A DNA stretch of 64,000 nucleotides from Rheinheimera sp. UJ63 (lineage in GTDB: Bacteria; Pseudomonadota; Gammaproteobacteria; Enterobacterales; Alteromonadaceae). The notes below the pieces were generated by a model. That model was not told the origin of the DNA. It searched no databases and saw nothing but the letters and a program-made list of their open reading frames with translations. Numbering within the stretch: the first letter of the stretch is position 1; the number at the start of each line of letters is the position of its first letter. This document shows positions 1 to 64,000 of the stretch, one piece after another. The stretch is taken from NCBI RefSeq assembly GCF_021568285.1, contig NZ_JAKGTQ010000004.1, positions 62,001 through 126,000 of the forward strand, given 5' to 3'. The position numbers and the translations under genes are program-made.

Positions 1-78
1 GGCGTATTAATGGTATTGCAGAGAAAGGCCTTTTGCGTCATGGTATTGCTTCTGATAACCATTGGCGGTTTAACATGA
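1..78 (+). CDS. C-terminal end of an unidentified protein (partial)
   Basis: Frame 1 is open from the window edge to a TGA at 76-78 and reads as a strongly hydrophobic tail (…FCVMVLLLITIGGLT), like a last membrane helix. The stop overlaps the ATG of the next gene as ATGA, the usual layout of coupled operon genes. Only 25 codons are visible, so no family can be named. Frame 3, which is the frame of the downstream racemase, is also open to the edge, so the upstream gene could be a chance reading. Confidence 0.35.
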   Translation, partial: GVLMVLQRKAFCVMVLLLITIGGLT

Positions 79-779
79 AAACGATTGGTTTAATTGGCGG
101 AATGAGTTGGGAGTCAACCATACCGTATTATCGGTTGCTTAATCAGGGGGTTAAGCAACAGCTGGGTGGGCTGCATTCGGCTAAATGTATTTTATACAGT
201 GTCGATTTTCAGCAGATTGAACGTTTACAACATGCGGGTGATTGGCAAGGCGCCGGTGAGGTGTTAGCTGAAGCGGCTGTAGCACTGGCTGCAGCAGGTG
301 CAGAGGTTATTGTGCTCTGTACCAATACCATGCATAAAGTTGCTGCTCAAATTGAAGCTGCAGTGGCTATCCCGCTATTACATATTGCCGATGCCACCGC
401 AACCGCCTTGAGGCAAGCTCATTGTAGCCGTGTTGGTTTGCTGGGAACTAAATTCACCATGGAGCAGCCTTTTTATCGAGAGCGCTTAAGTGAAAAGTAC
501 GGTATCACAGTGCTGTTACCCACTGAAACTGAGCGGGATAGTTTGCATCAGATTATTTATCAAGAGCTCTGTCAGGGAATACTTAAACCGGAATCAAAGC
601 AGTTAGTGCGGCGGATGATGGCCGGTTTAGCCTTGCAAGGTGCTGAGGGAATTATCTTGGGTTGCACTGAAATAGGTTTATTAGTCAGCCAAGCCGATGC
701 CGCTGTACCGTTGTTTGATACCACGGTACTGCATGCACAAGCGGCTGTAGCATTCGCGTTAGCCGATACGGTGAGTTAA
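75..779 (+). CDS. Aspartate/glutamate racemase family protein
   Basis: Cofactor-independent amino-acid racemase of the Asp/Glu racemase superfamily, probably cytosolic, interconverting L- and D-aspartate or glutamate; substrate inferred from family only. The protein (234 residues) begins with the typical MKTIGLIGGMSWEST. The two catalytic cysteines of the family are visible in VLCTNTMH in the first half and ILGCTEIGLL near the end, at the expected spacing. The start is set at 75 because the family N-terminus begins there; an in-frame codon at 33 would add a non-conserved extension. The start overlaps the stop of the preceding frame. It resembles the YgeA group more than MurI (glutamate racemase for peptidoglycan), which is less likely here. 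Confidence 0.85.
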   Translation: MKTIGLIGGMSWESTIPYYRLLNQGVKQQLGGLHSAKCILYSVDFQQIERLQHAGDWQGAGEVLAEAAVALAAAGAEVIVLCTNTMHKVAAQIEAAVAIPLLHIADATATALRQAHCSRVGLLGTKFTMEQPFYRERLSEKYGITVLLPTETERDSLHQIIYQELCQGILKPESKQLVRRMMAGLALQGAEGIILGCTEIGLLVSQADAAVPLFDTTVLHAQAAVAFALADTVS

Positions 780-818
780 GCTGATAACACTACGTCGAAC
801 CACATAAAAAGAGACAGT

Positions 819-1526
819 ATGAATTACCTGTTTGCCATAATTTTGCTTTGCTTTAGCGCGCTATTACAGGCTAAAAAGTGCGTGATTTTATTACACGGCT
901 TAGCGCGTAGTGCTGATGCCATGCAGGTGTTAGAAAAACGCTTACAGCAGGCCGGTTATGTGGTCAGTAATGTCGATTACCCCTCAACGCAGTACCCTAT
1001 CGAGCAATTAGCTGCATTGGCCATTGGGCAGGGGCTTCGTTATTGCCAGCAGCAATCCGCACAGCCAGTGCATTTTGTTACGCATTCGCTAGGTGGCATC
1101 CTTGTGAGATACTATTTAACGCAGCAGCCTATTGCTCATCTTGGCCGCGTGGTGATGCTTGGTCCGCCTAATCAAGGCAGTGAGGTCGTGGATAATTTAA
1201 AAGATGTGCCCGGGTTTGAATTATTGAATGGCCCAGCAGGTCAGCAGCTTGGTACGGATGAAGCGAGTATGCCGAAACGCTTAGGTCCGGTCGATTTTGA
1301 GTTAGGCGTGATTGCCGGTACGCAAAGTATCAATTTGTTGCTTTCGACAATGTTGCCCAACCCGGATGATGGCAAAGTGTCACTGGAGTCAACTAAAGTT
1401 AAGGGGATGACAGATTTTATTGCCTTACCGACTACGCATCCGTTTATGATGAAAAACGATGCGGTGATCGCGCAAACGTTGTATTTTTTGCAACACGGCG
1501 AGTTTGAACTGCGTCAGTCAGAATGA
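819..1526 (+). CDS. Exported alpha/beta hydrolase (lipase/esterase-like)
   Basis: Serine hydrolase of 235 residues. The first 18 residues are a signal peptide (…ILLCFSALLQA). The oxyanion segment VILLHGLARS and the nucleophile elbow THSLGG (G/T-x-S-x-G type) match triacylglycerol lipase/PGAP1-like hydrolases, and LGPPNQGSEVVD is typical of this lipase branch. The late His in PTTHPFMM probably completes the triad. The substrate is unknown; an exported ester hydrolase acting on lipids is the best guess. AGAGA at about 809-814 lies a suitable distance before the ATG. No clear terminator follows; a weak hairpin is at 1522-1543, overlapping the stop. Confidence 0.82.
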   Translation: MNYLFAIILLCFSALLQAKKCVILLHGLARSADAMQVLEKRLQQAGYVVSNVDYPSTQYPIEQLAALAIGQGLRYCQQQSAQPVHFVTHSLGGILVRYYLTQQPIAHLGRVVMLGPPNQGSEVVDNLKDVPGFELLNGPAGQQLGTDEASMPKRLGPVDFELGVIAGTQSINLLLSTMLPNPDDGKVSLESTKVKGMTDFIALPTTHPFMMKNDAVIAQTLYFLQHGEFELRQSE

Positions 1527-1553
1527 TGGCTTTTTGCATCATTAAATAAATGC

Positions 1554-1766
1554 TTAACGTTTTCGCTGCTGGCGAGGTACTTTCTTTTGTTTCGCCAAAA
1601 GAAAGTACCCAAAGAAAATGCGACCCCACTTCCGCTCGAAAGCCCGGCTGATCATGCGTTGTCCAAGGCGAAAACGTAACTCGTGCGGCGCTAGCGTCGC
1701 CGCACTCAAACACCCGTTTTCTTAAAACCTTGGTCAACGATGATCAGTCGGCTCGCTACAAAGGGG
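1554..1766. repeat. Structured repeat A, copy 1
   Basis: First of three near-complete copies of an approximately 210-bp non-coding element. It runs from TTAACGTTTTCGC to AAGGGG, the same borders as the other copies. It contains a perfect 14-bp hairpin (1576-1589 with 1596-1609, loop TTTCGC) and a long compound hairpin: outer arms 1641-1668 and 1728-1753, middle stem GAAAACG/CGTTTTC (1670-1676 with 1715-1721) and apical stem GTGCGGCG/CGCCGCAC (1683-1690 with 1698-1705). No coding sequence fits. Compare copy 3, where the stems are kept with different bases. Confidence 0.9.
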
Positions 1767-1816
1767 GAATGAATATCCAAAGCGAAGATCTAGGTTCGGA
1801 GTAAAGCGAGTTAATA

Positions 1817-1922
1817 GCGAAGTAAACTTTGGCTGGAGACGTCTTTTTCAGGGATGAAAAAGAGGAGCGTACAGGGAGGTATTTACCGCGTGCTCCAGCC
1901 GAAGCTTTACGCAGCGTTTAAC
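1817..1922. repeat. Structured repeat B, copy 1
   Basis: About 105 bp, nearly identical to copies at 2241 and 2619. An outer stem GGCTGGAG (1831-1838) pairs with CTCCAGCC (1893-1900), and an inner perfect hairpin CTTTTTCA-GGGA-TGAAAAAG occupies 1843-1862. It runs directly into repeat A copy 2. Confidence 0.88.
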
Positions 1923-2128
1923 GTTTTCGCCGTTGGCGAGATACTTTCTTTTGCGTCGCCAAAAGAAAGTATCCAAAGAAAATGCGACCCCACTTCCGCT
2001 CGAAAGCCCGACTGCTCATGCGTTGTCCAAGGCGAAAACGTAACTCGCGCTATGCTTCGTCGCCGCACTCAAACACCCGTTTTCTTAAAACCTTGGTCAA
2101 CGATGATCAGTCGGCTCGCTCTAAGGGG
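1918..2128. repeat. Structured repeat A, copy 2
   Basis: Second copy of element A. The first hairpin is 1940-1953 with 1960-1973. Relative to copy 1, one base pair of this stem has changed on both sides (G-C to A-T), so pairing is kept. The long hairpin arms are kept from about 2003 to 2116, but its apical stem is weaker than in copy 1. Confidence 0.9.
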
Positions 2129-2240
2129 CGCTCATATTCTAAGCGGTATTCGCTTAGTTGAGCAGTTTGTATCAATTGCAACAGTGAGATTATCAGCATC
2201 ATTTTTGCTGTAGTGGCAAATCAGGTTGAACGAGTTGACA

Positions 2241-2345
2241 GCGAAGTAAACGTTGGCTGGAGACGTCTTTTTCAGGGATGAAAAAGAGGAGCGTACAGGG
2301 AGGTATTTACCGCGTGCTCCAGCCAAAGCTTTACGCAGCGTTTAA
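2241..2345. repeat. Structured repeat B, copy 2
   Basis: Almost identical to the copy at 1817 over its whole length, with the GGCTGGAG/CTCCAGCC outer stem intact. The spacer separating it from A copy 2 (2129-2240) is unlike the other spacers. Confidence 0.88.
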
Positions 2346-2554
2346 CGTTTTCGCCGAGGGCGAGGTACTTTCTTTTGTTTCGCCAAAAGAAAGTACCCAA
2401 AGAAAATGCGACCCCACGTTGCCGCGAGAGCCCGGCTCAACCTAACCCGACCAAGGCGACGAGGTAACTCGTTCGGCACTACCGTGCCTCGCTCAAACAC
2501 CCCTCGTCTTAAAACCTTGGCCGCGCTAGGTTGCCCGGCTTGCAACGTAAGGGG
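2342..2554. repeat. Structured repeat A, copy 3 (diverged, stems conserved)
   Basis: Third copy of A. The first hairpin (2364-2377 with 2384-2397) matches copy 1. The long hairpin has a largely different sequence but the same architecture: outer arms 2429-2456 and 2515-2540, middle stem GACGAGG/CCTCGTC (2458-2464 with 2502-2508), apical stem GGCAC/GTGCC (2475-2479 with 2484-2488). The middle stem differs from copy 1 at three positions, each with the matching change on the other arm. Confidence 0.9.
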
Positions 2555-2618
2555 ATTAACAGCGAAAAGCGGTTGCCCATTTTTGCATTCGCTGAGATAA
2601 ATGTTGGTCGAGTTAATA

Positions 2619-2722
2619 GCGAAGTACATGTTGGCTTAAGACGTCCTTTTCAGGGATGAAAAAGAGGAGCGTACAGGGAGGTATTTACCGCGTGCTCCAG
2701 CCGAAGCTTTACGGAGCGTTTA
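2619..2722. repeat. Structured repeat B, copy 3
   Basis: Matches the two other B copies, but the left outer arm has changed to GGCTTAAG and no longer pairs fully with CTCCAGCC. The inner hairpin is also shortened. This copy looks like the decaying end of the array. Confidence 0.85.
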
Positions 2723-2776
2723 ACCTTTTAGCCGCGGTCGAGAGGCTTTCTTTTTTTTCGATAAAAAAATATCTCA
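2719..2776. repeat. Decayed remnant of repeat A
   Basis: After B copy 3 the sequence starts like A (TTTAACCTTTTAGCCG, then CTTTCTTTTTTTTCG), but the first hairpin is degraded and the long hairpin is missing. This marks the right end of the array. Confidence 0.6.
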
Positions 2777-2806
2777 CCACAAGGTCAGATCTTTACTCGC
2801 CGGTGA

Positions 2807-2832
2807 GACTGCTAGGAAATACCCTAGCAGTC
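2807..2832 (-). terminator. Hairpin downstream of the LD-carboxypeptidase gene
   Basis: A perfect 10-bp stem, GACTGCTAGG (2807-2816) with CCTAGCAGTC (2823-2832), loop AAATAC, lies 12 bp beyond the stop of the minus-strand gene. There is no T-run on the minus strand, so it may protect the transcript end rather than act as an intrinsic terminator. Confidence 0.45.
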
Positions 2833-2843
2833 AGCTTGTTCGG

Positions 2844-3902
2844 TTAGCGTTGAAATACCGGCTCGAGTAAGCGTAGGGTGCCGGCATTGGCATCCATTTC
2901 TACTTTTGCGCCTACCGGCAGAATAAATTGCTTGGGAATATGGCCAATCATCGCGCCGCGATAAGCTGGAATACCTAGCGGTTTAATAAAGTCGGCAAAA
3001 ATCTCATCCAGCGTTAAGCTGCCCCAGCCATTGCCTGGGGTGCAGCGGTTACAATCGCCAAACACAAAGCCTTTGATTTTATCCAGCGCGCCCATCAATT
3101 TTAGCGTGCTCATCATGCGGTCAATGCGGTAGGGCTGTTCTTCAATGTCTTCTAAAAAGAGAATCTTATCTTGAAAATCAGGTAAGTAAGGCGTGCCAGC
3201 TAAGGAGGTCAAAACCGTTAAGTTACCGCCCATTAGCTCGCCTTGCGCCTTACCTGGGGTAATCACGCGAGTGCGGTTTTCGCGGTTAACCAGTTCACCT
3301 TTGCTTTCTTGTTCGTTTTGGTAAGTGAGCAATTCTTGCTGGAAAAACACTCGTTCGAATTGATCCACATTAAAGGCATTCCAACTACCAATACCATTGG
3401 GGCCATGAAAACTCACTAAACCGGCTTTAGCCAGCAAGGCATTATGCAGCGCAGTGATATCGGAATAACCGAGTAACGGCTTAGGGTTGCGCCGGATCAT
3501 CTCATAATCAAGCAGCGGCAGAATACGCGCAGCACCTGAACCACCACGGGCACAGATAATGGCTTTTACCTCGGGATCGGCAAACATGGCGTTCAGATCA
3601 CTGGCGCGATCCGCATCACGGCCAGCTAAATGACCATGACGCTCGGTATAAAAACGGCCGGCTTTAACGTTAAAGCCCAGCGCCTGCAGTACTTCAGTGG
3701 CGATAACTAAATCTTCTTGGTCGGCAACGGCGGCGGACGAGGCAATTAAGCCAACGGTATCGCCTTTTTGTAACCGTTTCGGCAAGATACGACCGTTAGT
3801 GGTTAAGGTTGTGCTGGCCGCTTGTGCTGTGAGGCTACAACCGACTAATGGCAGTACGCTAAGTGCGGCTGCACTGCTTTTTAGAAATTGACGTTTATCC
3901 AC
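2844..3902 (-). CDS. Murein LD-carboxypeptidase (peptidase S66, LdcA-like), lipoprotein-type export
   Basis: Serine carboxypeptidase of family S66, which removes the terminal D-Ala from murein tetrapeptides during peptidoglycan recycling. The protein is 352 residues. The N-terminus is a lipoprotein-like signal (LSVLPLVGC lipobox), so this copy is probably exported and membrane-anchored, unlike cytosolic E. coli LdcA. The nucleophile motif GYSDITALH, the FLEDIEEQPYRIDRM segment carrying the Glu, and GHIPKQ carrying the His form the S66 Ser-Glu-His triad. The start is a GTG at 3900-3902 with GGAG six bases upstream. It stands alone, convergent with the repeat array. Microcin C immunity (MccF) proteins share the fold and cannot be excluded. 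Confidence 0.87.
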   Translation of the reverse strand: MDKRQFLKSSAAALSVLPLVGCSLTAQAASTTLTTNGRILPKRLQKGDTVGLIASSAAVADQEDLVIATEVLQALGFNVKAGRFYTERHGHLAGRDADRASDLNAMFADPEVKAIICARGGSGAARILPLLDYEMIRRNPKPLLGYSDITALHNALLAKAGLVSFHGPNGIGSWNAFNVDQFERVFFQQELLTYQNEQESKGELVNRENRTRVITPGKAQGELMGGNLTVLTSLAGTPYLPDFQDKILFLEDIEEQPYRIDRMMSTLKLMGALDKIKGFVFGDCNRCTPGNGWGSLTLDEIFADFIKPLGIPAYRGAMIGHIPKQFILPVGAKVEMDANAGTLRLLEPVFQR

Positions 3903-4061
3903 CGACCGCTCCGCTAATAATAATTTATTCCTATTGATAGCATGCTTTTGGAATAATTACAGCGGATTTGACTAAAAATTGCGTTGATGCGTTGGGCTAA
4001 AAAGATAAAAGGGAGTGGGGTAACGAACCTGGTGTTGAAAAGCATTGGGCGAGGGGAAGAA

Positions 4062-4089
4062 GGCCAATAAGTGCGATTACCTATTGGCC
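4062..4089 (-). terminator. Terminator-like hairpin after srmB
   Basis: GGCCAATA (4062-4069) pairs with TATTGGCC (4082-4089) across a 12-base loop, 17 bp past the srmB stop. On the minus strand it is followed only by a pyrimidine stretch (TTCTTCCCC), so the call is weak. Confidence 0.35.
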
Positions 4090-4105
4090 AGAAACAACGT
4101 AGCTA

Positions 4106-5329
4106 TTATTTTTTAGGCGCTTTTTTTGCCAGCTTTTTGGCCGCTAATTTACCTGGCTTTTTCTTTTTACTTGCGACTTTCGCTTCTTTATTTTTGGCGC
4201 GAAGCCCTTCAATGTTTCGACGTTTAAGTTTTTGCTCAGTATAGCGTTCTACTTTGGCAACAATACTCATATCGTGTGCTTCGACTAACGAGATCGCCGT
4301 CCCTTTTTTACCGGCGCGACCTGTGCGGCCAATACGGTGCACATACACATCGGCGCTACGTGGCATATCAAAGTTAATCACATGGCTGATGTCGTCAATA
4401 TCCAAACCGCGCGCCGCTACGTCAGTCGCCACTAAGATGCGTACTTGGTTATTGGTAAAACGTGCTAAAGCTTGCAGCCGTTTATCTTGCGGCATTTCAC
4501 CTTGTAACCAGCAACAGCGTAAACCGGCCGTTTCTAATTGCCCCGACAACGTGGCTAAACGCTCACGGGTTTTCACAAAAACGATCGCCTTGGTCACGTC
4601 TTCTTGCTGCAAAATATGAATTAACATGGCGAGTTTGTGGTTAATGTCATCGGCTAAATGACACCATTGCAGTATTTTGGCTTTTTCTTTGCGCGACGGG
4701 TGCGCTTCAATCCGCTCTGGCTCTTTTAACGAATGACTGGCGAAACGCTCTAATGTGGCGCCTTCTAAAGTGGCAGAAAACAGCATCGTTTGCCGGCGGC
4801 GGCGCGCTTCTAACACGATACGGTTCATCTCGCCAACAAAGCCCATATCGAGCATCCGATCCGCTTCATCGAGGATCAGAACTTCCACTTCATCCGCTTG
4901 AAAGCTTTCTTCATCGAGATATTCAATCAGTCGACCAGGGGTGGCGACTAAGATGTCATTGTTTTTTTCAAGCGTATCTTTATGGCTACCATAGTTCACA
5001 CCGCCGGTAATTAAACCGATGTTCAGAGTCGTATGTTGGCTGAACTGACGGAATTCATCATACACTTGGTAAGCGAGTTCGCGGGTTGGTGTCATCACTA
5101 ACACCCGCGCAAAACCCGGATCGCGGCGCGAGAAATCTAATAAATATTGAATAGCGGGTAACACAAACGCCAACGTTTTACCCGTGCCGGTTGGGGCAGA
5201 CGCCATAATATCGCGGCCCTCTAACGCCAGTGGCAGCGCCAGTTGTTGGATCTGAGTGGGCTCGCTAAAACCGGCCGTTTCGAGTGCGCGATTAAGGGCG
5301 TCGTCGAGTTGAAACTCGGCAAATGACAT
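4106..5329 (-). CDS. srmB: ATP-dependent RNA helicase SrmB (DEAD-box)
   Basis: DEAD-box helicase that assists assembly of the 50S ribosomal subunit. The 407-residue product shows the Q motif (PTQIQQLALP), Walker A APTGTGKT, PTRELA, ITGG, ATPGR, DEAD in LILDEADRMLDMGF, SAT in LFSATLEG, and the C-terminal motifs VATDVAARGLDI and HRIGRTGRAG. The tail is very rich in lysine (KKKKPGKLAAKKLAKKAPKK), as in SrmB. DMGF and ISLVEAHD match the SrmB branch. The start is placed at 5329 (MSFAEFQLDD), where homology begins. It is divergent from trmN, the same arrangement as srmB-yfiC in E. coli, which supports the assignment. Confidence 0.92.
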   Translation of the reverse strand: MSFAEFQLDDALNRALETAGFSEPTQIQQLALPLALEGRDIMASAPTGTGKTLAFVLPAIQYLLDFSRRDPGFARVLVMTPTRELAYQVYDEFRQFSQHTTLNIGLITGGVNYGSHKDTLEKNNDILVATPGRLIEYLDEESFQADEVEVLILDEADRMLDMGFVGEMNRIVLEARRRRQTMLFSATLEGATLERFASHSLKEPERIEAHPSRKEKAKILQWCHLADDINHKLAMLIHILQQEDVTKAIVFVKTRERLATLSGQLETAGLRCCWLQGEMPQDKRLQALARFTNNQVRILVATDVAARGLDIDDISHVINFDMPRSADVYVHRIGRTGRAGKKGTAISLVEAHDMSIVAKVERYTEQKLKRRNIEGLRAKNKEAKVASKKKKPGKLAAKKLAKKAPKK

Positions 5330-5405
5330 GGGTAGTACCTCAAAGTTATGCTGTTTCCTTATGACATCGGCTGGCACTCAGGCTAAACTGGCGCGCGGAG
5401 GACGT

Positions 5406-6119
5406 ATGTCAGCAGGTTTTCAATGTAAACAATTTACTATTGCGCATCAGCATTGTGCGATGAAAGTCGGCACTGACGCGCTGCTATTAGGGGCCTGGGC
5501 CCGGCTGCCAGCCAAGGGTGCTATGTTAGACATTGGCGCAGGCAGCGGTATTCTTAGTTTAATGTTAGCGCAGCGCAGCCAGGGTAAACAGGCAATTACT
5601 GCCATCGAGCTGGATGCTGCCGCGGCGGCACAGGCTGCAGATAATGTGCAACACAGTCCGTGGCCATCGGCCATCACGGTGATAAAGGGCAATATTCTAA
5701 CCTATCAACGCGCGCAACGTTACGCTTTAATCGTGTCAAACCCACCTTTTTTTCAAGCGGCTTTGCCCAGTATAGATCCATTACGACAACAAGCCCGGCA
5801 TACCGATAGCTTGCCCTTTAGTGCCTTGTTACAACAAGCGGAAACGTTATTAAGCCCCGAAGGGGAATTTTGTTTAGTGTTACCTGCGGTAAGTCAGCCG
5901 GCTTTTGATGCAGCAGCAACCGAGGGAGGCTGGCATTGCTTGCGCCGCTGTGCCGTGCAAAGTAAAGCGAACAAGCCGGTCAGTCGTTACTTACAGAGCT
6001 GGCGCTTTGCTGGCGAGAGGCAAGCAGTTGAGCTAAGCAGCTTACTGATCCACGCTGAAAACGGCACTTATTCAGCAGAATATCGCGCCTTGCTACGGGA
6101 TTTTTATTTGAAGTTTTAA
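5406..6119 (+). CDS. trmN: tRNA1(Val) (adenine(37)-N6)-methyltransferase TrmN6
   Basis: SAM-dependent methyltransferase (YfiC) that makes m6A37 in tRNA-Val. The product is 237 residues and cytosolic. The SAM motif MLDIGAGSGILSLMLAQ and the N6-adenine-type catalytic motif NPPFF (NPPY family) are present; FTIAHQHCAMKVGTDALLLGAWA is the family N-terminal signature. The start at 5406 follows GGAGG at 5397-5401 and gives the family N-terminus. It is divergently transcribed from srmB, as in E. coli, with only 76 bp between the start codons, so the two promoters must lie close together or overlap. Confidence 0.9.
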   Translation: MSAGFQCKQFTIAHQHCAMKVGTDALLLGAWARLPAKGAMLDIGAGSGILSLMLAQRSQGKQAITAIELDAAAAAQAADNVQHSPWPSAITVIKGNILTYQRAQRYALIVSNPPFFQAALPSIDPLRQQARHTDSLPFSALLQQAETLLSPEGEFCLVLPAVSQPAFDAAATEGGWHCLRRCAVQSKANKPVSRYLQSWRFAGERQAVELSSLLIHAENGTYSAEYRALLRDFYLKF

Positions 6120-6127
6120 CCTGATGC

Positions 6128-6646
6128 TTAGCCGATGGTGGCGATTTCGGTTAACACCTGTTCGACCCAGCTTTGCAGCCGGGCATCAGTTAACTCATAC
6201 TGATTTTCATCATCCAGCGCTAAGCCATAAAACCATTCGCCATCCGGCGTAAGCGCTTTTGAGGCGATAAATTCATAACCACTGTTTGGCCAGAAACCTA
6301 CTCGGGTGATAGCCTGTGGTGCCAGCGCCTCATGTAACATGCCCAGCGCATCTTGAAACCATTCTGCATAACCAATTTGGTCGCCCATACCGTACAGGGC
6401 GATTATTTTTCCGCTTAAATCAACTTGACTGATCTCAGGCCAGCGTGCTTCCCAGTCTTCTTGAATTTCGCCGAAGTCCCAAGTTGAGAGGCCTAAAATC
6501 AAGATGTCGTAATCTTGCATGGCGGCCAAACCGGTATCTTTTAAGTTGTGGAGCGTTACTAACTCGGGGCCGAGTAGCGCTTGAATTTTCTCTGCCACCA
6601 TTTCGGTGTAGCAGGTGGTGGAACCATAAAAAAGACCAATGTTCAT
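6128..6646 (-). CDS. fldB: Flavodoxin FldB
   Basis: FMN-binding electron carrier of 172 residues. The phosphate loop is [24 protein letters not shown] and [15 protein letters not shown] are the isoalloxazine-binding loops with the expected W and Y residues. [10 protein letters not shown] and [17 protein letters not shown] match FldB more closely than FldA. The start at 6646 gives [10 protein letters not shown]; upstream codons are not conserved. It is divergent from xerD, the order found in E. coli (fldB-xerD-dsbC-recJ-prfB-lysS), which supports FldB over FldA. Confidence 0.92.
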
Positions 6647-6767
6647 CTGATAGCACGTGTAGTGAAACATGGTGCTATATTATCAGACTTGCCTGCGCTC
6701 GCCCATACACTATGCCTTGATGGCTAAATCCGCTACTATTGGCACACCTGAGATCGTTAAGCTTGCT

Positions 6768-7685
6768 ATGAGCCAAACAATACATGCTGCCTTGACAGCC
6801 GATACGCAGCAGCGTATTCAACAATTTTTGGATCAACTTTATTTAGAGCAAGATGCCAGCCCGCACACGTTAAGTGCTTACGGCTCGGATCTGCGGCATT
6901 TTGCGCTGTTTTGTCAGCAGCAAAATATCAAACTGCTCAGTGTTAGCGGTGATGATGTGAATGCGTATTTAGCCACGCGCTACGATCACGGGATCAGCCC
7001 GCGTTCTGCCTCTCGGGTGCTAAGTAGTTTAAGGCGTTTTTATCGTTACTGGCAGCAGTTGGCGTTGATAAGTACGAATCCGCTGGAGCATCTATTAAAT
7101 CCAAAAATTGGCAGTAGCTTACCGAAAACCCTATCAGAAGCCGATGTTGATGCTTTGCTAGGTGCACCGGATTTAAGCGAGCTGATCCAATTTCGTGATA
7201 AAGCCATGTTAGAGTTATTATATGCCACCGGCTTACGCGTGACCGAGTTGGTTAGCTTAACCATGCAGCAACTGTCTGTGCAACAAGGTGTGGTGCGGGT
7301 GCTGGGTAAAGGTCGTAAGGAACGCTTAGTGCCTATGGGGGAAGAAGCACAGCATTGGCTAAGTCGTTATTTACGCGAAGCACGGCCACAGCTGTTAGGG
7401 GGTGCGCAAGATGTGCTGTTTCCGAGTAATCGACAACAAATGATGACCCGACAGACCTTCTGGCACCGTATCAAATTTTATGCAACAGTGGCGGGCATTA
7501 AGGCAACCTTGTCACCTCATACTTTACGACATGCGTTTGCCACGCATTTACTGAACCATGGGGCCGACTTAAGGGTCGTACAGATGTTATTGGGCCACAG
7601 TGATCTGTCGACAACACAAATTTACACGCATGTTGCGCAAGTGCGCTTGCAGCAACTGCATCAACAACATCATCCGCGGGGTTAG
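6768..7685 (+). CDS. xerD: Site-specific tyrosine recombinase XerD
   Basis: Partner of XerC in resolving chromosome dimers at dif, activated by FtsK. The product is 305 residues. The N-terminal SAM-like domain contains YLEQDASPHTLSAYGSDLRHF. The catalytic domain has the R in ATGLRVTELV, the K in GKGRKERLVPMG, HTLRHAFATHLL (H-x-x-R), LLGHSDLSTTQIYTHV (H and the nucleophile Y). The start at 6768 gives MSQTIHAAL…, near the usual length of 298; an in-frame extension to 6669 is not conserved. It is the first gene of the xerD-dsbC-recJ block. Confidence 0.94.
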   Translation: MSQTIHAALTADTQQRIQQFLDQLYLEQDASPHTLSAYGSDLRHFALFCQQQNIKLLSVSGDDVNAYLATRYDHGISPRSASRVLSSLRRFYRYWQQLALISTNPLEHLLNPKIGSSLPKTLSEADVDALLGAPDLSELIQFRDKAMLELLYATGLRVTELVSLTMQQLSVQQGVVRVLGKGRKERLVPMGEEAQHWLSRYLREARPQLLGGAQDVLFPSNRQQMMTRQTFWHRIKFYATVAGIKATLSPHTLRHAFATHLLNHGADLRVVQMLLGHSDLSTTQIYTHVAQVRLQQLHQQHHPRG

Positions 7686-7703
7686 TGCGGAACAAGGAAC
7701 ACT

Positions 7704-8435
7704 ATGACATTCGGTATAAAAACTTTAGCGGCATTATTTATCGCCAGTAGCCTACCGCTGACCGCTTTAGCAAATGAGGCTAAAATTACGGAATCGTTGG
7801 CCCAAGTTGGGCTAACGGTGCAACAAGTCAGCCCTTCGCCAATGACTGGCGTATCGCAAGTACTGACCGATCGTGGTTTGTTCTTTATGTCAGACGATGG
7901 CCGGTTTTTGGTTGCCGGTAATGTGCTGGATATGCAAAATTGGCAGCAAGTTCGTGGTCAAAAAGTGCCGACTAACTTAAAAGAACAGTTAATGGCTCCG
8001 ATAATTGTTAAAAAGCTGGCCGAGCAAAAAGACAACGTTATTGAATATAAAGCCCCGAAAGAAAAATATGTGGTGCATGTGTTCACCGATCCCAGTTGTG
8101 GTTATTGCCGCAAATTACACTCAGAAATGAAAGAGTATTTAAAAGCCGGTATTACGGTGCGTTACTTGGCTTATCCCCGTGCTGGTGTTGCTTCAGAAGT
8201 GGGTTTACAAATGCAGCACATCTGGTGCGCCAAAGATCAACGCGGTGCCATGGACAATGCCAAGGTGGATAAAACGGTGGCTAAAGCCATGTGTCAAAAC
8301 CCTGTAGCCACGCATTACGAGCTGGGACAGTTTATCGGTGTTACCGGCACTCCTGCGGTGATCCTGCCTGATGGTCAGTTGATCCCAGGTTATATGCCCG
8401 CAGAAGCCATGATTAAAGAACTTAGCGCAGGTTAG
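7704..8435 (+). CDS. dsbC: Thiol:disulfide interchange protein DsbC
   Basis: Periplasmic disulfide isomerase that reshuffles wrong disulfides and is kept reduced by DsbD. The 243-residue product has a signal peptide (…LFIASSLPLTALA), an N-terminal dimerisation domain (KITESLAQVGLTVQQVSPSP), and a thioredoxin-fold domain with the active site CGYC in FTDPSCGYCRKLH. The cis-Pro loop is TGTPAVILPDG. Two further cysteines (WCAKDQ and AMCQNP) match the structural pair of DsbC. It lies 18 bp after xerD with AAGGA before the ATG. DsbG is excluded by the motif and the location. Confidence 0.94.
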   Translation: MTFGIKTLAALFIASSLPLTALANEAKITESLAQVGLTVQQVSPSPMTGVSQVLTDRGLFFMSDDGRFLVAGNVLDMQNWQQVRGQKVPTNLKEQLMAPIIVKKLAEQKDNVIEYKAPKEKYVVHVFTDPSCGYCRKLHSEMKEYLKAGITVRYLAYPRAGVASEVGLQMQHIWCAKDQRGAMDNAKVDKTVAKAMCQNPVATHYELGQFIGVTGTPAVILPDGQLIPGYMPAEAMIKELSAG

Positions 8436-8474
8436 AGCAAAATTAGCCATTACTTAGCAGATATTGTGCGCTAT

Positions 8475-8496
8475 GGGTTGCCCAACACGGCAACCC
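8475..8496 (+). other. Hairpin between dsbC and recJ
   Basis: GGGTTGCC (8475-8482) pairs with GGCAACCC (8489-8496), loop CAACAC. No T-run follows, so it is more likely an attenuator or mRNA-processing hairpin than a full terminator in the otherwise co-directional genes. Confidence 0.45.
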
Positions 8497-8531
8497 GAGT
8501 AGCAAAGGTCCATACGCTCTAGGAGTTACGC

Positions 8532-10265
8532 TTGCAGCAAAAACAGATCCTGCGCCGCGCCTTGCCCACGGTAGCAGCCGAATTAGATAGCAGTTTGCAT
8601 CCGGTGTTACGTCGGTTGTATTTAGGCCGAGGGGTACAGCATGCCGATGAATTGCAACGGCATGCCGCTGCCCTGTTGCCGTTTAATTTATTAAAGGGTA
8701 TCGAAACTGCTGCTGCACTGTTAATTGAAGCACTTGTCCAGCAACAACGTATTGTTATTGTCGGTGACTTTGATGCCGATGGTGCTACCAGTACCGCAGT
8801 GCTGATGAGCGGTTTAAAAGCGTTTGGCTTTAAATACCTCGAGTATATGGTGCCGAATCGCTTTGAATACGGTTATGGTTTAACGCCAGAGCTGGCTGAG
8901 ATCGTGGTGGCGCAGGGCGCAGAACTGATCATTACCGTCGACAACGGTATTTCGGCAATAGAGGGCGTTGCCTTAGCTAAAAAAGCCGGTGTGAAAGTGC
9001 TCGTCACCGATCACCATTTACCCGGTGCCGAATTGCCCCAAGCCGATGCGATTGTTAATCCAAATCAACCTGGCTGTACTTTCCCGAGTAAAGCGTTGGC
9101 CGGTGTTGGCGTGGCCTTTTACTTATTGTTGGCCCTGCGCGCGACCTTACGGGAGCAAGGCTATTTTCAACAGCAGGGTTTAACTGAGCCGAATGTGGCG
9201 GAACTGCTGGATTTAGTTGCCTTAGGTACGGTGGCCGATGTGGTGCCACTAGATACCAATAATCGTATTTTGGTGCATCAGGGCTTAATGCGCATCCGTG
9301 CCGGTAAATGTCGGCCGGGTATCCAAGCGTTAATTGATGTGGCCAATCGCACTGCCTTAAAACTTACAGCAGCAGATTTTGGTTTTGCGCTAGGGCCGCG
9401 CTTAAATGCCGCCGGGCGCTTAGATGATATGGCGTTGGGTATCAGTTGTTTACTGGCGCCGTCGATTGGTTTAGCACGGCAATATGCGGCAGAGCTTGAC
9501 GCGTTAAATGCTGAGCGACGCAACATCGAACAAAGCATGCAGCAAGAAGCGCAGGCATTTTTAAGTCAGCTGTCTTTTGATGGTAGCGAGTTACCAGAGT
9601 GTTTATGTTTATACCGCGCCGATTGGCATCAGGGCGTGATCGGTATTTTAGCCGGCCGCATTAAAGAACAATTTAACCGGCCAACCATCGCTTTTGCTCA
9701 AGGTGATAACGGTGAACTAAAAGGCTCGGCGCGTTCGATACCCGGCTTACACATGCGCGATTTATTAGAAGAAATTGCCAGCCAGTACCCTGGGTTAATT
9801 AAAAAATTTGGTGGCCATGCCATGGCCGCCGGTTTAACTATTGCTGAAGAGCGTTTAGACACCTTTAAGGTGGCGCTGAGTTTTACCGCGAAAAAATATT
9901 TAACACCCGAGCAGTTAACCGCCGTGATCATGAGTGATGGCGAATTAGAACGTGATTGCTTTGAGCTCGATTTTGCGCAGTTACTGCAAAATGCCGGGCC
10001 TTGGGGACAGGCCTTTCCTGAGCCGGTCTTTGATGGTGAATTTAAACTGCTCAGTCAAAAGATGTTAGCCGACCGCCATTTAAAAATGTTACTGCAAGGC
10101 CCTGGCGGCAAGTTAGTGGATGCCATTTGGTTTAATGCCGATAACAAGGCTTGGCCCAATGTGAATATTCAGCAGGTACGCTTGGCTTATCAGTTAGATA
10201 TTAACGAATATCGCGAGCAACAAAACTTGCAATTAATTGTGCGGCATATGGATGCCGTAAGCTAA
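8532..10265 (+). CDS. recJ: Single-stranded-DNA-specific exonuclease RecJ
   Basis: 5'-3' ssDNA exonuclease acting in RecFOR recombination and mismatch repair. The product is 577 residues, the E. coli length. DHH-family motifs are visible: VGDFDADGATST (motif I), ITVDNGIS (motif II), VTDHHLPG (motif III, DHH), ALGTVADVVPL (motif IV), then the DHHA1 domain with GVIGILAGR and KFGGHAMAAGLTI. The start is a TTG at 8532 with AGGAG at 8521-8525, seven bases upstream; no ATG is available at the right place. The rare start may keep the nuclease at a low level. Followed by an intrinsic terminator. Confidence 0.94.
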   Translation: MQQKQILRRALPTVAAELDSSLHPVLRRLYLGRGVQHADELQRHAAALLPFNLLKGIETAAALLIEALVQQQRIVIVGDFDADGATSTAVLMSGLKAFGFKYLEYMVPNRFEYGYGLTPELAEIVVAQGAELIITVDNGISAIEGVALAKKAGVKVLVTDHHLPGAELPQADAIVNPNQPGCTFPSKALAGVGVAFYLLLALRATLREQGYFQQQGLTEPNVAELLDLVALGTVADVVPLDTNNRILVHQGLMRIRAGKCRPGIQALIDVANRTALKLTAADFGFALGPRLNAAGRLDDMALGISCLLAPSIGLARQYAAELDALNAERRNIEQSMQQEAQAFLSQLSFDGSELPECLCLYRADWHQGVIGILAGRIKEQFNRPTIAFAQGDNGELKGSARSIPGLHMRDLLEEIASQYPGLIKKFGGHAMAAGLTIAEERLDTFKVALSFTAKKYLTPEQLTAVIMSDGELERDCFELDFAQLLQNAGPWGQAFPEPVFDGEFKLLSQKMLADRHLKMLLQGPGGKLVDAIWFNADNKAWPNVNIQQVRLAYQLDINEYREQQNLQLIVRHMDAVS

Positions 10266-10306
10266 GTTGCGGCTAGTTAAGCGCTTGTGCTAATTTTCCA
10301 GATAAT

Positions 10307-10331
10307 AACTGCCCTAAGTGGCAGTTTTTTT
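10307..10331 (+). terminator. Intrinsic terminator after recJ
   Basis: AACTGCC (10307-10313), loop CTAAGT, GGCAGTT (10320-10326) followed by a run of T. It separates recJ from prfB-lysS. Confidence 0.85.
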
Positions 10332-10333
10332 GT

Positions 10334-10339
10334 TATAAT
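10334..10339 (+). promoter_or_regulatory. Probable -10 box of prfB
   Basis: TATAAT lies 42 bp before the prfB ATG and directly after the recJ terminator. A convincing -35 is not seen because that region is occupied by the terminator. Confidence 0.6.
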
Positions 10340-10380
10340 CCGCGCCAATTTTTTGGTCGAATTACAGGTTTAACCACAAC

Positions 10381-11479
10381 ATGTTTGAAGTAAATCCGGT
10401 TTATAACAGTATTAAAGATCTGACTGAACGCACTAATGTGCTTCGGGGGTATCTTTGACTACGATGGCAAAAAAGAACGCTTAGAGGAAGTCTCGCGCGA
10501 ACTGGAAGATTCTGCCATTTGGAACACACCGGATAAAGCTCAAGCATTAGGTAAAGAACGCTCGGCACTAGAGCAAGTGGTGGGCACTATCGATATGCTA
10601 GACCAAGGCTTAGAAGATGTCGCGGGTTTAGTGGAATTAGCGGTAGAAGCTGAAGATCAAGCGACCTTTGATGAAGCAAAAGGCGAATTAGCCGACTTAG
10701 AAAAACAATTGGCCTTACTGGAATTTCGCCGGATGTTCTCAGGTAAAAACGACGAGAACCATTGTTACCTCGACATTCAATCAGGCTCTGGTGGTACGGA
10801 AGCGCAAGATTGGGCCAGCATTCTCATGCGTATGTATTTACGTTGGGGTGAAGATAAAGGCTTTAAACCTGAACTTTATGAAGTGACCGATGGCGATGTG
10901 GCCGGTATCAAAGGGTGTACTATTAAATTTACCGGTAATTATGCTTATGGATGGTTACGTACCGAAACGGGTGTACACCGTTTAGTGCGTAAAAGCCCGT
11001 TCGACTCGGGTAATCGCCGCCATACGTCGTTCGCTTCGGTGTTTGTGTCACCGGAAATTGATGATGATATTGAAATCGATATCAACCCAGCCGATTTACG
11101 CATTGATACCTATCGCGCCTCGGGTGCGGGTGGTCAGCACGTTAACCGTACCGATTCTGCCGTACGGATCACGCACTTACCGACCAATATTGTGGTGCAG
11201 TGTCAAAACGATCGCTCGCAACATAAAAACCGTGACAACGCCTATAAGCAATTACGTGCTAAGTTGTACGAGTTTGAATTACAAAAACAAAATGCCGAGA
11301 AGCAAGCACTCGAAGACACTAAGTCGGATATCGGCTGGGGCAGCCAGATCCGCTCTTATGTGTTAGATGACTCGCGCATTAAAGATTTACGCACCGGCAT
11401 TGAAACGCGTAATACGCAAGCCGTGCTAGACGGTGATCTGGATAAATTTATCGAAGCCAGCCTAAAAGCTGGTTTATAA
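10381..11479 (+). CDS. prfB: Peptide chain release factor 2 (RF2), programmed +1 frameshift
   Basis: Releases the nascent chain at UGA and UAA codons. The gene is read in two frames: ATG at 10381, 25 codons to an in-frame TGA at 10456-10458, then a +1 shift continuing from GAC at 10457 to the TAA at 11477-11479, about 365 residues. The slip site CTT TGA C and the upstream G-rich Shine-Dalgarno-like run are present. The stop-recognition tripeptide SPF is in RKSPFDSGN and the catalytic GGQ in [14 protein letters not shown]. Autoregulation follows from the family: low RF2 lets the ribosome shift frame. It is followed by lysS 42 bp later, as in E. coli. Confidence 0.96.
10441..10459 (+). promoter_or_regulatory. 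prfB programmed +1 frameshift site
   Basis: CTT CGG GGG TAT CTT TGA C. In E. coli the site is CTT AGG GGG TAT CTT TGA C. Here the internal Shine-Dalgarno is reduced from AGGGGG to CGGGGG, while spacing, slippery CTT and the stop context TGAC are unchanged. Confidence 0.95.
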
Positions 11480-11521
11480 ACTATAACTGACTTATTTATA
11501 AACTCACTCAGGAATCAAAAA

Positions 11522-13042
11522 ATGTCTGAACAGCATACTCAACATGAAGAAATTCAGGATGTTAACAAACTGATTGCTGAGCGAAAACAGAAGTTGGCGG
11601 CGATCCGCGAGCAAGGTAATGCCTTTCCTAACGATTTCCGTCGCGCCCATATTTCTGATGAAATTCACGCTAAATATGATGCGTTAAGCAAAGAAGAGTT
11701 AGAAGCGGACAAGGTGGAAGTGAGCCTTGCCGGTCGTATTATGACGCGCCGTATTATGGGTAAAGCCAGTTTTTGTACGCTGCAAGATATGGGCGGCAAG
11801 TTTCAGGTGTATGTGGCGCGTGATAGCCTGCCAGAGGGGCTGTACAACGAGCAATTTAAAAAGTGGGATTTGGGCGATATCGTTGGCGTTAAAGGCCATT
11901 TATTTAAAACGCAAACGGGCGAGTTAACTGTGTGGTTAAGCGAAATTCGCTTGTTGACGAAAGCGTTACGTCCGCTACCAGATAAATTCCACGGTTTAAC
12001 CGACAACGAAGCGCGTTATCGCCAGCGTTATTTAGATCTGATCTCGAACGATCAATCTCGTAAAACCTTTTTAGTGCGTAGCAAAACGGTGTCTTATATC
12101 CGCCGTTTCTTCAATGAAGAAGGCTTCTTAGAAGTTGAAACACCGATGCTACAGGCCATCCCCGGTGGTGCCTCGGCACGGCCATTCGAAACACACCACA
12201 ATGCTTTAGATATGCAGATGTTTTTGCGTATCGCCCCAGAGTTGTATTTAAAGCGCTTAGTGGTCGGTGGTTTTGAAAAAGTATTCGAGTTAAACCGTAA
12301 CTTCCGTAACGAAGGCGTTTCAACGCGGCATAACCCAGAATTCACCATGTTAGAATTTTACTGGGCTTATGCTGATTACAACGATTTAATGGATTTAACG
12401 GAGAAGTTATTCCGTGGTTTAGCATTGGATGTGCTAGGTAGCACCGAAGTGCCGTATCAAGGTGAAGTATTCGATTTTGGTAAGCCGTTTGCGCGTATGT
12501 CGGTTACCGAGTCTATTTTACATTACAATCCAGAGCTAACGCTTGAGCAGTTAACCACGCGTGAAGCGGTAGCTGAGTTAGCGAAGTCACTGAAAATTGA
12601 CGTTAAACCTAACTACGGTCACGGTCGTATTTTGATGGAAGTGTTTGACGAATTAGTTGAAACCAAACTGCGTCATCCTACTTTTATCACCGAATACCCC
12701 GCAGAAATATCGCCACTGGCGCGCCGTAACGACGACAATCCAGAAATTACCGATCGTTTTGAGTTCTTTATTGGTGGTCGCGAATTAGGTAACGGTTTTA
12801 GCGAGTTAAATGACGCTGAAGATCAAGCCGAACGTTTCCGTGAGCAAGTCGCACAAAAAGATGCTGGTGATGATGAAGCGATGTTCTACGACGAAGACTT
12901 TGTGACTGCGTTAGAGCACGGTTTACCGCCTACAGCAGGCCAAGGCATTGGTATTGACCGCTTGGTGATGTTACTGGCCGATGCCGCGTCTATCCGTGAT
13001 GTGATCCTGTTCCCACATATGCGGTTACATCACGAAAAGTAA
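11522..13042 (+). CDS. lysS: Lysyl-tRNA synthetase, class II
   Basis: Charges tRNA-Lys. The product is 506 residues, the E. coli length. The N-terminal OB-fold anticodon domain includes [15 protein letters not shown]. The class II core follows: motif 1 around [16 protein letters not shown], motif 2 [18 protein letters not shown], motif 3 [23 protein letters not shown] and [11 protein letters not shown]-type segments are LysRS-specific. The start is ATG at 11522 after AGGA at 11511-11514. Co-transcribed with prfB; an intrinsic terminator follows. Confidence 0.96.
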
Positions 13043-13064
13043 GCGCAAGATACACAATAACGAT

Positions 13065-13088
13065 AAGCCAGGTTAAGCCTGGCTTTTT
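13065..13088 (+). terminator. Intrinsic terminator after lysS
   Basis: AAGCCAGG (13065-13072), loop TTAAG, CCTGGCTT (13078-13085) with a T-run to 13088. Confidence 0.9.
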
Positions 13089-13288
13089 TATGCGTTGAAC
13101 AAGGACTTCCTTGCGTTAAATCCCCCCTGAGCTAAGCAAACTAACTGCTAAGCTAAAGCGTAACTTATCATTGAAAGCTTCGGCTGATGTCGCACTGTGC
13201 TCAAAGGTACATTGCAGTAGCCTGTCGCGAGCTGTTGCCCTGAGGTAACACTGCAAATAAGAATAACCTTTATCTACAGGAGAGCCTT

Positions 13289-14179
13289 ATGCCTCGTTTA
13301 ACCGCGGCCGATTTCAGCCCCGAATTGCTAGAACTGTATGATTTTTATGTGCATGGCCAATTAACCCGGCGTGATTTTCTAGAAAAAGCCACCAAATATG
13401 CTATTGGCGGTATGACAGCCTTAAGCATTTTATCGGCACTCACGCCTAATTATGCGCTGGCCGAGCAAATCTCCTTTAACGATCCAGAAATTAAAGGCAG
13501 CTACATTACTTACCCATCACCTAACGGCCACGGCTCAGTGCGCGGTTATATGGTGGTGCCTGCAAATCATAGTAAACCAGTAGGCGGCGTTTTAGTGGTA
13601 CATGAAAACCGCGGTTTAAACCCTTACATTGAGGATGTGGCAAGGCGCTTAGCCAAGGCGGGTTTTGTCGCGCTGGCGCCAGATGGTTTAAGCTCGGTGG
13701 GCGGTTATCCGGGAAACGATGAAGTGGGACGCGAGTTACAGCGCCAAGTTGATCCAGAAAAGCTGATGAATGACTTCTTTGCCGGTATTGAGTTTTTGCG
13801 TGACAGCGCACTCACGACCAATAAAATTGGTATCACCGGTTTTTGTTACGGTGGAGGTGTCTCAAATGCTGCTGCAGTGGCTTACCCAGAATTAGCGGCG
13901 GCGGTGCCATTTTATGGGCGGCAAGCACGCCCAGAAGATGTGCCTGCTATTCAAGCGCCGTTGCAGCTACACTTTGCTGAAACCGATCCACGGATTAATG
14001 AAACCTGGCCGGCCTATGAAGCCGCATTAAAAGCCGCGGGCAAAATCTATGAAGGGCATTTTTACCCTGGCACAAACCATGGTTTTCATAACGACTCAAC
14101 ACCACGTTATGACGAAGCCGCTGCTAATTTAGCGTGGCAGCGCACCCTAGGCTGGTTTAACCGCTATTTAGCTGATTAG
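13289..14179 (+). CDS. Dienelactone hydrolase family protein (YghX-like), Tat-type N-terminus
   Basis: Alpha/beta hydrolase with a cysteine nucleophile, 296 residues. The nucleophile elbow is GFCYGGG, a late Asp lies in FAETDPRINE and the catalytic His in NHGFHND, as in dienelactone hydrolases. A leader of about 55 residues carries TRRDFLEKATKYAIGG and then a hydrophobic stretch ending near ALA, resembling a Tat signal with a twin Arg. The closest named relative by eye is E. coli YghX. The physiological substrate is unknown. AGGAG lies six bases before the ATG. The gene is monocistronic and convergent with the VOC gene across a shared terminator. Confidence 0.85.
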   Translation: MPRLTAADFSPELLELYDFYVHGQLTRRDFLEKATKYAIGGMTALSILSALTPNYALAEQISFNDPEIKGSYITYPSPNGHGSVRGYMVVPANHSKPVGGVLVVHENRGLNPYIEDVARRLAKAGFVALAPDGLSSVGGYPGNDEVGRELQRQVDPEKLMNDFFAGIEFLRDSALTTNKIGITGFCYGGGVSNAAAVAYPELAAAVPFYGRQARPEDVPAIQAPLQLHFAETDPRINETWPAYEAALKAAGKIYEGHFYPGTNHGFHNDSTPRYDEAAANLAWQRTLGWFNRYLAD

Positions 14180-14201
14180 TTCGGTCAAAATACTGGCAAT
14201 A

Positions 14202-14237
14202 AAAAACGCGATTGGCATCCTGGCTAATCGCGTTTTT
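14202..14237. terminator. Bidirectional intrinsic terminator
   Basis: AAAAACGCGATT (14202-14213) pairs with AATCGCGTTTTT (14226-14237), with T-runs on both strands. It sits between the convergent dienelactone hydrolase and VOC genes. Confidence 0.9.
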
Positions 14238-14264
14238 ATATTGTTTTATGTTAGCGCTGTGAGT

Positions 14265-14768
14265 TTAGTAAGCGCCGGCACTGTAGATTAATTCATAGCT
14301 GTGGCTATAAATTTCTAAAATATTCCCAAACGGGTCTTCCATATAGATCATGCGATACGGCTTTTCGCCCGGATAGTAATAACGTGGCTTCGGCATGCGC
14401 TTTTTACCCCCAGCTGCAACAATACGTTCTGCCAATTCTTCAACGTTTGGATCTTGCACACAAAAATGGAAAATACCGGTTTTCCAGTATTCAAAGTTGT
14501 TTTCCGGGTTTTGCTGATTGGTGAATTGAAATAACTCTACGCCAATGCGATCGCCGGTGGATAAATGGGCGATGCGAAAACTGCCCCAGCCGGCACCAAA
14601 CACGTCAGTACACATTTCACCAATGGCACTCGTGTCTTCTGTGATCTCAGTGGGCGTCATAATCAGATACCAGCCGAGTACTTCAGTGTAAAACTTTACT
14701 GCCGCTTCCAGATCAGGCACTGAAATACCGATATGTGAAAAATTTCTTGGATAAGTATTGCTCATCAT
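14265..14768 (-). CDS. VOC superfamily (glyoxalase/bleomycin-resistance/dioxygenase fold) protein
   Basis: Metal-dependent VOC protein of 167 residues. The first module begins NFSHIGISVPDLEAAVKFYTEVLGWY, with the His of HIGIS as a likely metal ligand. The second module contains IFHFCVQDPNVEELAERI (His) and MIYMEDPFGNILEIYSHS (Glu). The layout is that of lactoylglutathione lyase or ring-cleavage dioxygenase relatives; the substrate cannot be told. Two consecutive ATGs are possible (14768 and 14765); the second has the better distance from AGGAG. It is divergent from a LysR gene, which probably regulates it. Confidence 0.85.
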   Translation of the reverse strand: MMSNTYPRNFSHIGISVPDLEAAVKFYTEVLGWYLIMTPTEITEDTSAIGEMCTDVFGAGWGSFRIAHLSTGDRIGVELFQFTNQQNPENNFEYWKTGIFHFCVQDPNVEELAERIVAAGGKKRMPKPRYYYPGEKPYRMIYMEDPFGNILEIYSHSYELIYSAGAY

Positions 14769-14809
14769 TTAGCTCCTTTTTAACAGTGATCACAGTATAT
14801 AAAGGCGCT

Positions 14810-14827
14810 ATAATTATTTGAAATTAT
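14810..14827. promoter_or_regulatory. Candidate LysR-type operator
   Basis: ATAATT (14810-14815), six bases, AATTAT (14822-14827): an AT-rich dyad of the kind bound by LysR-type regulators, located between the divergent VOC and lysR starts. The assignment rests on position and symmetry only. Confidence 0.4.
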
Positions 14828-14857
14828 CATTTTTAATTAAAATAAGTATAAAACGTA

Positions 14858-15736
14858 ATGATTAATCCGCAATGGTTACGCAGTTTTTGTACCCTAGTTG
14901 AAGTAGGGCACTTTACCCAAACCGCACAACGCTTGCATATGACGCAATCGGGTGTGAGCCAGCATATGCATAAATTAGAACAACAGCTTGGCGTGACGCT
15001 GTTAGATCGCCATGGTAAACAATTTACCTTAACGGATGCGGGGGAACGGCTGTATGTTGAGGCGCGTGAGTTGGTCGCGGCTTTGTCGAGTTTGCCGCAG
15101 CGCTTGGGGCATGATCCCGCTTTTCAGGGAGAAGTGAGACTGATGTCGCCGGGCAGCGTGGGCTTAAAGCTGTATCCGCATTTACTGAGCTTACAACAGC
15201 AGCATCGACAACTGATAATTGATTACCGTTTTGCGCCTAATCGCAGTATTGAACAGGCAGTCGCCAATGGCGAAACCGATATCGGTATTATGAGTTGTGC
15301 CGCCACACTCAGCAACGTCAGTTATGAAACCTTAACCACGGAGCCATTATTGTTGGTCACTCCGGCAGGTTGTGCTGATCTTAGCTGGTCCCATTTGCAA
15401 CAACTTGGTTTTATTGATCATCCCGATGGCGCTCATCATGCGGCGCTGTTACTTTCGGCTAATTACCCAGAGTTTCAAGGCGTATCATTTATTGCAAAAC
15501 AGGGCTTTTCCAATCAAATTGCTCTGATTTTAGAGCCTGTCAGTCGGGGGTTAGGCTTTACAGTATTACCGGCCTATGCAGTAGAGATGTTTGCGCAGCA
15601 AAGCCTCATTCAAGTTCACTCCCTGCCGCAGCCAGTCAGTGAAACCTTGTATTTAGCCACCCGTGCTCAGCAACCGTTGGCGAATAGAGTGCATACGGTA
15701 ATCAAAGCGACTCAGGCAGGTTTAACCTGTCCATAG
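14858..15736 (+). CDS. LysR-family transcriptional regulator
   Basis: DNA-binding regulator of 292 residues. The winged helix-turn-helix occupies residues 1-60 (LRSFCTLVEVGHFTQTAQRLHMTQSGVSQHMHKLEQQLG), followed by DRHGKQFTLTDAGERLY, the standard LysR wing. A periplasmic-binding-protein-like effector domain follows (from about residue 90). The effector is unknown. By the usual LysR arrangement it would control the divergent VOC gene and itself; the intergenic dyad supports this. No downstream partner is present. Confidence 0.9.
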   Translation: MINPQWLRSFCTLVEVGHFTQTAQRLHMTQSGVSQHMHKLEQQLGVTLLDRHGKQFTLTDAGERLYVEARELVAALSSLPQRLGHDPAFQGEVRLMSPGSVGLKLYPHLLSLQQQHRQLIIDYRFAPNRSIEQAVANGETDIGIMSCAATLSNVSYETLTTEPLLLVTPAGCADLSWSHLQQLGFIDHPDGAHHAALLLSANYPEFQGVSFIAKQGFSNQIALILEPVSRGLGFTVLPAYAVEMFAQQSLIQVHSLPQPVSETLYLATRAQQPLANRVHTVIKATQAGLTCP

Positions 15737-16039
15737 CGTGAATGTAAAGTCGTGATGTGAAGCGCCAGCGTGTATCATGCGCTCAGATCTTTAATTTAGC
15801 CTCATTCGGGCATTGCAGGGGCAACTGTTAGTAGTCAAAAATAAGCTCTGCATTTTAGACCTGATGTAGCGATGCGATCGTTAGATGGCGTCTCAGGTAC
15901 GGCAAGCGTACCTGAGACGGGAGCGTTGTAGAGGGAGAGATCAAGGGAGTAGGTTTTGCTTTGGCTGTTCAAAGCATTTTTATCGCGTGCCTAACAATTA
16001 AGACTATCCCTTGAAGAGGCATCGTAATTAACGGATTAC
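15737..16039. other. 303-bp intergenic region with one strong inverted repeat
   Basis: No coding frame is convincing. A perfect 13-bp inverted repeat is at 15889-15901 and 15907-15919 (CGTCTCAGGTACG, loop GCAAG). It has no adjacent T-run on either strand and is far from both flanking genes. It could be an RNA hairpin or a protein-binding dyad. Confidence 0.6.
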
Positions 16040-16261
16040 TTAGAACGATTGTGGCTGGCGCTTATCACGCACTAACCACCATACCAGATAGCCTAAAATC
16101 AGCAGGGGTAATACGGTGACGGCTAAGCTAATACCAATACCGATAATGGCAGCGATAACACCCACGACAACAGCAAATACCGTGGCTAAGATAGCGAGCA
16201 ATGTAGGTAAGCAGTAAATACCGATAGCAATAATTAGTATGGTCGCGAGTGTTCTGTTCAT
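16040..16261 (-). CDS. Small membrane protein, two predicted helices
   Basis: A 73-residue, highly hydrophobic protein. Helices are predicted at about residues 5-37 and 41-65, the second ending in GYLVWWLVRDKRQPQSF, so the charged tail is probably cytoplasmic. AAGGAATG lies before the start. I do not recognise a family. It sits next to two PspB-like genes but is separated from them by a terminator, so it is its own transcript. An envelope-stress role would be a guess from the neighbourhood. Confidence 0.65.
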   Translation of the reverse strand: MNRTLATILIIAIGIYCLPTLLAILATVFAVVVGVIAAIIGIGISLAVTVLPLLILGYLVWWLVRDKRQPQSF

Positions 16262-16464
16262 GAGTCATTCCTTTTGATTAAGTGGTTTACCGCTGGGTTC
16301 AGCATGTTCCTTGTATAACAATCAAAAGTTATGCCAGAAAATAAATTAATTTATTTCAATAGCTTATGATTTAAGGTTGGAGGTTGTGACAAGTTAATCA
16401 CACAGATGTAGTGATTTTGACTAAGAGTTGGTTAAAAATTTAAACGCTAAAATATTAGCTCAAA

Positions 16465-16490
16465 CAAAAACGCCGATAATCATATCGGCG
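16465..16490 (-). terminator. Intrinsic terminator after the PspB-like pair
   Basis: CGCCGAT (16471-16477) with ATCGGCG (16484-16490); on the minus strand it is followed by TTTTTGTTT. It ends the transcript of the genes at 16537-16985. Confidence 0.8.
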
Positions 16491-16536
16491 AGTGAACTTG
16501 TACTGGCAACATGCACCTTTACCTTTGGGGCAGGTG

Positions 16537-16749
16537 CTAGAGTTTATTGATTTTTTCTTTTAACTGATAGCTAGGCTCGGTGACAATGCTTTCGAGGGTG
16601 GCCACGCGATTTTTTAGTTTAGCAATCTCATTTTGTAACGCGCTAACATCTTCGTTGTTATGTTTTGCTTTGCCTTCCATATAGGTTTTATAGCCGGAAA
16701 CGGCACAGCCACAGACGATAGCGATGGCGGCAATTTCAAAAGGTCCCAT
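16537..16749 (-). CDS. Small membrane-anchored coiled-coil protein, PspB-like (paralogue 2)
   Basis: A 70-residue protein with one N-terminal membrane helix (EIAAIAIVCGCAVSGYKTY) and a coiled coil (DVSALQNEIAKLKNRVATLESIV). The motif RVATLESIVTEPSYQLKEKIN parallels that of the upstream gene (RLAALESIVTDKKYQLSEEIN), so the two are tandem paralogues. The pattern of one helix, short coil and a R-x-x-x-LESI segment recalls PspB of the phage-shock system, though pspA and pspC are not nearby. It follows its paralogue by 11 bp. Confidence 0.7.
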   Translation of the reverse strand: MGPFEIAAIAIVCGCAVSGYKTYMEGKAKHNNEDVSALQNEIAKLKNRVATLESIVTEPSYQLKEKINKL

Positions 16750-16760
16750 TAGTCACTCCT

Positions 16761-16985
16761 TTAACGATTTAAACGATTAATTTCTTCACTTAACTGATAT
16801 TTCTTATCAGTGACGATACTTTCTAAAGCGGCAAGCCTAGCTTTAACATGTTGTAGCTCTTCACGTATTTCTTTATCACCTTTGCCTGATGCTAAATGTT
16901 GATACTTGTAACGCATTTTCATTGCATCATAAAAGCAGCCACCGACAATCGCGACGACGACAATAACCACCACTCCGATATCCAC
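16761..16985 (-). CDS. Small membrane-anchored coiled-coil protein, PspB-like (paralogue 1)
   Basis: A 74-residue protein with a membrane helix at residues 3-23 (GVVVIVVVAIVGGCFYDAMK) and a coiled coil (DKEIREELQHVKARLAALESIV). It is the first gene of a two-gene unit with its paralogue at 16537. The resemblance to PspB is in layout and the ALESI motif, not full-length. Function unproven. A good RBS (AGGAGAAC) precedes the ATG on the minus strand. Confidence 0.72.
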   Translation of the reverse strand: MDIGVVVIVVVAIVGGCFYDAMKMRYKYQHLASGKGDKEIREELQHVKARLAALESIVTDKKYQLSEEINRLNR

Positions 16986-17221
16986 TTTTTTGTTCTCCTA
17001 TGCGTTTGCCTAAGCTTTATGTTAACGAGGCTAATCTGTTGACTGATTCATTGGCTGTGTAAAAAACTAAAAATACTGCAAACAAAATGCCAAAGTTTAA
17101 ATTGTTTAGTATCAATGTGTTATGTTTTGTTATTTTGCAAGGGTAGTGTATTCCCCAAAATAATGGTCAGCCTGACTTCAGTCTAGTGGTAAAATTCGCC
17201 AACGATAGCAAAACTTTGTAA

Positions 17222-17761
<540 letters not shown>

Positions 17762-17819
17762 CGGTTTTCACACTGCGTTTCAGGCGTCGCCGACTTGACG
17801 AGACGGTCAGTAAACGCCG

Positions 17820-17847
17820 CCGCCGTTTTAGCGACGGTCTTTTTTTA
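17820..17847 (+). terminator. Terminator after tadA
   Basis: CCGCCG (17820-17825) pairs with CGACGG (17832-17837) with one mismatch, followed by TCTTTTTTT to 17847. Confidence 0.65.
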
Positions 17848-17933
17848 TTTAGCATAAGGTTACCTAAAGTGTTTACGATTTTGTTAATAGTATGACTGCG
17901 TAAGCTCAGTTACAAGCAGCCGGTATGAATTTA

Positions 17934-19370
17934 TTATGAAGAGGGTGGTGCTAAGGCAGACGACTCTTCAGATCCATTCGTTTCTTCGACCAGTTTTTGA
18001 CGTTGTTGTTCCATTCTATCTTCCAGTTGCTGCCGTTCGTCCACGCCCACAAGGGTGTCGTAATAGCGACGAATATTTTCGACATACATTACCGCTTCAT
18101 CACCGCGGGCAAAGCCAAAACGCGTATGTTGATACACCGACTTTTTGCGTAATAAAGGTAAGCGCTGTTTCACTTCAAGCCATTTATCCGGATCGGCGCC
18201 ATCTCTCTGGGTTAAACGTCGCGCATCTTCAACATGACCCCAGCCAATGTTATATGAGGCTAAGGCAAACCATAAACGGTCTGGCATCGGGATCCGCTCT
18301 GGAATTCGCGTTAATAACAGTTGCAGATAACGACTGCCCCCATCAATGCTATCTTGTGGGTCGAGCCGACTATCTACGCCCATTTGCCGAGCCGTGGGCA
18401 TGGTTAGCATCATTAAACCGCGCACACCCGTGGGGCTGCGGGCTTTCGGGTTCCAGTGCGATTCTTGATAGCTTAACGCTGCCAATAAACGCCAATCCAA
18501 TTCACCGGCATGTTGAAGAAACAGTGGTTTGAACTTCGGTAAGGTGTGGTCGATAGCCTGAATAAATTTAATGGTATCAACGTAATCAAACAGCTCAACA
18601 TGGCCAAAATAACGATCCTCTAATGTCACTAAGTCGCCATTTTGATAAACGTGACCAAAATATTCGATCAAGACACTGTATAGGCTGTCATCTTGGCCTT
18701 TTTGAAGTAGCCAACCCACCGGCAAATTTTCATTGAGAGTAAAGGCAATACTGAGTTGCGGAAACAAACGGCGGTTGACCGCCAGTTGGTTTGAATCGGT
18801 CAGGGTATAGTTGATACTGCCGTCGATGACTTTTTGCAGTAATTCATCGGCATCTAATTCGGGATCTTCTACATACTGAAAGTCAGCGTTTTCTTGTTGT
18901 AAAATGGCCAGGCTTTCGGCATGACTACTGGCTTTCATCACCACAACCGGCCCGGCTAGATCGGCAAATTCACGCGGCCAAGTTGCTCCTTGTCGGTACA
19001 CCACTACTTCATTGATCCAGCGATAAGGCGGTGCGGCACGAAAGCGTTCAGTACGTGAGGGCGTTAAGGTTAGACCTCCGGCGATAAAGTCAACTTGGCC
19101 GGTTTCCAGTTTATCGAGTAACTCATCCAGGTGAAAACTGGGGGCTAAACTCAGCTCGACACCGAGGCGGTCGGCCAGTGCTTTGGCCAGTTCGTATTCA
19201 AACCCAGTAGGGCCATCTACCCCAATATAATAACTTGTCGGGCCATGTAAAATACCCACTCTCAAGCTGTTGCGCTGATAAATGTCGGCCAATTGCCCGG
19301 TTGTCTCGACCGCCGGTGGCGTGCAAGCAAACAGTAAGCAACAGCAGAGTAATAACAGCGTTTTGTGCAT
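17934..19370 (-). CDS. mltF: Membrane-bound lytic murein transglycosylase F
   Basis: Cleaves peptidoglycan glycan strands, forming 1,6-anhydro ends, at the inner face of the outer membrane. The 478-residue product has a lipoprotein signal (LLFAC lipobox). Residues about 30-270 form a solute-binding-protein (SBP type 3) domain (LRVGILHGPTSYY, GFEYELAKALADRLG). The SLT domain follows, with the catalytic Glu in AALSYQESHWNPKA and the SLT motifs GVRGLMMLTMPTA and FALASYNIGWGH. The start at 19370 (MHKTLLLL) fits the signal peptide; the frame upstream is not conserved. Divergent from purL and facing tadA, as in E. coli. Confidence 0.93.
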   Translation of the reverse strand: MHKTLLLLCCCLLFACTPPAVETTGQLADIYQRNSLRVGILHGPTSYYIGVDGPTGFEYELAKALADRLGVELSLAPSFHLDELLDKLETGQVDFIAGGLTLTPSRTERFRAAPPYRWINEVVVYRQGATWPREFADLAGPVVVMKASSHAESLAILQQENADFQYVEDPELDADELLQKVIDGSINYTLTDSNQLAVNRRLFPQLSIAFTLNENLPVGWLLQKGQDDSLYSVLIEYFGHVYQNGDLVTLEDRYFGHVELFDYVDTIKFIQAIDHTLPKFKPLFLQHAGELDWRLLAALSYQESHWNPKARSPTGVRGLMMLTMPTARQMGVDSRLDPQDSIDGGSRYLQLLLTRIPERIPMPDRLWFALASYNIGWGHVEDARRLTQRDGADPDKWLEVKQRLPLLRKKSVYQHTRFGFARGDEAVMYVENIRRYYDTLVGVDERQQLEDRMEQQRQKLVEETNGSEESSALAPPSS

Positions 19371-19533
19371 AATGGCGGTCCAACCTCTTTGATGAATGGC
19401 TGTTATAGCAAACTTCTTGCCGTCAGTCAGGTTTTTCGCATATCCCTCGACGCGAATTTTCTTTATAATATGCCGCCTTTTAGGGTTTAAACGCCCTAGG
19501 TTCCACTGTCGTTCAACCAACGGAAATAAGCCT

Positions 19534-22500
19534 ATGTTGATCCTGCGTGGTGCGCCTGCACTGTCCGAATTCAGAATTCAAAAGTTACTCGATCTTTGTG
19601 CCCAGCAAAATTTACCGGTAAGCGGAATTTATGCTGAATATATGCATTTTGCTGATCTTGCTGCACCGTTAAGTGCAGAGCAACAGGACACATTAGATAA
19701 ATTATTGAGTTACGGCCCCACGGTCACCAGTCATCAACCGACCGGTTTGTTGTTACTCGTGACGCCGCGGCCGGGTACCATTTCGCCATGGTCATCAAAA
19801 GCGACCGATATTGCCCATAACTGTAACTTACCGCAGGTTAAACGCCTCGAGCGCGGTGTGGCGTATTATCTCCTAGCTGAGGCCTTAACTGCAACGCAGT
19901 TAACGCAGGTACAAGCCTTATTGCATGATCGGATGATGGAAACGGTGTTTACTGAGCTGCAGCAGGCAGAAGCATTGTTTGCTAAAGCTGCGCCAGCAGA
20001 GCTGAGTTCAGTTGATATTTTAGCCGGTGGTCGCGAAGCGTTAGTGCTAGCCAATCAGCAAATGGGTTTAGCGCTGGCGGAAGATGAAATTGACTATCTG
20101 GTCACTAACTTTCAGCAATTAGGCCGCAATCCGAACGACATTGAGCTGTATATGTTTGCTCAGGCTAACTCAGAGCATTGCCGGCACAAAATTTTTAACG
20201 CTGATTGGACTATCGACGGCGTAGCACAGCCTAAATCGCTGTTTAAAATGATTAAGAACACTTTCGAGCATTCGCCAGATTTCGTGTTATCGGCTTACAA
20301 AGATAACGCGGCAGTGATGGTCGGTTCAGAAGCGGGGCGCTTCTTCCCGCAAGCGGGTAGTAATGAATACCAGTATCACCATGAACCGATCCATATTTTG
20401 ATGAAGGTTGAAACGCATAACCACCCAACGGCAATCTCTCCTTACCCAGGCGCGGCAACGGGTTCGGGTGGCGAAATTCGTGATGAAGGTGCTACCGGTG
20501 TCGGCTCAAAACCCAAAGCGGGCTTAGTGGGTTTCTCAGTATCTAACTTGCGTATCCCTGGCTTTGAACAGCCGTGGGAAACCGATTTTGGTAAGCCAAA
20601 CCGTATTGTTAGTGCACTCGATATTATGCTGGAAGGGCCACTGGGTGGCGCGGCCTTTAATAACGAATTTGGTCGCCCAGCGATCAACGGTTATTTCCGT
20701 ACTTATGAAGAGCAAGTACACAGCCATAATGGTTTAGAGGTGCGTGGTTATCACAAGCCGATAATGATTGCCGGTGGTTTAGGTAATATCCGTGAAGATC
20801 ATGTACAAAAAGGCGATTTAGCACCTGGTTCTAAACTGGTGGTGCTAGGTGGCCCGGCCATGAACATTGGTTTAGGCGGCAGTGCGGCTTCATCAATGAC
20901 CTCAGGGCAATCGAACGAAGATTTAGATTTTGCTTCCGTACAGCGCGAAAACCCAGAAATTGAACGTCGTTGCCAAGAGGTGATCGACCGCTGCTGGCAG
21001 TTAGGCGCCGATAACCCTATTTGCTTTATCCACGATGTGGGTGCCGGTGGTTTATCCAATGCATTCCCTGAATTAGTGAGCGATGGTGGTGTGGGCGGTA
21101 AGTTTGAGCTACGTAACGTACCGAACGACGAGCTGAGCATGTCGCCATTACAAATTTGGTGTAATGAGTCGCAAGAGCGCTATGTGATGGCCATTCCGGC
21201 TGACAAACTCGCGGTGTTTGAAGAGATTTGTAAGCGCGAGCGCGCACCTTATGCAGTCGTCGGTGAAGCCACTGCAGATAAGCATTTAACCTTAAGCGAT
21301 CAGTATTTTGGTAATACGCCAATCGACTTGCCGTTAAATGTGTTACTGGGTAAAGCACCGAAAATGCACCGTGAAGTGCAAAGCTTACAAGCCGTTGGCA
21401 AACCGCTCGATCGCAGTGCCATTACTATTGCCGATGCCGCCGAGCGTTTACTGCGTTTACCTACCATTGCCGAGAAAACCTTTTTAGTGACCATTGGCGA
21501 TCGCACGGTAACCGGCTTGGTGGCACGTGATCAGATGGTTGGCCCATGGCAAGTGCCGGTGGCTAACTGCGCAGTTACCGCAGCAAGCTATGATACTTAT
21601 CACGGTGAAGCGATGGCGATGGGTGAGCGTACGCCAGTGGCACTGCTTGATTTTGCTGCCTCTGCCCGTTTAGCGGTAGCAGAAGCCATTACCAATATCG
21701 CGGCCACTGATATTGGCGATTTAAACCGGATTAAATTATCAGCAAACTGGATGGCCGCGGCCGGTCACCCAGGTGAAGATGCCGGTTTATACGCCGCGGT
21801 TAAAGCGGTAGGCGAAGAGTTATGCCCAGCATTAAATGTGACCATTCCGGTCGGTAAAGACTCGATGTCGATGAAAACGCGCTGGCAGCAAGACGGTGAA
21901 GAAAAAGTCGTCACTGCGCCATTGTCGTTGGTGATTACCGCTTTTGCTCGCGTTGAAGATATTCGTAAAACCGTTACGCCACAGCTTCGCACTGATTTGG
22001 GTGACAGCAGCTTGTTGTTAGTCGATTTGGGCCAAGGAGCCAACCGTTTAGGTGGTTCTTGTTTAGCGCAAGTGTATAAGCAATTAGGCGATACCGCGGC
22101 GGATTTAGATAGCCCAGAGTTATTGCTGAATTTCTTCCATGCGATGCAGCAATTAACCCGTGAGCAAAAACTGCTGGCCTATCATGACCGTTCAGACGGT
22201 GGTTTATTGGTTACGCTGGCCGAGATGGCCTTTGCCGGTAAAGCCGGTCTGCAAGCAGATATTAGCGGCTTAGGCGCTGATGCGCTTGCTGCACTATACA
22301 GTGAAGAGCTCGGTGCGGTGATTCAGGTGAAAACCGCGGATGTAGCTTATGTACAGCAAGTGTTAGCAAAGCATAACTTAGCGCCGTTAAGCCACTTATT
22401 AGGTGCAGTCAGTGCCAGCGATGAGTTTGTGATCACGCAGCAAGGTAAAACCGTCTTTAGTGATAGCCGTAGCCGCTTACGCCGCATTTGGGCGGAAACC

Positions 22501-23424
22501 ACCTATCAGATGCAAGCGCTGCGCGATAACCCCGCTGGTGCTGAGCAAGAAATGGCGGCAAAAGCCGATCAGCAGGATCCGGGCTTAAATGTAAAATTAA
22601 GCTTTGATGCTAACGTTGATGTTGCCGCGCCTTTTATTTTAAAAGGTGCTGCACCGAAGATCGCCATTCTGCGTGAGCAGGGCGTGAACTCGCAACAAGA
22701 AATGGCCGCGGCGTTTAACCGTGCCGGCTTTAATGCGGTTGACGTTCACATGAGTGATATTTTAGCCGGTCGCGTGAAGTTGGCCGACTTTAACGGTTTA
22801 GCTGCCTGTGGCGGTTTCTCGTACGGTGACGTATTAGGCGCCGGTGAAGGTTGGGCCAAGTCGATTCTGTTTAACGCGCAAGCACGGGAACAGTTCCAAG
22901 CCTTCTTCGAACGGCAATCAACGTTTGCTTTGGGTGTCTGTAATGGTTGTCAGATGATGTCGAATCTGAAGAGCCTGATCCCCGGTGCAGAGCACTGGCC
23001 GCACTTTGTTCGTAATAAGTCTGAGCGGTTTGAAGCACGTTTTAGCTTAGTGGAAGTGCAGCAAAGCCCGTCGTTGTTCTTTAGCGGTATGGCTGGTTCA
23101 CGTATGCCAATTGCGGTATCGCACGGTGAAGGCCATGCGGAATTTGCCAGCGCGGCGGCCTTTGCTGCGGCCAATCAAAGTGGCAATGTGGCGATGCGTT
23201 TTGTCGATAACTACGGTCAGGTAACAGAGCAATATCCGGCGAACCCGAACGGTTCACCTGCCGGTATTACCGCCCTGACCACCACCGATGGTCGCGTGAG
23301 TATTATGATGCCGCACCCAGAGCGGGTATTTCGTACCGTTGCGAACTCGTGGCACCCGGATGATTGGCAAGAAGATAGCCCATGGATGCGTATGTTCCGT
23401 AATGCGCGAGTGTGGTTAGGTTAA
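19534..23424 (+). CDS. purL: Phosphoribosylformylglycinamidine synthase (FGAM synthetase)
   Basis: Large single-chain PurL for step 4 of purine synthesis: converts FGAR, glutamine and ATP to FGAM. The product is 1296 residues, matching E. coli (1295). The N-terminal PurS-like part, two ATP-binding halves ([14 protein letters not shown]-type motif at about residue 210, [17 protein letters not shown] in the second half), and the C-terminal glutaminase ([15 protein letters not shown], catalytic Cys in [19 protein letters not shown]) are in order. The start at 19534 gives [11 protein letters not shown], the family N-terminus. A strong terminator follows. Purine (PurR) control is likely from the family, but no operator was identified. 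Confidence 0.97.
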
Positions 23425-23441
23425 CCTTTCGCTAAATGGAA

Positions 23442-23472
23442 AAAACGCCAGCAAAACGTGCTGGCGTTTTTG
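23442..23472 (+). terminator. Intrinsic terminator after purL
   Basis: AAAACGCCAGC (23442-23452), loop AAAACGT, GCTGGCGTTTT (23460-23470), then further T residues. Confidence 0.92.
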
Positions 23473-23647
23473 TTTCAAGTGATGACATTTTACGATATGT
23501 GCACCCGGCGTTGCTAACTCCGTGCGACGTTATAAGCCTTAGACCCACCCAATGTAGCTTTATCTTTAGCTTCCCGGCAAAAGACGCCTCCAGCCAAAGT
23601 GTGCTCAGTACTGGCCTAAATGTTAGGTGTCGCTGCTGTTTTGCTAG

Positions 23648-24565
23648 TTACATCATCCCTTTTAAAAAAGCCACCACACTGCGGCCGAGGGCGCTAAGTG
23701 CATAGCCGCCCTCTAGCATGGCGACAATGCGGCCTTCGCAATGCTTATCCGCCAGTTGTTTTAACTCGGTGCCGATCCACTGGTAATCGTCTTCGCGCAA
23801 CATAAAGTGCGCCATTTCATCTTCGGCATGACCATCGAAACCCGCAGACACTAAAATGAGCTGTGGCGCGAACGCATCAATAGCCGGTATCCAATGCTCA
23901 GAGACTTGATCGCGCCATTGCTGGCTACGACAGCCACCGGCAAAAGGTAAATTGATGATGTGCTCATTCTCGGTATCCGCCCCGGTATATGGATAAAGCG
24001 GATGTTCAAAAGAGGAGCAAAACAGTACCCGTGGTTCGTGCTGGAAAATATCTTCGGTGCCATTACCGTGGTGGACATCAAAATCGACAATGGCTATGCG
24101 GGATAAACCATAGTGATTGAGTGCATGTTCAGCGGCAACCGCAATATTGTTAATTAAACAAAAGCCCATGGCTTGCTCACGGGTGGCATGATGGCCGGGT
24201 GGACGTACGGCACAAAATGCTTGTTCATTATTGCCCGCCATAACACGGTCGACCGCATTGATACCACTTCCTGCGGCATGCATGGCGGCTTCAAGGCTTT
24301 TCGGGCTCATCACGGTGTCAGGATCTAACCAAATATGCCCCTCGGTCGGCGCTTTGGCAAAGAGTTCATCCACATAATGTTTACCATGGGCTAAATACAA
24401 ACTTTCACGACTGGCTGGGGTGGCATCAAACTGCATAACCACATATTCCATTCCCGAGCGGATGATTTGATCATTAATGGCCGACAGCCGTTCACCACAC
24501 TCGGGGTGTTCGACGCCGTTGTCATGGTAATAGCAACTTGGATGACTAAAAATGGTAATAGCCAT
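23648..24565 (-). CDS. Histone-deacetylase-family (AcuC/HDAC-like) amidohydrolase
   Basis: Zinc amidohydrolase of the arginase/deacetylase fold, 305 residues, cytosolic. Catalytic His pair in AVRPPGHHATRE, zinc ligands in VDFDVHHGNGTED (D and H) and the second Asp in VSAGFDGHAED; LEGGYALSALG is the closing family motif. Bacterial members deacetylate proteins or acetylpolyamines; substrate unknown. Its ATG overlaps the stop of the upstream acetyl-CoA hydrolase/GNAT gene by one base (TGATG), so the two are translationally coupled. Paired with an acetyltransferase domain, a protein-deacetylation role is attractive but inferred. Confidence 0.88.
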   Translation of the reverse strand: MAITIFSHPSCYYHDNGVEHPECGERLSAINDQIIRSGMEYVVMQFDATPASRESLYLAHGKHYVDELFAKAPTEGHIWLDPDTVMSPKSLEAAMHAAGSGINAVDRVMAGNNEQAFCAVRPPGHHATREQAMGFCLINNIAVAAEHALNHYGLSRIAIVDFDVHHGNGTEDIFQHEPRVLFCSSFEHPLYPYTGADTENEHIINLPFAGGCRSQQWRDQVSEHWIPAIDAFAPQLILVSAGFDGHAEDEMAHFMLREDDYQWIGTELKQLADKHCEGRIVAMLEGGYALSALGRSVVAFLKGMM

Positions 24566-26409
24566 CAGTTTTCTCCTTTTGCGGGGATGGTTAATTTTAA
24601 ATAGGCTTCTGTGGGGTCGTCACTTTTTAAACGCATAAAACCGGCATTTTCAAACACTTTTAGCATGGGTTTATTTTCAGAACGAACAAAAGCCTGCATG
24701 GAGTTAAGACCTCGGCTGGTTGCAATATTGATCATCTCGGCCAATAAGCGTTTAGCCATACCGCGGCCTTGTAATACTTCGCGAGTCACGAAGGCCACTT
24801 CGCAGCTATTTTCATTTGGGATCAAGTAATAACGTCCCACCGCTTGGATCTCCACCACCGAGCCTTTTTGTTTCACAATACACAAAGCCAAGTCTTTTGA
24901 TTGATCAACGCTCACTAAGGTACAGGATTTTTCTCTGCTCATTTGTGTTGGCACAGAGTTGTAGCGCATTTGCAGCGTTTCTTTGGTGTGTGAATAAAAG
25001 AACTCTTGCAAACGCCGTTCATCAGACGGGTTTAGCGGCCGAATATCAAATTTTTCGCCATTAAAGGTTAACTCTTTAAAGCCGACTGGGCCAAGCTCAG
25101 GCACATCAACCGGTGTTTGTAATTGATAATGCGGGACCCAATAATTTTTGCGAACTTCGGCTAATAACTGATTCCGAAACTTTGGGTGTGCCACTCGAAT
25201 TAACTCAAGCGCGCGCTCACGAATACTTTTACCGCGCAGTGAAGCAACGCCAAACTCGGTGACCACATAATGCACATGCGCACGGGTGGTAACTACGCCG
25301 GCGCCTTCTTTGATATGTGGCACTATGCGCGAAATGGTGCCGTTTTTCGCGGTAGAGGGCAGGGCAATAATTGGTTTACCGCCTTGGCTCATGGAAGCAC
25401 CGCGGCTAAAATCGACCTGCCCACCGACGCCACTGTAAAACATATGGCCAATCGAATCAGAAACAATCTGACCGGTCAGATCCACTTCAATCGCGCTGTT
25501 AATCGATACCATGCGATCGTTGCGGGCAATATTAATCGGTGAGTTAACATATTCGCTGGGATAAAAACCGATATGAGGGTTTTTATCGACAAAGTCGTAT
25601 AACCTTTTTGTGCCCATACAAAAGCTGGTGACGCTTTTGCCCGGGTGAAAGGTTTTACGCCGATTATTAATCACGCCTTTTTTAATCAAATCTAAAGCGC
25701 CATCAGTTAATAACTCGGTATGTAAGCCTAAATCTTTGTGATTGCTTAAATAACGTGTGACCGCCGCGCAAATTTTGCCGACACCAATTTGAATGGTGGC
25801 GCCATCTTCGACCAGTAGTGATACATATTGGCCGATCCGCTCGGTGCGCGCATCTAATTCGGGTGGTTCGATTTCCGGTAAGGCTTGTTCGGCATAGAAG
25901 AACGCATCAATGTCATCTTTATGAATAAAGGATTGGCCATAGGTTGTTGGCATCGCTGGGTTAACTTGCGCGATGACTATTTTGGCGGCTTTCGCTGCCG
26001 CCGAAATGACATCGACTGCCACCCCTAACGAGTGATAACCGTGCTCATCAGCAGGGCTGACCATAATTAATGCCGCATCTAAAGGTAAAATACCGTCCGT
26101 GAACAACGCCGGGATGTCTGTCATAAAGCAGGGGGTATAATCGGCACGCCCTTCTGCGACCGCTTGGCGAATAGTATGACCGCCGATAAATAGGGTATTT
26201 ACTTTGAACAGATGCTGAAATTCGGGAGAGGCCCAACGGTTGTCAGAGAAGGTCACCAATTGCACAATTTCAATATCGTGCAGACTTTTGGCATTAGCAA
26301 TTAAGTCATCAATTAATAACGTGGGGACAGCAGCATGCGAGCCAATAAAAATACGGCTGCCAGATTTTAATAACTGTTGCCAATTCAATGAAATGGTTTT
26401 TTGCGCCAT
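24565..26409 (-). CDS. Acetyl-CoA hydrolase/CoA-transferase fused to a GNAT acetyltransferase
   Basis: A 614-residue two-domain protein. Residues 1-430 form an acetyl-CoA hydrolase/4-hydroxybutyrate CoA-transferase domain (GSHAAVPTLLIDDL, GVGKICAAVTRYL, GVGGQVDFSRGASMS, VTEFGVASLRGKSIRERA). Residues about 450-610 form a GNAT N-acetyltransferase domain (FDIRPLNPSDERRLQEFFYS; acetyl-CoA loop VLQGRGMAKRLLAEM, Q/R-x-x-G-x-G/A type). The fusion is a recurrent architecture in gammaproteobacteria. The GNAT part may acetylate a protein, in the manner of Pat-type enzymes with CoA-ligase-like domains. Coupled to the HDAC-like gene downstream. GGAG lies five bases before the ATG. Confidence 0.9.
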   Translation of the reverse strand: MAQKTISLNWQQLLKSGSRIFIGSHAAVPTLLIDDLIANAKSLHDIEIVQLVTFSDNRWASPEFQHLFKVNTLFIGGHTIRQAVAEGRADYTPCFMTDIPALFTDGILPLDAALIMVSPADEHGYHSLGVAVDVISAAAKAAKIVIAQVNPAMPTTYGQSFIHKDDIDAFFYAEQALPEIEPPELDARTERIGQYVSLLVEDGATIQIGVGKICAAVTRYLSNHKDLGLHTELLTDGALDLIKKGVINNRRKTFHPGKSVTSFCMGTKRLYDFVDKNPHIGFYPSEYVNSPINIARNDRMVSINSAIEVDLTGQIVSDSIGHMFYSGVGGQVDFSRGASMSQGGKPIIALPSTAKNGTISRIVPHIKEGAGVVTTRAHVHYVVTEFGVASLRGKSIRERALELIRVAHPKFRNQLLAEVRKNYWVPHYQLQTPVDVPELGPVGFKELTFNGEKFDIRPLNPSDERRLQEFFYSHTKETLQMRYNSVPTQMSREKSCTLVSVDQSKDLALCIVKQKGSVVEIQAVGRYYLIPNENSCEVAFVTREVLQGRGMAKRLLAEMINIATSRGLNSMQAFVRSENKPMLKVFENAGFMRLKSDDPTEAYLKLTIPAKGEN

Positions 26410-26512
26410 GTGAACTCCGCAGCGAAAATGCTAGACCTTACTGTAGTCTAGATTGTGCAGCGGGAACAGACCCAACTTTGGTCGGATGCAGCTGGCTGCA
26501 GCCTTTGGTAAA

Positions 26513-26534
26513 CCTGCTGGCAAGCGCCAGCAGG
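26513..26534 (-). terminator. Hairpin after ompW
   Basis: CCTGCTGGC (26513-26521), loop AAGC, GCCAGCAGG (26526-26534), a perfect 9-bp stem 23 bp past the ompW stop. The following minus-strand bases (TTTACC) are only weakly T-rich. Confidence 0.55.
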
Positions 26535-26556
26535 AGAGATTTAGCGCTTGAAAGTA

Positions 26557-27252
26557 TTATAAGGTCCAGCGTAAGCCAATCATCGCAACAAAGGGATCAA
26601 TATTGACATCCACTTGTTGAATGGTATTACCTTGTACTCGAACTTGCGCATCGGTATCGATGTCCATTTTACTGATCATCAGATGCAGCCCTAAGTTTTC
26701 GGAGAACTTGACATTAACGCCGGCTTGCGCCGCTAAACCCCAAGAGTTTTTCAGTTTGATGGTTACCGCATCACCACTGTTCGCTGCACCTAAAGCCACC
26801 AAGGTTGACACTAATTGTTGATCGGCTTCGGTATTAAAAAAGTTAGTGTAATTTACCCCTAAACCAACAAAGGGTTGAATGTGATCGCTACCTAAATCAA
26901 AGTGGTATTGCGCTAATAGCGTCGGGGGTAAATGTTTGGTTTTACCAATGTTTAGACCGTCTAAGGCGCCATCACCGCTGATTTTATGTGTAAAAGGCGT
27001 AGCCGCAATCAGTTGCACTGCCCAATTGCTTTCAAAGGTATAATCGAACGTTAAGCCAAGTTGGGTATTGTTGTTAACTTTAACGCCGGTAGAGCCTGCA
27101 GGTAAACCGGCAACGCTTTCCACAACATCAAGATGGCTGCTGCTATCTTTTGGCTGCACGCTAATTGCACCCACATTGACAGAAAAATCAGCTAAGGCGG
27201 TGCCACTAAACAGGGTTAAACTTAAGGCTGCTGCGGTAAAGATTGCTTTCAT
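26557..27252 (-). CDS. ompW: OmpW-family outer membrane protein
   Basis: Small eight-stranded beta-barrel of the outer membrane, thought to pass hydrophobic molecules. The 231-residue product starts with a signal peptide (MKAIFTAAALSLTLFSGTALA). Family segments: VNVGAISVQPKDSS, NTQLGLTFDYTFESNWAVQLIAATPFTHKI, LPPTLLAQYHF, IQPFVGLGVNYTNFF, and the closing strand FVAMIGLRWTL with a C-terminal aromatic-x-Leu pattern. The start at 27252 has GGAG upstream (GGAGAACACC). The gene is monocistronic between two terminators. Confidence 0.92.
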   Translation of the reverse strand: MKAIFTAAALSLTLFSGTALADFSVNVGAISVQPKDSSSHLDVVESVAGLPAGSTGVKVNNNTQLGLTFDYTFESNWAVQLIAATPFTHKISGDGALDGLNIGKTKHLPPTLLAQYHFDLGSDHIQPFVGLGVNYTNFFNTEADQQLVSTLVALGAANSGDAVTIKLKNSWGLAAQAGVNVKFSENLGLHLMISKMDIDTDAQVRVQGNTIQQVDVNIDPFVAMIGLRWTL

Positions 27253-27320
27253 GGTGTTCTCCAGATAATTAACTGGCGCCATTGTGCGCTGTTCGTCTGC
27301 AGATACTTTGGGCTGGATCA

Positions 27321-27348
27321 AAAAAGCCTGTCGGTAGACAGGCTTTTT
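27321..27348 (-). terminator. Intrinsic terminator after the DUF3300 gene
   Basis: AAAAAGCCTGTC (27321-27332), loop GGTA, GACAGGCTTTTT (27337-27348), T-rich on both strands; it ends the minus-strand gene at 27387 and isolates ompW. Confidence 0.9.
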
Positions 27349-27386
27349 GGTTGGCAGTTTGTTTTAAATCAATAAAAAGGCCGCCG

Positions 27387-29135
27387 CTAGTTAAGTTGTT
27401 GTTGACGAGATGAATTGGCCTCCACTCGGGCAGACTGATTAGTATCTGGGCGCTGCCGGATCCGTTGTTCTTGCACGGGCCGTGCGCGTTGTTCTTGCGC
27501 TGGACGTGTTACAGGTTGAACACGCTGCTCTGGCGCATTGCGATTAACCGATTGCATACGTTGTTCTTGCACTGGACGTGTCACCGGTTGTACGCGTTGC
27601 TCAGGTGCATTGCGATTAACGGATTGCATACGTTGTTCTTGCACTGGACGCGTCACCGGTTGTACGCGTTGCTCTGGCGCATTGCGATTAACCGATTGCA
27701 TACGTTGCTCTTGCGCTTGACGCGTCACCGGTTGAACGCGTTGCTCTGGCGCATTGCGATTAACCGATGGCATACGTTGTTCTTGCACTTGGCGTGTTAT
27801 CGGCTGTACCCGTTGTTCTGGCGCGTTGCGGCTTAAGACACTTTTAATGCGTTGTTCCTGTTCAGCGCGGTTAACGGGCGGGATGCGTTGCTCAGGTGCA
27901 TTTCGGCTCATCGATTGCGGCTGTTGTACGGTAGATGTGGCACGCTCAATCGGTTGGATCCGCTGTTCGCTTTGGCGATTAAAGGGTTGTATGCGTTCAG
28001 AGCCGACTCTGTCTTGCTGGCCTTTGACCTGAGAGGTCACAGGCGCAGGGATCGGTTGGGTCCGTTGCTCATTCTCTGCCCACTTCTCAGCAATCCGGCC
28101 AGTGTTGCGTTCTCGCTCATTCGGTCGGGTTGTCGACGCATTGCTGCGCTGCGCTTGTCGAGCCGCTTCTTGTTCACGTCTTACATTACTTTGACGTAAA
28201 CGACTGTCGGCAGGGATAAAGCTTCCGCTGTTGCGTTCAGGCTGTACATTCGGACGATTCGAATGCTTACGCTCGTCACGCCAGTGGTTATTGCGGTGTA
28301 CGATCTGGGGTTGACGATAATACACACCCCGGCGATGGTATTGATCATGTTGCCAGCGGGGGGCTTGGTGGAAATGCTGGCGCTTAGGGTAATAGCGTGG
28401 CGGTTGATAATAGTAATTATGTTGCACTACGACATGGCGATGCTGCCAATCGAAGATGCTGAAATAAAATGATGGCCGGATCCGAAAACCCGAGCCCCAG
28501 TAAAAGCTCACTTGATTACGGTATGCAGCAGGGCCATGCCAATAGACCGGTGGATGGGTAGGCCACCACCAGTTACCATAGACAACGCGGGTGTCGTAGT
28601 AGGGCACATAAATCACTTCGCGCCGCGCCGGTTCAATCACAATCACCTCACGCTGACGTTCTACGATGACATGTTCACTATTACGCAGTGAACCTTGCGC
28701 ATAGGCGCGTTCACGTAAACGTTGGATACTGGCTAATAAGGCTGCTTCGTCGGTTAAAAAGGCTTCACCAAGTTGCTGTGTCCACTGCAGATCTTCATTT
28801 AAGCGGTTTAGCAATTGAGGAAAGGCCGTTAACGCTTGAACGCTAGGATCCCAATCTTGTAAGCTCGCCGCTTCAACCGCCATTTCTGCCGTAAGGTTGG
28901 GGTTTTGTTCTAACCAACGTGCCGCTTGCACCACTTCTAATGGATAGGTGGCGGCGATCAGCACATGCGTCAGTACACTGTCGGGATACAGGGCCACTGG
29001 GGCCAGCATTTGATCAAATTCTGCATCACTGATTTGCACAGTGGCATTGTTACTTTGCGTTTGCGAAGCACAGCCGGTGCTCACTAATAGCAGGGTGAGC
29101 AATAACACCGATTGCAAAGCTCGATAGACTTGCAT
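27387..29135 (-). CDS. DUF3300 lipoprotein with C-terminal 24-residue repeats
   Basis: A 582-residue exported protein of unknown function. Lipobox LLVSTGC at the N-terminus. Residues about 36-260 are the DUF3300 region (LAPVALYPDSVLTHVLIAATYP, EVIYVPYYDTRVVYGNWWWP), followed by an aromatic and His/Tyr-rich stretch (HNYYYQPPRYYPKRQHFHQ). The C-terminal third is low-complexity and basic/polar, with about five to six tandem copies of RNAPEQRVQPVTRPVQEQRM plus QSVN. An RBS GAGGAGG precedes the ATG. Envelope location is supported; a role in cell-wall or surface binding is a guess. Confidence 0.85.
   Translation of the reverse strand: MQVYRALQSVLLLTLLLVSTGCASQTQSNNATVQISDAEFDQMLAPVALYPDSVLTHVLIAATYPLEVVQAARWLEQNPNLTAEMAVEAASLQDWDPSVQALTAFPQLLNRLNEDLQWTQQLGEAFLTDEAALLASIQRLRERAYAQGSLRNSEHVIVERQREVIVIEPARREVIYVPYYDTRVVYGNWWWPTHPPVYWHGPAAYRNQVSFYWGSGFRIRPSFYFSIFDWQHRHVVVQHNYYYQPPRYYPKRQHFHQAPRWQHDQYHRRGVYYRQPQIVHRNNHWRDERKHSNRPNVQPERNSGSFIPADSRLRQSNVRREQEAARQAQRSNASTTRPNERERNTGRIAEKWAENEQRTQPIPAPVTSQVKGQQDRVGSERIQPFNRQSEQRIQPIERATSTVQQPQSMSRNAPEQRIPPVNRAEQEQRIKSVLSRNAPEQRVQPITRQVQEQRMPSVNRNAPEQRVQPVTRQAQEQRMQSVNRNAPEQRVQPVTRPVQEQRMQSVNRNAPEQRVQPVTRPVQEQRMQSVNRNAPEQRVQPVTRPAQEQRARPVQEQRIRQRPDTNQSARVEANSSRQQQLN
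27470..27910 (-). repeat. 72-bp in-frame tandem repeat (coding minisatellite)
   Basis: Equivalent points (CGATTAACSG) fall at 27541, 27613, 27685 and 27757, exactly 72 bp apart; diverged copies extend on both sides. Each unit encodes 24 residues of the DUF3300 protein. Confidence 0.93.
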
Positions 29136-29251
29136 AATTCCTCCTCAGTGCTGCGTTTGGCAACTGGCCCACAACACTCTTTGGTGTAGCATACACTCAG
29201 GTTATAAAGGAGGATGGCTGAATCTTGGCTGAACTTTACACAATCTTGGCA

Positions 29252-30958
29252 CTAGTCTAGATAGCGAGCGCGTTTAGTTGCTGTTACTAAGGATAAATCG
29301 ACTAACACTAAGCCATCAACACAATTGGCAAACTCAGGATCAACGCCAAAAGCTAAAAACGTTGTGCCACCCGGGGTGCAAAGCTCACTGTATTGCTTAT
29401 AAAGCGTAGGTACACTGACTTTCATATTCGCTAGTAAATGTTTTAATTGGCTAAAGTCTGCAGCATAGTCGTTACCTGTAAAATGTTGGGCTAATTGCTG
29501 CACCGTTGGCGCCGCTAATGGGTAAGGGCGTTTTGCTTCAGCGCTTGGCATAGCCGACCCAAAATACAAACCATAGAAATACACTAATAAATCTCTGGCC
29601 GGTACGGGATAGCTATTTGACAAACTCACGCCGCCAAATAAATAACGCACCTGCGGATTTTGTTTTAAATAGGCACCAATGCCATACCATAAATATTCTA
29701 GGCTGCGCTTACCCCAATAGCGTGGTTGCACAAAACTTCGACCTAACTCTAAACCCTGAGCTAAGTAAGGCTGCATGGACGGAGAAAACTGAAATAAGGT
29801 TTGGGTATATAAGCCTGTTGGCCCTTGTTCTGCTAATACCTTGTTAGTATCAGCCAAGCGGTAAGCGCCTACAATTTCTAAATCTTCGTTATCCCATAAC
29901 AGTAAATGAGCATAGTGGCTGTCAAAGCGATCAATATCTCGGCGTTGCCCGGTGCCTTCCCCGACGGCTCGAAAAGCTAGCTCTCTTAAGCGTCCTATTT
30001 CCCGCATGATGGGCGAGCTTTGTTGATGTTGATATAAGTAAATTAATTTCCCATCACGGGTTTCACCCAACCGTTGGCACTGACTCATTGCTTTTTTTAA
30101 TACCGCTCTTGGTTCAGGCCGCGCTATTGCGGTTTGCGTGATGAAAAGTGAGGGGCGATCGGTAGCAAGCCGGTATAGCTGCTTTTTGAACAGTTTTACT
30201 TTTACTGGGACCGGCAATGATAACTGGCTAAAGCTGTTACAGGGGATTTGTTCGCCAATACGAACCGCCATGGTTCTCCCTTTTTGTTTAAACATCTCTC
30301 TTACCAGTAACATGCTGGCTAGGGGTTTGTATAAAGCTGAGGCAGCATAAAAAACCCATGAATTTCGTGCGGTCAGATGCAGTGGGACTATTGGTGCATT
30401 AGCCTGGCTGGCTAAGCGTAAAAAGCCACTGTGCCATTTACCATCGCGAACACCTTGCGGGCGTAAGCGTGATACTTCGCCAGCGGGGAATATTATCAAG
30501 GCCCCAGCTGCGGCTAGATGCTGTTGAATCGCCTCAAGCTTGTGCCGTTCTGTACCTCCGTTAAGGTTATTAACGGGCAACAATAAGTTTTGCATTGGCG
30601 CTAAGCTCATCAGCAGTTGATTGGCCATGATTTTCAGATCTGGGCGCAACCCACTGACCAGTTTTAACAGGGCTAAACCGTCTAACGATCCTATTGGGTG
30701 ATTAGCAATCAGCAACACTGGGCCGGTCGAAGGGATATGATCTAGCTCATCATCACGCACGCTATAGCTAAACTGAAAGTATTCTAATACTTGCTCAACA
30801 AACTCCATGCCTTGTAAATGTGGATAGCGAGCGGCAAAAGCTTGGAATTCCTGCTCGTGCAATAAATAGCTGAGGAGCATTTTGCCGGGGCGATACCACC
30901 AGGGCTTTGGCTGATTGGACATGAAGTGCTGTTCTAATAGTTGCTCTACGTTAAGCAT
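29252..30958 (-). CDS. olsF: Bifunctional acyltransferase, OlsF-like (ornithine lipid synthase type)
   Basis: A 568-residue two-domain protein. The N-terminal half is a PlsC-type acyltransferase with NHPIGSLDG (atypical NH-x4-D block), IIFPAGEVSRL and PIVPLHL. The C-terminal half (from about residue 290) is an OlsB-like GNAT/hemolysin domain (LRELAFRAVGEGTGQRRDIDRFD, LELGRSFVQPRYWGKRSLEYLWYGIG). This order is that of OlsF, in which the OlsB-like part acylates ornithine and the PlsC-like part adds the second acyl chain, giving phosphate-free ornithine lipids. Such lipids are typically made under phosphate limitation; no Pho box was found by eye. Start context is weak; Met13 is an alternative. 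Confidence 0.75.
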   Translation of the reverse strand: MLNVEQLLEQHFMSNQPKPWWYRPGKMLLSYLLHEQEFQAFAARYPHLQGMEFVEQVLEYFQFSYSVRDDELDHIPSTGPVLLIANHPIGSLDGLALLKLVSGLRPDLKIMANQLLMSLAPMQNLLLPVNNLNGGTERHKLEAIQQHLAAAGALIIFPAGEVSRLRPQGVRDGKWHSGFLRLASQANAPIVPLHLTARNSWVFYAASALYKPLASMLLVREMFKQKGRTMAVRIGEQIPCNSFSQLSLPVPVKVKLFKKQLYRLATDRPSLFITQTAIARPEPRAVLKKAMSQCQRLGETRDGKLIYLYQHQQSSPIMREIGRLRELAFRAVGEGTGQRRDIDRFDSHYAHLLLWDNEDLEIVGAYRLADTNKVLAEQGPTGLYTQTLFQFSPSMQPYLAQGLELGRSFVQPRYWGKRSLEYLWYGIGAYLKQNPQVRYLFGGVSLSNSYPVPARDLLVYFYGLYFGSAMPSAEAKRPYPLAAPTVQQLAQHFTGNDYAADFSQLKHLLANMKVSVPTLYKQYSELCTPGGTTFLAFGVDPEFANCVDGLVLVDLSLVTATKRARYLD

Positions 30959-31189
30959 GGTTTATTCCCAAGGCAAGATAGACTGGCGATCTAGACGAAT
31001 CCTTGTAGACTACTCATCGCAGATGACAAATAAGTGGCAGTTTTGTGGCAGTTTTGACACAGTAAACACATGAAATGCTGTAGCTGTTTTCGCAGTGAAT
31101 GGGGATATTTAAGCGCTATCTTAGCGACCCATTTAACAGTGCTATGCTAAGATAAAACATTAATAACAAGTAGCATTATAGGGGTTGTT

Positions 31190-32110
31190 TTGAGTATTGC
31201 GCTGATTATTCCCGATAGAAAACTAGATGATTTACAGCAACGTTTGCAGCAAGCCTTACCCACAACGCCAATTGAAATTTGGCCCGATATCGCACAGCCA
31301 GAACACGTGACGTTTGCCGTGGTATGGAAGCAACCCGCAGGCTCGGTGGCCAGCTTGCCGAATCTTAAAGCTTTACAAAGTTTTGGTGCCGGTGTTGATG
31401 GGATCCTCAGTGATGCCAGCTTACCGCGTTTACCTTTGGCTCGGATTGTCGATCCGGCGTTAACCGAGGCCATGCTCAGTTATCTGGCGGGCATTGAAGC
31501 GTATTACCGTTTAAGGCTCGATCTGTTTCAGCAACAACAGCAACAAGCCTTGTGGCGACCGAAAAGTCCGCGGCGTTTAAGCACATTGTGTGTACTTGGC
31601 TTAGGTGAACTGGGTACGGCCACGGCATTGCATTTTAAAGCTCAAGGTTATCAAGTGAACGGTTGGTCGCGCCGCCCACAACAATTAGCTGGTGTTCATT
31701 GTTTTGCGGGTACCGAGCAATTGGCTGCTGCCGTCGGCTCAGCGGATTTGCTGATCTGTTTATTGCCTTTAACTGCACAAACTGAAAACCTGTTAAATGC
31801 TGACTTTTTTGCCATGATCAAGCCTGGTGCCATTCTGATTAATGTGGCGCGAGGCGCCATCGTCGATGAGCAGGCGCTGCTCGCCGCGTTAGACAGTGGG
31901 CAACTAGCGGCCGCCTGTTTAGATGTGTTCCGTCAAGAACCCCTTGTAGCGGAGCATGCGTTTTGGCGGCATCCTGCCATTATGATTACACCGCATATTT
32001 CTGCGGTGACTAAAGTGGAGACCGTGGTGGCGCAAATTGCGGAAAACTACCAACGCAGTTGTCAGGGGCAACCGTTAGTCAATGAAGTCGATTTACAACA
32101 AGGCTATTAA
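31190..32110 (+). CDS. ghrA: D-isomer-specific 2-hydroxyacid dehydrogenase, GhrA-like
   Basis: NAD(P)H-dependent reductase, 306 residues, probably reducing glyoxylate and hydroxypyruvate. The nucleotide-binding motif is VLGLGELGTATALHF (G-x-G-x-x-G). The catalytic R/E/H are in NVARGAIVDEQALLAAL, FRQEPL and HPAIMITPHISA. It matches E. coli GhrA in the SFGAGVDGILSD segment and the C-terminal end (…QGY). The start is a TTG at 31190 with a G-rich run just upstream; no ATG is available near the conserved N-terminus. Followed closely by a small peptide gene. Confidence 0.85.
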   Translation: MSIALIIPDRKLDDLQQRLQQALPTTPIEIWPDIAQPEHVTFAVVWKQPAGSVASLPNLKALQSFGAGVDGILSDASLPRLPLARIVDPALTEAMLSYLAGIEAYYRLRLDLFQQQQQQALWRPKSPRRLSTLCVLGLGELGTATALHFKAQGYQVNGWSRRPQQLAGVHCFAGTEQLAAAVGSADLLICLLPLTAQTENLLNADFFAMIKPGAILINVARGAIVDEQALLAALDSGQLAAACLDVFRQEPLVAEHAFWRHPAIMITPHISAVTKVETVVAQIAENYQRSCQGQPLVNEVDLQQGY

Positions 32111-32228
32111 CCCTATTGATAATAATGACTTGAATAGTAGTATTATCTTTATTAGACTGATTCTGCTAAAGAGATTTTGCAGTACTTAGTAAAAATAGAG
32201 AATAAGAAAAAGTAATTTGAGGTTTATT

Positions 32229-32342
32229 ATGAGTAAAGCGTCCAATCGTGGTTTTGGCTTTACCACACTCGCTATTGCCGTGGTCCTTATGGCGTTGACA
32301 GCGTTTTTTACCAAAGCTGAAGCATTCAGTTGGTTGATCTAA
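32229..32342 (+). CDS. Putative 37-residue single-helix membrane peptide
   Basis: ATG at 32229 to TAA at 32340-32342. The peptide has a short basic start (MSKASNRGFGF), one membrane helix (TTLAIAVVLMALTAFFT) and an aromatic tail ending FSWLI. GAGG lies six bases before the ATG, and a strong terminator begins one base after the stop, which is what an independent small gene would look like. I do not recognise a family. It could also be the tail of a leader transcript. Confidence 0.6.
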   Translation: MSKASNRGFGFTTLAIAVVLMALTAFFTKAEAFSWLI

Positions 32343-32377
32343 AAAAAACAGGGCTGGTTATCCAGCCCTGTTTTTTT
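32343..32377. terminator. Strong bidirectional terminator
   Basis: A7-CAGGGCTGG, loop TTAT, CCAGCCCTG-T7: perfect stem between the small peptide gene (plus) and smrA (minus). Confidence 0.93.
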
Positions 32378-32409
32378 ATACCTGATGATCTTATCAATTC
32401 GACGCGTCG

Positions 32410-32985
32410 CTATTTAGTATGCCGTTCACGGTTCTCGCGCTTTTGCTCCGCATTTTTTTGCAATAACACATAGGTAGCACTGTAACCCCCATGCTGGCGC
32501 TGCGCGGTATGAGCGGCTAATACGGGGGTAAAACTGGGTAACCACTTAAAAACATAGCTGCGCAAAATAGCAGGGTGTGGCTTACTGTTTCGGCCCATAC
32601 CATGCTGGATCAATAAAGTTCTGACGCCACGTTTATGGCAGTCGGTAATAAATTGCAGTAACTGACTACGGGCTTCTTGCAAGCTTTTACCAAGCAGGTT
32701 AAGCGTAGCATCTAATTGATACTTGCCTAAGCGCAGATTGCGATACACACCTTGTTGTACGCCATCTTTACAATAGGCAAATACGTCGTCGGGCTTAACT
32801 AAATCAACGTATTCCATGCTCAAATAGTGCGGATCGTACTCCATCTCTTGTTCAGCGGCTTTGCGTCTGGCCTGCTGCGCTAAGGTAGGACTGAATTCGC
32901 CATTTTGTTGAAGTACCGCATCTTGCGGTAGGGGTTTAACATCGGCCATTTCGCTCAGAAACAGCTCAAATTCGTCTTGTGACAT
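32410..32985 (-). CDS. smrA: Smr-domain endonuclease SmrA
   Basis: A 191-residue Smr-domain nuclease. The N-terminal extension contains FELFLSEMADVKPL, as in E. coli SmrA (YdaL). The Smr domain begins near residue 90 (KYQLDATLNLLGKSLQEARSQLLQFI) and carries the signature LLIQHGMGRN (H-G-x-G) and HGGYSATYVLL. The tail ENRERHTK also matches SmrA. Family members nick DNA or cleave RNA; a cellular role is not established. GGAG lies six bases before the ATG. The gene is convergent with the small peptide gene. Confidence 0.86.
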   Translation of the reverse strand: MSQDEFELFLSEMADVKPLPQDAVLQQNGEFSPTLAQQARRKAAEQEMEYDPHYLSMEYVDLVKPDDVFAYCKDGVQQGVYRNLRLGKYQLDATLNLLGKSLQEARSQLLQFITDCHKRGVRTLLIQHGMGRNSKPHPAILRSYVFKWLPSFTPVLAAHTAQRQHGGYSATYVLLQKNAEQKRENRERHTK

Positions 32986-33050
32986 GCCTGACTCCGATGC
33001 TTACTGCTAAGGGCCGAGTATAGCCTGTCAGGCTGCTGGAAAAAAGCCGC

Positions 33051-33344
33051 TTATTTTGTTTGCGCTTGTAACTCAATATTCGCCAGATCATTGGCGGTTG
33101 CTGCGGCGGCTTGGGCTTTTTTACGGGCAGCAGCAAAACGCAGCAGGTAATAAGCATTGATCAATAAAACTAATAGGTTGGAAATCACCCCTTGCGGAAT
33201 GGCGATGTGGCTGTAATACACAAACAATAAGCTGCAACCGATTAATGTAGCTAATCGAAGCCAGAACACATCTTTAATAAAAAAAGCGCCGATACAAATT
33301 GTTAGGCCAATCCAGCTGATAATGTCGTAGAACAGGTTTTCCAT
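33051..33344 (-). CDS. Small inner-membrane protein, three helices (YgjV-like)
   Basis: A 97-residue membrane protein. Three helices are predicted: residues 5-22 (YDIISWIGLTICIGAFF), 30-46 (ATLIGCSLLFVYYSHIA) and 52-68 (VISNLLVLLINAYYLLRF). The tail is rich in Ala and Lys and probably cytoplasmic. The motif order resembles a single half of YgjV/CBU_0592 type proteins. Start placed at 33344 (MENLFYDI). No functional clue from neighbours smrA and the M28 peptidase. Confidence 0.65.
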   Translation of the reverse strand: MENLFYDIISWIGLTICIGAFFIKDVFWLRLATLIGCSLLFVYYSHIAIPQGVISNLLVLLINAYYLLRFAAARKKAQAAAATANDLANIELQAQTK

Positions 33345-33528
33345 GTTAATGCTCCGGCATAGTGTGCGCAATGGCGCGCATTATGAGCAGAGTCGAGCGA
33401 TTACTCAACTAAGATAAATTACATTTTTCAGATTAGTTTATGTAATGGATTTTTTGCTGGATTTGCCAAAGGCGATAACGCGAGTATAAAAGGAATAGCG
33501 CCGCAGCGAGCGGCGCTGATGTCACGAA

Positions 33529-34857
33529 TTACTGACGTAAATTAACCTGACTATTGGCAATTTCACGCGTCATAATTAACCATGCTTCGAGGTTTTGCCG
33601 CAATGCAGTAGGATCAATTTTATCCAGTGTATCATTTGGGGTATGGTGATAATCAAAGTAATCCGTACCATCCTGCATCAGGCTAGCAACGGGTACGCCT
33701 TGTGCTTTTAACATCGACACATCTGGCCCCCCTGACGCGGTGTTCGGCCCCATAGCGATACCCAGCGGTGCTAACTTTTTTTGCAGTTCACGGGCAAAGG
33801 CTAATGCTTGTTCACCCATACCGGTGTCAAAGCGCCAAATACGACCTGCGCCAAAGTCTGATTCTGAAGCAAACACATGGGTGTGTAATTGCTGATGGTG
33901 TTTAGCGGCATAAGCGCGGGCGCCAATTAAACCGCCTTCCTCATTACCAAATAACACCACACGAATGGTACGCTCAGGTTTCTCTTGCTTTAATAAAGCG
34001 GCTGTTGCCATCACGATACCCACACCGGCGCCATCATCTAATGCGCCAGTACCTTCATCCCAAGAATCTAAGTGTGCACTGATTAGCACGATTTCATCGG
34101 GGCGTTTGCTACCCTTGATCTCGGCAATCACATTGTGGCTGGTCACAGTACCTGGGAGATTATTACTCATTTGCATGTTTAGCGTCAGTTCTGGGTTAAT
34201 CGTCAGCATCTTGCTCAATTGCTGCGCATCGGGTACGGAAATGGCTGCCGCAGGAATACGTTCAATGCCTTCTTCGTAACGCATTTGACCGGTGTGGGCA
34301 AAACGGTTATTGCTGCTACCGACTGAGCGGATCACTAAGGCTTTTGCACCAAGTTTTGCCGCTTCAACTGCACCCGTGGCGCGTGCCCCCACGACTTGGC
34401 CGTAAAAACCACCGCGAATATCTTTCTCTAAGGCATGATTAATAAAAACAATACGATCTTTCACTTTAGAGGCGTCCGCTTTTTTAAGCTCTTCTAAGGT
34501 ATTAAACATGACAACTTGGCTGTTGATGCCATCAAACGGGGTACCGACTGAACCACCTAAAGCGGTGACCACTAAAGATTGATGAAAAGGAGCTGCCACT
34601 TTTAAGCTAGCTTGCCCACGCTCCCAGTACAGCATATCAAAGGGTTCGCGCCAGACTTTATCAAAACCCAGTTCGGTAAATTTTTGCTCTGCCCACAGCA
34701 CCGAGCGCATATCGGCTTCACTGCCGGCTAAGCGCGGGCCCACTTCCACCGTTAACGATTCAACTAATTTGTAAGCTAAATCTTTATCAATAGTTACATT
34801 TTGTGCATGCACATTTAGGCTAAAAGCTGCTAGTATTGTTGTTATCCACACTTTCAT
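33529..34857 (-). CDS. Exported M28-family metallopeptidase with PA domain
   Basis: Two-zinc aminopeptidase/carboxypeptidase-type exopeptidase of 442 residues. Signal peptide at residues 1-18 (…ILAAFSLNVHA). A protease-associated insert lies around residues 100-230 (GGFYGQVVGARATGAVEAAKLGAKALVIRS). Zinc ligands: H in SAHLDSWDEG, D in GALDDGAG, E in FGNEEGGLIG, D in SESDFGAG, H in YHHTPNDTLDK, the M28 order. Likely periplasmic or secreted; the specific peptide is unknown. A single-gene unit, divergent from the receiver-domain gene. Confidence 0.9.
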   Translation of the reverse strand: MKVWITTILAAFSLNVHAQNVTIDKDLAYKLVESLTVEVGPRLAGSEADMRSVLWAEQKFTELGFDKVWREPFDMLYWERGQASLKVAAPFHQSLVVTALGGSVGTPFDGINSQVVMFNTLEELKKADASKVKDRIVFINHALEKDIRGGFYGQVVGARATGAVEAAKLGAKALVIRSVGSSNNRFAHTGQMRYEEGIERIPAAAISVPDAQQLSKMLTINPELTLNMQMSNNLPGTVTSHNVIAEIKGSKRPDEIVLISAHLDSWDEGTGALDDGAGVGIVMATAALLKQEKPERTIRVVLFGNEEGGLIGARAYAAKHHQQLHTHVFASESDFGAGRIWRFDTGMGEQALAFARELQKKLAPLGIAMGPNTASGGPDVSMLKAQGVPVASLMQDGTDYFDYHHTPNDTLDKIDPTALRQNLEAWLIMTREIANSQVNLRQ

Positions 34858-34982
34858 GGTTTGTTCCCGCTGTTTGGTTTTGACTGATGTGGAAACGTTA
34901 TCATGTTTTACGGATGAAACCTATGTAACTCGCTGGACGTCAGTTTTTGCTCGACCAGCCGAAAAATGGAGACGCTGCAAGG

Positions 34983-35399
34983 ATGCAAGCATTTATTCAA
35001 ACCTGCTATAACCCCACTCTTGTAACCCAACAGTTAACGGCGCTTGTTGTTGATGATACGGTGGCTGTGCGTGCTTACCTTAAAAGTATCTTGCAGCAAC
35101 TTGGTGTGACTAAGGTGCTAGAGGCAGCCGACGGCGCTAAAGGCGAAGCCTTGTTTATGCAGCATCAACCACAATTAGTTTTTTTGGATATTCAGCTACC
35201 AGACATAAACGGTAAGGTATTGTTGCAACGTTTCAGGTGTGTTGACCAGCAATCACATATATTTATGATCTCGGCTTATTCCAGTGTCGATAACTTGAAA
35301 GCAGCTGTAGCAGGCGGAGCAAAAGCTTTTGTAGTGAAACCTTTTACTGCAGAAAGAATCTCAAGTCTGGTTCAACCCTTATTGTCGTGTAGTGTCTGA
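34983..35399 (+). CDS. Single-domain response regulator (CheY-like receiver)
   Basis: A 138-residue stand-alone receiver domain. The acidic pair and phospho-acceptor are in LVVDDTVAVR and VFLDIQLPD, the switch Ser in FMISAYSS and the conserved Lys in VVKPFT. There is no output domain, so it must act through protein contacts. No histidine kinase is next to it, making its partner unknown. The start at 34983 is chosen because homology begins shortly after; a TTG at 34947 would add 12 residues. Followed 58 bp later by hlyU. Confidence 0.83.
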   Translation: MQAFIQTCYNPTLVTQQLTALVVDDTVAVRAYLKSILQQLGVTKVLEAADGAKGEALFMQHQPQLVFLDIQLPDINGKVLLQRFRCVDQQSHIFMISAYSSVDNLKAAVAGGAKAFVVKPFTAERISSLVQPLLSCSV

Positions 35400-35456
35400 T
35401 CTCGACCAGCATTATTTTGTCATAATGAGATCAGGCTAGTATTAGTTTAATGAGCG

Positions 35457-35762
35457 GTGCAAAACATGAATTTAGAAGATATGCTGAAAAATTCAGCGGA
35501 AGCAGTGAAGTTACTGAAAGCGGTGTCGAATGAGCGCCGTTTAATTATTTTATGCCATTTGTTGCAAGGCGAGCTGTCGGTAGGTGAATTAAACAGCAAG
35601 TTGGATTTAAGCCAATCTGCACTTTCACAGCATCTCGCGTTATTGCGCAAAAATAAATTGGTGAAAACGCGTAAAGAATCGCAAACGGTGTTTTATCGCA
35701 TCTCTAGCGATGAAGTAACCGAGGTCATTGCACTATTACACAAACTGTATTGCGCTGAGTAA
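35457..35762 (+). CDS. hlyU: ArsR-family regulator HlyU
   Basis: A 101-residue winged-helix repressor/antirepressor. The recognition helix is LDLSQSALSQHLALLRKNKL. Its sequence follows Vibrio HlyU almost throughout (LKAVSNERRLIIL, ELSVGEL, TRKESQTVFYRI, LLHKLYCAE). Cys33 and Cys99 are 66 residues apart, the same spacing as the redox pair of BigR, SqrR and HlyU, which sense reactive sulfur species or redox change by disulfide or tetrasulfide formation. Sulfur sensing is therefore inferred from the family. In Vibrio it relieves H-NS silencing of toxin genes; no such target is visible here. Confidence 0.82.
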   Translation: MQNMNLEDMLKNSAEAVKLLKAVSNERRLIILCHLLQGELSVGELNSKLDLSQSALSQHLALLRKNKLVKTRKESQTVFYRISSDEVTEVIALLHKLYCAE

Positions 35763-35818
35763 TTTGTCGCGCTGTGCACTGATTGTCGGCGGCTTTGTGT
35801 GGCCGAAATGAACATACA

Positions 35819-35844
35819 AAAAAACCAGCCGAAGCTGGTTTTTT
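35819..35844. terminator. Bidirectional intrinsic terminator
   Basis: AAAAAACCAGC (35819-35829), loop CGAA, GCTGGTTTTTT (35834-35844), between convergent hlyU and rpsT. Confidence 0.93.
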
Positions 35845-35859
35845 GTTTTACATCGCCAA

Positions 35860-36129
35860 TTAGGCTGCTTTTAACGCTTTTACATGGGCGTTTAAGCGAG
35901 ACTTATGACGAGCTGCTTTGTTCTTATGGATCAGACCTTTGGCTGCCATACGATCAATAACAGGGACCATCTTGTTGAACGCTTCCTGAGAAGCTACTGC
36001 GTCAGCAGTTAATACTGCTGCGTAGGTTTTCTTGATGAAAGTACGCATCATAGAACGTTGACTGGCGTTTTGCTGACGACGTTTTTCTGATTGTATTGCG
36101 CGCTTCTTAGCAGACTTGATGTTAGCCAA
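35860..36129 (-). CDS. rpsT: 30S ribosomal protein S20
   Basis: Primary 16S rRNA-binding protein, 89 residues, highly basic. The start [19 protein letters not shown] and the helix motif [29 protein letters not shown] are diagnostic. AGGAGTG precedes the ATG on the minus strand. It is divergent from murJ, the arrangement also seen in Pseudomonas and Enterobacteria. Confidence 0.97.
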
Positions 36130-36305
36130 GGTAACACTCCTAAAAACTTAAAACCGGACTCTTTAAAGGCCGCATAATATGCCTATTTACTGGCCCATTG
36201 TCAAATGCTTTAAACGAAAAGGCCCGTAATTAAATTGCAGTGAGCACTGGTAATTGATCTCAGTAACAGGTGAAAATAGCGCCGCAGCAAATAAAGGAGT
36301 CTCCT

Positions 36306-37883
36306 GTGTCAGGAAAATTACTAAAGTCAGGGCTGATTGTCAGCTTTATGACGTTGATTTCAAGAGTGTTAGGCCTGGTGCGGGATGTGGTGGTTGCCAA
36401 TTTTGTTGGTGCGGGTGCTGCTGCTGACGTGTTTTTCTTTGCTAACCGTATTCCGAACTTTTTACGTCGACTCTTTGCCGAGGGCGCTTTTTCTCAAGCC
36501 TTTGTGCCGGTGTTAAGTGAAGTTAAAGCTAAACATGGTGATGATGCGGTTCGAGAATTAGTGGCCAAGGTGGCCGGAACGCTGGGTGTTATTGTCACTC
36601 TAGTGACGCTGGTGGGGGTGGTCGGCTCGCCGTTGATTGCTTTGCTGTTTGGTATGGGCTGGTTTATCGAATGGCTGAATGACGGGCCTGACGCGCACAA
36701 GTTTGAAATGGCCAGTGTGATGTTAAAAATTACCTTTCCTTATCTTTGGTTTATTTCTTTAGTCGCGTTATCGGGCGCGGTGTTAAATACTTATAACCGT
36801 TTTGCGGTAGCGGCCTTTACGCCCGTTTTCTTAAATATTGCGATTATAGGCTCGGCGCTGTATCTGGCCCCTGAGTTGGATGAACCCGCCATGGCATTGG
36901 CTTGGGGCGTGTTTATTGGCGGTATTGTACAGTTATTATTTCAATTACCGTTTTTAGCTAAAGCCGGTTTGCTGGTGCTGCCAAGATGGCATTGGCAAGA
37001 TGAAAACGTGACAAAGATCCGTACTTTGATGCTACCAGCGCTGTTTGGTGTTTCTGTAAGCCAAATCAATCTGCTGCTCGATACCGTGATTGCCTCGTTT
37101 TTACTAACCGGGGCCGTAAGCTGGTTATATTACTCGGATCGGTTAATTGAATTTCCACTGGGCTTATTCGGAATTGCCATTGCCACGGTGATCCTGCCGA
37201 ACTTATCGCGGCATCATGCCACGGCAGATACTGCGCGCTTTGCTCACACGCTGGATTGGTCAGTGCGCTTTGTGGCGATGTTTGGTTTACCGGCGATGCT
37301 GGCGTTAATGGTGCTGGCACAACCGATTATCACGGTGCTGTTTATGCGCGGTGAATTTACCCAGCAAGATGTGTTAATGGTGTCGTACAGCTTATTGGCC
37401 TATTGCTGTGGCTTGTTAAGTTATATGCTGATCAAGGTGTTAGCGCCTGGCTATTATGCGCGGCAAGACATTAAAACGCCGGTGCGAATTGGTATTATCG
37501 CTATGGTGGCCAATATGGTGTTTAATCTGATGTTGGCCCCCTTTTTAAGTTATGTCGGCTTGGCTTTAGCTACGGCGATGTCGGCAAGTTTAAATGCATT
37601 TTTATTGTATCGAGGTTTAAAGCTCGCTGGGGTGTATCAATTAAGCCGTTTTAGTATTGTGATGCTGGCTAAATTTGTTTTGGCCAGTGTATTGATGGCC
37701 TCAGCGCTCTATGTCGTTAGCCCAAGCTTAAGTGTCTGGGTGGAGTTGCCTTTAACGTCGCAAATTGTGCAATTATCCAGTTTGTGTCTGTTGGCTGTAA
37801 TAGCGTACTTTGCCTTGCTGTTCCTGTTTGGGGTGCGTTTGGCTGATTTTAAAGCAAAAACTGTTGCTGAAAGCCAACGGTGA
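36306..37883 (+). CDS. murJ: Lipid II flippase MurJ (MviN)
   Basis: Moves lipid II across the inner membrane for peptidoglycan synthesis. The product is 525 residues with about 14 predicted helices of the MOP exporter fold. Family segments: LISRVLGLVRDVVVANFVGAG, FFFANRIPNFLRRLFAEGAFSQAFVPVL, FGVSVSQINLLLD, VLAPGYYARQDIKTPVRIGI. The start is a GTG at 36306 with AGGAG six bases upstream, giving MSGKLLKSGLIVS; an earlier in-frame GTG at 36270 lacks a good RBS. First gene of the murJ-ribF-ileS-lspA-fkpB-ispH block. Confidence 0.95.
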   Translation: MSGKLLKSGLIVSFMTLISRVLGLVRDVVVANFVGAGAAADVFFFANRIPNFLRRLFAEGAFSQAFVPVLSEVKAKHGDDAVRELVAKVAGTLGVIVTLVTLVGVVGSPLIALLFGMGWFIEWLNDGPDAHKFEMASVMLKITFPYLWFISLVALSGAVLNTYNRFAVAAFTPVFLNIAIIGSALYLAPELDEPAMALAWGVFIGGIVQLLFQLPFLAKAGLLVLPRWHWQDENVTKIRTLMLPALFGVSVSQINLLLDTVIASFLLTGAVSWLYYSDRLIEFPLGLFGIAIATVILPNLSRHHATADTARFAHTLDWSVRFVAMFGLPAMLALMVLAQPIITVLFMRGEFTQQDVLMVSYSLLAYCCGLLSYMLIKVLAPGYYARQDIKTPVRIGIIAMVANMVFNLMLAPFLSYVGLALATAMSASLNAFLLYRGLKLAGVYQLSRFSIVMLAKFVLASVLMASALYVVSPSLSVWVELPLTSQIVQLSSLCLLAVIAYFALLFLFGVRLADFKAKTVAESQR

Positions 37884-37936
37884 TCGGGTTATAATCGTCA
37901 GTTGACAAGCAACCGCAGGCATAATTTAAGGCAGGC

Positions 37937-38887
37937 ATGGAGTTAATTCGCGGCATCCACAACATATTACCGCAGCATAAAGGCTGTGTGTTAACCATCG
38001 GCAATTTTGACGGTGTGCACTTGGGGCACCAAGCCGTGTTAGCTCAAGTTAAACAACTGGCACAGTCGAAGCAGTTGCCGTCTTGCGTAATGGTGTTTGA
38101 ACCCCAACCTCTGGAATTATTCGCGGGCAGTGATGCGCCGGCTCGGATCTCTCGCTTTCGTGAAAAGTATTTAGCGTTGGCGGAATTAGGCATCGACCGA
38201 TTACTCTGCGTTGGCTTTAATCGTGCTTTTGCGGCACAAGCTCCAGAACAGTTTATTGAAGATTTACTGCTTGATAAGTTAGGCGTACAGCATTTGATAG
38301 TGGGTGATGACTTTCATTTTGGCCAAGCTCGTAGCGGTAATTACGCGTTATTAGAACGTGCCGCCTCAAAGTATGGTTTTGGTTTAAACAGCACCTCAAG
38401 TTTAAAACTGGAGCAGCAACGGGTCAGCAGTACGTTGATCCGCAGTGCCTTACAAGCCGACCAACTGCATTTAGCTGAAACGATGCTAGGGCGGCCTTTT
38501 GCTTTAACTGGGCGAGTAAGACATGGTCGTAAGTTAGGCCGAAACCTTGGCTTTCCCACTGCGAATGTCTGGTTGTACCGTAAAAAATTACCGGTATCAG
38601 GCGTTTATGCCATCACTGCCCGCACCTGTTTTGGGGTGTTTCAAGGGGTGGCTAATATTGGTAATCGGCCAACCGTACAGGGTGTGCGTGAACAACTAGA
38701 AGCACATTTATTTGATTTTAATCAAGATTTATATGGTAGTCAGATTGAAGTGGTGCTGCGGCACAAACTTCGAGCCGAACAGCGGTTCGACAATCTGGAT
38801 GCATTGAAACAGCAAATCGCCGTCGATGAAGCGGCAGCGAAACAGTATTTTAGTCAGCAGCCTGCGCTACTGAACTCACTAACTTAA
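37937..38887 (+). CDS. ribF: Riboflavin kinase/FAD synthetase RibF
   Basis: Bifunctional enzyme making FMN and then FAD from riboflavin. The product is 316 residues. The N-terminal nucleotidyltransferase has [18 protein letters not shown] and [13 protein letters not shown]; the C-terminal kinase has [20 protein letters not shown] and [11 protein letters not shown]. Located between murJ and ileS as in E. coli (ribF-ileS-lspA-fkpB-ispH). Confidence 0.96.
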
Positions 38888-38901
38888 CGGAATTTAAACG
38901 G

Positions 38902-41730
38902 ATGAGCGATTACAAGCATACCCTGAATTTACCAGAAACGGCTTTTGCTATGCGCGGCAATCTGGCACAACGTGAGCCACAAATGTTGGCAAAATGGACC
39001 GAAGCCGATTTATATGGTCAGATCCGTGAGGCCAAAAAGGGTAAAAAAACCTTCATTCTGCACGATGGCCCCCCTTATGCGAACGGTAATATTCACATCG
39101 GCCATGCTGTTAATAAGATCCTTAAAGACATTATTGTTAAAGCAAAAACGTTATCTGACTTTGATGCACCCTATGTGCCGGGTTGGGATTGTCATGGTTT
39201 ACCGATTGAATTGGTGGTGGAGAAAAAATACGGCAAGCCCGGACAAAAATTAACGCCTGCCGAATTTCGTGAGAAGTGTCGTGAATATGCGTTAACGCAG
39301 ATTGATGCGCAGCGCACTGACTTTATCCGCTTGGGCGTATTGGGCGATTGGTATAAGCCATATCGCACCATGGACTTTCAAACCGAAGCCAATATTATCC
39401 GCAGCTTAGGTAAAATTATTGAAAACGGCCATTTGTTGCAAGGGTTCAAACCCGTGCATTGGTGTACCGATTGTGGCTCGGCCTTAGCCGAAGCGGAAGT
39501 GGAATACCAAGACAAGATTTCACCAGCCATTGATGTGCGCTTTAAGGTCGTGGATGAATCGGTCGTCGATCGCTTTGATCATCCAGAAGCGCATCGGGGG
39601 CATGGCCCGTTGGCCGTGGTGATCTGGACCACCACACCTTGGACCATTCCAGCCAACCGCGCCGTGGCGCTTAATGCCGAGCTGAGCTATTCACTGGTGC
39701 AGGTTGAGCAAGGACCACAAGGTGCTGAGCGCTTGATTATCGCTACCGATCTGGTGAAAGAGGTGATGGCGCGCGCTAATATTGAACATTATCACGCCTT
39801 GGGGTTCTGCCAAGGCAAGCAGCTAGACTTAGTCAAGCTGCAGCATCCGTTATACGATTTCCAAGTGCCGGTGGTACTGGGTGAACATGTTACGACTGAA
39901 TCGGGCACAGGATGTGTACACACGGCACCAGGGCACGGTCAAGAAGACTTTGTTGTCGGTCAAAAATACCATTTAGAAGTGGCGAACCCCGTCGGTGCCA
40001 ATGGCGTTTATCTGCCGGATACACCGATGTTTGCTGGCCAGCACGTTTTTAAAGCCAATGACACTATCGTTGAAGCATTAAAGGCGGCTGGTGCTTTGTT
40101 ATTGCACAAAGCGTATAAGCACAGTTATCCCCATTGCTGGCGTCATAAAACACCCATTATCTTTCGTGCTACGCCGCAATGGTTTATCAGCATGGAGCAG
40201 CAAGGCTTACGACAAATGTCGTTAGAACAAATTGCCAAAACCCGCTGGATCCCTGATTGGGGTCAACAACGTATTGAAAACATGGTAGCAGGCCGGCCCG
40301 ATTGGTGTATTTCACGGCAGCGTACTTGGGGTGTTCCTATTGCGTTGTTTGTGGATAAAGATACCGGCGCTTTACATCCTAAAACCGCCAGTTTAATTGA
40401 ACTGGTGGCGAAACAAGTTGAGTTGGGCGGCATTCAAGCCTGGTTTGATCTGGATGCTTCACAGTTGCTTGGCGATGACAGTGAGCGTTATACCAAAGTG
40501 ACTGACACGCTCGATGTTTGGTTTGACTCGGGCATTACCCATGCTGCGGTGGTGGATGCGCGCCCAGAGTTTCATCAGCCTGAGCAGATTGATTTGTATT
40601 TAGAAGGCTCAGATCAGCATCGCGGTTGGTTTATGTCATCCTTAATGACGGGCGTAAGCATGAAACAGCGCGCACCGTATAAACAGGTATTAACCCATGG
40701 TTTTACCGTTGATGGTGAAGGCCGCAAGATGTCAAAGTCGTTAGGTAATGTGGTATCACCGCAAGATGTGATGAACAAACTGGGTGCAGACATTTTACGC
40801 TTGTGGGTAGCAACAACGGATTACACCTCAGAGATGACGGTTTCTGATGAGATCCTTAATCGTGCGGCCGATAAATATCGCCGCATTCGAAATACTGCGC
40901 GTTTCTTGTTAGCAAACCTAAACGGTTTTAACCCAGAAACCGATGCTCTGCCATTTAACCAATTGGTCGAGCTCGATCTGTGGGTGGTTAATCGTGCTGC
41001 GCAGTTACAGCAAGAGATCATCGATGCCTACGACAACTATCAGTTCCATCAGGTTAGTCAAAAGCTGATGAATTTCTGTACTGTTGAACTGGGTAGTTTC
41101 TACCTAGACGTGATTAAAGATCGTCAGTATACCGCTCACAAAGACAGCCAAGCGCGTCGTAGTTGCCAAACTGCGCTTTATCATATTGTGCAGGCAATGG
41201 TGCGCTGGATGGCACCTATCATGAGCTTTACGGCACAAGAAATCTGGGAAGCCTTACCGGGTCAACAACACGCGTTTGTGTTCACGGATGTGTGGTACAG
41301 CGGTTTCACCGAGTTACCCGCAGGGCGTTTCAGTAATGCTTATTGGCAGCAACTGCTGCAGGTGCGGGACGAGGTGAACAAAGTGTTAGAAGCGGCACGT
41401 CGGGAAGAGCGGATTGGTGCCTCTTTGCAAGCCGAAGTCACCTTGTTTGCCGAGCCCAGTTTAGCAGCAGCCTTACAGCAGTTAGGTGACGAATTACGCT
41501 TTGTACTGATCACTTCTACGGCAACCGTTAGTGCACAAGCGCCGAGCGCTGACGCGATTGCTACGGCAATTCCGGGGCTAAGTGTATTGGTCACAGCGTC
41601 TAGCGCGGCGAAGTGTGAGCGTTGTTGGCATCACCGACATGATGTGGGTATTGATCCGGCGCAGCCGGGGATCTGTGGTCGCTGTGTTGATAACGTCAGT
41701 GGCCAAGGTGAAACACGGGAATTTGCCTAA
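38902..41730 (+). CDS. ileS: Isoleucyl-tRNA synthetase
   Basis: Class I synthetase, 942 residues. HIGH motif in [18 protein letters not shown], the editing (CP1) domain with [15 protein letters not shown] and [15 protein letters not shown], and KMSKS in [16 protein letters not shown] are present. The C-terminal zinc finger carries CERCWHHR and CGRC. Its stop shares one base with the lspA start (TAATG), so the two are coupled. This is the mupirocin-sensitive bacterial type by its layout. Confidence 0.97.
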
Positions 41731-42221
41731 TGCGTTTATTTCAAGAAACTGCATGGCGTTGGTGGTGGTTAATTGCGCTGCTGATCCTATTGGATCAGCT
41801 GACTAAGCAGTTAGTGCACCAACAAATGGCCCTATTTGATTCAATTGAGTTGTTGCCTTTTTTTAACCTAACCTATGTACGAAATTATGGTGCAGCATTC
41901 TCCTTTTTAAGTGATGCGGGAGGATGGCAGCGGTGGTTCTTCACCGGTATTGCGATTGGGATCAGTGTGGTCATTGCCGTTTGGATGAGCCGATTAAAAC
42001 GTCACGAAATCAAACTAAGTTTGGCATTAAGTTTGGTGTTGGCCGGCGCCATAGGTAATTTAATTGATCGTAGCATTTATGGTTATGTGATTGATTTCTT
42101 TCATTTGTATTATCAGGATTGGCATTACCCCGCATTTAATATTGCCGACTCAGTGATCTGTATTGGCGCTGCACTGTTAATTTGGGATAGTTTTAGCAGT
42201 GATTCTGGAGCAAAAAGATGA
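41730..42221 (+). CDS. lspA: Lipoprotein signal peptidase (signal peptidase II)
   Basis: Inner-membrane aspartic protease that removes the signal peptide from prolipoproteins. The product is 163 residues with four helices. Catalytic Asp residues lie in YVIDFFHLY and FNIADSVIC; LTYVRNYGAAFSFL and GAIGNLIDRSI are family motifs. It overlaps ileS by one base and fkpB by four (ATGA). Confidence 0.96.
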   Translation: MRLFQETAWRWWWLIALLILLDQLTKQLVHQQMALFDSIELLPFFNLTYVRNYGAAFSFLSDAGGWQRWFFTGIAIGISVVIAVWMSRLKRHEIKLSLALSLVLAGAIGNLIDRSIYGYVIDFFHLYYQDWHYPAFNIADSVICIGAALLIWDSFSSDSGAKR

Positions 42222-42649
42222 GTATGATTTCCCCAAGCAGCACCGTGGTGTTTCATTTTGATATTAAATTAACCGACGGCTCTGCCGCGGAAAGCACCCG
42301 AGTGCATAATAAACCGGCTAAAACCCAACTGGGTGATGGCAGTTTATCTCCGGCGTTTGAAGCACAATTATTAGGCTTACAGGCCGGTGATAAAAAAACC
42401 TTTACCCTAGCGCCAGAAGACGCTTATGGTACGCCAAACCCTGATAATATTTATTATGTTGACCGCAGTAAATTTTCGGCAGACGCCCCAGCCAAGGTTG
42501 GCTCTATTATTGGTTTCGCCATGCCAGATGGGTCTGAGTTACCGGGGCTCGTGCGTGAAGTGGTGGGCGACTCGGTGACGATTGATTTTAATCATCCACT
42601 GGCCGGCCAAACCCTAACTTTTAATATCGAAATTGTACAAGTGAGCTGA
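42218..42649 (+). CDS. fkpB: FKBP-type peptidyl-prolyl isomerase FkpB (SlpA)
   Basis: Short FKBP/SlyD-like prolyl isomerase, 143 residues, cytosolic. Motifs: [61 protein letters not shown], and the inserted-flap domain ending [16 protein letters not shown]. The His-rich tail of SlyD is absent, fitting FkpB. Overlaps lspA by ATGA and is one base from ispH. Confidence 0.94.
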
Positions 42650-42650
42650 A

Positions 42651-43580
42651 ATGGACATTTTGTTAGCTAATCCTCGTGGTTTTTGTGCCGGTGTTGATCG
42701 GGCGATCAGTATTGTAGAGCGTGCGTTAGAGTTGTACGAGCATCCGATCTATGTACGACACGAAGTGGTGCATAACAAATTTGTGGTTGATGGCTTACGC
42801 CGCAGCGGCGCCGTGTTTGTCGATGAGCTTGATGAAGTACCCGATGGCCATATCGTTATTTTTAGTGCGCACGGTGTATCGCAAGCGGTGCGCGAGCGGG
42901 CAAAACAGCGTGGCTTAAAAGTATTCGACGCGACTTGCCCATTGGTTACTAAAGTGCATATGGAAGTCACCCGTGCCAGTCGTAAAGGCATCGAGTGTAT
43001 TCTGATTGGGCATGCTGGCCATCCTGAAGTTGAAGGCACCATGGGCCAGTATGACAATGCCGATGGCGGCATTTACTTGGTCGAATCGGTAGAAGATGTC
43101 CATACGCTGCAAGTTAAAAATCCCGCCTTGCTTTGCTACAGCAGCCAAACTACCTTGTCGGTAGACGATACTGCTGATGTGATTGATGCCCTAAGAACAC
43201 GCTTCCCAGACATTGAAGGGCCACGCAAAGATGACATTTGCTATGCCACGCAAAATCGTCAAGATGCCGTGCGCGAGTTGGCATCAAAAGCGCAGTTAAT
43301 GTTAGTGGTGGGAGCCAAAAACAGCAGTAATTCAAACCGCTTACGCGAGTTAGCTGAAAAACTGGGTTGTACTGCCTATTTAATTGATACCGCCAACGAC
43401 ATTCAACAAAGCTGGTTAGACGGTGTCACTAAAGTGGCGGTAACGGCCGGCGCGTCTGCACCAGAAGTACTGGTGCGAGATGTGATTGCCCAATTAAAAA
43501 TGTGGGGCGGCAGCACCGTCACCGAAACGCAAGGTCGCGAAGAAGGGGTGGTGTTTGCTATTCCTGCTGAGCTGCGCTGA
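42651..43580 (+). CDS. ispH: 4-hydroxy-3-methylbut-2-enyl diphosphate reductase IspH (LytB)
   Basis: Last step of the MEP isoprenoid pathway, making IPP and DMAPP. The product is 309 residues. The three [4Fe-4S] cysteines are in [22 protein letters not shown] and [10 protein letters not shown]; the catalytic Glu-containing segment and [10 protein letters not shown] are present. Last gene of the murJ-ispH block. In Pseudomonas aeruginosa the minor-pilin operon borders this gene, and it is close here too. Confidence 0.97.
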
Positions 43581-43592
43581 GTTAGGTTAAAG

Positions 43593-44642
43593 ATGCATAA
43601 CGCTGTCAAACACTCTTACCGACAGCCTTATCAAATACCCTCTTTATGCCGGGGTAAGATGTTATTCCGGCTACTTATTTTAGCGCAAGCTATCGCCATT
43701 CTTTTGGCTTTTTCGCCAGGCATTTCTTCTGATCCTTGGTTTAGGCTGGGGATTATATCGTTATATGTTCATTGGATCGCATTGTTAAGCCTTGCGGTAC
43801 TTTGCCCACTTTTGCCCCAAATGGTGAGCCAATCGTTGGTTGTCAGATGGCTGGTCATCTGTTTAGTGTTACTGTTAATCACTGCAGGGGTATCCTTAAT
43901 GGCTTGGCATTTTTCTGCAGATGTCTTAATTTATTATCATTCGGCTACTAATTTTGTTTTAGCAAACTTAGCGCTAGCGTTGGTTGTTAGCTTGTTAGTA
44001 GGGCAGTTGATGTTAATGCATGCAGAGCGCGCTCGCTTATTGGCAGCACAAAGCTCAGCTGAGTTACAGGCTTTTCAAGCCCGCATTCAACCCCATTTTT
44101 TGTTCAATAGCCTGAATGCGTTGGCCGAGTTGGTGCATCAATCACCACAGGATGCTGAACAAGCATTACTGGATTTGGCTGATTTGTTTCGTGCTGCTAT
44201 GCATGCCGGCAGTTTGCTGACATTAGAGCAAGAGTTGGAATTAGCACGCAAATACCTTGCTTTAGAACGTTGGCGATTAGGAGATCGTTTACAAGTGGCA
44301 TGGCAGTTGCCAGCAGTATTGCCTGCGGTAAAGCTACCTGCCTTAACGTTACAGCCATTATTGGAAAACGCCGTGCGCTATGGCGTTGAGCCGAGTCTTG
44401 AACCTGTAACTATTACCGTTGAAGTCTCCGTGGGTAAAAAACAGTTAGCAATAATTCTTACCAATCCGCTTAACGCGCAAAATGCGCGGCAGCGTGAACA
44501 AAATGGTATTGCCCTGCAAAATATTCAAGCACGTTTAGAATTACTGTTTGCCGACAAACAACAATTTTCTTGTCGCCAAGTGCAGGATACATTTCGCGTA
44601 AAGCTGGTATTACCGTTACTGGAGGGGAGTGAATCGCCATGA
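43593..44642 (+). CDS. algZ: Membrane histidine kinase, AlgZ/FimS-like (LytS family)
   Basis: A 349-residue sensor. The N-terminal half has four predicted membrane helices (residues about 25-150). The His_kinase region is RIQPHFLFNSLNALAELVHQ with the phosphorylatable His, then a degenerate HATPase (LQPLLENAVRYGVEP, NGIALQNIQARLELLF). This is the AlgZ/FimS and YehU layout. It overlaps the response regulator by ATGA. In P. aeruginosa FimS/AlgR controls the fimU-pilVWXY1Y2E operon, which here lies immediately downstream. The call to AlgZ rather than another LytS kinase rests on this context; ATG 43659 (MLFRLLIL) is an alternative start. Confidence 0.8.
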   Translation: MHNAVKHSYRQPYQIPSLCRGKMLFRLLILAQAIAILLAFSPGISSDPWFRLGIISLYVHWIALLSLAVLCPLLPQMVSQSLVVRWLVICLVLLLITAGVSLMAWHFSADVLIYYHSATNFVLANLALALVVSLLVGQLMLMHAERARLLAAQSSAELQAFQARIQPHFLFNSLNALAELVHQSPQDAEQALLDLADLFRAAMHAGSLLTLEQELELARKYLALERWRLGDRLQVAWQLPAVLPAVKLPALTLQPLLENAVRYGVEPSLEPVTITVEVSVGKKQLAIILTNPLNAQNARQREQNGIALQNIQARLELLFADKQQFSCRQVQDTFRVKLVLPLLEGSESP

Positions 44643-45349
44643 AAGCACTGATTGTCGATGATGAGCCTTTAGCGCGCGCGCGCTTGTTTCGTTTACTCAC
44701 AGATTTACAGCAATTTAGCGAGATATTGCAAGCCGCCAATGCTGATGAAGCCTTACGATTAAATGCCGCGGCGCAACCAGAGGTGGTATTTCTTGATATT
44801 GCGATGCCTGGTTTGAATGGCCTGCAATTGGCAGAACGTTTAGCAACTCAAACACTGCCCCCTGCGGTGATTTATGTTACCGCTCACCCTGAGCATGCAT
44901 TGGATGCTTACAATACTGCACCAATGGATTATTTGTTAAAGCCCGTCAGTAGTGTCCGTTTAGCCCAAGCGGTGGCTCGCCTGCATAAACCCACACTTAC
45001 CGATCCGTTGCGTGGCCGCGATAGCGCTGGGGTATTGTCTTACCAGCAAGCCGGTGTGCAGCGGCAATTAGCGGTTACCCAAGTATTATATTTTCAAGCA
45101 GAAGATAAATATGTGAAGGCGGTAACAACAGAGGATGAAATATTACTGGAGCTGAGTTTACAGCAATTACAAGAAAGCTTTCCACAATATCTCATTCGTA
45201 TCCATCGCAGCACATTGATTAATAAATTGTTTTTTGACAGCATTCAACAAAAAGAACAACGGCACTTTGTCACATTAAGGCAATGTCCTGTTCAGCTTGA
45301 AGTGAGTCGTCGCTTATTAACACCATTGCGCAATGCTTTAGGTCTGTAA
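44639..45349 (+). CDS. algR: LytTR response regulator, AlgR-like
   Basis: DNA-binding regulator of 236 residues. Receiver domain 1-120: IVDDEPLARARLFRLL, phospho-acceptor VVFLDIAMPGLNG, Lys in YLLKPVS. LytTR DNA-binding domain from about 130: QVLYFQAEDKYVKAVT, LLELSLQQLQESFPQYLIRIHRSTLIN. It overlaps algZ by four bases. By homology it should activate the adjacent pilin operon; direct-repeat candidate sites are in the 132-bp gap that follows. Confidence 0.85.
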   Translation: MKALIVDDEPLARARLFRLLTDLQQFSEILQAANADEALRLNAAAQPEVVFLDIAMPGLNGLQLAERLATQTLPPAVIYVTAHPEHALDAYNTAPMDYLLKPVSSVRLAQAVARLHKPTLTDPLRGRDSAGVLSYQQAGVQRQLAVTQVLYFQAEDKYVKAVTTEDEILLELSLQQLQESFPQYLIRIHRSTLINKLFFDSIQQKEQRHFVTLRQCPVQLEVSRRLLTPLRNALGL

Positions 45350-45353
45350 ATCC

Positions 45354-45401
45354 ACCGTTTTTAACAGTAAAGTCCTTCTTGCCAACCGTTTATCAGTAAA
45401 A
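45354..45401 (+). promoter_or_regulatory. Direct repeat, candidate AlgR/LytTR binding sites
   Basis: ACCGTTTTTAACAGTAAA (45354) and ACCGTTTATCAGTAAA (45385) are near-identical and start 31 bp apart, about three helical turns. The second fits the general LytTR consensus [TA][AC][CA]GTTN[AG][TG]; the first differs at one position. They lie upstream of the predicted promoter of the pilin operon. Confidence 0.5.
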
Positions 45402-45428
45402 TTAACCACTAATCAGATAGTACTGTTA

Positions 45429-45457
45429 TTGCACGGTAATTACATTAAAGTGATAGT
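45429..45457 (+). promoter_or_regulatory. Candidate sigma70 promoter of the first minor-pilin operon
   Basis: TTGCAC (45429-45434), 17-bp spacer, GATAGT (45452-45457), 25 bp before the fimU ATG. Weak -10, consistent with a need for an activator. Confidence 0.4.
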
Positions 45458-45481
45458 AAGCATTTTATTTATAGGTTTGCT

Positions 45482-46039
45482 ATGACTTCACGTTCATTTT
45501 TATCTCTTAGAAAAGCCGCCGGTTTAACCTTGGTTGAATTAATGGTCACTGTTGCGGTGTTGGCAATAGTCGTATCGATTGCCATTCCTTCTTTTAACGG
45601 TATTGTTGCCTCAAATCAACTCACTGGGCCGGCGAATGAGGTCTTTTCAATGATGCATTTTGCCCGCAGTGAGGCTATACGATTAAACCAAAATATTGAA
45701 TTTTGTAAAAGCAATGCTGATGGCACTGCTTGTAATACCAGCAATGGTAAATGGCCTGGTGTTTTAGTTATGCGTCCCAATACATCAGGTACGCCAACGC
45801 TACTTAGGCAATTAATGTTTGATACTACATTCAATGTTAATAGTACGCATCCACTGCTGGTATTTAATTCGCAAGGTTTTATTCGTTCTTCAGCCAATGC
45901 CGCGATTTCTGGCACCTTACGCGTTTGCTCTTCGTCTTCATCTTTAAAAGATAATAGCCGTGATTTGGCGTTTGTTTCAGGCGGACGTGTCAGTATCAGT
46001 AAAAATAACGTAACGGGCTGTACTGCACCTTCGCAATAG
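45482..46039 (+). CDS. fimU: Minor pseudopilin FimU/FimT (GspH family)
   Basis: Type IV pilus minor pilin, 185 residues. Prepilin peptidase site KAAG^LTLVELMV with Glu at +5, then a long hydrophobic helix. The globular GspH/FimT domain has RSEAIRLNQNIEFCK, with the cysteines of the family (…CKSNADGTAC…, …CSSSSS…, …GC…). In P. aeruginosa FimU is the adaptor of the tip complex. First gene of the operon fimU-pilV-pilW-pilX-pilY1-pilE. Confidence 0.88.
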   Translation: MTSRSFLSLRKAAGLTLVELMVTVAVLAIVVSIAIPSFNGIVASNQLTGPANEVFSMMHFARSEAIRLNQNIEFCKSNADGTACNTSNGKWPGVLVMRPNTSGTPTLLRQLMFDTTFNVNSTHPLLVFNSQGFIRSSANAAISGTLRVCSSSSSLKDNSRDLAFVSGGRVSISKNNVTGCTAPSQ

Positions 46040-46085
46040 TAATGAGATTATCTAGCTAGATTTTAGAACTTATAGAGTGAAACAA

Positions 46086-46514
46086 ATGATGAATAGACAA
46101 CAGCAAAGCGGTTTTACCTTGCTCGAAGTATTAATTACCGTATTGATATTAGGCATAGGTTTATTAGGGCTTGCGGCCTTACAGAATGCCAGCGTTAAAA
46201 GTAATCAAAGTGCTTATGATCGTACTCAAGCCGTTATTTTTATGGACTCAATGCAAGAAACGATGCGCGCTTTTCGTCCGCAGGCAAGGACTGGGGTGTT
46301 CAACAAAAGCTGCACGGGGAGTATGCCAAGTTCAGGTATTGCTGGCACTGAAATGAGCTTATGGCATGCTCAATTGCAGCAAAAGTTAGGCCCAAGCGCC
46401 TGTGGTGCAATTAATTGTAATGGCAATATTTGTGAAGTCAGTATCAGATGGGATGACAGTCGAGGTTTACAAGGCAGTGAAACCATGACCATGAACACGA
46501 GGTTTTTCATATGA
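46086..46514 (+). CDS. pilV: Minor pilin PilV
   Basis: Tip minor pilin of 142 residues. Prepilin site QQSG^FTLLEVLITVLILGIGLLGLAAL with Glu+5. SNQSAYDRTQAVIFMDSMQETMRAF is typical of PilV. Four cysteines in the globular part. Start chosen at 46086 (ATG); a GTG at 46077 is in frame. The stop overlaps the pilW start (ATGA). Confidence 0.88.
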   Translation: MMNRQQQSGFTLLEVLITVLILGIGLLGLAALQNASVKSNQSAYDRTQAVIFMDSMQETMRAFRPQARTGVFNKSCTGSMPSSGIAGTEMSLWHAQLQQKLGPSACGAINCNGNICEVSIRWDDSRGLQGSETMTMNTRFFI

Positions 46515-47497
46515 GTTTACAACCTATCAAATTGCACCAAGGCTTGTCTTTAGTGGAACTGATGATTGCTATGACGTTGGGCTTGTTGGTTACCGGCGGT
46601 GTGCTGGGGATCTTTATGGCGAATCAACAAACATATCAAGTTAATCAAACTATTTCGGCTATTCAAGAAAACTCTAGAGCAGTGTTCCAGTTGATGGCAC
46701 GAGATATTCGCAGTGCCGGTTTTAGTGGTTGCACTAACAGTACGGTGATGGCAAATACGCTAAATAGTAACCCTAATACAGATTGGTGGGCCAGTTGGAA
46801 TAACGGTATTCGGGGTTTTGATGACGGTCAACCCACTAGTTTTAATCCGGCTCGTGTGCCAGGCACGGATTCAATACAAGTGATGTATGGCGGCGGCAGA
46901 AGTATCAATGTGGAAGCGCATACGGCAAATTCTGCCAATTTTAAAGTGAATAAAGATAATCACGGTATTAAAGAGGGTGACATCATCGTGGCTTGTGATT
47001 CTGCGCATACAGCCATTTTTCAAGTTACCAATGCCAATCAAAACAATGGCACTATAGTTCACAACACCGGTAAAGGCACGCCGGGCAACTGTACAAAATT
47101 ATTGGGCTTTCCGGTTTTGTGTGACGGTACTGGTTTAAAAGGCACCCCTTATGAATTTACTTCTAATGCCATGATGATGTCATTGCAATCACAAGCTTGG
47201 TATGTCGGTGTAAATCCACGTAATACAAATTCTTTATATCGTGTAGACATTCAAGATGGTAATCCAATTTACGAAGAAATTATCGATGGTGTTGAGGAAT
47301 TAAATTTCCGTTATTTACGCTCAGGCAATACGGCTTATCAAACTGCAAATGATATCAATAACATCGGTGTAGATGAATGGGCTAATGTGATTGCAGTAGA
47401 AATTGAATTAATTCTGTTAGATGACCCTAAAATTAAGTTGCTCAAAGATATGCGACGAATGCGTCAGGTTGTCGCTATTCGGAATAGGGTGGAGTAG
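46511..47497 (+). CDS. pilW: Minor pilin PilW
   Basis: Tip minor pilin, 328 residues, the usual PilW length. Prepilin site HQG^LSLVELMIAMTLGLLVTGG, followed by NQQTYQVNQTISAIQENSRAVFQLMARDIRSAGFSGC, the PilW signature. Coupled to pilV by ATGA and followed by pilX after 5 bp. Confidence 0.9.
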   Translation: MSLQPIKLHQGLSLVELMIAMTLGLLVTGGVLGIFMANQQTYQVNQTISAIQENSRAVFQLMARDIRSAGFSGCTNSTVMANTLNSNPNTDWWASWNNGIRGFDDGQPTSFNPARVPGTDSIQVMYGGGRSINVEAHTANSANFKVNKDNHGIKEGDIIVACDSAHTAIFQVTNANQNNGTIVHNTGKGTPGNCTKLLGFPVLCDGTGLKGTPYEFTSNAMMMSLQSQAWYVGVNPRNTNSLYRVDIQDGNPIYEEIIDGVEELNFRYLRSGNTAYQTANDINNIGVDEWANVIAVEIELILLDDPKIKLLKDMRRMRQVVAIRNRVE

Positions 47498-47502
47498 CCG
47501 TT

Positions 47503-48006
47503 ATGCAAAAATCTTTTCGAACACAACAAGGTGTTGCTTTAATTGTGGGTTTGCTTTTGTTGTTAGCCATTACCTTATTGGCGATATCGAGTATGCGTGG
47601 TACTGCTTTACAAGAAAAAATGGCCGCCAATTTGTATGACCGTGAACTGGTGTTTCAACTTGCTGAAGCAGGGATTAGAGATGCAGAAGCGATTTTGGAG
47701 GGCGCGGCAAGTGTCAATGCTTTGTTGGCGCTACCGGGCTTTTATCCTGTGCCCGTTGCAAGCAACACTGAGCGTTGGTTAGATCCTCAAACAATATGGG
47801 CAACTTCATCAATGAATTTACAGCAAATGGGAGGAGGTAGTCCGCAATATATCGTTGAATATATGGGCTTTAGCCCTTCGCCTCCAGGCTGTGACCGTGC
47901 GACAACGATCCCACAAAACTGTTTAGCTGAAACTTTTCGCGTAACATCTCGAGTTAATCTTACAGACCGAGCCAATGTTACGATTCAAACCCTTTACCGG
48001 CGTTGA
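47503..48006 (+). CDS. pilX: Minor pilin PilX
   Basis: Tip minor pilin, 167 residues. The N-terminal helix is QGVALIVGLLLLLAITLLAISSMRG, and RGTALQEKMAANLYDRELVFQLAEAGIRDAE is the PilX family segment. The canonical Glu+5 is absent, as in PilX/GspK-type tip pilins. Followed 8 bp later by pilY1. Confidence 0.88.
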   Translation: MQKSFRTQQGVALIVGLLLLLAITLLAISSMRGTALQEKMAANLYDRELVFQLAEAGIRDAEAILEGAASVNALLALPGFYPVPVASNTERWLDPQTIWATSSMNLQQMGGGSPQYIVEYMGFSPSPPGCDRATTIPQNCLAETFRVTSRVNLTDRANVTIQTLYRR

Positions 48007-48013
48007 GGTTGGT

Positions 48014-51000
48014 ATGAACAAAATGATGATGAAAAAAACGAAATTAAAGTTGTTTTTACTGGCGTTAACTTTTGGTATTGCTTCTGCTGAAGCGGCGGTG
48101 AACTTAGGTAATGTGCCGCTGCAAACCGGCAGTTCAGTTGAACCCAATATTTTATTTGTCTTAGATGATTCTGGCTCTATGCGCTGGGGTTTTATGCCAG
48201 ATGAATTAGCCATTAGATTAACATCCGATGGACGTAATTTAGGGAGTTGTAGTTCTACAGTTTCTTTCGCGGGTTACTCCAACCTTTGTGCGTTGAGTAG
48301 TTCTAGTCTTACAGTTGATCGGGCTTATTTGGCTTCTAGCCATTTAAATAAAGCCTATTTTGATCCAACTAAAACATACAGCCCACCGTTCAAAGCCGAT
48401 GGAAGCCGTTTTCCGCAAAGCGACTTTAATGCAGCATATGTAGATGGTTATGCTCAAAGTGGGACAAAAGTTGATTTAGATAAAGATTACAGAGCTTTAA
48501 TGGATGATTTTTACTATTACGGGCAGAACGGCGGTTCAAATCGATTTGGTTTTACCATTAGCCCGTCAGCAGATAAGGGCAAAGCATTCTATTATGATTT
48601 CAATCCCACTTTATGTTTGAATCAATACAGTAATCTTTGCTACAAATATGAAACGGTATCGAGCAGTCAGAAAAACAACTTCGCTAACTGGTTTTCTTAT
48701 TATCGCACTCGTATTATGGGGGCGAAAGCTGGTATCGGTGTTGCCTTTATGGAACAAAAAGATGGTATTAGAGTGGGCTACGGTACACTTAATAGTAGTG
48801 GTACGGTTATTAGCGGCGTACAAAAATTCGGTACTACGCGTAAACAAGCGTTCATGACTTGGCTTAATACCGCGAGTGCGAATGGAGGAACGCCTCTTCG
48901 TAAAGCATTAGTTGATGCTGGAGAGTACTATAAAACCAGTTCGCCATGGCGTGAGGATCCAACTAATCAACAGTCTGCCATTGTTTCTTGTCGTCAAAGT
49001 TTTACCATTTTAATGACCGATGGCTATTGGAGTACAGAGACAATCAGTGTTGGCAATAATGACAATACCGCAGGGGCAACGATTAATGGCAAAAACAATA
49101 CTACTTATCGTTATCAACCTGGCCCCCCTTTCTCAGATTCTGTGAGCAATACTTTAGCCGATGTGGCAATGAACTATTGGAAAAACGATTTACGTCCAGA
49201 GCAAGAAAACAATGTACCGACTTCAACGATAAATCCGGCGTTTTGGCAGCATATGGTCACATTTGGTGTCGGTTTAGGGGTCAGTGGTTCTATCAACCCT
49301 GTTTCAGCTTTTGAGGCAATAGCTGCAAAATCTGCTATCAACTGGCCTAACCCATTTAATGATCCCTCATCGGCAAAAATTGATGACTTATTACATGCTT
49401 CAGTTAACGGTCGTGGTGGCTTCTTTAGTGCGGCAGATCCGTTAACCTTTGCCACTGAATTAAGCAAAACATTAACGCAAATTGTGGCGCGAGTAGGTTC
49501 GGCATCCAATTTAGCCGGGGCCACCAGCACTAGAGAAAGTGCCAAGCAGGTGTTTCAAGGGCGTTTCTTTTCTGGCGATTGGACCGGCGATTTATGGGCC
49601 TACAGTTTAGATAACAACACAACGCCGACATGGAAAGCCAGTCAACAATTGGATAGTCAGGATTGGACCACTCGAAAAATTTTCTACTCAGATGATGTTG
49701 GCAAAGATAAAGGCAAAGCTTTTGAGGGGAATAAGGTTGGGTCTTTAACTTTAGATCAAGTTAACTATCTTCGCGGTGATCGTAGTAAAGAGCTAAACAA
49801 AACGGGTGGCATCTTTCGCGTTAGAAACTCTATATTAGGAGATATCGCTTACTCGACACCCTTTTATGTGGGTGAACCTGATAATCGTTTTTACGAACGT
49901 TATAGTGGCTGGGACAAAGACGAGCTACAAGATTACGCACCATTTTTAACGGCCTATAAAAATCGGACTAAAGCAGTCTATGTTGGTTCTAATGATGGCA
50001 TGTTACATGGCTTTAATGCGCTGAATGGTCAAGAGTTGTTTGCCTATGTACCTTTTGAAATGTTACCAAAGTTACCTGCGTTGACTAGTAAAGACTATCA
50101 GCATCAGTTTTATGTTGATGGTTCACCTACGGTTGCTGATGCTTATGTTAATGGTAAATGGCGCAGTATATTAGTGGGCACCAATGGTCGTGGCGGTAAA
50201 AATGTGTTCGCTTTGGATGTTACACAGCCAGCCTCATTCACCAAAGACAGCGTGTTATGGGAGAGAAGTATTCCTGAGTTAGGTAATTATACTGGTGAAG
50301 TGGTGATTGCTAAACTGGGTTCACCAGCCAAAGATGCTAAATGGTATGCTATTTTAGGTAACGGCGTTAATAGCCAAAATCATACGGCATCTTTGATTTT
50401 GCTGCCTTTGAATGGCGATTCACCTACAGTATTAACCGTTGATACCGGTACAGCGGCCAGTCCAAATGGCTTGTTTCAACCTGTTGGGTTTGATGCAGAC
50501 AATACCGGTGCTATTACTAAAGTGTTTGCTGGTGATTTAAAAGGAAATGTTTGGCAGTTTGATTTCTCTGGGAAAAATGCCAGTGACGGTAAAGTTGCAT
50601 ACAGTGGTTCGCCGTTATTTACGGCTAAAGACGCTTCTGGCAACAGACAATCAGTAACCGGTGGATTGAGTATTGGCTTTGACAGTACGACAGGTAACTC
50701 TTGGTTATTTTTTGGTACAGGTAAATATTTAGAGCAAAGTGATCAATCTTCTACCAGTGTGCAGTCATGGTATGGATTAATCCTACCTTTTGAAACGGAC
50801 GGTAGTAGCAGCAATGGTAATAGTAATAAGAATAAAAACACGGTAATTGAAACGTCGGTAATTAGTGGACGTAGTGACCTTGCACAGCGCACCATCACTA
50901 ATGTTGGTAATGCTAGATCAGTGAATGAGGTTGGCTCATTGGATGGCAAACGTGGTTGGTATATGGATTTACCCGATAGTGGTGAGCGTGTAGTGTCGAC

Positions 51001-51352
51001 TCCTCAGCTAATCGGTAATTCATTAATAGTTAATACAATAGTACCAACATCTGATATCTGTTCACCGGAAGGCTTCGGGTATGTAATGGCGATAGACCCC
51101 TACCAAGGCAAGCGTTTAAAGCGTAACTTCTTTGACGTTAATGGCGATAAAATTATAGATGACGATGATAAGATCACGGTCGACAGTGTTAAAGTACCAG
51201 CCAGCGGTTTGCGTTTTAGTAGTGCGCCTGGTGAACCAATATTTTATAAAGACATCATGAAAGTGGGTTTAGAAAACGCAGAAGTTATCGATGTATTGGT
51301 CGATACTGACGAACGGCTAGGCCGAGTTTCATGGCGCGAGGTGTTAAATTGA
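48014..51352 (+). CDS. pilY1: Pilus tip adhesin PilY1
   Basis: Large tip protein that primes pilus assembly with the minor pilins and acts in adhesion and mechanosensing. The product is 1112 residues. A signal peptide is at residues 1-28. An N-terminal von Willebrand A-like region carries the MIDAS motif LFVLDDSGSM. A C-terminal PilY1 beta-propeller follows, with NYLRGDRSKE (RGD) and the calcium loop DADNTGAITKVFAGDLKGNVWQFD; a second loop is DVNGDKIIDDDDK. GAGG lies upstream of the ATG at 48014. pilY2 is absent between pilY1 and pilE. Confidence 0.93.
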   Translation: MNKMMMKKTKLKLFLLALTFGIASAEAAVNLGNVPLQTGSSVEPNILFVLDDSGSMRWGFMPDELAIRLTSDGRNLGSCSSTVSFAGYSNLCALSSSSLTVDRAYLASSHLNKAYFDPTKTYSPPFKADGSRFPQSDFNAAYVDGYAQSGTKVDLDKDYRALMDDFYYYGQNGGSNRFGFTISPSADKGKAFYYDFNPTLCLNQYSNLCYKYETVSSSQKNNFANWFSYYRTRIMGAKAGIGVAFMEQKDGIRVGYGTLNSSGTVISGVQKFGTTRKQAFMTWLNTASANGGTPLRKALVDAGEYYKTSSPWREDPTNQQSAIVSCRQSFTILMTDGYWSTETISVGNNDNTAGATINGKNNTTYRYQPGPPFSDSVSNTLADVAMNYWKNDLRPEQENNVPTSTINPAFWQHMVTFGVGLGVSGSINPVSAFEAIAAKSAINWPNPFNDPSSAKIDDLLHASVNGRGGFFSAADPLTFATELSKTLTQIVARVGSASNLAGATSTRESAKQVFQGRFFSGDWTGDLWAYSLDNNTTPTWKASQQLDSQDWTTRKIFYSDDVGKDKGKAFEGNKVGSLTLDQVNYLRGDRSKELNKTGGIFRVRNSILGDIAYSTPFYVGEPDNRFYERYSGWDKDELQDYAPFLTAYKNRTKAVYVGSNDGMLHGFNALNGQELFAYVPFEMLPKLPALTSKDYQHQFYVDGSPTVADAYVNGKWRSILVGTNGRGGKNVFALDVTQPASFTKDSVLWERSIPELGNYTGEVVIAKLGSPAKDAKWYAILGNGVNSQNHTASLILLPLNGDSPTVLTVDTGTAASPNGLFQPVGFDADNTGAITKVFAGDLKGNVWQFDFSGKNASDGKVAYSGSPLFTAKDASGNRQSVTGGLSIGFDSTTGNSWLFFGTGKYLEQSDQSSTSVQSWYGLILPFETDGSSSNGNSNKNKNTVIETSVISGRSDLAQRTITNVGNARSVNEVGSLDGKRGWYMDLPDSGERVVSTPQLIGNSLIVNTIVPTSDICSPEGFGYVMAIDPYQGKRLKRNFFDVNGDKIIDDDDKITVDSVKVPASGLRFSSAPGEPIFYKDIMKVGLENAEVIDVLVDTDERLGRVSWREVLN

Positions 51353-51771
51353 GAAAAGTGACAACGATAAAGCAAGGCTTTAGCCTAATTGAGTTGATGG
51401 TGGTGGTGGCAATTGTTGGAATTATTTCCGCTATTGCTTACCCGTCTTATCAGCAGTATGTGTTAAAAGCCAACCGTTCAGCGGCGACAGCCTGTTTATT
51501 GGAGTATTCGCAACATATGGAGCGCACCTTTACGCAGAATATGGCCTATAACCCAACAGGCTTTGCTTTTCCGTCCTTGCAGTGTGCAACCGATTTGTCT
51601 GCACGATATAGTTTTGGCTTCTCTGGTGCGACTACAGCTCGAACCTATACGTTAGCTGCAACACCAACCAGTTTACAAAATGATGGTTGTCAGGCCTTAA
51701 CGTACAATCATGCGGGTCAAAAGGGCGCAAAGGGCGGCGTGACAGCTGCTGCAGTTAAAGCTTGCTGGTAG
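51349..51771 (+). CDS. pilE: Type IV minor pilin PilE
   Basis: Minor pilin with the prepilin site IKQG^FSLIELMVVVAIVGIISAIAYPSYQQYV (Glu+5), 140 residues. Two cysteine pairs and a typical late hairpin (NDGCQALTYNHAGQ). The start is taken as TTG at 51349, seven bases after GAGG, giving a 10-residue leader; an ATG at 51331 inside pilY1 would give a 16-residue leader. Either way it overlaps pilY1. Last gene of the first minor-pilin operon. Confidence 0.85.
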   Translation: MRKVTTIKQGFSLIELMVVVAIVGIISAIAYPSYQQYVLKANRSAATACLLEYSQHMERTFTQNMAYNPTGFAFPSLQCATDLSARYSFGFSGATTARTYTLAATPTSLQNDGCQALTYNHAGQKGAKGGVTAAAVKACW

Positions 51772-51851
51772 CAATATTTTTACAATATTAACTTGATCTA
51801 TTAACCGCTGCTGCTATGTTTATTTTCCGAGGATAAAAAACCGAGGTCAAT

Positions 51852-52334
51852 ATGAAGCAGCAGCGTGGTGCAACATTGATCGAAGTATTGATCACCTTAC
51901 TGATTATCAAAATTGGTTTACTGGGCGTGCTAGCTGGGCAACTACTGGCACTGAAGTGGGTTACTGATGCCACTCAGCGCACTACAGCTATTGCGCTCTC
52001 TCAAGAAATTGTGCAGCAACTGCATAGTTTTAATTCTCCTCACAAATCCAGCGATTTTCAGCTTACTGAACAGCCTGCATCTGAGTGCAGTGCTAATCTT
52101 CCTTGTCAATATACCGAGGCGCGCCAGTATCTTTTGTCACGCTGGCAAGCGAAATGGCAGGGCTCTGCCCATAGTTATGGTTTATTACTCGATCCACAGT
52201 TTTGTCTGCAGCAGCATAATGGCCAGCTGCAATTAGCGGTAAGTTGGCAGCAAAATGCAGCATTTGCAAAGGGCGTAGCGCCTACCTGTAGGGTAGGAAA
52301 TGGCCGCTCTGGTTTATCTTTAGCCCAAGAGTAA
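51852..52334 (+). CDS. Second PilV-like minor pilin
   Basis: A 160-residue prepilin with site QQRG^ATLIEVLITLLIIKIGLLGVLAG (Glu+5) and the downstream RTTAIALSQEIVQQL of PilV. It heads a second minor-pilin unit in the order pilV-pilW-pilX-pilY1-like-pilE. It is clearly diverged from the PilV at 46086. GAGG lies before the ATG. A 6-bp gap leads to the PilW-like gene. Confidence 0.83.
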   Translation: MKQQRGATLIEVLITLLIIKIGLLGVLAGQLLALKWVTDATQRTTAIALSQEIVQQLHSFNSPHKSSDFQLTEQPASECSANLPCQYTEARQYLLSRWQAKWQGSAHSYGLLLDPQFCLQQHNGQLQLAVSWQQNAAFAKGVAPTCRVGNGRSGLSLAQE

Positions 52335-52340
52335 CGCCTG

Positions 52341-53300
52341 ATGATCCGGCGGGAACCAGGTTTCTCTTTAGTGGAATTATTGATTGCAGCCGCGTTAGCC
52401 TTGATGTTGTTATTGTTGATGCTAACCACTTTTACTGCGCTAAATCAAAGTTCGACGCAAACACGGCAATTAGCCCAATTGCAGCAAAATGGGCAGCTGG
52501 TGTTAAATTTACTGCACAATGAATTAAAGAATACTGGGTTTTGGGGTGGGTTAGCGCAACAACAATTAGCCGAAGCCGCAACCTTACCTTTACCGGTCGG
52601 CGACTGTGCTGCGGAAGGGTTAGATAGCGGCAGTTTTCCGGTCAGTGGACAGTCTTTTCTCACCTTATATGCGGCCAGAGCAACCGGCGGTCGGCAATTA
52701 GGTTGCTTAAATAACCTGATTAGAGATACGGAGTTTTTACAGTTAAAACGTAGTATTGGCTTAATTGTGGCACCTGATGAAATGCGCGCGAATCGATTTT
52801 ATTGGCAAGCTGATTGGCAGCAAGGTCGATTTGTTGCGGTTGATGCCGCACAACTGAATGCCGGGATGCTGTTTCCTTATCAGCACTTGGTATTGTATCT
52901 GCAGCAGCAAAACCAAAATGGTCAAACTATTCCGGTGTTAATGCGTAAAAGATTAATTCGCAATGCAGCGGGGGCGGCCAGTATCAGTACGGATTCCATT
53001 ATTGATGGTGTTGAACGGCTGCACTTTGAATTTTTGATTGATAGTGATTTGGATGGGCGGCCTAACTTCAGTTTGGCGAGCCACCAAATGACAGTAGAGC
53101 ATTGGTTGCAACAACAAAGCCGGATTGTGGGTCTGCAATATCATGTGTTGTTAAGGTCTCTCGAACCAGACCATCGTTATAACAATACACAGCAATATCA
53201 ACTTGGTAGCATTCAGTTTGAGGCGCCAGGTGATGCCTATCGTCGCTTGCAGTTAAGTGGCGCTGTCTATTTTGAAAACGCTGTTCTAGCAGAGCAGTAA
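52341..53300 (+). CDS. Second PilW-like minor pilin
   Basis: A 319-residue prepilin with site EPG^FSLVELLIAAALALMLLLLML (Glu+5) and QLAQLQQNGQLVLNLLHNELKNTGFWGG, the PilW signature. It keeps the PilW C-terminal segment (DGVERLHFEFLIDSD, parallel to DGVEELNFRYLRSG in the first copy). Diverged paralogue of the gene at 46511. Confidence 0.85.
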   Translation: MIRREPGFSLVELLIAAALALMLLLLMLTTFTALNQSSTQTRQLAQLQQNGQLVLNLLHNELKNTGFWGGLAQQQLAEAATLPLPVGDCAAEGLDSGSFPVSGQSFLTLYAARATGGRQLGCLNNLIRDTEFLQLKRSIGLIVAPDEMRANRFYWQADWQQGRFVAVDAAQLNAGMLFPYQHLVLYLQQQNQNGQTIPVLMRKRLIRNAAGAASISTDSIIDGVERLHFEFLIDSDLDGRPNFSLASHQMTVEHWLQQQSRIVGLQYHVLLRSLEPDHRYNNTQQYQLGSIQFEAPGDAYRRLQLSGAVYFENAVLAEQ

Positions 53301-53342
53301 AACGGTTAGTTACATTATTGTTATTGATACATCGGAGGCACT

Positions 53343-53720
53343 ATGAGAAATCGCGGCATGGTTTTACTCACTGCACTGTTGTTCTTAACGGTTATGTTAT
53401 TAGTAGTAGGCAGTAATTTATTTATCAGCAAGTTAAGTGCTCAGTCTGCACAGGCGGCTCAGCAACAATTGCAGTTAGAGTTTCGTACTTTAGAACAACA
53501 TTTGATGATGTTAAATAATGTTGATCCTGAAGAGTTACCTCGTAATAGCTGGGATATGCCTGCTTGTCCTGCCATTTACGCAGCGTGGAGTGATCCTGAA
53601 TTGCAGTGTGAGCTGCTATTTGTCGAAACGGCTTTACGCAGTGATGAGCGGCCAGTGTTCGCCCGTTATAATAGCATTTTGCTGCGTAAACGCTTTCGGT
53701 TTGCGGAGGATCAGCCATGA
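53343..53720 (+). CDS. Second PilX-like minor pilin (short)
   Basis: A 125-residue protein with one N-terminal helix (RGMVLLTALLFLTVMLLVVGS), the PilX-type start. The QEKMAAN segment of PilX is replaced and the globular part is shorter than in the copy at 47503 (125 versus 167 residues). Its position between PilW and the PilY1-like gene supports the PilX call. ATGA overlap with the next gene. Confidence 0.72.
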   Translation: MRNRGMVLLTALLFLTVMLLVVGSNLFISKLSAQSAQAAQQQLQLEFRTLEQHLMMLNNVDPEELPRNSWDMPACPAIYAAWSDPELQCELLFVETALRSDERPVFARYNSILLRKRFRFAEDQP

Positions 53721-54766
53721 TGCGCTTTCTTCTGTTGTTAGCCATTTTAGCGTTACCAGTACATGCGCTTTGCCCACCTTTAACACCTGCGGCCACGCAA
53801 GTGAAGCTGCAGCATAATCTCAATGGGCAACTGTGGTTGCAAAGTAGTGAATCAGCTCAGCAGTTGCTATTAACTGAAGATAAACTGGGCAAGGTGGTCG
53901 CTCAACTTGAACTTACCACCACGGGTATTCATTCGCGTATTCAAGCTCAACCTTTAGTTGAAGATCGTAACCTTGATGGTATCGTCGATCATATTTGGTT
54001 ACTCAGTCGTGAAGGTTTACTTTGGCGTTTGCCCTATGCCGATGGTCAGTTTGGTGTTGCCCGAGAAATGGCAGATTTAACCGCAAGTGGCCTACGCTTT
54101 ATTGCAACCGCCGGCCTGCTTCGAACAAAGTTACCAACGACCATAGCGCCACCCAGTTGGGGTATTGCCGATCAGTATTTAGTGTTGGTTATTGGCCGTC
54201 ACCCGCAAACCGGGCACGATAGCATTATGCTGTTACGATTTAGTTTAAATCGGCTGCAGCAAAGCGTGATTCATTATCAACACCTCGCCGACCGAACCTT
54301 ATTAGATCCAGCAGAACAAGCGCAAACACTCAGTGCACAAGATTGGCGGGCATTACTGTCTAATGCCGGTTGGAAGATACATTTACCAGGCAAAATTAGC
54401 AGCAAGCCGCTAGTTGCTGCCGGAGTATTGTATGCCCCTGTCGCCAAAACAGACACTGCTACAGAGTGTGAAACAGAGCAAACTGACCAGTTATTATATG
54501 CGCTGCAAGTGCATACTGGCGGTCGAATTTATGCAGAGCGAATGATGACGGTGCCTTTTCTCGCGGATGCGCAGCTGCGTTTGCGTCAAAATGCCGATAA
54601 AAGCATTAAATTAGAGTTAGGTTCAGACTTTCAAAGCCGCTTGCTGTTAACGAATTTACGTAAAGTTAGTGCAGAGTGTTATCACTGCAGTGAGCCGTTA
54701 AGTTTGGATAAGTTTCCTATTTGGCAACGTTTAGCCACCTATCGAAGTGAACAAGGGGCTCACTAA
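53717..54766 (+). CDS. Miniature PilY1-like protein lacking the vWA domain
   Basis: A 349-residue exported protein (signal peptide MRFLLLLAILALPVHA). It occupies the pilY1 position of the second minor-pilin operon but lacks the von Willebrand A/MIDAS half. It retains a propeller-like segment VEDRNLDGIVDHIWLLSREGLLWRL (residues 81-105), which parallels DNTGAITKVFAGDLKGNVWQFD of the full PilY1; D83-x-N-x-D-G-x-x-D91 is EF-hand-like. A CYHC pair lies at residues 321-324. Translationally coupled on both sides (ATGA with the PilX-like gene, TAATG with pilE2). The PilY1 relation is inferred from motif and position. Confidence 0.68.
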   Translation: MMRFLLLLAILALPVHALCPPLTPAATQVKLQHNLNGQLWLQSSESAQQLLLTEDKLGKVVAQLELTTTGIHSRIQAQPLVEDRNLDGIVDHIWLLSREGLLWRLPYADGQFGVAREMADLTASGLRFIATAGLLRTKLPTTIAPPSWGIADQYLVLVIGRHPQTGHDSIMLLRFSLNRLQQSVIHYQHLADRTLLDPAEQAQTLSAQDWRALLSNAGWKIHLPGKISSKPLVAAGVLYAPVAKTDTATECETEQTDQLLYALQVHTGGRIYAERMMTVPFLADAQLRLRQNADKSIKLELGSDFQSRLLLTNLRKVSAECYHCSEPLSLDKFPIWQRLATYRSEQGAH

Positions 54767-55167
54767 TGCAAGCGCGTGGTGTCACGCTGATTGAAATGCT
54801 GATTGTAGTGCTACTGATCGGCATATTAGGTGCTATCGCTTATCCCGCGTATCAGCAGTATGTGCTGCGCAGTTATCGCGCTGAAGCGGTGAAAACCTTG
54901 CTCATACTCGCGAATAGGCAAGAGCAAAGGTTAGCAGATTATGGTGCTTATACCGCTGATTTGGCGCAGTTAGGTTTTGCGCAAAGCTTATCTGAGTCAG
55001 GGCGTTATCGTATTACTGTTGAGCTCACTGCAGGGCAATTTGGCTATCAGTTGCGCGTAACGGCAGAAGGGCCGCAAACCCAAGATCGTGACTGTTTACG
55101 TTTTAGTCTTAATCATCTGGGGCAGCGCAATCATACTTTAACCGAGCCGCTGTCGTGTTGGAACTAA
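54766..55167 (+). CDS. Second PilE-like minor pilin
   Basis: A 133-residue prepilin with site QARG^VTLIEMLIVVLLIGILGAIAYPAYQQYVLRS (Glu+5), close to PilE. It ends with a C-x-n-C loop (DRDCLRF … LSCWN). Its start shares one base with the stop of the mini-PilY1. Last gene of the second minor-pilin unit; convergent with a FimT gene. Confidence 0.86.
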   Translation: MQARGVTLIEMLIVVLLIGILGAIAYPAYQQYVLRSYRAEAVKTLLILANRQEQRLADYGAYTADLAQLGFAQSLSESGRYRITVELTAGQFGYQLRVTAEGPQTQDRDCLRFSLNHLGQRNHTLTEPLSCWN

Positions 55168-55185
55168 CGGCCGTTTAGCGACCTG

Positions 55186-55683
55186 TTAAATCGGACAAGC
55201 CTGCTCATATCGTGTTAAACGATTGCGGCCAGCTTGGTTTAACACTAAGCGATAATGCCATTGATAGCGACTGGGAGGGCAGTAGTAAAAGGTGCCATTT
55301 TCAAGAGCATCTAAGCTACCGTCGCGCCGAAATTGTAATTGTTGTCGATGGTAGCTTAGCCGATGGTCGTTTTTTAGCGCGGGCAGTTCGCGTAACAGCA
55401 CGGTTTCATTATTGATGGGATCAAGTAACAGCAATTGAATGGGATCGTGCTGCCAGTGTCCTTGACAGTGCTGACCTTGGATTGGACAGATCTTGACCGG
55501 TTGTTGGCTACTGCTCGCTTGGATCCTGGCGAAGTGTAAATGCCGACTGAACTGTTGCATATAGCTGCTGGCGTATTGCCGATGCATCAGTTCAGACATG
55601 GCCGGAGCGGCAATGGATAACAGGATAACCAGTACAAGTAGGGCAACTAGTAATTCGATTAGGCTTAAACCGCGTGAGATCAT
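55186..55683 (-). CDS. GspH/FimT-family pseudopilin (second FimT)
   Basis: A 165-residue prepilin with site ISRG^LSLIELLVALLVLVILLSIAAPAMSEL (Glu+5) and the GspH domain (HFARIQASSSQQPVKICPIQG; RRDGSLDALENGTFYYCPP). It supplies the FimT/FimU component missing from the adjacent second set, but is on the opposite strand and convergent with pilE2, so it needs its own promoter. Start at 55683 (MISRGLSL). Confidence 0.84.
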   Translation of the reverse strand: MISRGLSLIELLVALLVLVILLSIAAPAMSELMHRQYASSYMQQFSRHLHFARIQASSSQQPVKICPIQGQHCQGHWQHDPIQLLLLDPINNETVLLRELPALKNDHRLSYHRQQLQFRRDGSLDALENGTFYYCPPSRYQWHYRLVLNQAGRNRLTRYEQACPI

Positions 55684-55765
55684 GGCGACACTCCTGCTGT
55701 ATAAAACAATCAAGAGTGTAGCCAAGAATTCTATAAAGTTAAATTTAAATTAAAAAAATGTTTAT

Positions 55766-56599
55766 TTATGGCAGATCATAAATAGTTGGGATCGGTTGAC
55801 GCTTGTGTTGTGTCTTTTGGAAAATCTGCACTAAACGCTCTGAAACCGCAGCATCGACTGTTTTACCTTCCAGAAAATCATCAATTTGCTGATAGGTCAG
55901 GCCAAGCGCGGCTTCATCGGCTTTTTGTGGTGCTAGACACTCTAAATCAGCCGTAGGCGTTTTTTCAACCAGTGTGGCGGGTGCACCAAGATGTTTTGCC
56001 AAGGCACGAACTTGACGTTTGCTTAAACCAAATAACGGTGCCATATCGCAAGCGCCATCGCCCCATTTAGTATAAAAGCCGGTAATGTTTTCAGCAGAGT
56101 GATCGGTACCTATCACTAAACCACCTTGCAGGGCCGCGATATGATACTGTGCCACCATACGACAGCGCGCTTTAACGTTGCCTTTGGCAAAGTCGGCTTG
56201 TGCTGCATTGGCTTGAGGTAAGCCTTCAATACCTGCTAAGGTGCTTTGATGTAAGGCATCGGCGGCGGCTTTGATATTTACAGTGACAACATGGCTAGCT
56301 TGAATAAAGCTCAATGCCAGTTGTGCTTCGTCTTCGTCTTTTTGTGTACCATAAGGTAAACGGACAGCGATAAAGCGATAAGTATTTGCTGCGCCGGCAT
56401 TCAGCTCATCAACAGCGAGTTGTGCTAAGCGGCCACAGGTCGTCGAATCGACACCGCCACTAATACCTAACACCAATGTGTTTAAACCTGATGCGGTAAG
56501 TCGCGATTTAATAAAATCAATGCGGCGACGGATCTCGTGTTCAACGTCAATTTGCGGCAATACCCGCATTTCCCGGATAATATGTTGTTCCATAGTCAT
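55766..56599 (-). CDS. nadE: NH3-dependent NAD+ synthetase
   Basis: Last step of NAD synthesis: amidates nicotinate adenine dinucleotide using ammonia. The product is 277 residues. The ATP pyrophosphatase P-loop is [40 protein letters not shown] and KTPTADLE are family motifs. No glutaminase domain, so ammonia-dependent. GAGG lies upstream of the first ATG; Met3 is an alternative. It is divergent from glnB across a repeat element, a pairing that fits the nitrogen theme but may be chance. Confidence 0.95.
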
Positions 56600-56664
56600 A
56601 ATAGCCTCATCGATTAGTACCTGTTTATCTTAACGTATCTCAGCAGAAGAAGATCAACTAATTA

Positions 56665-56993
56665 CTAGGGCTTGTTGCCGTTTTCTGGTTGTTTTTGCAG
56701 CTGAGTGGCTGGTATTTATACAAGGCAGAGCTTGTGCCGTGTAGTTATTCTACATAAACAAGCGATAACGTAGTAGAAATGCCAGCCACACGCTGCCCGA
56801 AGGGTTCGTTTGGCGATGCTTTGCTCTTTGTGGCCTACATGGATGTAGGTCAGGGGCGAGAGCAGGACGCGGTAGCTTCTCTCGTCGTTTATTTAGAATA
56901 ACAAACCGGGTACCGCGTACTGCACTTCTCGTTTCGCGATCAAAACATCGCCAAACGAACAAAATCTAAACAGAAAATGTCATCAAGCCCTAG
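56665..56993. mobile_element. MITE-like element with terminal inverted repeats and CTAG flanks
   Basis: Non-coding 321-bp element (56669-56989). Termini GGCTTGTTGCCGTTTTCTG (56669-56687) and CAGAAAATGTCATCAAGCC (56971-56989) match as inverted repeats at 16 of 19 positions. CTAG lies at both ends (56665-56668, 56990-56993), a possible 4-bp target duplication like those of the IS5 family. Two large internal hairpins: 56705-56721 with 56773-56789, and 56804-56823 with 56941-56960 (one mismatch in 20). No transposase. Confidence 0.75.
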
Positions 56994-57043
56994 ACAAAAG
57001 CTGAAGCCTTATGCGGCTTGTATTATACTGCGGCTATCAATGA

Positions 57044-58908
<1,865 letters not shown>

Positions 58909-58911
58909 GGG

Positions 58912-60276
58912 CTAGTCCAACTCTTTTAACCAATTATGCCATTGAGCAGGGATCGGTGTGTTGGCCTGTGGGCGATGGGCTGTTTTATCTTTAGCGGTGA
59001 GTTCGGGTAACATCTGTCGAACAAAATCGGCTTTTGGATCATAGGCCAATGCTTGCTTTATCATATTAAAAGGTCGCGCTTCACTATTACCATAACCGGC
59101 AATATAGGCCCAATTTCCCCAGTTGCTGGCGCATTCGTAATCGAGCAGTCGTTGTTCAAAATAAGCCGCACCCAAACGCCAATCTATGGCTAAATCATGG
59201 ATTAAATAACTGGCCACATTTTGTCGACCGCGATTACTCATTAAACCGCTTTGATTAAGTAAGCGCATATTGGCATCAACAAAAGGAATACCGGTTTGAC
59301 CAGCACACCATGCGGCAAACTTACGCCGTTGTGTTGTGGTCAGCTGCGGTGGTTGAAAATTCGGCTGACCTTTTATACCCGTTTGGCTAAACCAACGAGA
59401 TTGGTATTTACGCATTTGCCAGCGAAAAAACTCTCGCCATAACAACTCGAACTTAAGCCAATAGGTTGAATCATTCGCTTGTACTTGTTGCTCAAATTCA
59501 ACAATTTGTTGCCACAGATCGCGCGCGGATAAACTGCCCAGCGCTAAAGCGCTAGAAAAGAAACTGGCGTAATGCTCACCTTGCAGCGCATTACGCGTTT
59601 CTTTGTAATGTAAAATATGCTGTTCTTGCCAGATATACTGCTGCAAGCGTTGCCAAGCGGCTGTTTCAGTAATAATGGGTGGTTTAGCCGCACTGCTCGC
59701 ATGTCGATAATCATCTAATGCTGACCATTCGGCGTGGTAATGCTCAGCCTGTTGCGGTGTTAGCCACTGTTGTTCAGCGCGGGGAGTAAAAGGTGTAACG
59801 GGTAACGATACTTGCAACAGCGGTTCGTGGTTTTTGCGAAACGTAGTAAAACGGTCTGGCATTCGACTGATGTCAGGCCGAAGTGCTGCACCGAATAAGC
59901 TGTTGCAATCGATCAGTGTTAACGTGAGCGGGTCTGCTAATTGCTGCAACGCAGCGTACTCGTGCGGTGAGGTCGGCTCGGCCGCAATCAGCGTTGTGGC
60001 ATTCAGCTCATTTGCCAGTGCCTGCAAGGTACTGGCGGTATCGCCAAACCGTAATATTAAACCGATCTGCTGGGTAGCTAAGGCCTGTTGCAGATGCAAG
60101 ATAGCCTGTATCTGTTGATTTAAACGCCATAAATTCGCGCGATAAAGCCCGTATTGTTGGCCAAAAAATTGGGCTTTATCCAATACTACTACCGCGTGTA
60201 AAGTACCGCTGCCAGCATTGAGCAACGGGTTATCACGTAAGCGTAATGCCTGATTCAGTAGAACTAGAGTGCTCAT
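58912..60276 (-). CDS. Cryptochrome DASH (CRY-DASH photolyase)
   Basis: A 454-residue DASH-type flavoprotein. N-terminal domain LVLLNQALRLRDNPLL. Diagnostic DASH segments: YKETRNALQGEHYASFFSSALALGSLSARDLW, FELLWREFFRWQMRKY, GIPFVDANMRLLNQSGLMSNRGRQNVASYLIHDL and ASNWGNWAYIAGYGNSEARPFN. Members repair CPDs in ssDNA or loop DNA; a signalling role is possible. Overlaps the upstream FeS photolyase by ATGA and is followed by the class I-like gene. Confidence 0.92.
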   Translation of the reverse strand: MSTLVLLNQALRLRDNPLLNAGSGTLHAVVVLDKAQFFGQQYGLYRANLWRLNQQIQAILHLQQALATQQIGLILRFGDTASTLQALANELNATTLIAAEPTSPHEYAALQQLADPLTLTLIDCNSLFGAALRPDISRMPDRFTTFRKNHEPLLQVSLPVTPFTPRAEQQWLTPQQAEHYHAEWSALDDYRHASSAAKPPIITETAAWQRLQQYIWQEQHILHYKETRNALQGEHYASFFSSALALGSLSARDLWQQIVEFEQQVQANDSTYWLKFELLWREFFRWQMRKYQSRWFSQTGIKGQPNFQPPQLTTTQRRKFAAWCAGQTGIPFVDANMRLLNQSGLMSNRGRQNVASYLIHDLAIDWRLGAAYFEQRLLDYECASNWGNWAYIAGYGNSEARPFNMIKQALAYDPKADFVRQMLPELTAKDKTAHRPQANTPIPAQWHNWLKELD

Positions 60277-61802
60277 AATTGCTCCAGCTTATTCAGCAAC
60301 ACAGACGCGTGCTGTTTAATTGCAGCTTGTTGTTCAGGCGTTTTGCGTTGCCAGTTTTTGAAAGCCAGTTGCAGCCGAGCGTTTTGACCTAATTGCTCAT
60401 GGTTTCGGTCTAAAAAGTCCCAATACAGTGCATTAAACGGGCAGGCTTTCTCACCGGTAACATCTTTTACTTTGTAATGGCAGTTTTTGCAGTAATTACT
60501 CATTCTATTTACGTAAGCGCCGCTAGCCGCATAGGGTTTTGATGCTAACTCTCCGCCATCGGCAAACAACGCCATGCCCATGGTATTCGGCAGCTCTACC
60601 CATTCATAGGCGTCGACATAGACCGCCAAATACCAATCACATATCGCTTGCACATCTAAGCCAGCCAAAAGAGCAAAATTACCGGTAATCATTAAGCGCT
60701 GAATATGATGAGCATAGCCGTATTCCATCGTTTGTGAGATGGCTTGCTGCATACAGCGCATCTTGGTTTTGCCACTCCAGAAATAACTGGGCAGCGGCGT
60801 CGTAGCAGAGAAATAATTTTGCGCGGCATAATCTGGCATTTTTAGCCAATACAGGCCGCGCACAAATTCACGCCAGCCAATGAGCTGGCGAATAAAGCCT
60901 TCGGCGGCATTTAAACTGACTTTCTCGCTACGCCAAGCGGCTTCGACTTTTTGGCACATCCAGCGCACATCCAGTAAACCCGCATTTAAATACATGGAGC
61001 AGAGGCTGTGAAATAAAAATGGTTGATCAACCAACATCGCATCTTGATAATCGCCAAAGTTGGCCAGTTGTTTTTCGATAAAATGCATAAAAGCTTGGCG
61101 CGCGTCTTTACCGGTTACCGCATATTGAAAATTGTCGACAGAGCCTGGATTATCAGCAAATTCAGTAGCAACCGTCTGACACACTTGCTGAGTAATGTCA
61201 TCGTGGCTAAATTTAAGGGGTGGGATGGCCACTAAATCAGGTGGACAGGCTTTACGGTTTTCTTTATCAAAGTTCCACTGCCCACCAACCGGTTGTTGTT
61301 TAGCATCCAGCAGTAAGCCGGTGTAGCGGCGCATTTGCCGATAAAAGTACTCCATGCGCAGTTGCTGCCGGCCGCTAGCCCATTGGTTAAACATCTCTTT
61401 CGAGCAGAGAAAACGGTCGTCTTCGAGGATCGTCACCGGCCGCTGAAAATGCGCTGACCAGCCGAGAATTTCTTGATGCAGACGGTATTCACCGCATTCC
61501 GTAATGGCAATTTCTGACATATTGGTTTGTTCAAGCGCATAGGCCACGGCGTCTGTCATGCTATGGATGCCGGCTTGCTCGCCATATTTAACGTAGCAAA
61601 CTTTGCGGCCCTGTTGCTCTAATACGGCAGCGAAATGGCGCATGGCACTGAAAATCAGCACAATTTTATGCTTGTGATGTTTTACATAGCTGGCTTCACT
61701 GCCAACTTCAGCCATTAAAATGACGTCATCCGCACTGGCTTCGCGCAGGCTGGCGAGCGCGGGGCTCAGTTGATCGCCTAGAATTACTATAAGTTTGGGC
61801 AT
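60273..61802 (-). CDS. Iron-sulfur (6-4) photolyase (FeS-BCP, PhrB-like cryptochrome-related protein)
   Basis: A 509-residue prokaryotic (6-4) photolyase of the iron-sulfur group, with an N-terminal alpha/beta domain (LIVILGDQLSPAL) and the FAD domain (MEYGYAHHIQRLMITGNFALLAGLD, YVDAYEWVELPNTMGM). The four [4Fe-4S] cysteines fall at positions 350, 438, 441 and 454, exactly the positions reported for Agrobacterium PhrB. Such enzymes repair (6-4) photoproducts and carry a lumazine-type chromophore. First gene of the three-photolyase operon. Confidence 0.93.
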   Translation of the reverse strand: MPKLIVILGDQLSPALASLREASADDVILMAEVGSEASYVKHHKHKIVLIFSAMRHFAAVLEQQGRKVCYVKYGEQAGIHSMTDAVAYALEQTNMSEIAITECGEYRLHQEILGWSAHFQRPVTILEDDRFLCSKEMFNQWASGRQQLRMEYFYRQMRRYTGLLLDAKQQPVGGQWNFDKENRKACPPDLVAIPPLKFSHDDITQQVCQTVATEFADNPGSVDNFQYAVTGKDARQAFMHFIEKQLANFGDYQDAMLVDQPFLFHSLCSMYLNAGLLDVRWMCQKVEAAWRSEKVSLNAAEGFIRQLIGWREFVRGLYWLKMPDYAAQNYFSATTPLPSYFWSGKTKMRCMQQAISQTMEYGYAHHIQRLMITGNFALLAGLDVQAICDWYLAVYVDAYEWVELPNTMGMALFADGGELASKPYAASGAYVNRMSNYCKNCHYKVKDVTGEKACPFNALYWDFLDRNHEQLGQNARLQLAFKNWQRKTPEQQAAIKQHASVLLNKLEQL

Positions 61803-61930
61803 TACGTCAGACCACTACAATCAATACCGCCTGATACGGGATTAACTGCCCATTTAGATCAGCTAGATCAGCATTGCGGCCAGACTAAATCTGAGTATGA
61901 TGGTGGCAATAAATTTAAGAGGTATGTGCT

Positions 61931-62578
61931 GTGAAAAGAAAATTAGTTGCTTTGCTTATGGTTACAGGCAGTGTATTGGCTTATCAAGTTCAAGCTACCG
62001 AACAGGCATTAGCCGCATCAGCTGTTAACACTGAACGTCAGGTAGCCGCAGAGGTACCCGAGTTGCATCAGCATAATGCTGCCGATGAGCATACGCATGC
62101 TGCGGCAGAGCATTCACATGACGCCGATGATTTTACGCAGCTTGGTACTCATGTGCATGGGGTTGCCAGCCTGACATTGATTTTAGAAGGAAATGAGTTG
62201 CAGTTAGCATTGCAAGCTGCGGCGGCTACCATTGTGGGCTTTGAACACGCCCCGCGTACTGCCGAGCAAAAGCAAGAATTAACGCTGGCATTAGACATCC
62301 TATCCCAAGGCCAGTGGTTAAATTTAAGTAAGGATGCAAACTGTGAAATTCAAGGCAGTGATGCGAGCACGGATCTGACCGAGCGTACCTACAGTGGTCA
62401 CGGTGATTTTTATGCCAATATCAGTTTTTTATGTCAGCGCCCAGCATTGTTACAACAGCTTGATGTGAGTTTATTTAATCTGCTCCCGTCGCTACAAACG
62501 ATGGATGTGCAGTGGGTGTTAAATGGTCAACAAGGTGCCGCTAAAGCGACGTTGGGCAACAGCCAAGTGCGCTTTTAA
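61931..62578 (+). CDS. DUF2796 protein, His-rich (ZrgA-like zinc-binding)
   Basis: A 215-residue exported protein with a signal peptide (…LLMVTGSVLAYQVQA). A histidine-rich segment HQHNAADEHTHAAAEHSH precedes the DUF2796 domain (LGTHVHGVASLTLILEGNELQL, IVGFEHAPRTAEQK). The group includes Vibrio ZrgA, a periplasmic zinc-binding protein of a zinc-regulated cluster with an ABC transporter. Zinc binding is inferred; no Zur box was found by eye. The start is GTG at 61931. A terminator follows, and an ABC ATPase begins at 63368. Confidence 0.8.
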   Translation: MKRKLVALLMVTGSVLAYQVQATEQALAASAVNTERQVAAEVPELHQHNAADEHTHAAAEHSHDADDFTQLGTHVHGVASLTLILEGNELQLALQAAAATIVGFEHAPRTAEQKQELTLALDILSQGQWLNLSKDANCEIQGSDASTDLTERTYSGHGDFYANISFLCQRPALLQQLDVSLFNLLPSLQTMDVQWVLNGQQGAAKATLGNSQVRF

Positions 62579-62696
62579 ATAAAGCCTAATGGATCCGCAC
62601 AACAGTGCTGTAATGCGTATGAGCCTATTGCTTCTGTAGATAGTAGATGAATGCGTTTGTGCGCGCATTTATTGGTTAAAACAGGCACTAGCCGAT

Positions 62697-62731
62697 AAAA
62701 AAACCGGTCATTTAACGTGACCGGTTTTTTT
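62697..62731. terminator. Strong bidirectional terminator
   Basis: AAAAAAACCGGTCA (62697-62710), loop TTTAACG, TGACCGGTTTTTTT (62718-62731), between the convergent DUF2796 and DUF3299 genes. Confidence 0.93.
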
Positions 62732-62754
62732 GTACGCAGATAAACGGAGTAACA

Positions 62755-63300
62755 TTACCAAGTATATTCTTCTACTTTATCCGCTTTCATACTGTAAGCC
62801 GCATTTGCTAAATCGTGAGACATGCTTTCGGTCGTAATAGTACCAATTATCCAAAAGGGTGAATAAATCATATCTGCACGCAGGTTCGATGCACCACTGA
62901 CATAAATAATTTGATTTGGTGGTGGTGGCGGTACGTGGATACAGGCACCAAAGTACGGTACGAGAAAGAAGCTCGTCACATTCTGATCAGCATCAAATTC
63001 CAGAGGTACAATAAAGCCAGGGATCTTGACTTTAACGTTATTGAACTCGGGTTTAACTTTGGCGGACTGCAAAATTTGCTGCCAAGCTTGTGCGGCAGGA
63101 TCTTCACCATTGTAGTTTTCTTCAAACGGTGAGGGCTGGCTATAATCATGCGCCACTTCGGGCATGGCCATTAACGCCTGTAAATCATCTTCAGGCATTA
63201 AATCCGTCCACTCAATGGTTTTTACTTCGTTTGCATGCACGCTAAAAGCCAGACTTGCGGCCAGTACCAGAGAAAACGCAACAGACAACTTCTTGAACAT
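62755..63300 (-). CDS. DUF3299 periplasmic protein
   Basis: A 181-residue exported protein with a signal peptide (…SLAFSVHA). The DUF3299 core is KIPGFIVPLEFDADQNVTSFFLVPYFGACIHVPPPPPNQIIYV. The Pro-rich turn and Cys-Ile-His are family hallmarks. Function is unknown; the family is often next to ABC transporters of the MacB/LolD type and DUF2796, as here. It is divergent from the ABC gene. Confidence 0.85.
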   Translation of the reverse strand: MFKKLSVAFSLVLAASLAFSVHANEVKTIEWTDLMPEDDLQALMAMPEVAHDYSQPSPFEENYNGEDPAAQAWQQILQSAKVKPEFNNVKVKIPGFIVPLEFDADQNVTSFFLVPYFGACIHVPPPPPNQIIYVSGASNLRADMIYSPFWIIGTITTESMSHDLANAAYSMKADKVEEYTW

Positions 63301-63367
63301 TGGAGCTTCGCCTCTTAATTTTGCATAATAGCTGTAGGGCTATCATAGCATGCACAATGGAGTACCT

Positions 63368-64000
63368 GTGACCACCAAGCCGAAAATTCCTGCTATTGAA
63401 CTCAAAGATCTGCAATTCTGGTATCGCGCCGGTGCTTGGCAATTGTCATTACCGGCAGTAACACTTGAACATGGCCAACATTTATTTATACAAGGCGCTT
63501 CAGGCTCGGGTAAAACGACCTTGTTAAACTTGCTGGCGGGCATCACAGCACCCAGTGCCGGAGAATTATGGGTGCAAGGCCATGCCATGCATCAACTTAG
63601 CGCAGCAAAACGCGATAAGCTGCGAGCCAGTCAAATTGGTGTGGTGTTTCAACAGCTCAATTTAATTCCTTATCTTTCAGTTTTAGATAACGTACTGTTA
63701 CGCGCCACCTTTGCGGGTCAAGCGGCTATCACTTTACAGCAACGTGCCATCGATTTATTAAGGGCGCTAGGACTCACCGATGATTTACAGCGGCAGCGTG
63801 CCAGTGCCTTAAGTGTTGGCCAACAGCAACGGGTGGCCATTGCGCGCGCCTTGTTAACGCAACCCGCTTTGTTAATCGCTGACGAGCCGACTTCGGCGCT
63901 GGATGCGAATAATCGCGACGCCTTTATGCAAGTACTGTTAACCGAAGCGGATAAGTGTGCAACAACAGTTATTTTTGTTAGCCATGATCAGCAACTCAAG
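63368..64000 (+). CDS. ABC transporter ATP-binding protein, LolD/MacB type (partial)
   Basis: Open from 63368 to the window edge (211 codons, no stop). Walker A GASGSGKTT, Q-loop VVFQQLNLIPYLSVLDNV, signature LSVGQQQR, Walker B LLIADEPTSALD and the H-loop VSHD are complete. The sequence is of the LolD/MacB group. The start is GTG at 63368 with GGAG five bases upstream; ATG 63350 is in frame. The partner permease probably follows outside the window. With the DUF2796 and DUF3299 genes it resembles the Vibrio zinc-regulated (zrg) cluster. Confidence 0.9.
   Translation, partial: MTTKPKIPAIELKDLQFWYRAGAWQLSLPAVTLEHGQHLFIQGASGSGKTTLLNLLAGITAPSAGELWVQGHAMHQLSAAKRDKLRASQIGVVFQQLNLIPYLSVLDNVLLRATFAGQAAITLQQRAIDLLRALGLTDDLQRQRASALSVGQQQRVAIARALLTQPALLIADEPTSALDANNRDAFMQVLLTEADKCATTVIFVSHDQQLK

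Follow-up and report, generated by a model that had tools for sequence, protein, structure and literature searches.

The closest described systems to the repeat family considered here include the REP, BIME and REPIN repeats, which are moved by RAYT (Y1) transposases, and the cassette ends of integrons, the attC sites, which fold as single strands and carry a motif of RYYYAAC...GTTRRRY ends with paired inner boxes. The family, termed A, lies in a 64,000-nt stretch of the genome of Rheinheimera sp. UJ63 (the window, meaning the whole stretch analysed; positions refer to it unless a contig is named). A resembles REP, BIME and REPIN repeats in its mosaic, hairpin-forming intergenic modules and its inverted pairs, whereas its modules are about 200 nt long and adopt a multi-helix fold. 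With integron cassettes it shares single-strand folded ends, single cargo genes and accessory-gene slots, but the ends of the betaproteobacterial units are inverted rather than direct, and A did not match the strict attC pattern used here, which also missed spacers that look like attC by eye.

A further likeness is to the MITE of JS666 (Mattes et al. 2008, cited in PMC10969869). Like that element as it is reported, A is short, non-coding, multicopy and intergenic, with inverted ends and genes between copies, and the A family is itself present in JS666 contigs (L146, L166, L184); unlike it, A has end modules that are long, comprise several helices, covary and fold strand-specifically, forms tandem arrays with a second module, B, and shows no target-site duplication in the units seen. 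A is best read as a variant within the MITE/BIME kind. Literature searches by sequence strings and topics, partial in coverage, returned no description of the A motif, and an earlier one may exist. At gathering score, Rfam gave no match in the whole 64-kb window. When a 3.9-kb piece was searched with matches admitted up to E 1, weak minus-strand hits to Ysr224 (RF02770; 18.6-23.8 bits) appeared for all three B copies of the window and for neither of the two upstream B copies; Ysr224 is a Yersinia sRNA whose gathering score of 70 is far above these matches, and B folds better on the plus strand.

Organisation and distribution of the repeats

A and B frequently occur together in the UJ63 genome as A-spacer-B units, which stand head to tail, as in the window (Table 1). 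Adjacent units share the junction TTAACGTTTT, at which the end of B meets the start of the next A; the left edge of A, TTAACGTTTTCGCC, is sharp in most UJ63 copies, and their flanks differ. A further short, AGCTTCGGGGGCAGATACCAAGACCC-like module directly precedes A at many UJ63 loci (e.g., L072, L080, L081). A second A-B array of the same orientation lies just upstream of the window (C16:60946-61879), so that the racemase and hydrolase-like genes (33-1526) stand between two same-orientation arrays. A XerD-type tyrosine recombinase at 6669-7685 (370 bits, cut-off 330), 4 kb from the window array, is read as housekeeping.

Table 1. Features of the A-B array and its left-hand context in the window
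Feature	Position	Strand	Remarks
Amino-acid racemase gene	33-779	+	context outside the repeat
Hydrolase-like gene	819-1526	+	context outside the repeat; family matches weak
A copy 1 (A1)	1554-1765	-	212 nt; minus is the strand with the conserved fold
Hairpin 1 (hp1) of A1	1576-1609	-	14 perfect pairs; outer end of the module
Long stem of A1	1648-1747	-	read from sequence; pair counts in the text come from alignments
P2 arms, A1 long stem	1648-1661/1735-1747		
P3 arms, A1 long stem	1663-1668/1728-1733		
P4 arms, A1 long stem	1670-1676/1715-1721		
P5 arms (apical stem), A1 long stem	1683-1690/1698-1705		
Conserved internal loop, A1	1678-1683/1705-1712		AACTCG / CTCAAACA
B copy 1	1804-1924	+	
A copy 2	1918-2128	-	
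B copy 2	2226-2348	+	
A copy 3	2342-2552	-	other stem alleles: GACGAGG/CCTCGTC, CAACCTA/TAGGTTG
B copy 3	2605-2726	+	
A copy 4	2720-2769	-	truncated and degenerate; first 50 positions only

The UJ63 genome contains 46 BLAST matches to A and 32 to B, several partial, as well as 47 model matches to the core of A. Occurrence in the genus is patchy: the model finds A in 3 of 31 genomes (UJ63 included), and BLAST in 7 of 41. A pattern scan for hp1 returned at least 119 stretches; most carry a beta- or gammaproteobacterial label, a few only that of Proteobacteria, and the organism-labelled records supplied the 116 copies hereafter called named copies. Among the matches listed, record labels include Polaromonas, Acidovorax, Thiobacillus, Dechloromonas, Azonexus, Gallionella, Sideroxydans, Vogesella, Neisseriaceae and Methylomonas, among others. 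Phylum-wide searches of 398 genomes found A in two by model and in one by exact pattern; both understate its spread, because the model search scored only the best nine candidates per genome and the exact pattern missed a genome (G165) that the model found. Plasmid records rarely carry the repeat (one with the array as query, five with a Polaromonas element, none with B), and no phage record matched it. Another abundant short repeat of genus relatives (G003, G005, G017), matched at about positions 890-953 of the query used for the copy of A in the relative G024, adjoins that copy.

Fold, covariation and the folded strand

The fold of A is not a product of chance: A1 folds with z = -6.40 on the plus strand and -6.97 on the minus strand, and 0 of 200 shuffles did as well on either. 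From the three window copies alone, the earlier note had proposed a common architecture beneath differing sequence, and the base changes bear this out, since one fold is kept while stem bases change on both arms. In the middle stem, GAAAACG/CGTTTTC in copies 1 and 2 is replaced by GACGAGG/CCTCGTC in copy 3, so that three pairs differ on both arms; the first hairpin reads GATACTTTC/GAAAGTATC in copy 2 and GGTACTTTC/GAAAGTACC in copies 1 and 3; and the outer arms of copy 3, CAACCTA/TAGGTTG, still pair although the corresponding arms are otherwise CTGATCAT/ATGATCAG. Among the 41 UJ63 copies caught by the P4 pattern, 24 carry GAAAACG and 12 GACGAGG. As the P4 change within this genome is thus essentially one of two alleles, independent changes come mainly from the 19 alignment rows of other origin. 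Nor is any reading frame maintained: within 156 nt, stops interrupt every one of the six frames in 16 to 39 of 42 copies, and the best frame is open in 26. Together with the covariation and the strand asymmetry of mismatches described below, this agrees with the proposal that a fold, and not a protein, is under selection.

Covariation was first apparent in an RNAalifold analysis of 47 copies (45 from UJ63, two from relatives), with double changes that keep pairing at 14 of 32 pairs. A larger alignment comprises 67 rows, 64 of them distinct (48 from UJ63, 11 from relatives and 8 from named loci; 86 loci searched), the regions supplied being 16 of 20 from UJ63, 7 of 8 from relatives and 63 of 119 named loci. 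The model misses most betaproteobacterial copies, which is why named loci contribute just 8 rows and relatives 11, and the rows were fitted to a structure drawn from UJ63 copies. This alignment covaries above both shuffled and slid controls, which do not fully correct for relatedness. Pairing cells amount to 87.8%, against 73.8% after shuffling; 174 cells are changed on both sides, against 54.4; and the covariation score is 0.373, against 0.130 for shuffles (0 of 500 as high) and 0.052-0.095 for slid controls. Double changes occur at 17 of 21 pairs (13.2 shuffled; 1 of 500), while further pair types, a weak measure, are barely above chance (37 against 32.6; 28 of 500). A therefore contains base pairs that covary beyond chance, as looked for in a structured RNA, and these data support the view that its structure rather than its sequence is conserved. 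The apical stem P5 is the weak part, with 74.1% of cells pairing. An arm-swap test covered 31 copies, UJ63 and foreign, that differ in their left arms and were drawn from 110 with the core loop; the mean pairing score was 12.3 for a copy's own arms and 6.7 for arms swapped between copies; only 16 of the 31 exceed the 95th percentile of swapped scores, which marks the fixed arm window as crude. The AACTCG/CTC[AG]3CA loop is present in 77 of 116 named copies and absent from 39, including copies from Methylococcaceae, whose apical part differs by eye. In the variants at two Methylomonas loci (L148, L178), the apical domain is of another type and TGTCGC...GCGACA repeats lie on the outside.

The strand on which the fold is kept was assessed with 155 distinct copies (36 from UJ63, three from relatives and the 116 named), counting Watson-Crick pairs only. 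Isolated stem mismatches show an A.C:G.T ratio of 106:20 on the plus strand and 22:109 on the minus strand, compared with 147:107 in 400 background windows, a slight bias of the method. Counted as distinct contexts, there are 53 A.C and 15 G.T mismatches, and A.C exceeds G.T at 58 loci and falls below it at 7. With wobble allowed, the minus strand folds better in 139 of the 155 copies (36/36 from UJ63, 3/3 from relatives, 100/116 named), the mean minus-plus difference being -17.4, -13.6 and -8.0 kcal/mol, respectively. As random windows differ between strands by typically 9.6 kcal/mol in either direction, the evidence from named copies is the consistent sign rather than the size of the difference. 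The mismatch asymmetry and the folding preference together indicate that selection acts on the minus strand of A, and a mirror-image asymmetry of this kind is not expected from a double-stranded palindrome or from arm-templated repair, which supports a single-strand fold. The earlier note's suggestion of selection on a single-stranded nucleic-acid fold is thereby strengthened, and its account of kept structure and changing sequence stands, but it read the plus strand, whereas the selected fold is that of the minus strand. Module B folds better on the plus strand in 20 of 20 UJ63 copies tested, so that in A-spacer-B both better-folding strands read outward.

The fold of A may be selected as RNA or as single-stranded DNA, between which the strand test does not distinguish. 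Wobble pairs make up 10.3% of predicted pairs on the minus strand and 3.0% on the plus strand in 36 UJ63 copies (7.9% and 5.9% in the 116 named copies), which leans towards RNA.

Inverted pairs, insertion sites and explanations

Under a strict definition, an inverted partner hairpin lies within 900 nt to the right of 24 of 105 named copies and to the left of 0 of 100, and an inverted core lies within 6 kb to the right of 63 of 116, 58 of them at 301-589 nt (a unit is counted twice where both halves match). The usual betaproteobacterial unit consists of two inverted A modules with hp1 outward, the outer hairpins being spaced about 380-570 nt apart in 30 of 37 units measured. All eight UJ63 regions with A in both orientations begin with a plus copy and end with a minus copy, and one of them (L080) alternates inside and has some partial copies; in G165, eight of the nine matches listed form four inverted pairs with similar outer ends. 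The 37 beta- and gammaproteobacterial inverted-pair units have imperfect terminal inverted repeats, with 57-86% identity over the first 28 nt outside hp1 and falling thereafter, which end at 8 nt or less in 11 units; the window array, being direct, has no such termini.

A 352-nt block is 95% identical in the relatives G023 and G024, with unrelated flanks. No clean empty site was found for the G024 copy, six relatives matching its left flank only. A is short, non-coding and multicopy, as MITEs are, and by eye no transposase recurs nearby, the neighbour-protein clusters found in at least three loci comprising only general families and no recognisable transposase or recombinase; PADLOC gave no match for six ORFs. 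A crude test for target-site duplication in 30 of the 37 units scored 0 in 27 and a chance-like 3 in two (L209 was uninformative), and since no duplication was seen, MITE membership in full is not claimed for A. Gene orientations around A show no preference by crude gene calls (21, 19, 16 and 16 among the 72 of 116 copies with both neighbours). These data do not support a role as a regulatory element tied to one place, A being a repeat, often paired, with no preferred gene orientation.

We consider it somewhat better than an even bet that A, like B, forms the structured ends of a non-autonomous, non-coding MITE/BIME-like mobile unit moved in trans. In favour of this are the covariation, the strand asymmetry, the patchy spread, the block with unrelated flanks, the inverted partners, the enclosed ORFs and occupied slots described below, the even gene orientations and the sharp left edge of A. 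Against it weigh the results on neighbour proteins, target-site duplication and empty sites, the rarity on plasmids and absence from phage records, the direct window array, the 39 named copies lacking the loop, and the modest mean strand difference of named copies. The conserved or better-folding strand of each end module reads outward, and a transposase or recombinase acting in trans would recognise this fold, either as single-stranded DNA or as RNA; the enzyme would move the unit and occasionally also the content between two ends, and tandem arrays could grow as units recombine or insert repeatedly at the junction they share. A competing account, which we regard as unlikely, takes A for a structured small RNA (or a domain of one) present in many copies; it would be expressed from the minus strand and act either in trans or within read-through transcription products, with mobility incidental. 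The excess of wobble pairs on that strand and the conserved internal-loop bases fit it, but no match at gathering score was found in Rfam, and RNA is leaned against by the even gene orientations and by the lack of a sigma-70-like promoter in 1500-2900 (0 found, 0.8 expected by chance, a weak test).

Less probable again is that the repeats are ordinary selfish palindromes of the MITE/BIME type, whose covariation arises with no selected fold because template switching makes one arm a copy of its partner: modular mosaics and the imperfect terminal inverted repeats of the betaproteobacterial units would suit such copying, whereas neither the opposed mismatch ratios of the two strands nor conserved unpaired loops are expected from it. 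That A and B belong to the integron system of UJ63, as attC-like sites or cassette ends, seems very improbable, despite a full-length integron integrase at C11:604176-605123 (loci L315 and L323; 470.9 bits, cut-off 265) and, next to A arrays in L073 and L079, spacers that look attC-like by eye. The attC-type pattern matched neither module (the strict scan also missed those spacers), the 20 kb around the integrase, which lie almost wholly to one side of it, contain no match to A and only a weak one to B, and the betaproteobacterial copies are inverted pairs. A protein-coding repeat can practically be dismissed, being already contradicted by stops in every frame, even though ORFs of 95-119 aa cross the window array. 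Separately, the integrase itself has no evident repeat array in 18 kb on one side.

Enclosed genes and a possible cassette system

Five paired betaproteobacterial units enclose one long unrelated ORF between their halves: a DUF3800 protein in L216, a secreted-looking product with no Pfam match in L244, a repeat protein (by eye) in L254, and products with no Pfam or NCBIfam match in L307 and L308. Seven of the 37 measured units exceed 600 nt, including L216, L244, L254 and L178 (1448 nt). In UJ63, a Phd/ParE pair, a DUF4160/DUF2442 pair, a ribonuclease with barstar and a PF00905 protein lie between inverted arrays; some of these genes are in arrays with attC-like spacers and may therefore have been brought by an integron. 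The racemase/hydrolase pair is not established as cargo, as the window array is direct and not inverted.

Two slots allow comparison with relatives. Between TamB and CmoM (named by eye), UJ63 carries three A copies, two B copies and a set of small genes, some of RelB/RelE type, within about 4.2 kb, whereas the five relatives read have no array and their next gene follows within about 200 nt after CmoM (aligned to TamB for one relative, L343). Between guaA and the LD-carboxypeptidase gene, UJ63 has an array with accessory genes; G023, the only relative with a matchable 1.5-kb flank, has other genes and no array there, its single model match to A lying elsewhere.

A more ambitious reading, which we hold only tentatively and think rather unlikely, is that the family constitutes a widespread mobile cassette system of beta- and gammaproteobacteria, parallel to integrons and carrying no enzyme of its own, which captures and moves single accessory genes and whose ends are recognised by a conserved RNA or single-stranded DNA fold and not by sequence. 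Intergenic repeats of bacteria tend to be written off as selfish palindromes. The A family spans two proteobacterial classes, the shape of one strand is kept while the sequence turns over, and accessory genes are sometimes enclosed. It makes testable whether an enzyme reads structure to move genes, and its copies supply material for a new RNA or DNA family model.

Two minor observations concern gene content. The 1448-nt Methylomonas unit L178 may hold another cargo gene, and a 309-aa ubiquitin-domain protein (PF00240, E 8.3e-19) is encoded between A arrays of a bacterial genome at L074:7870-8799.
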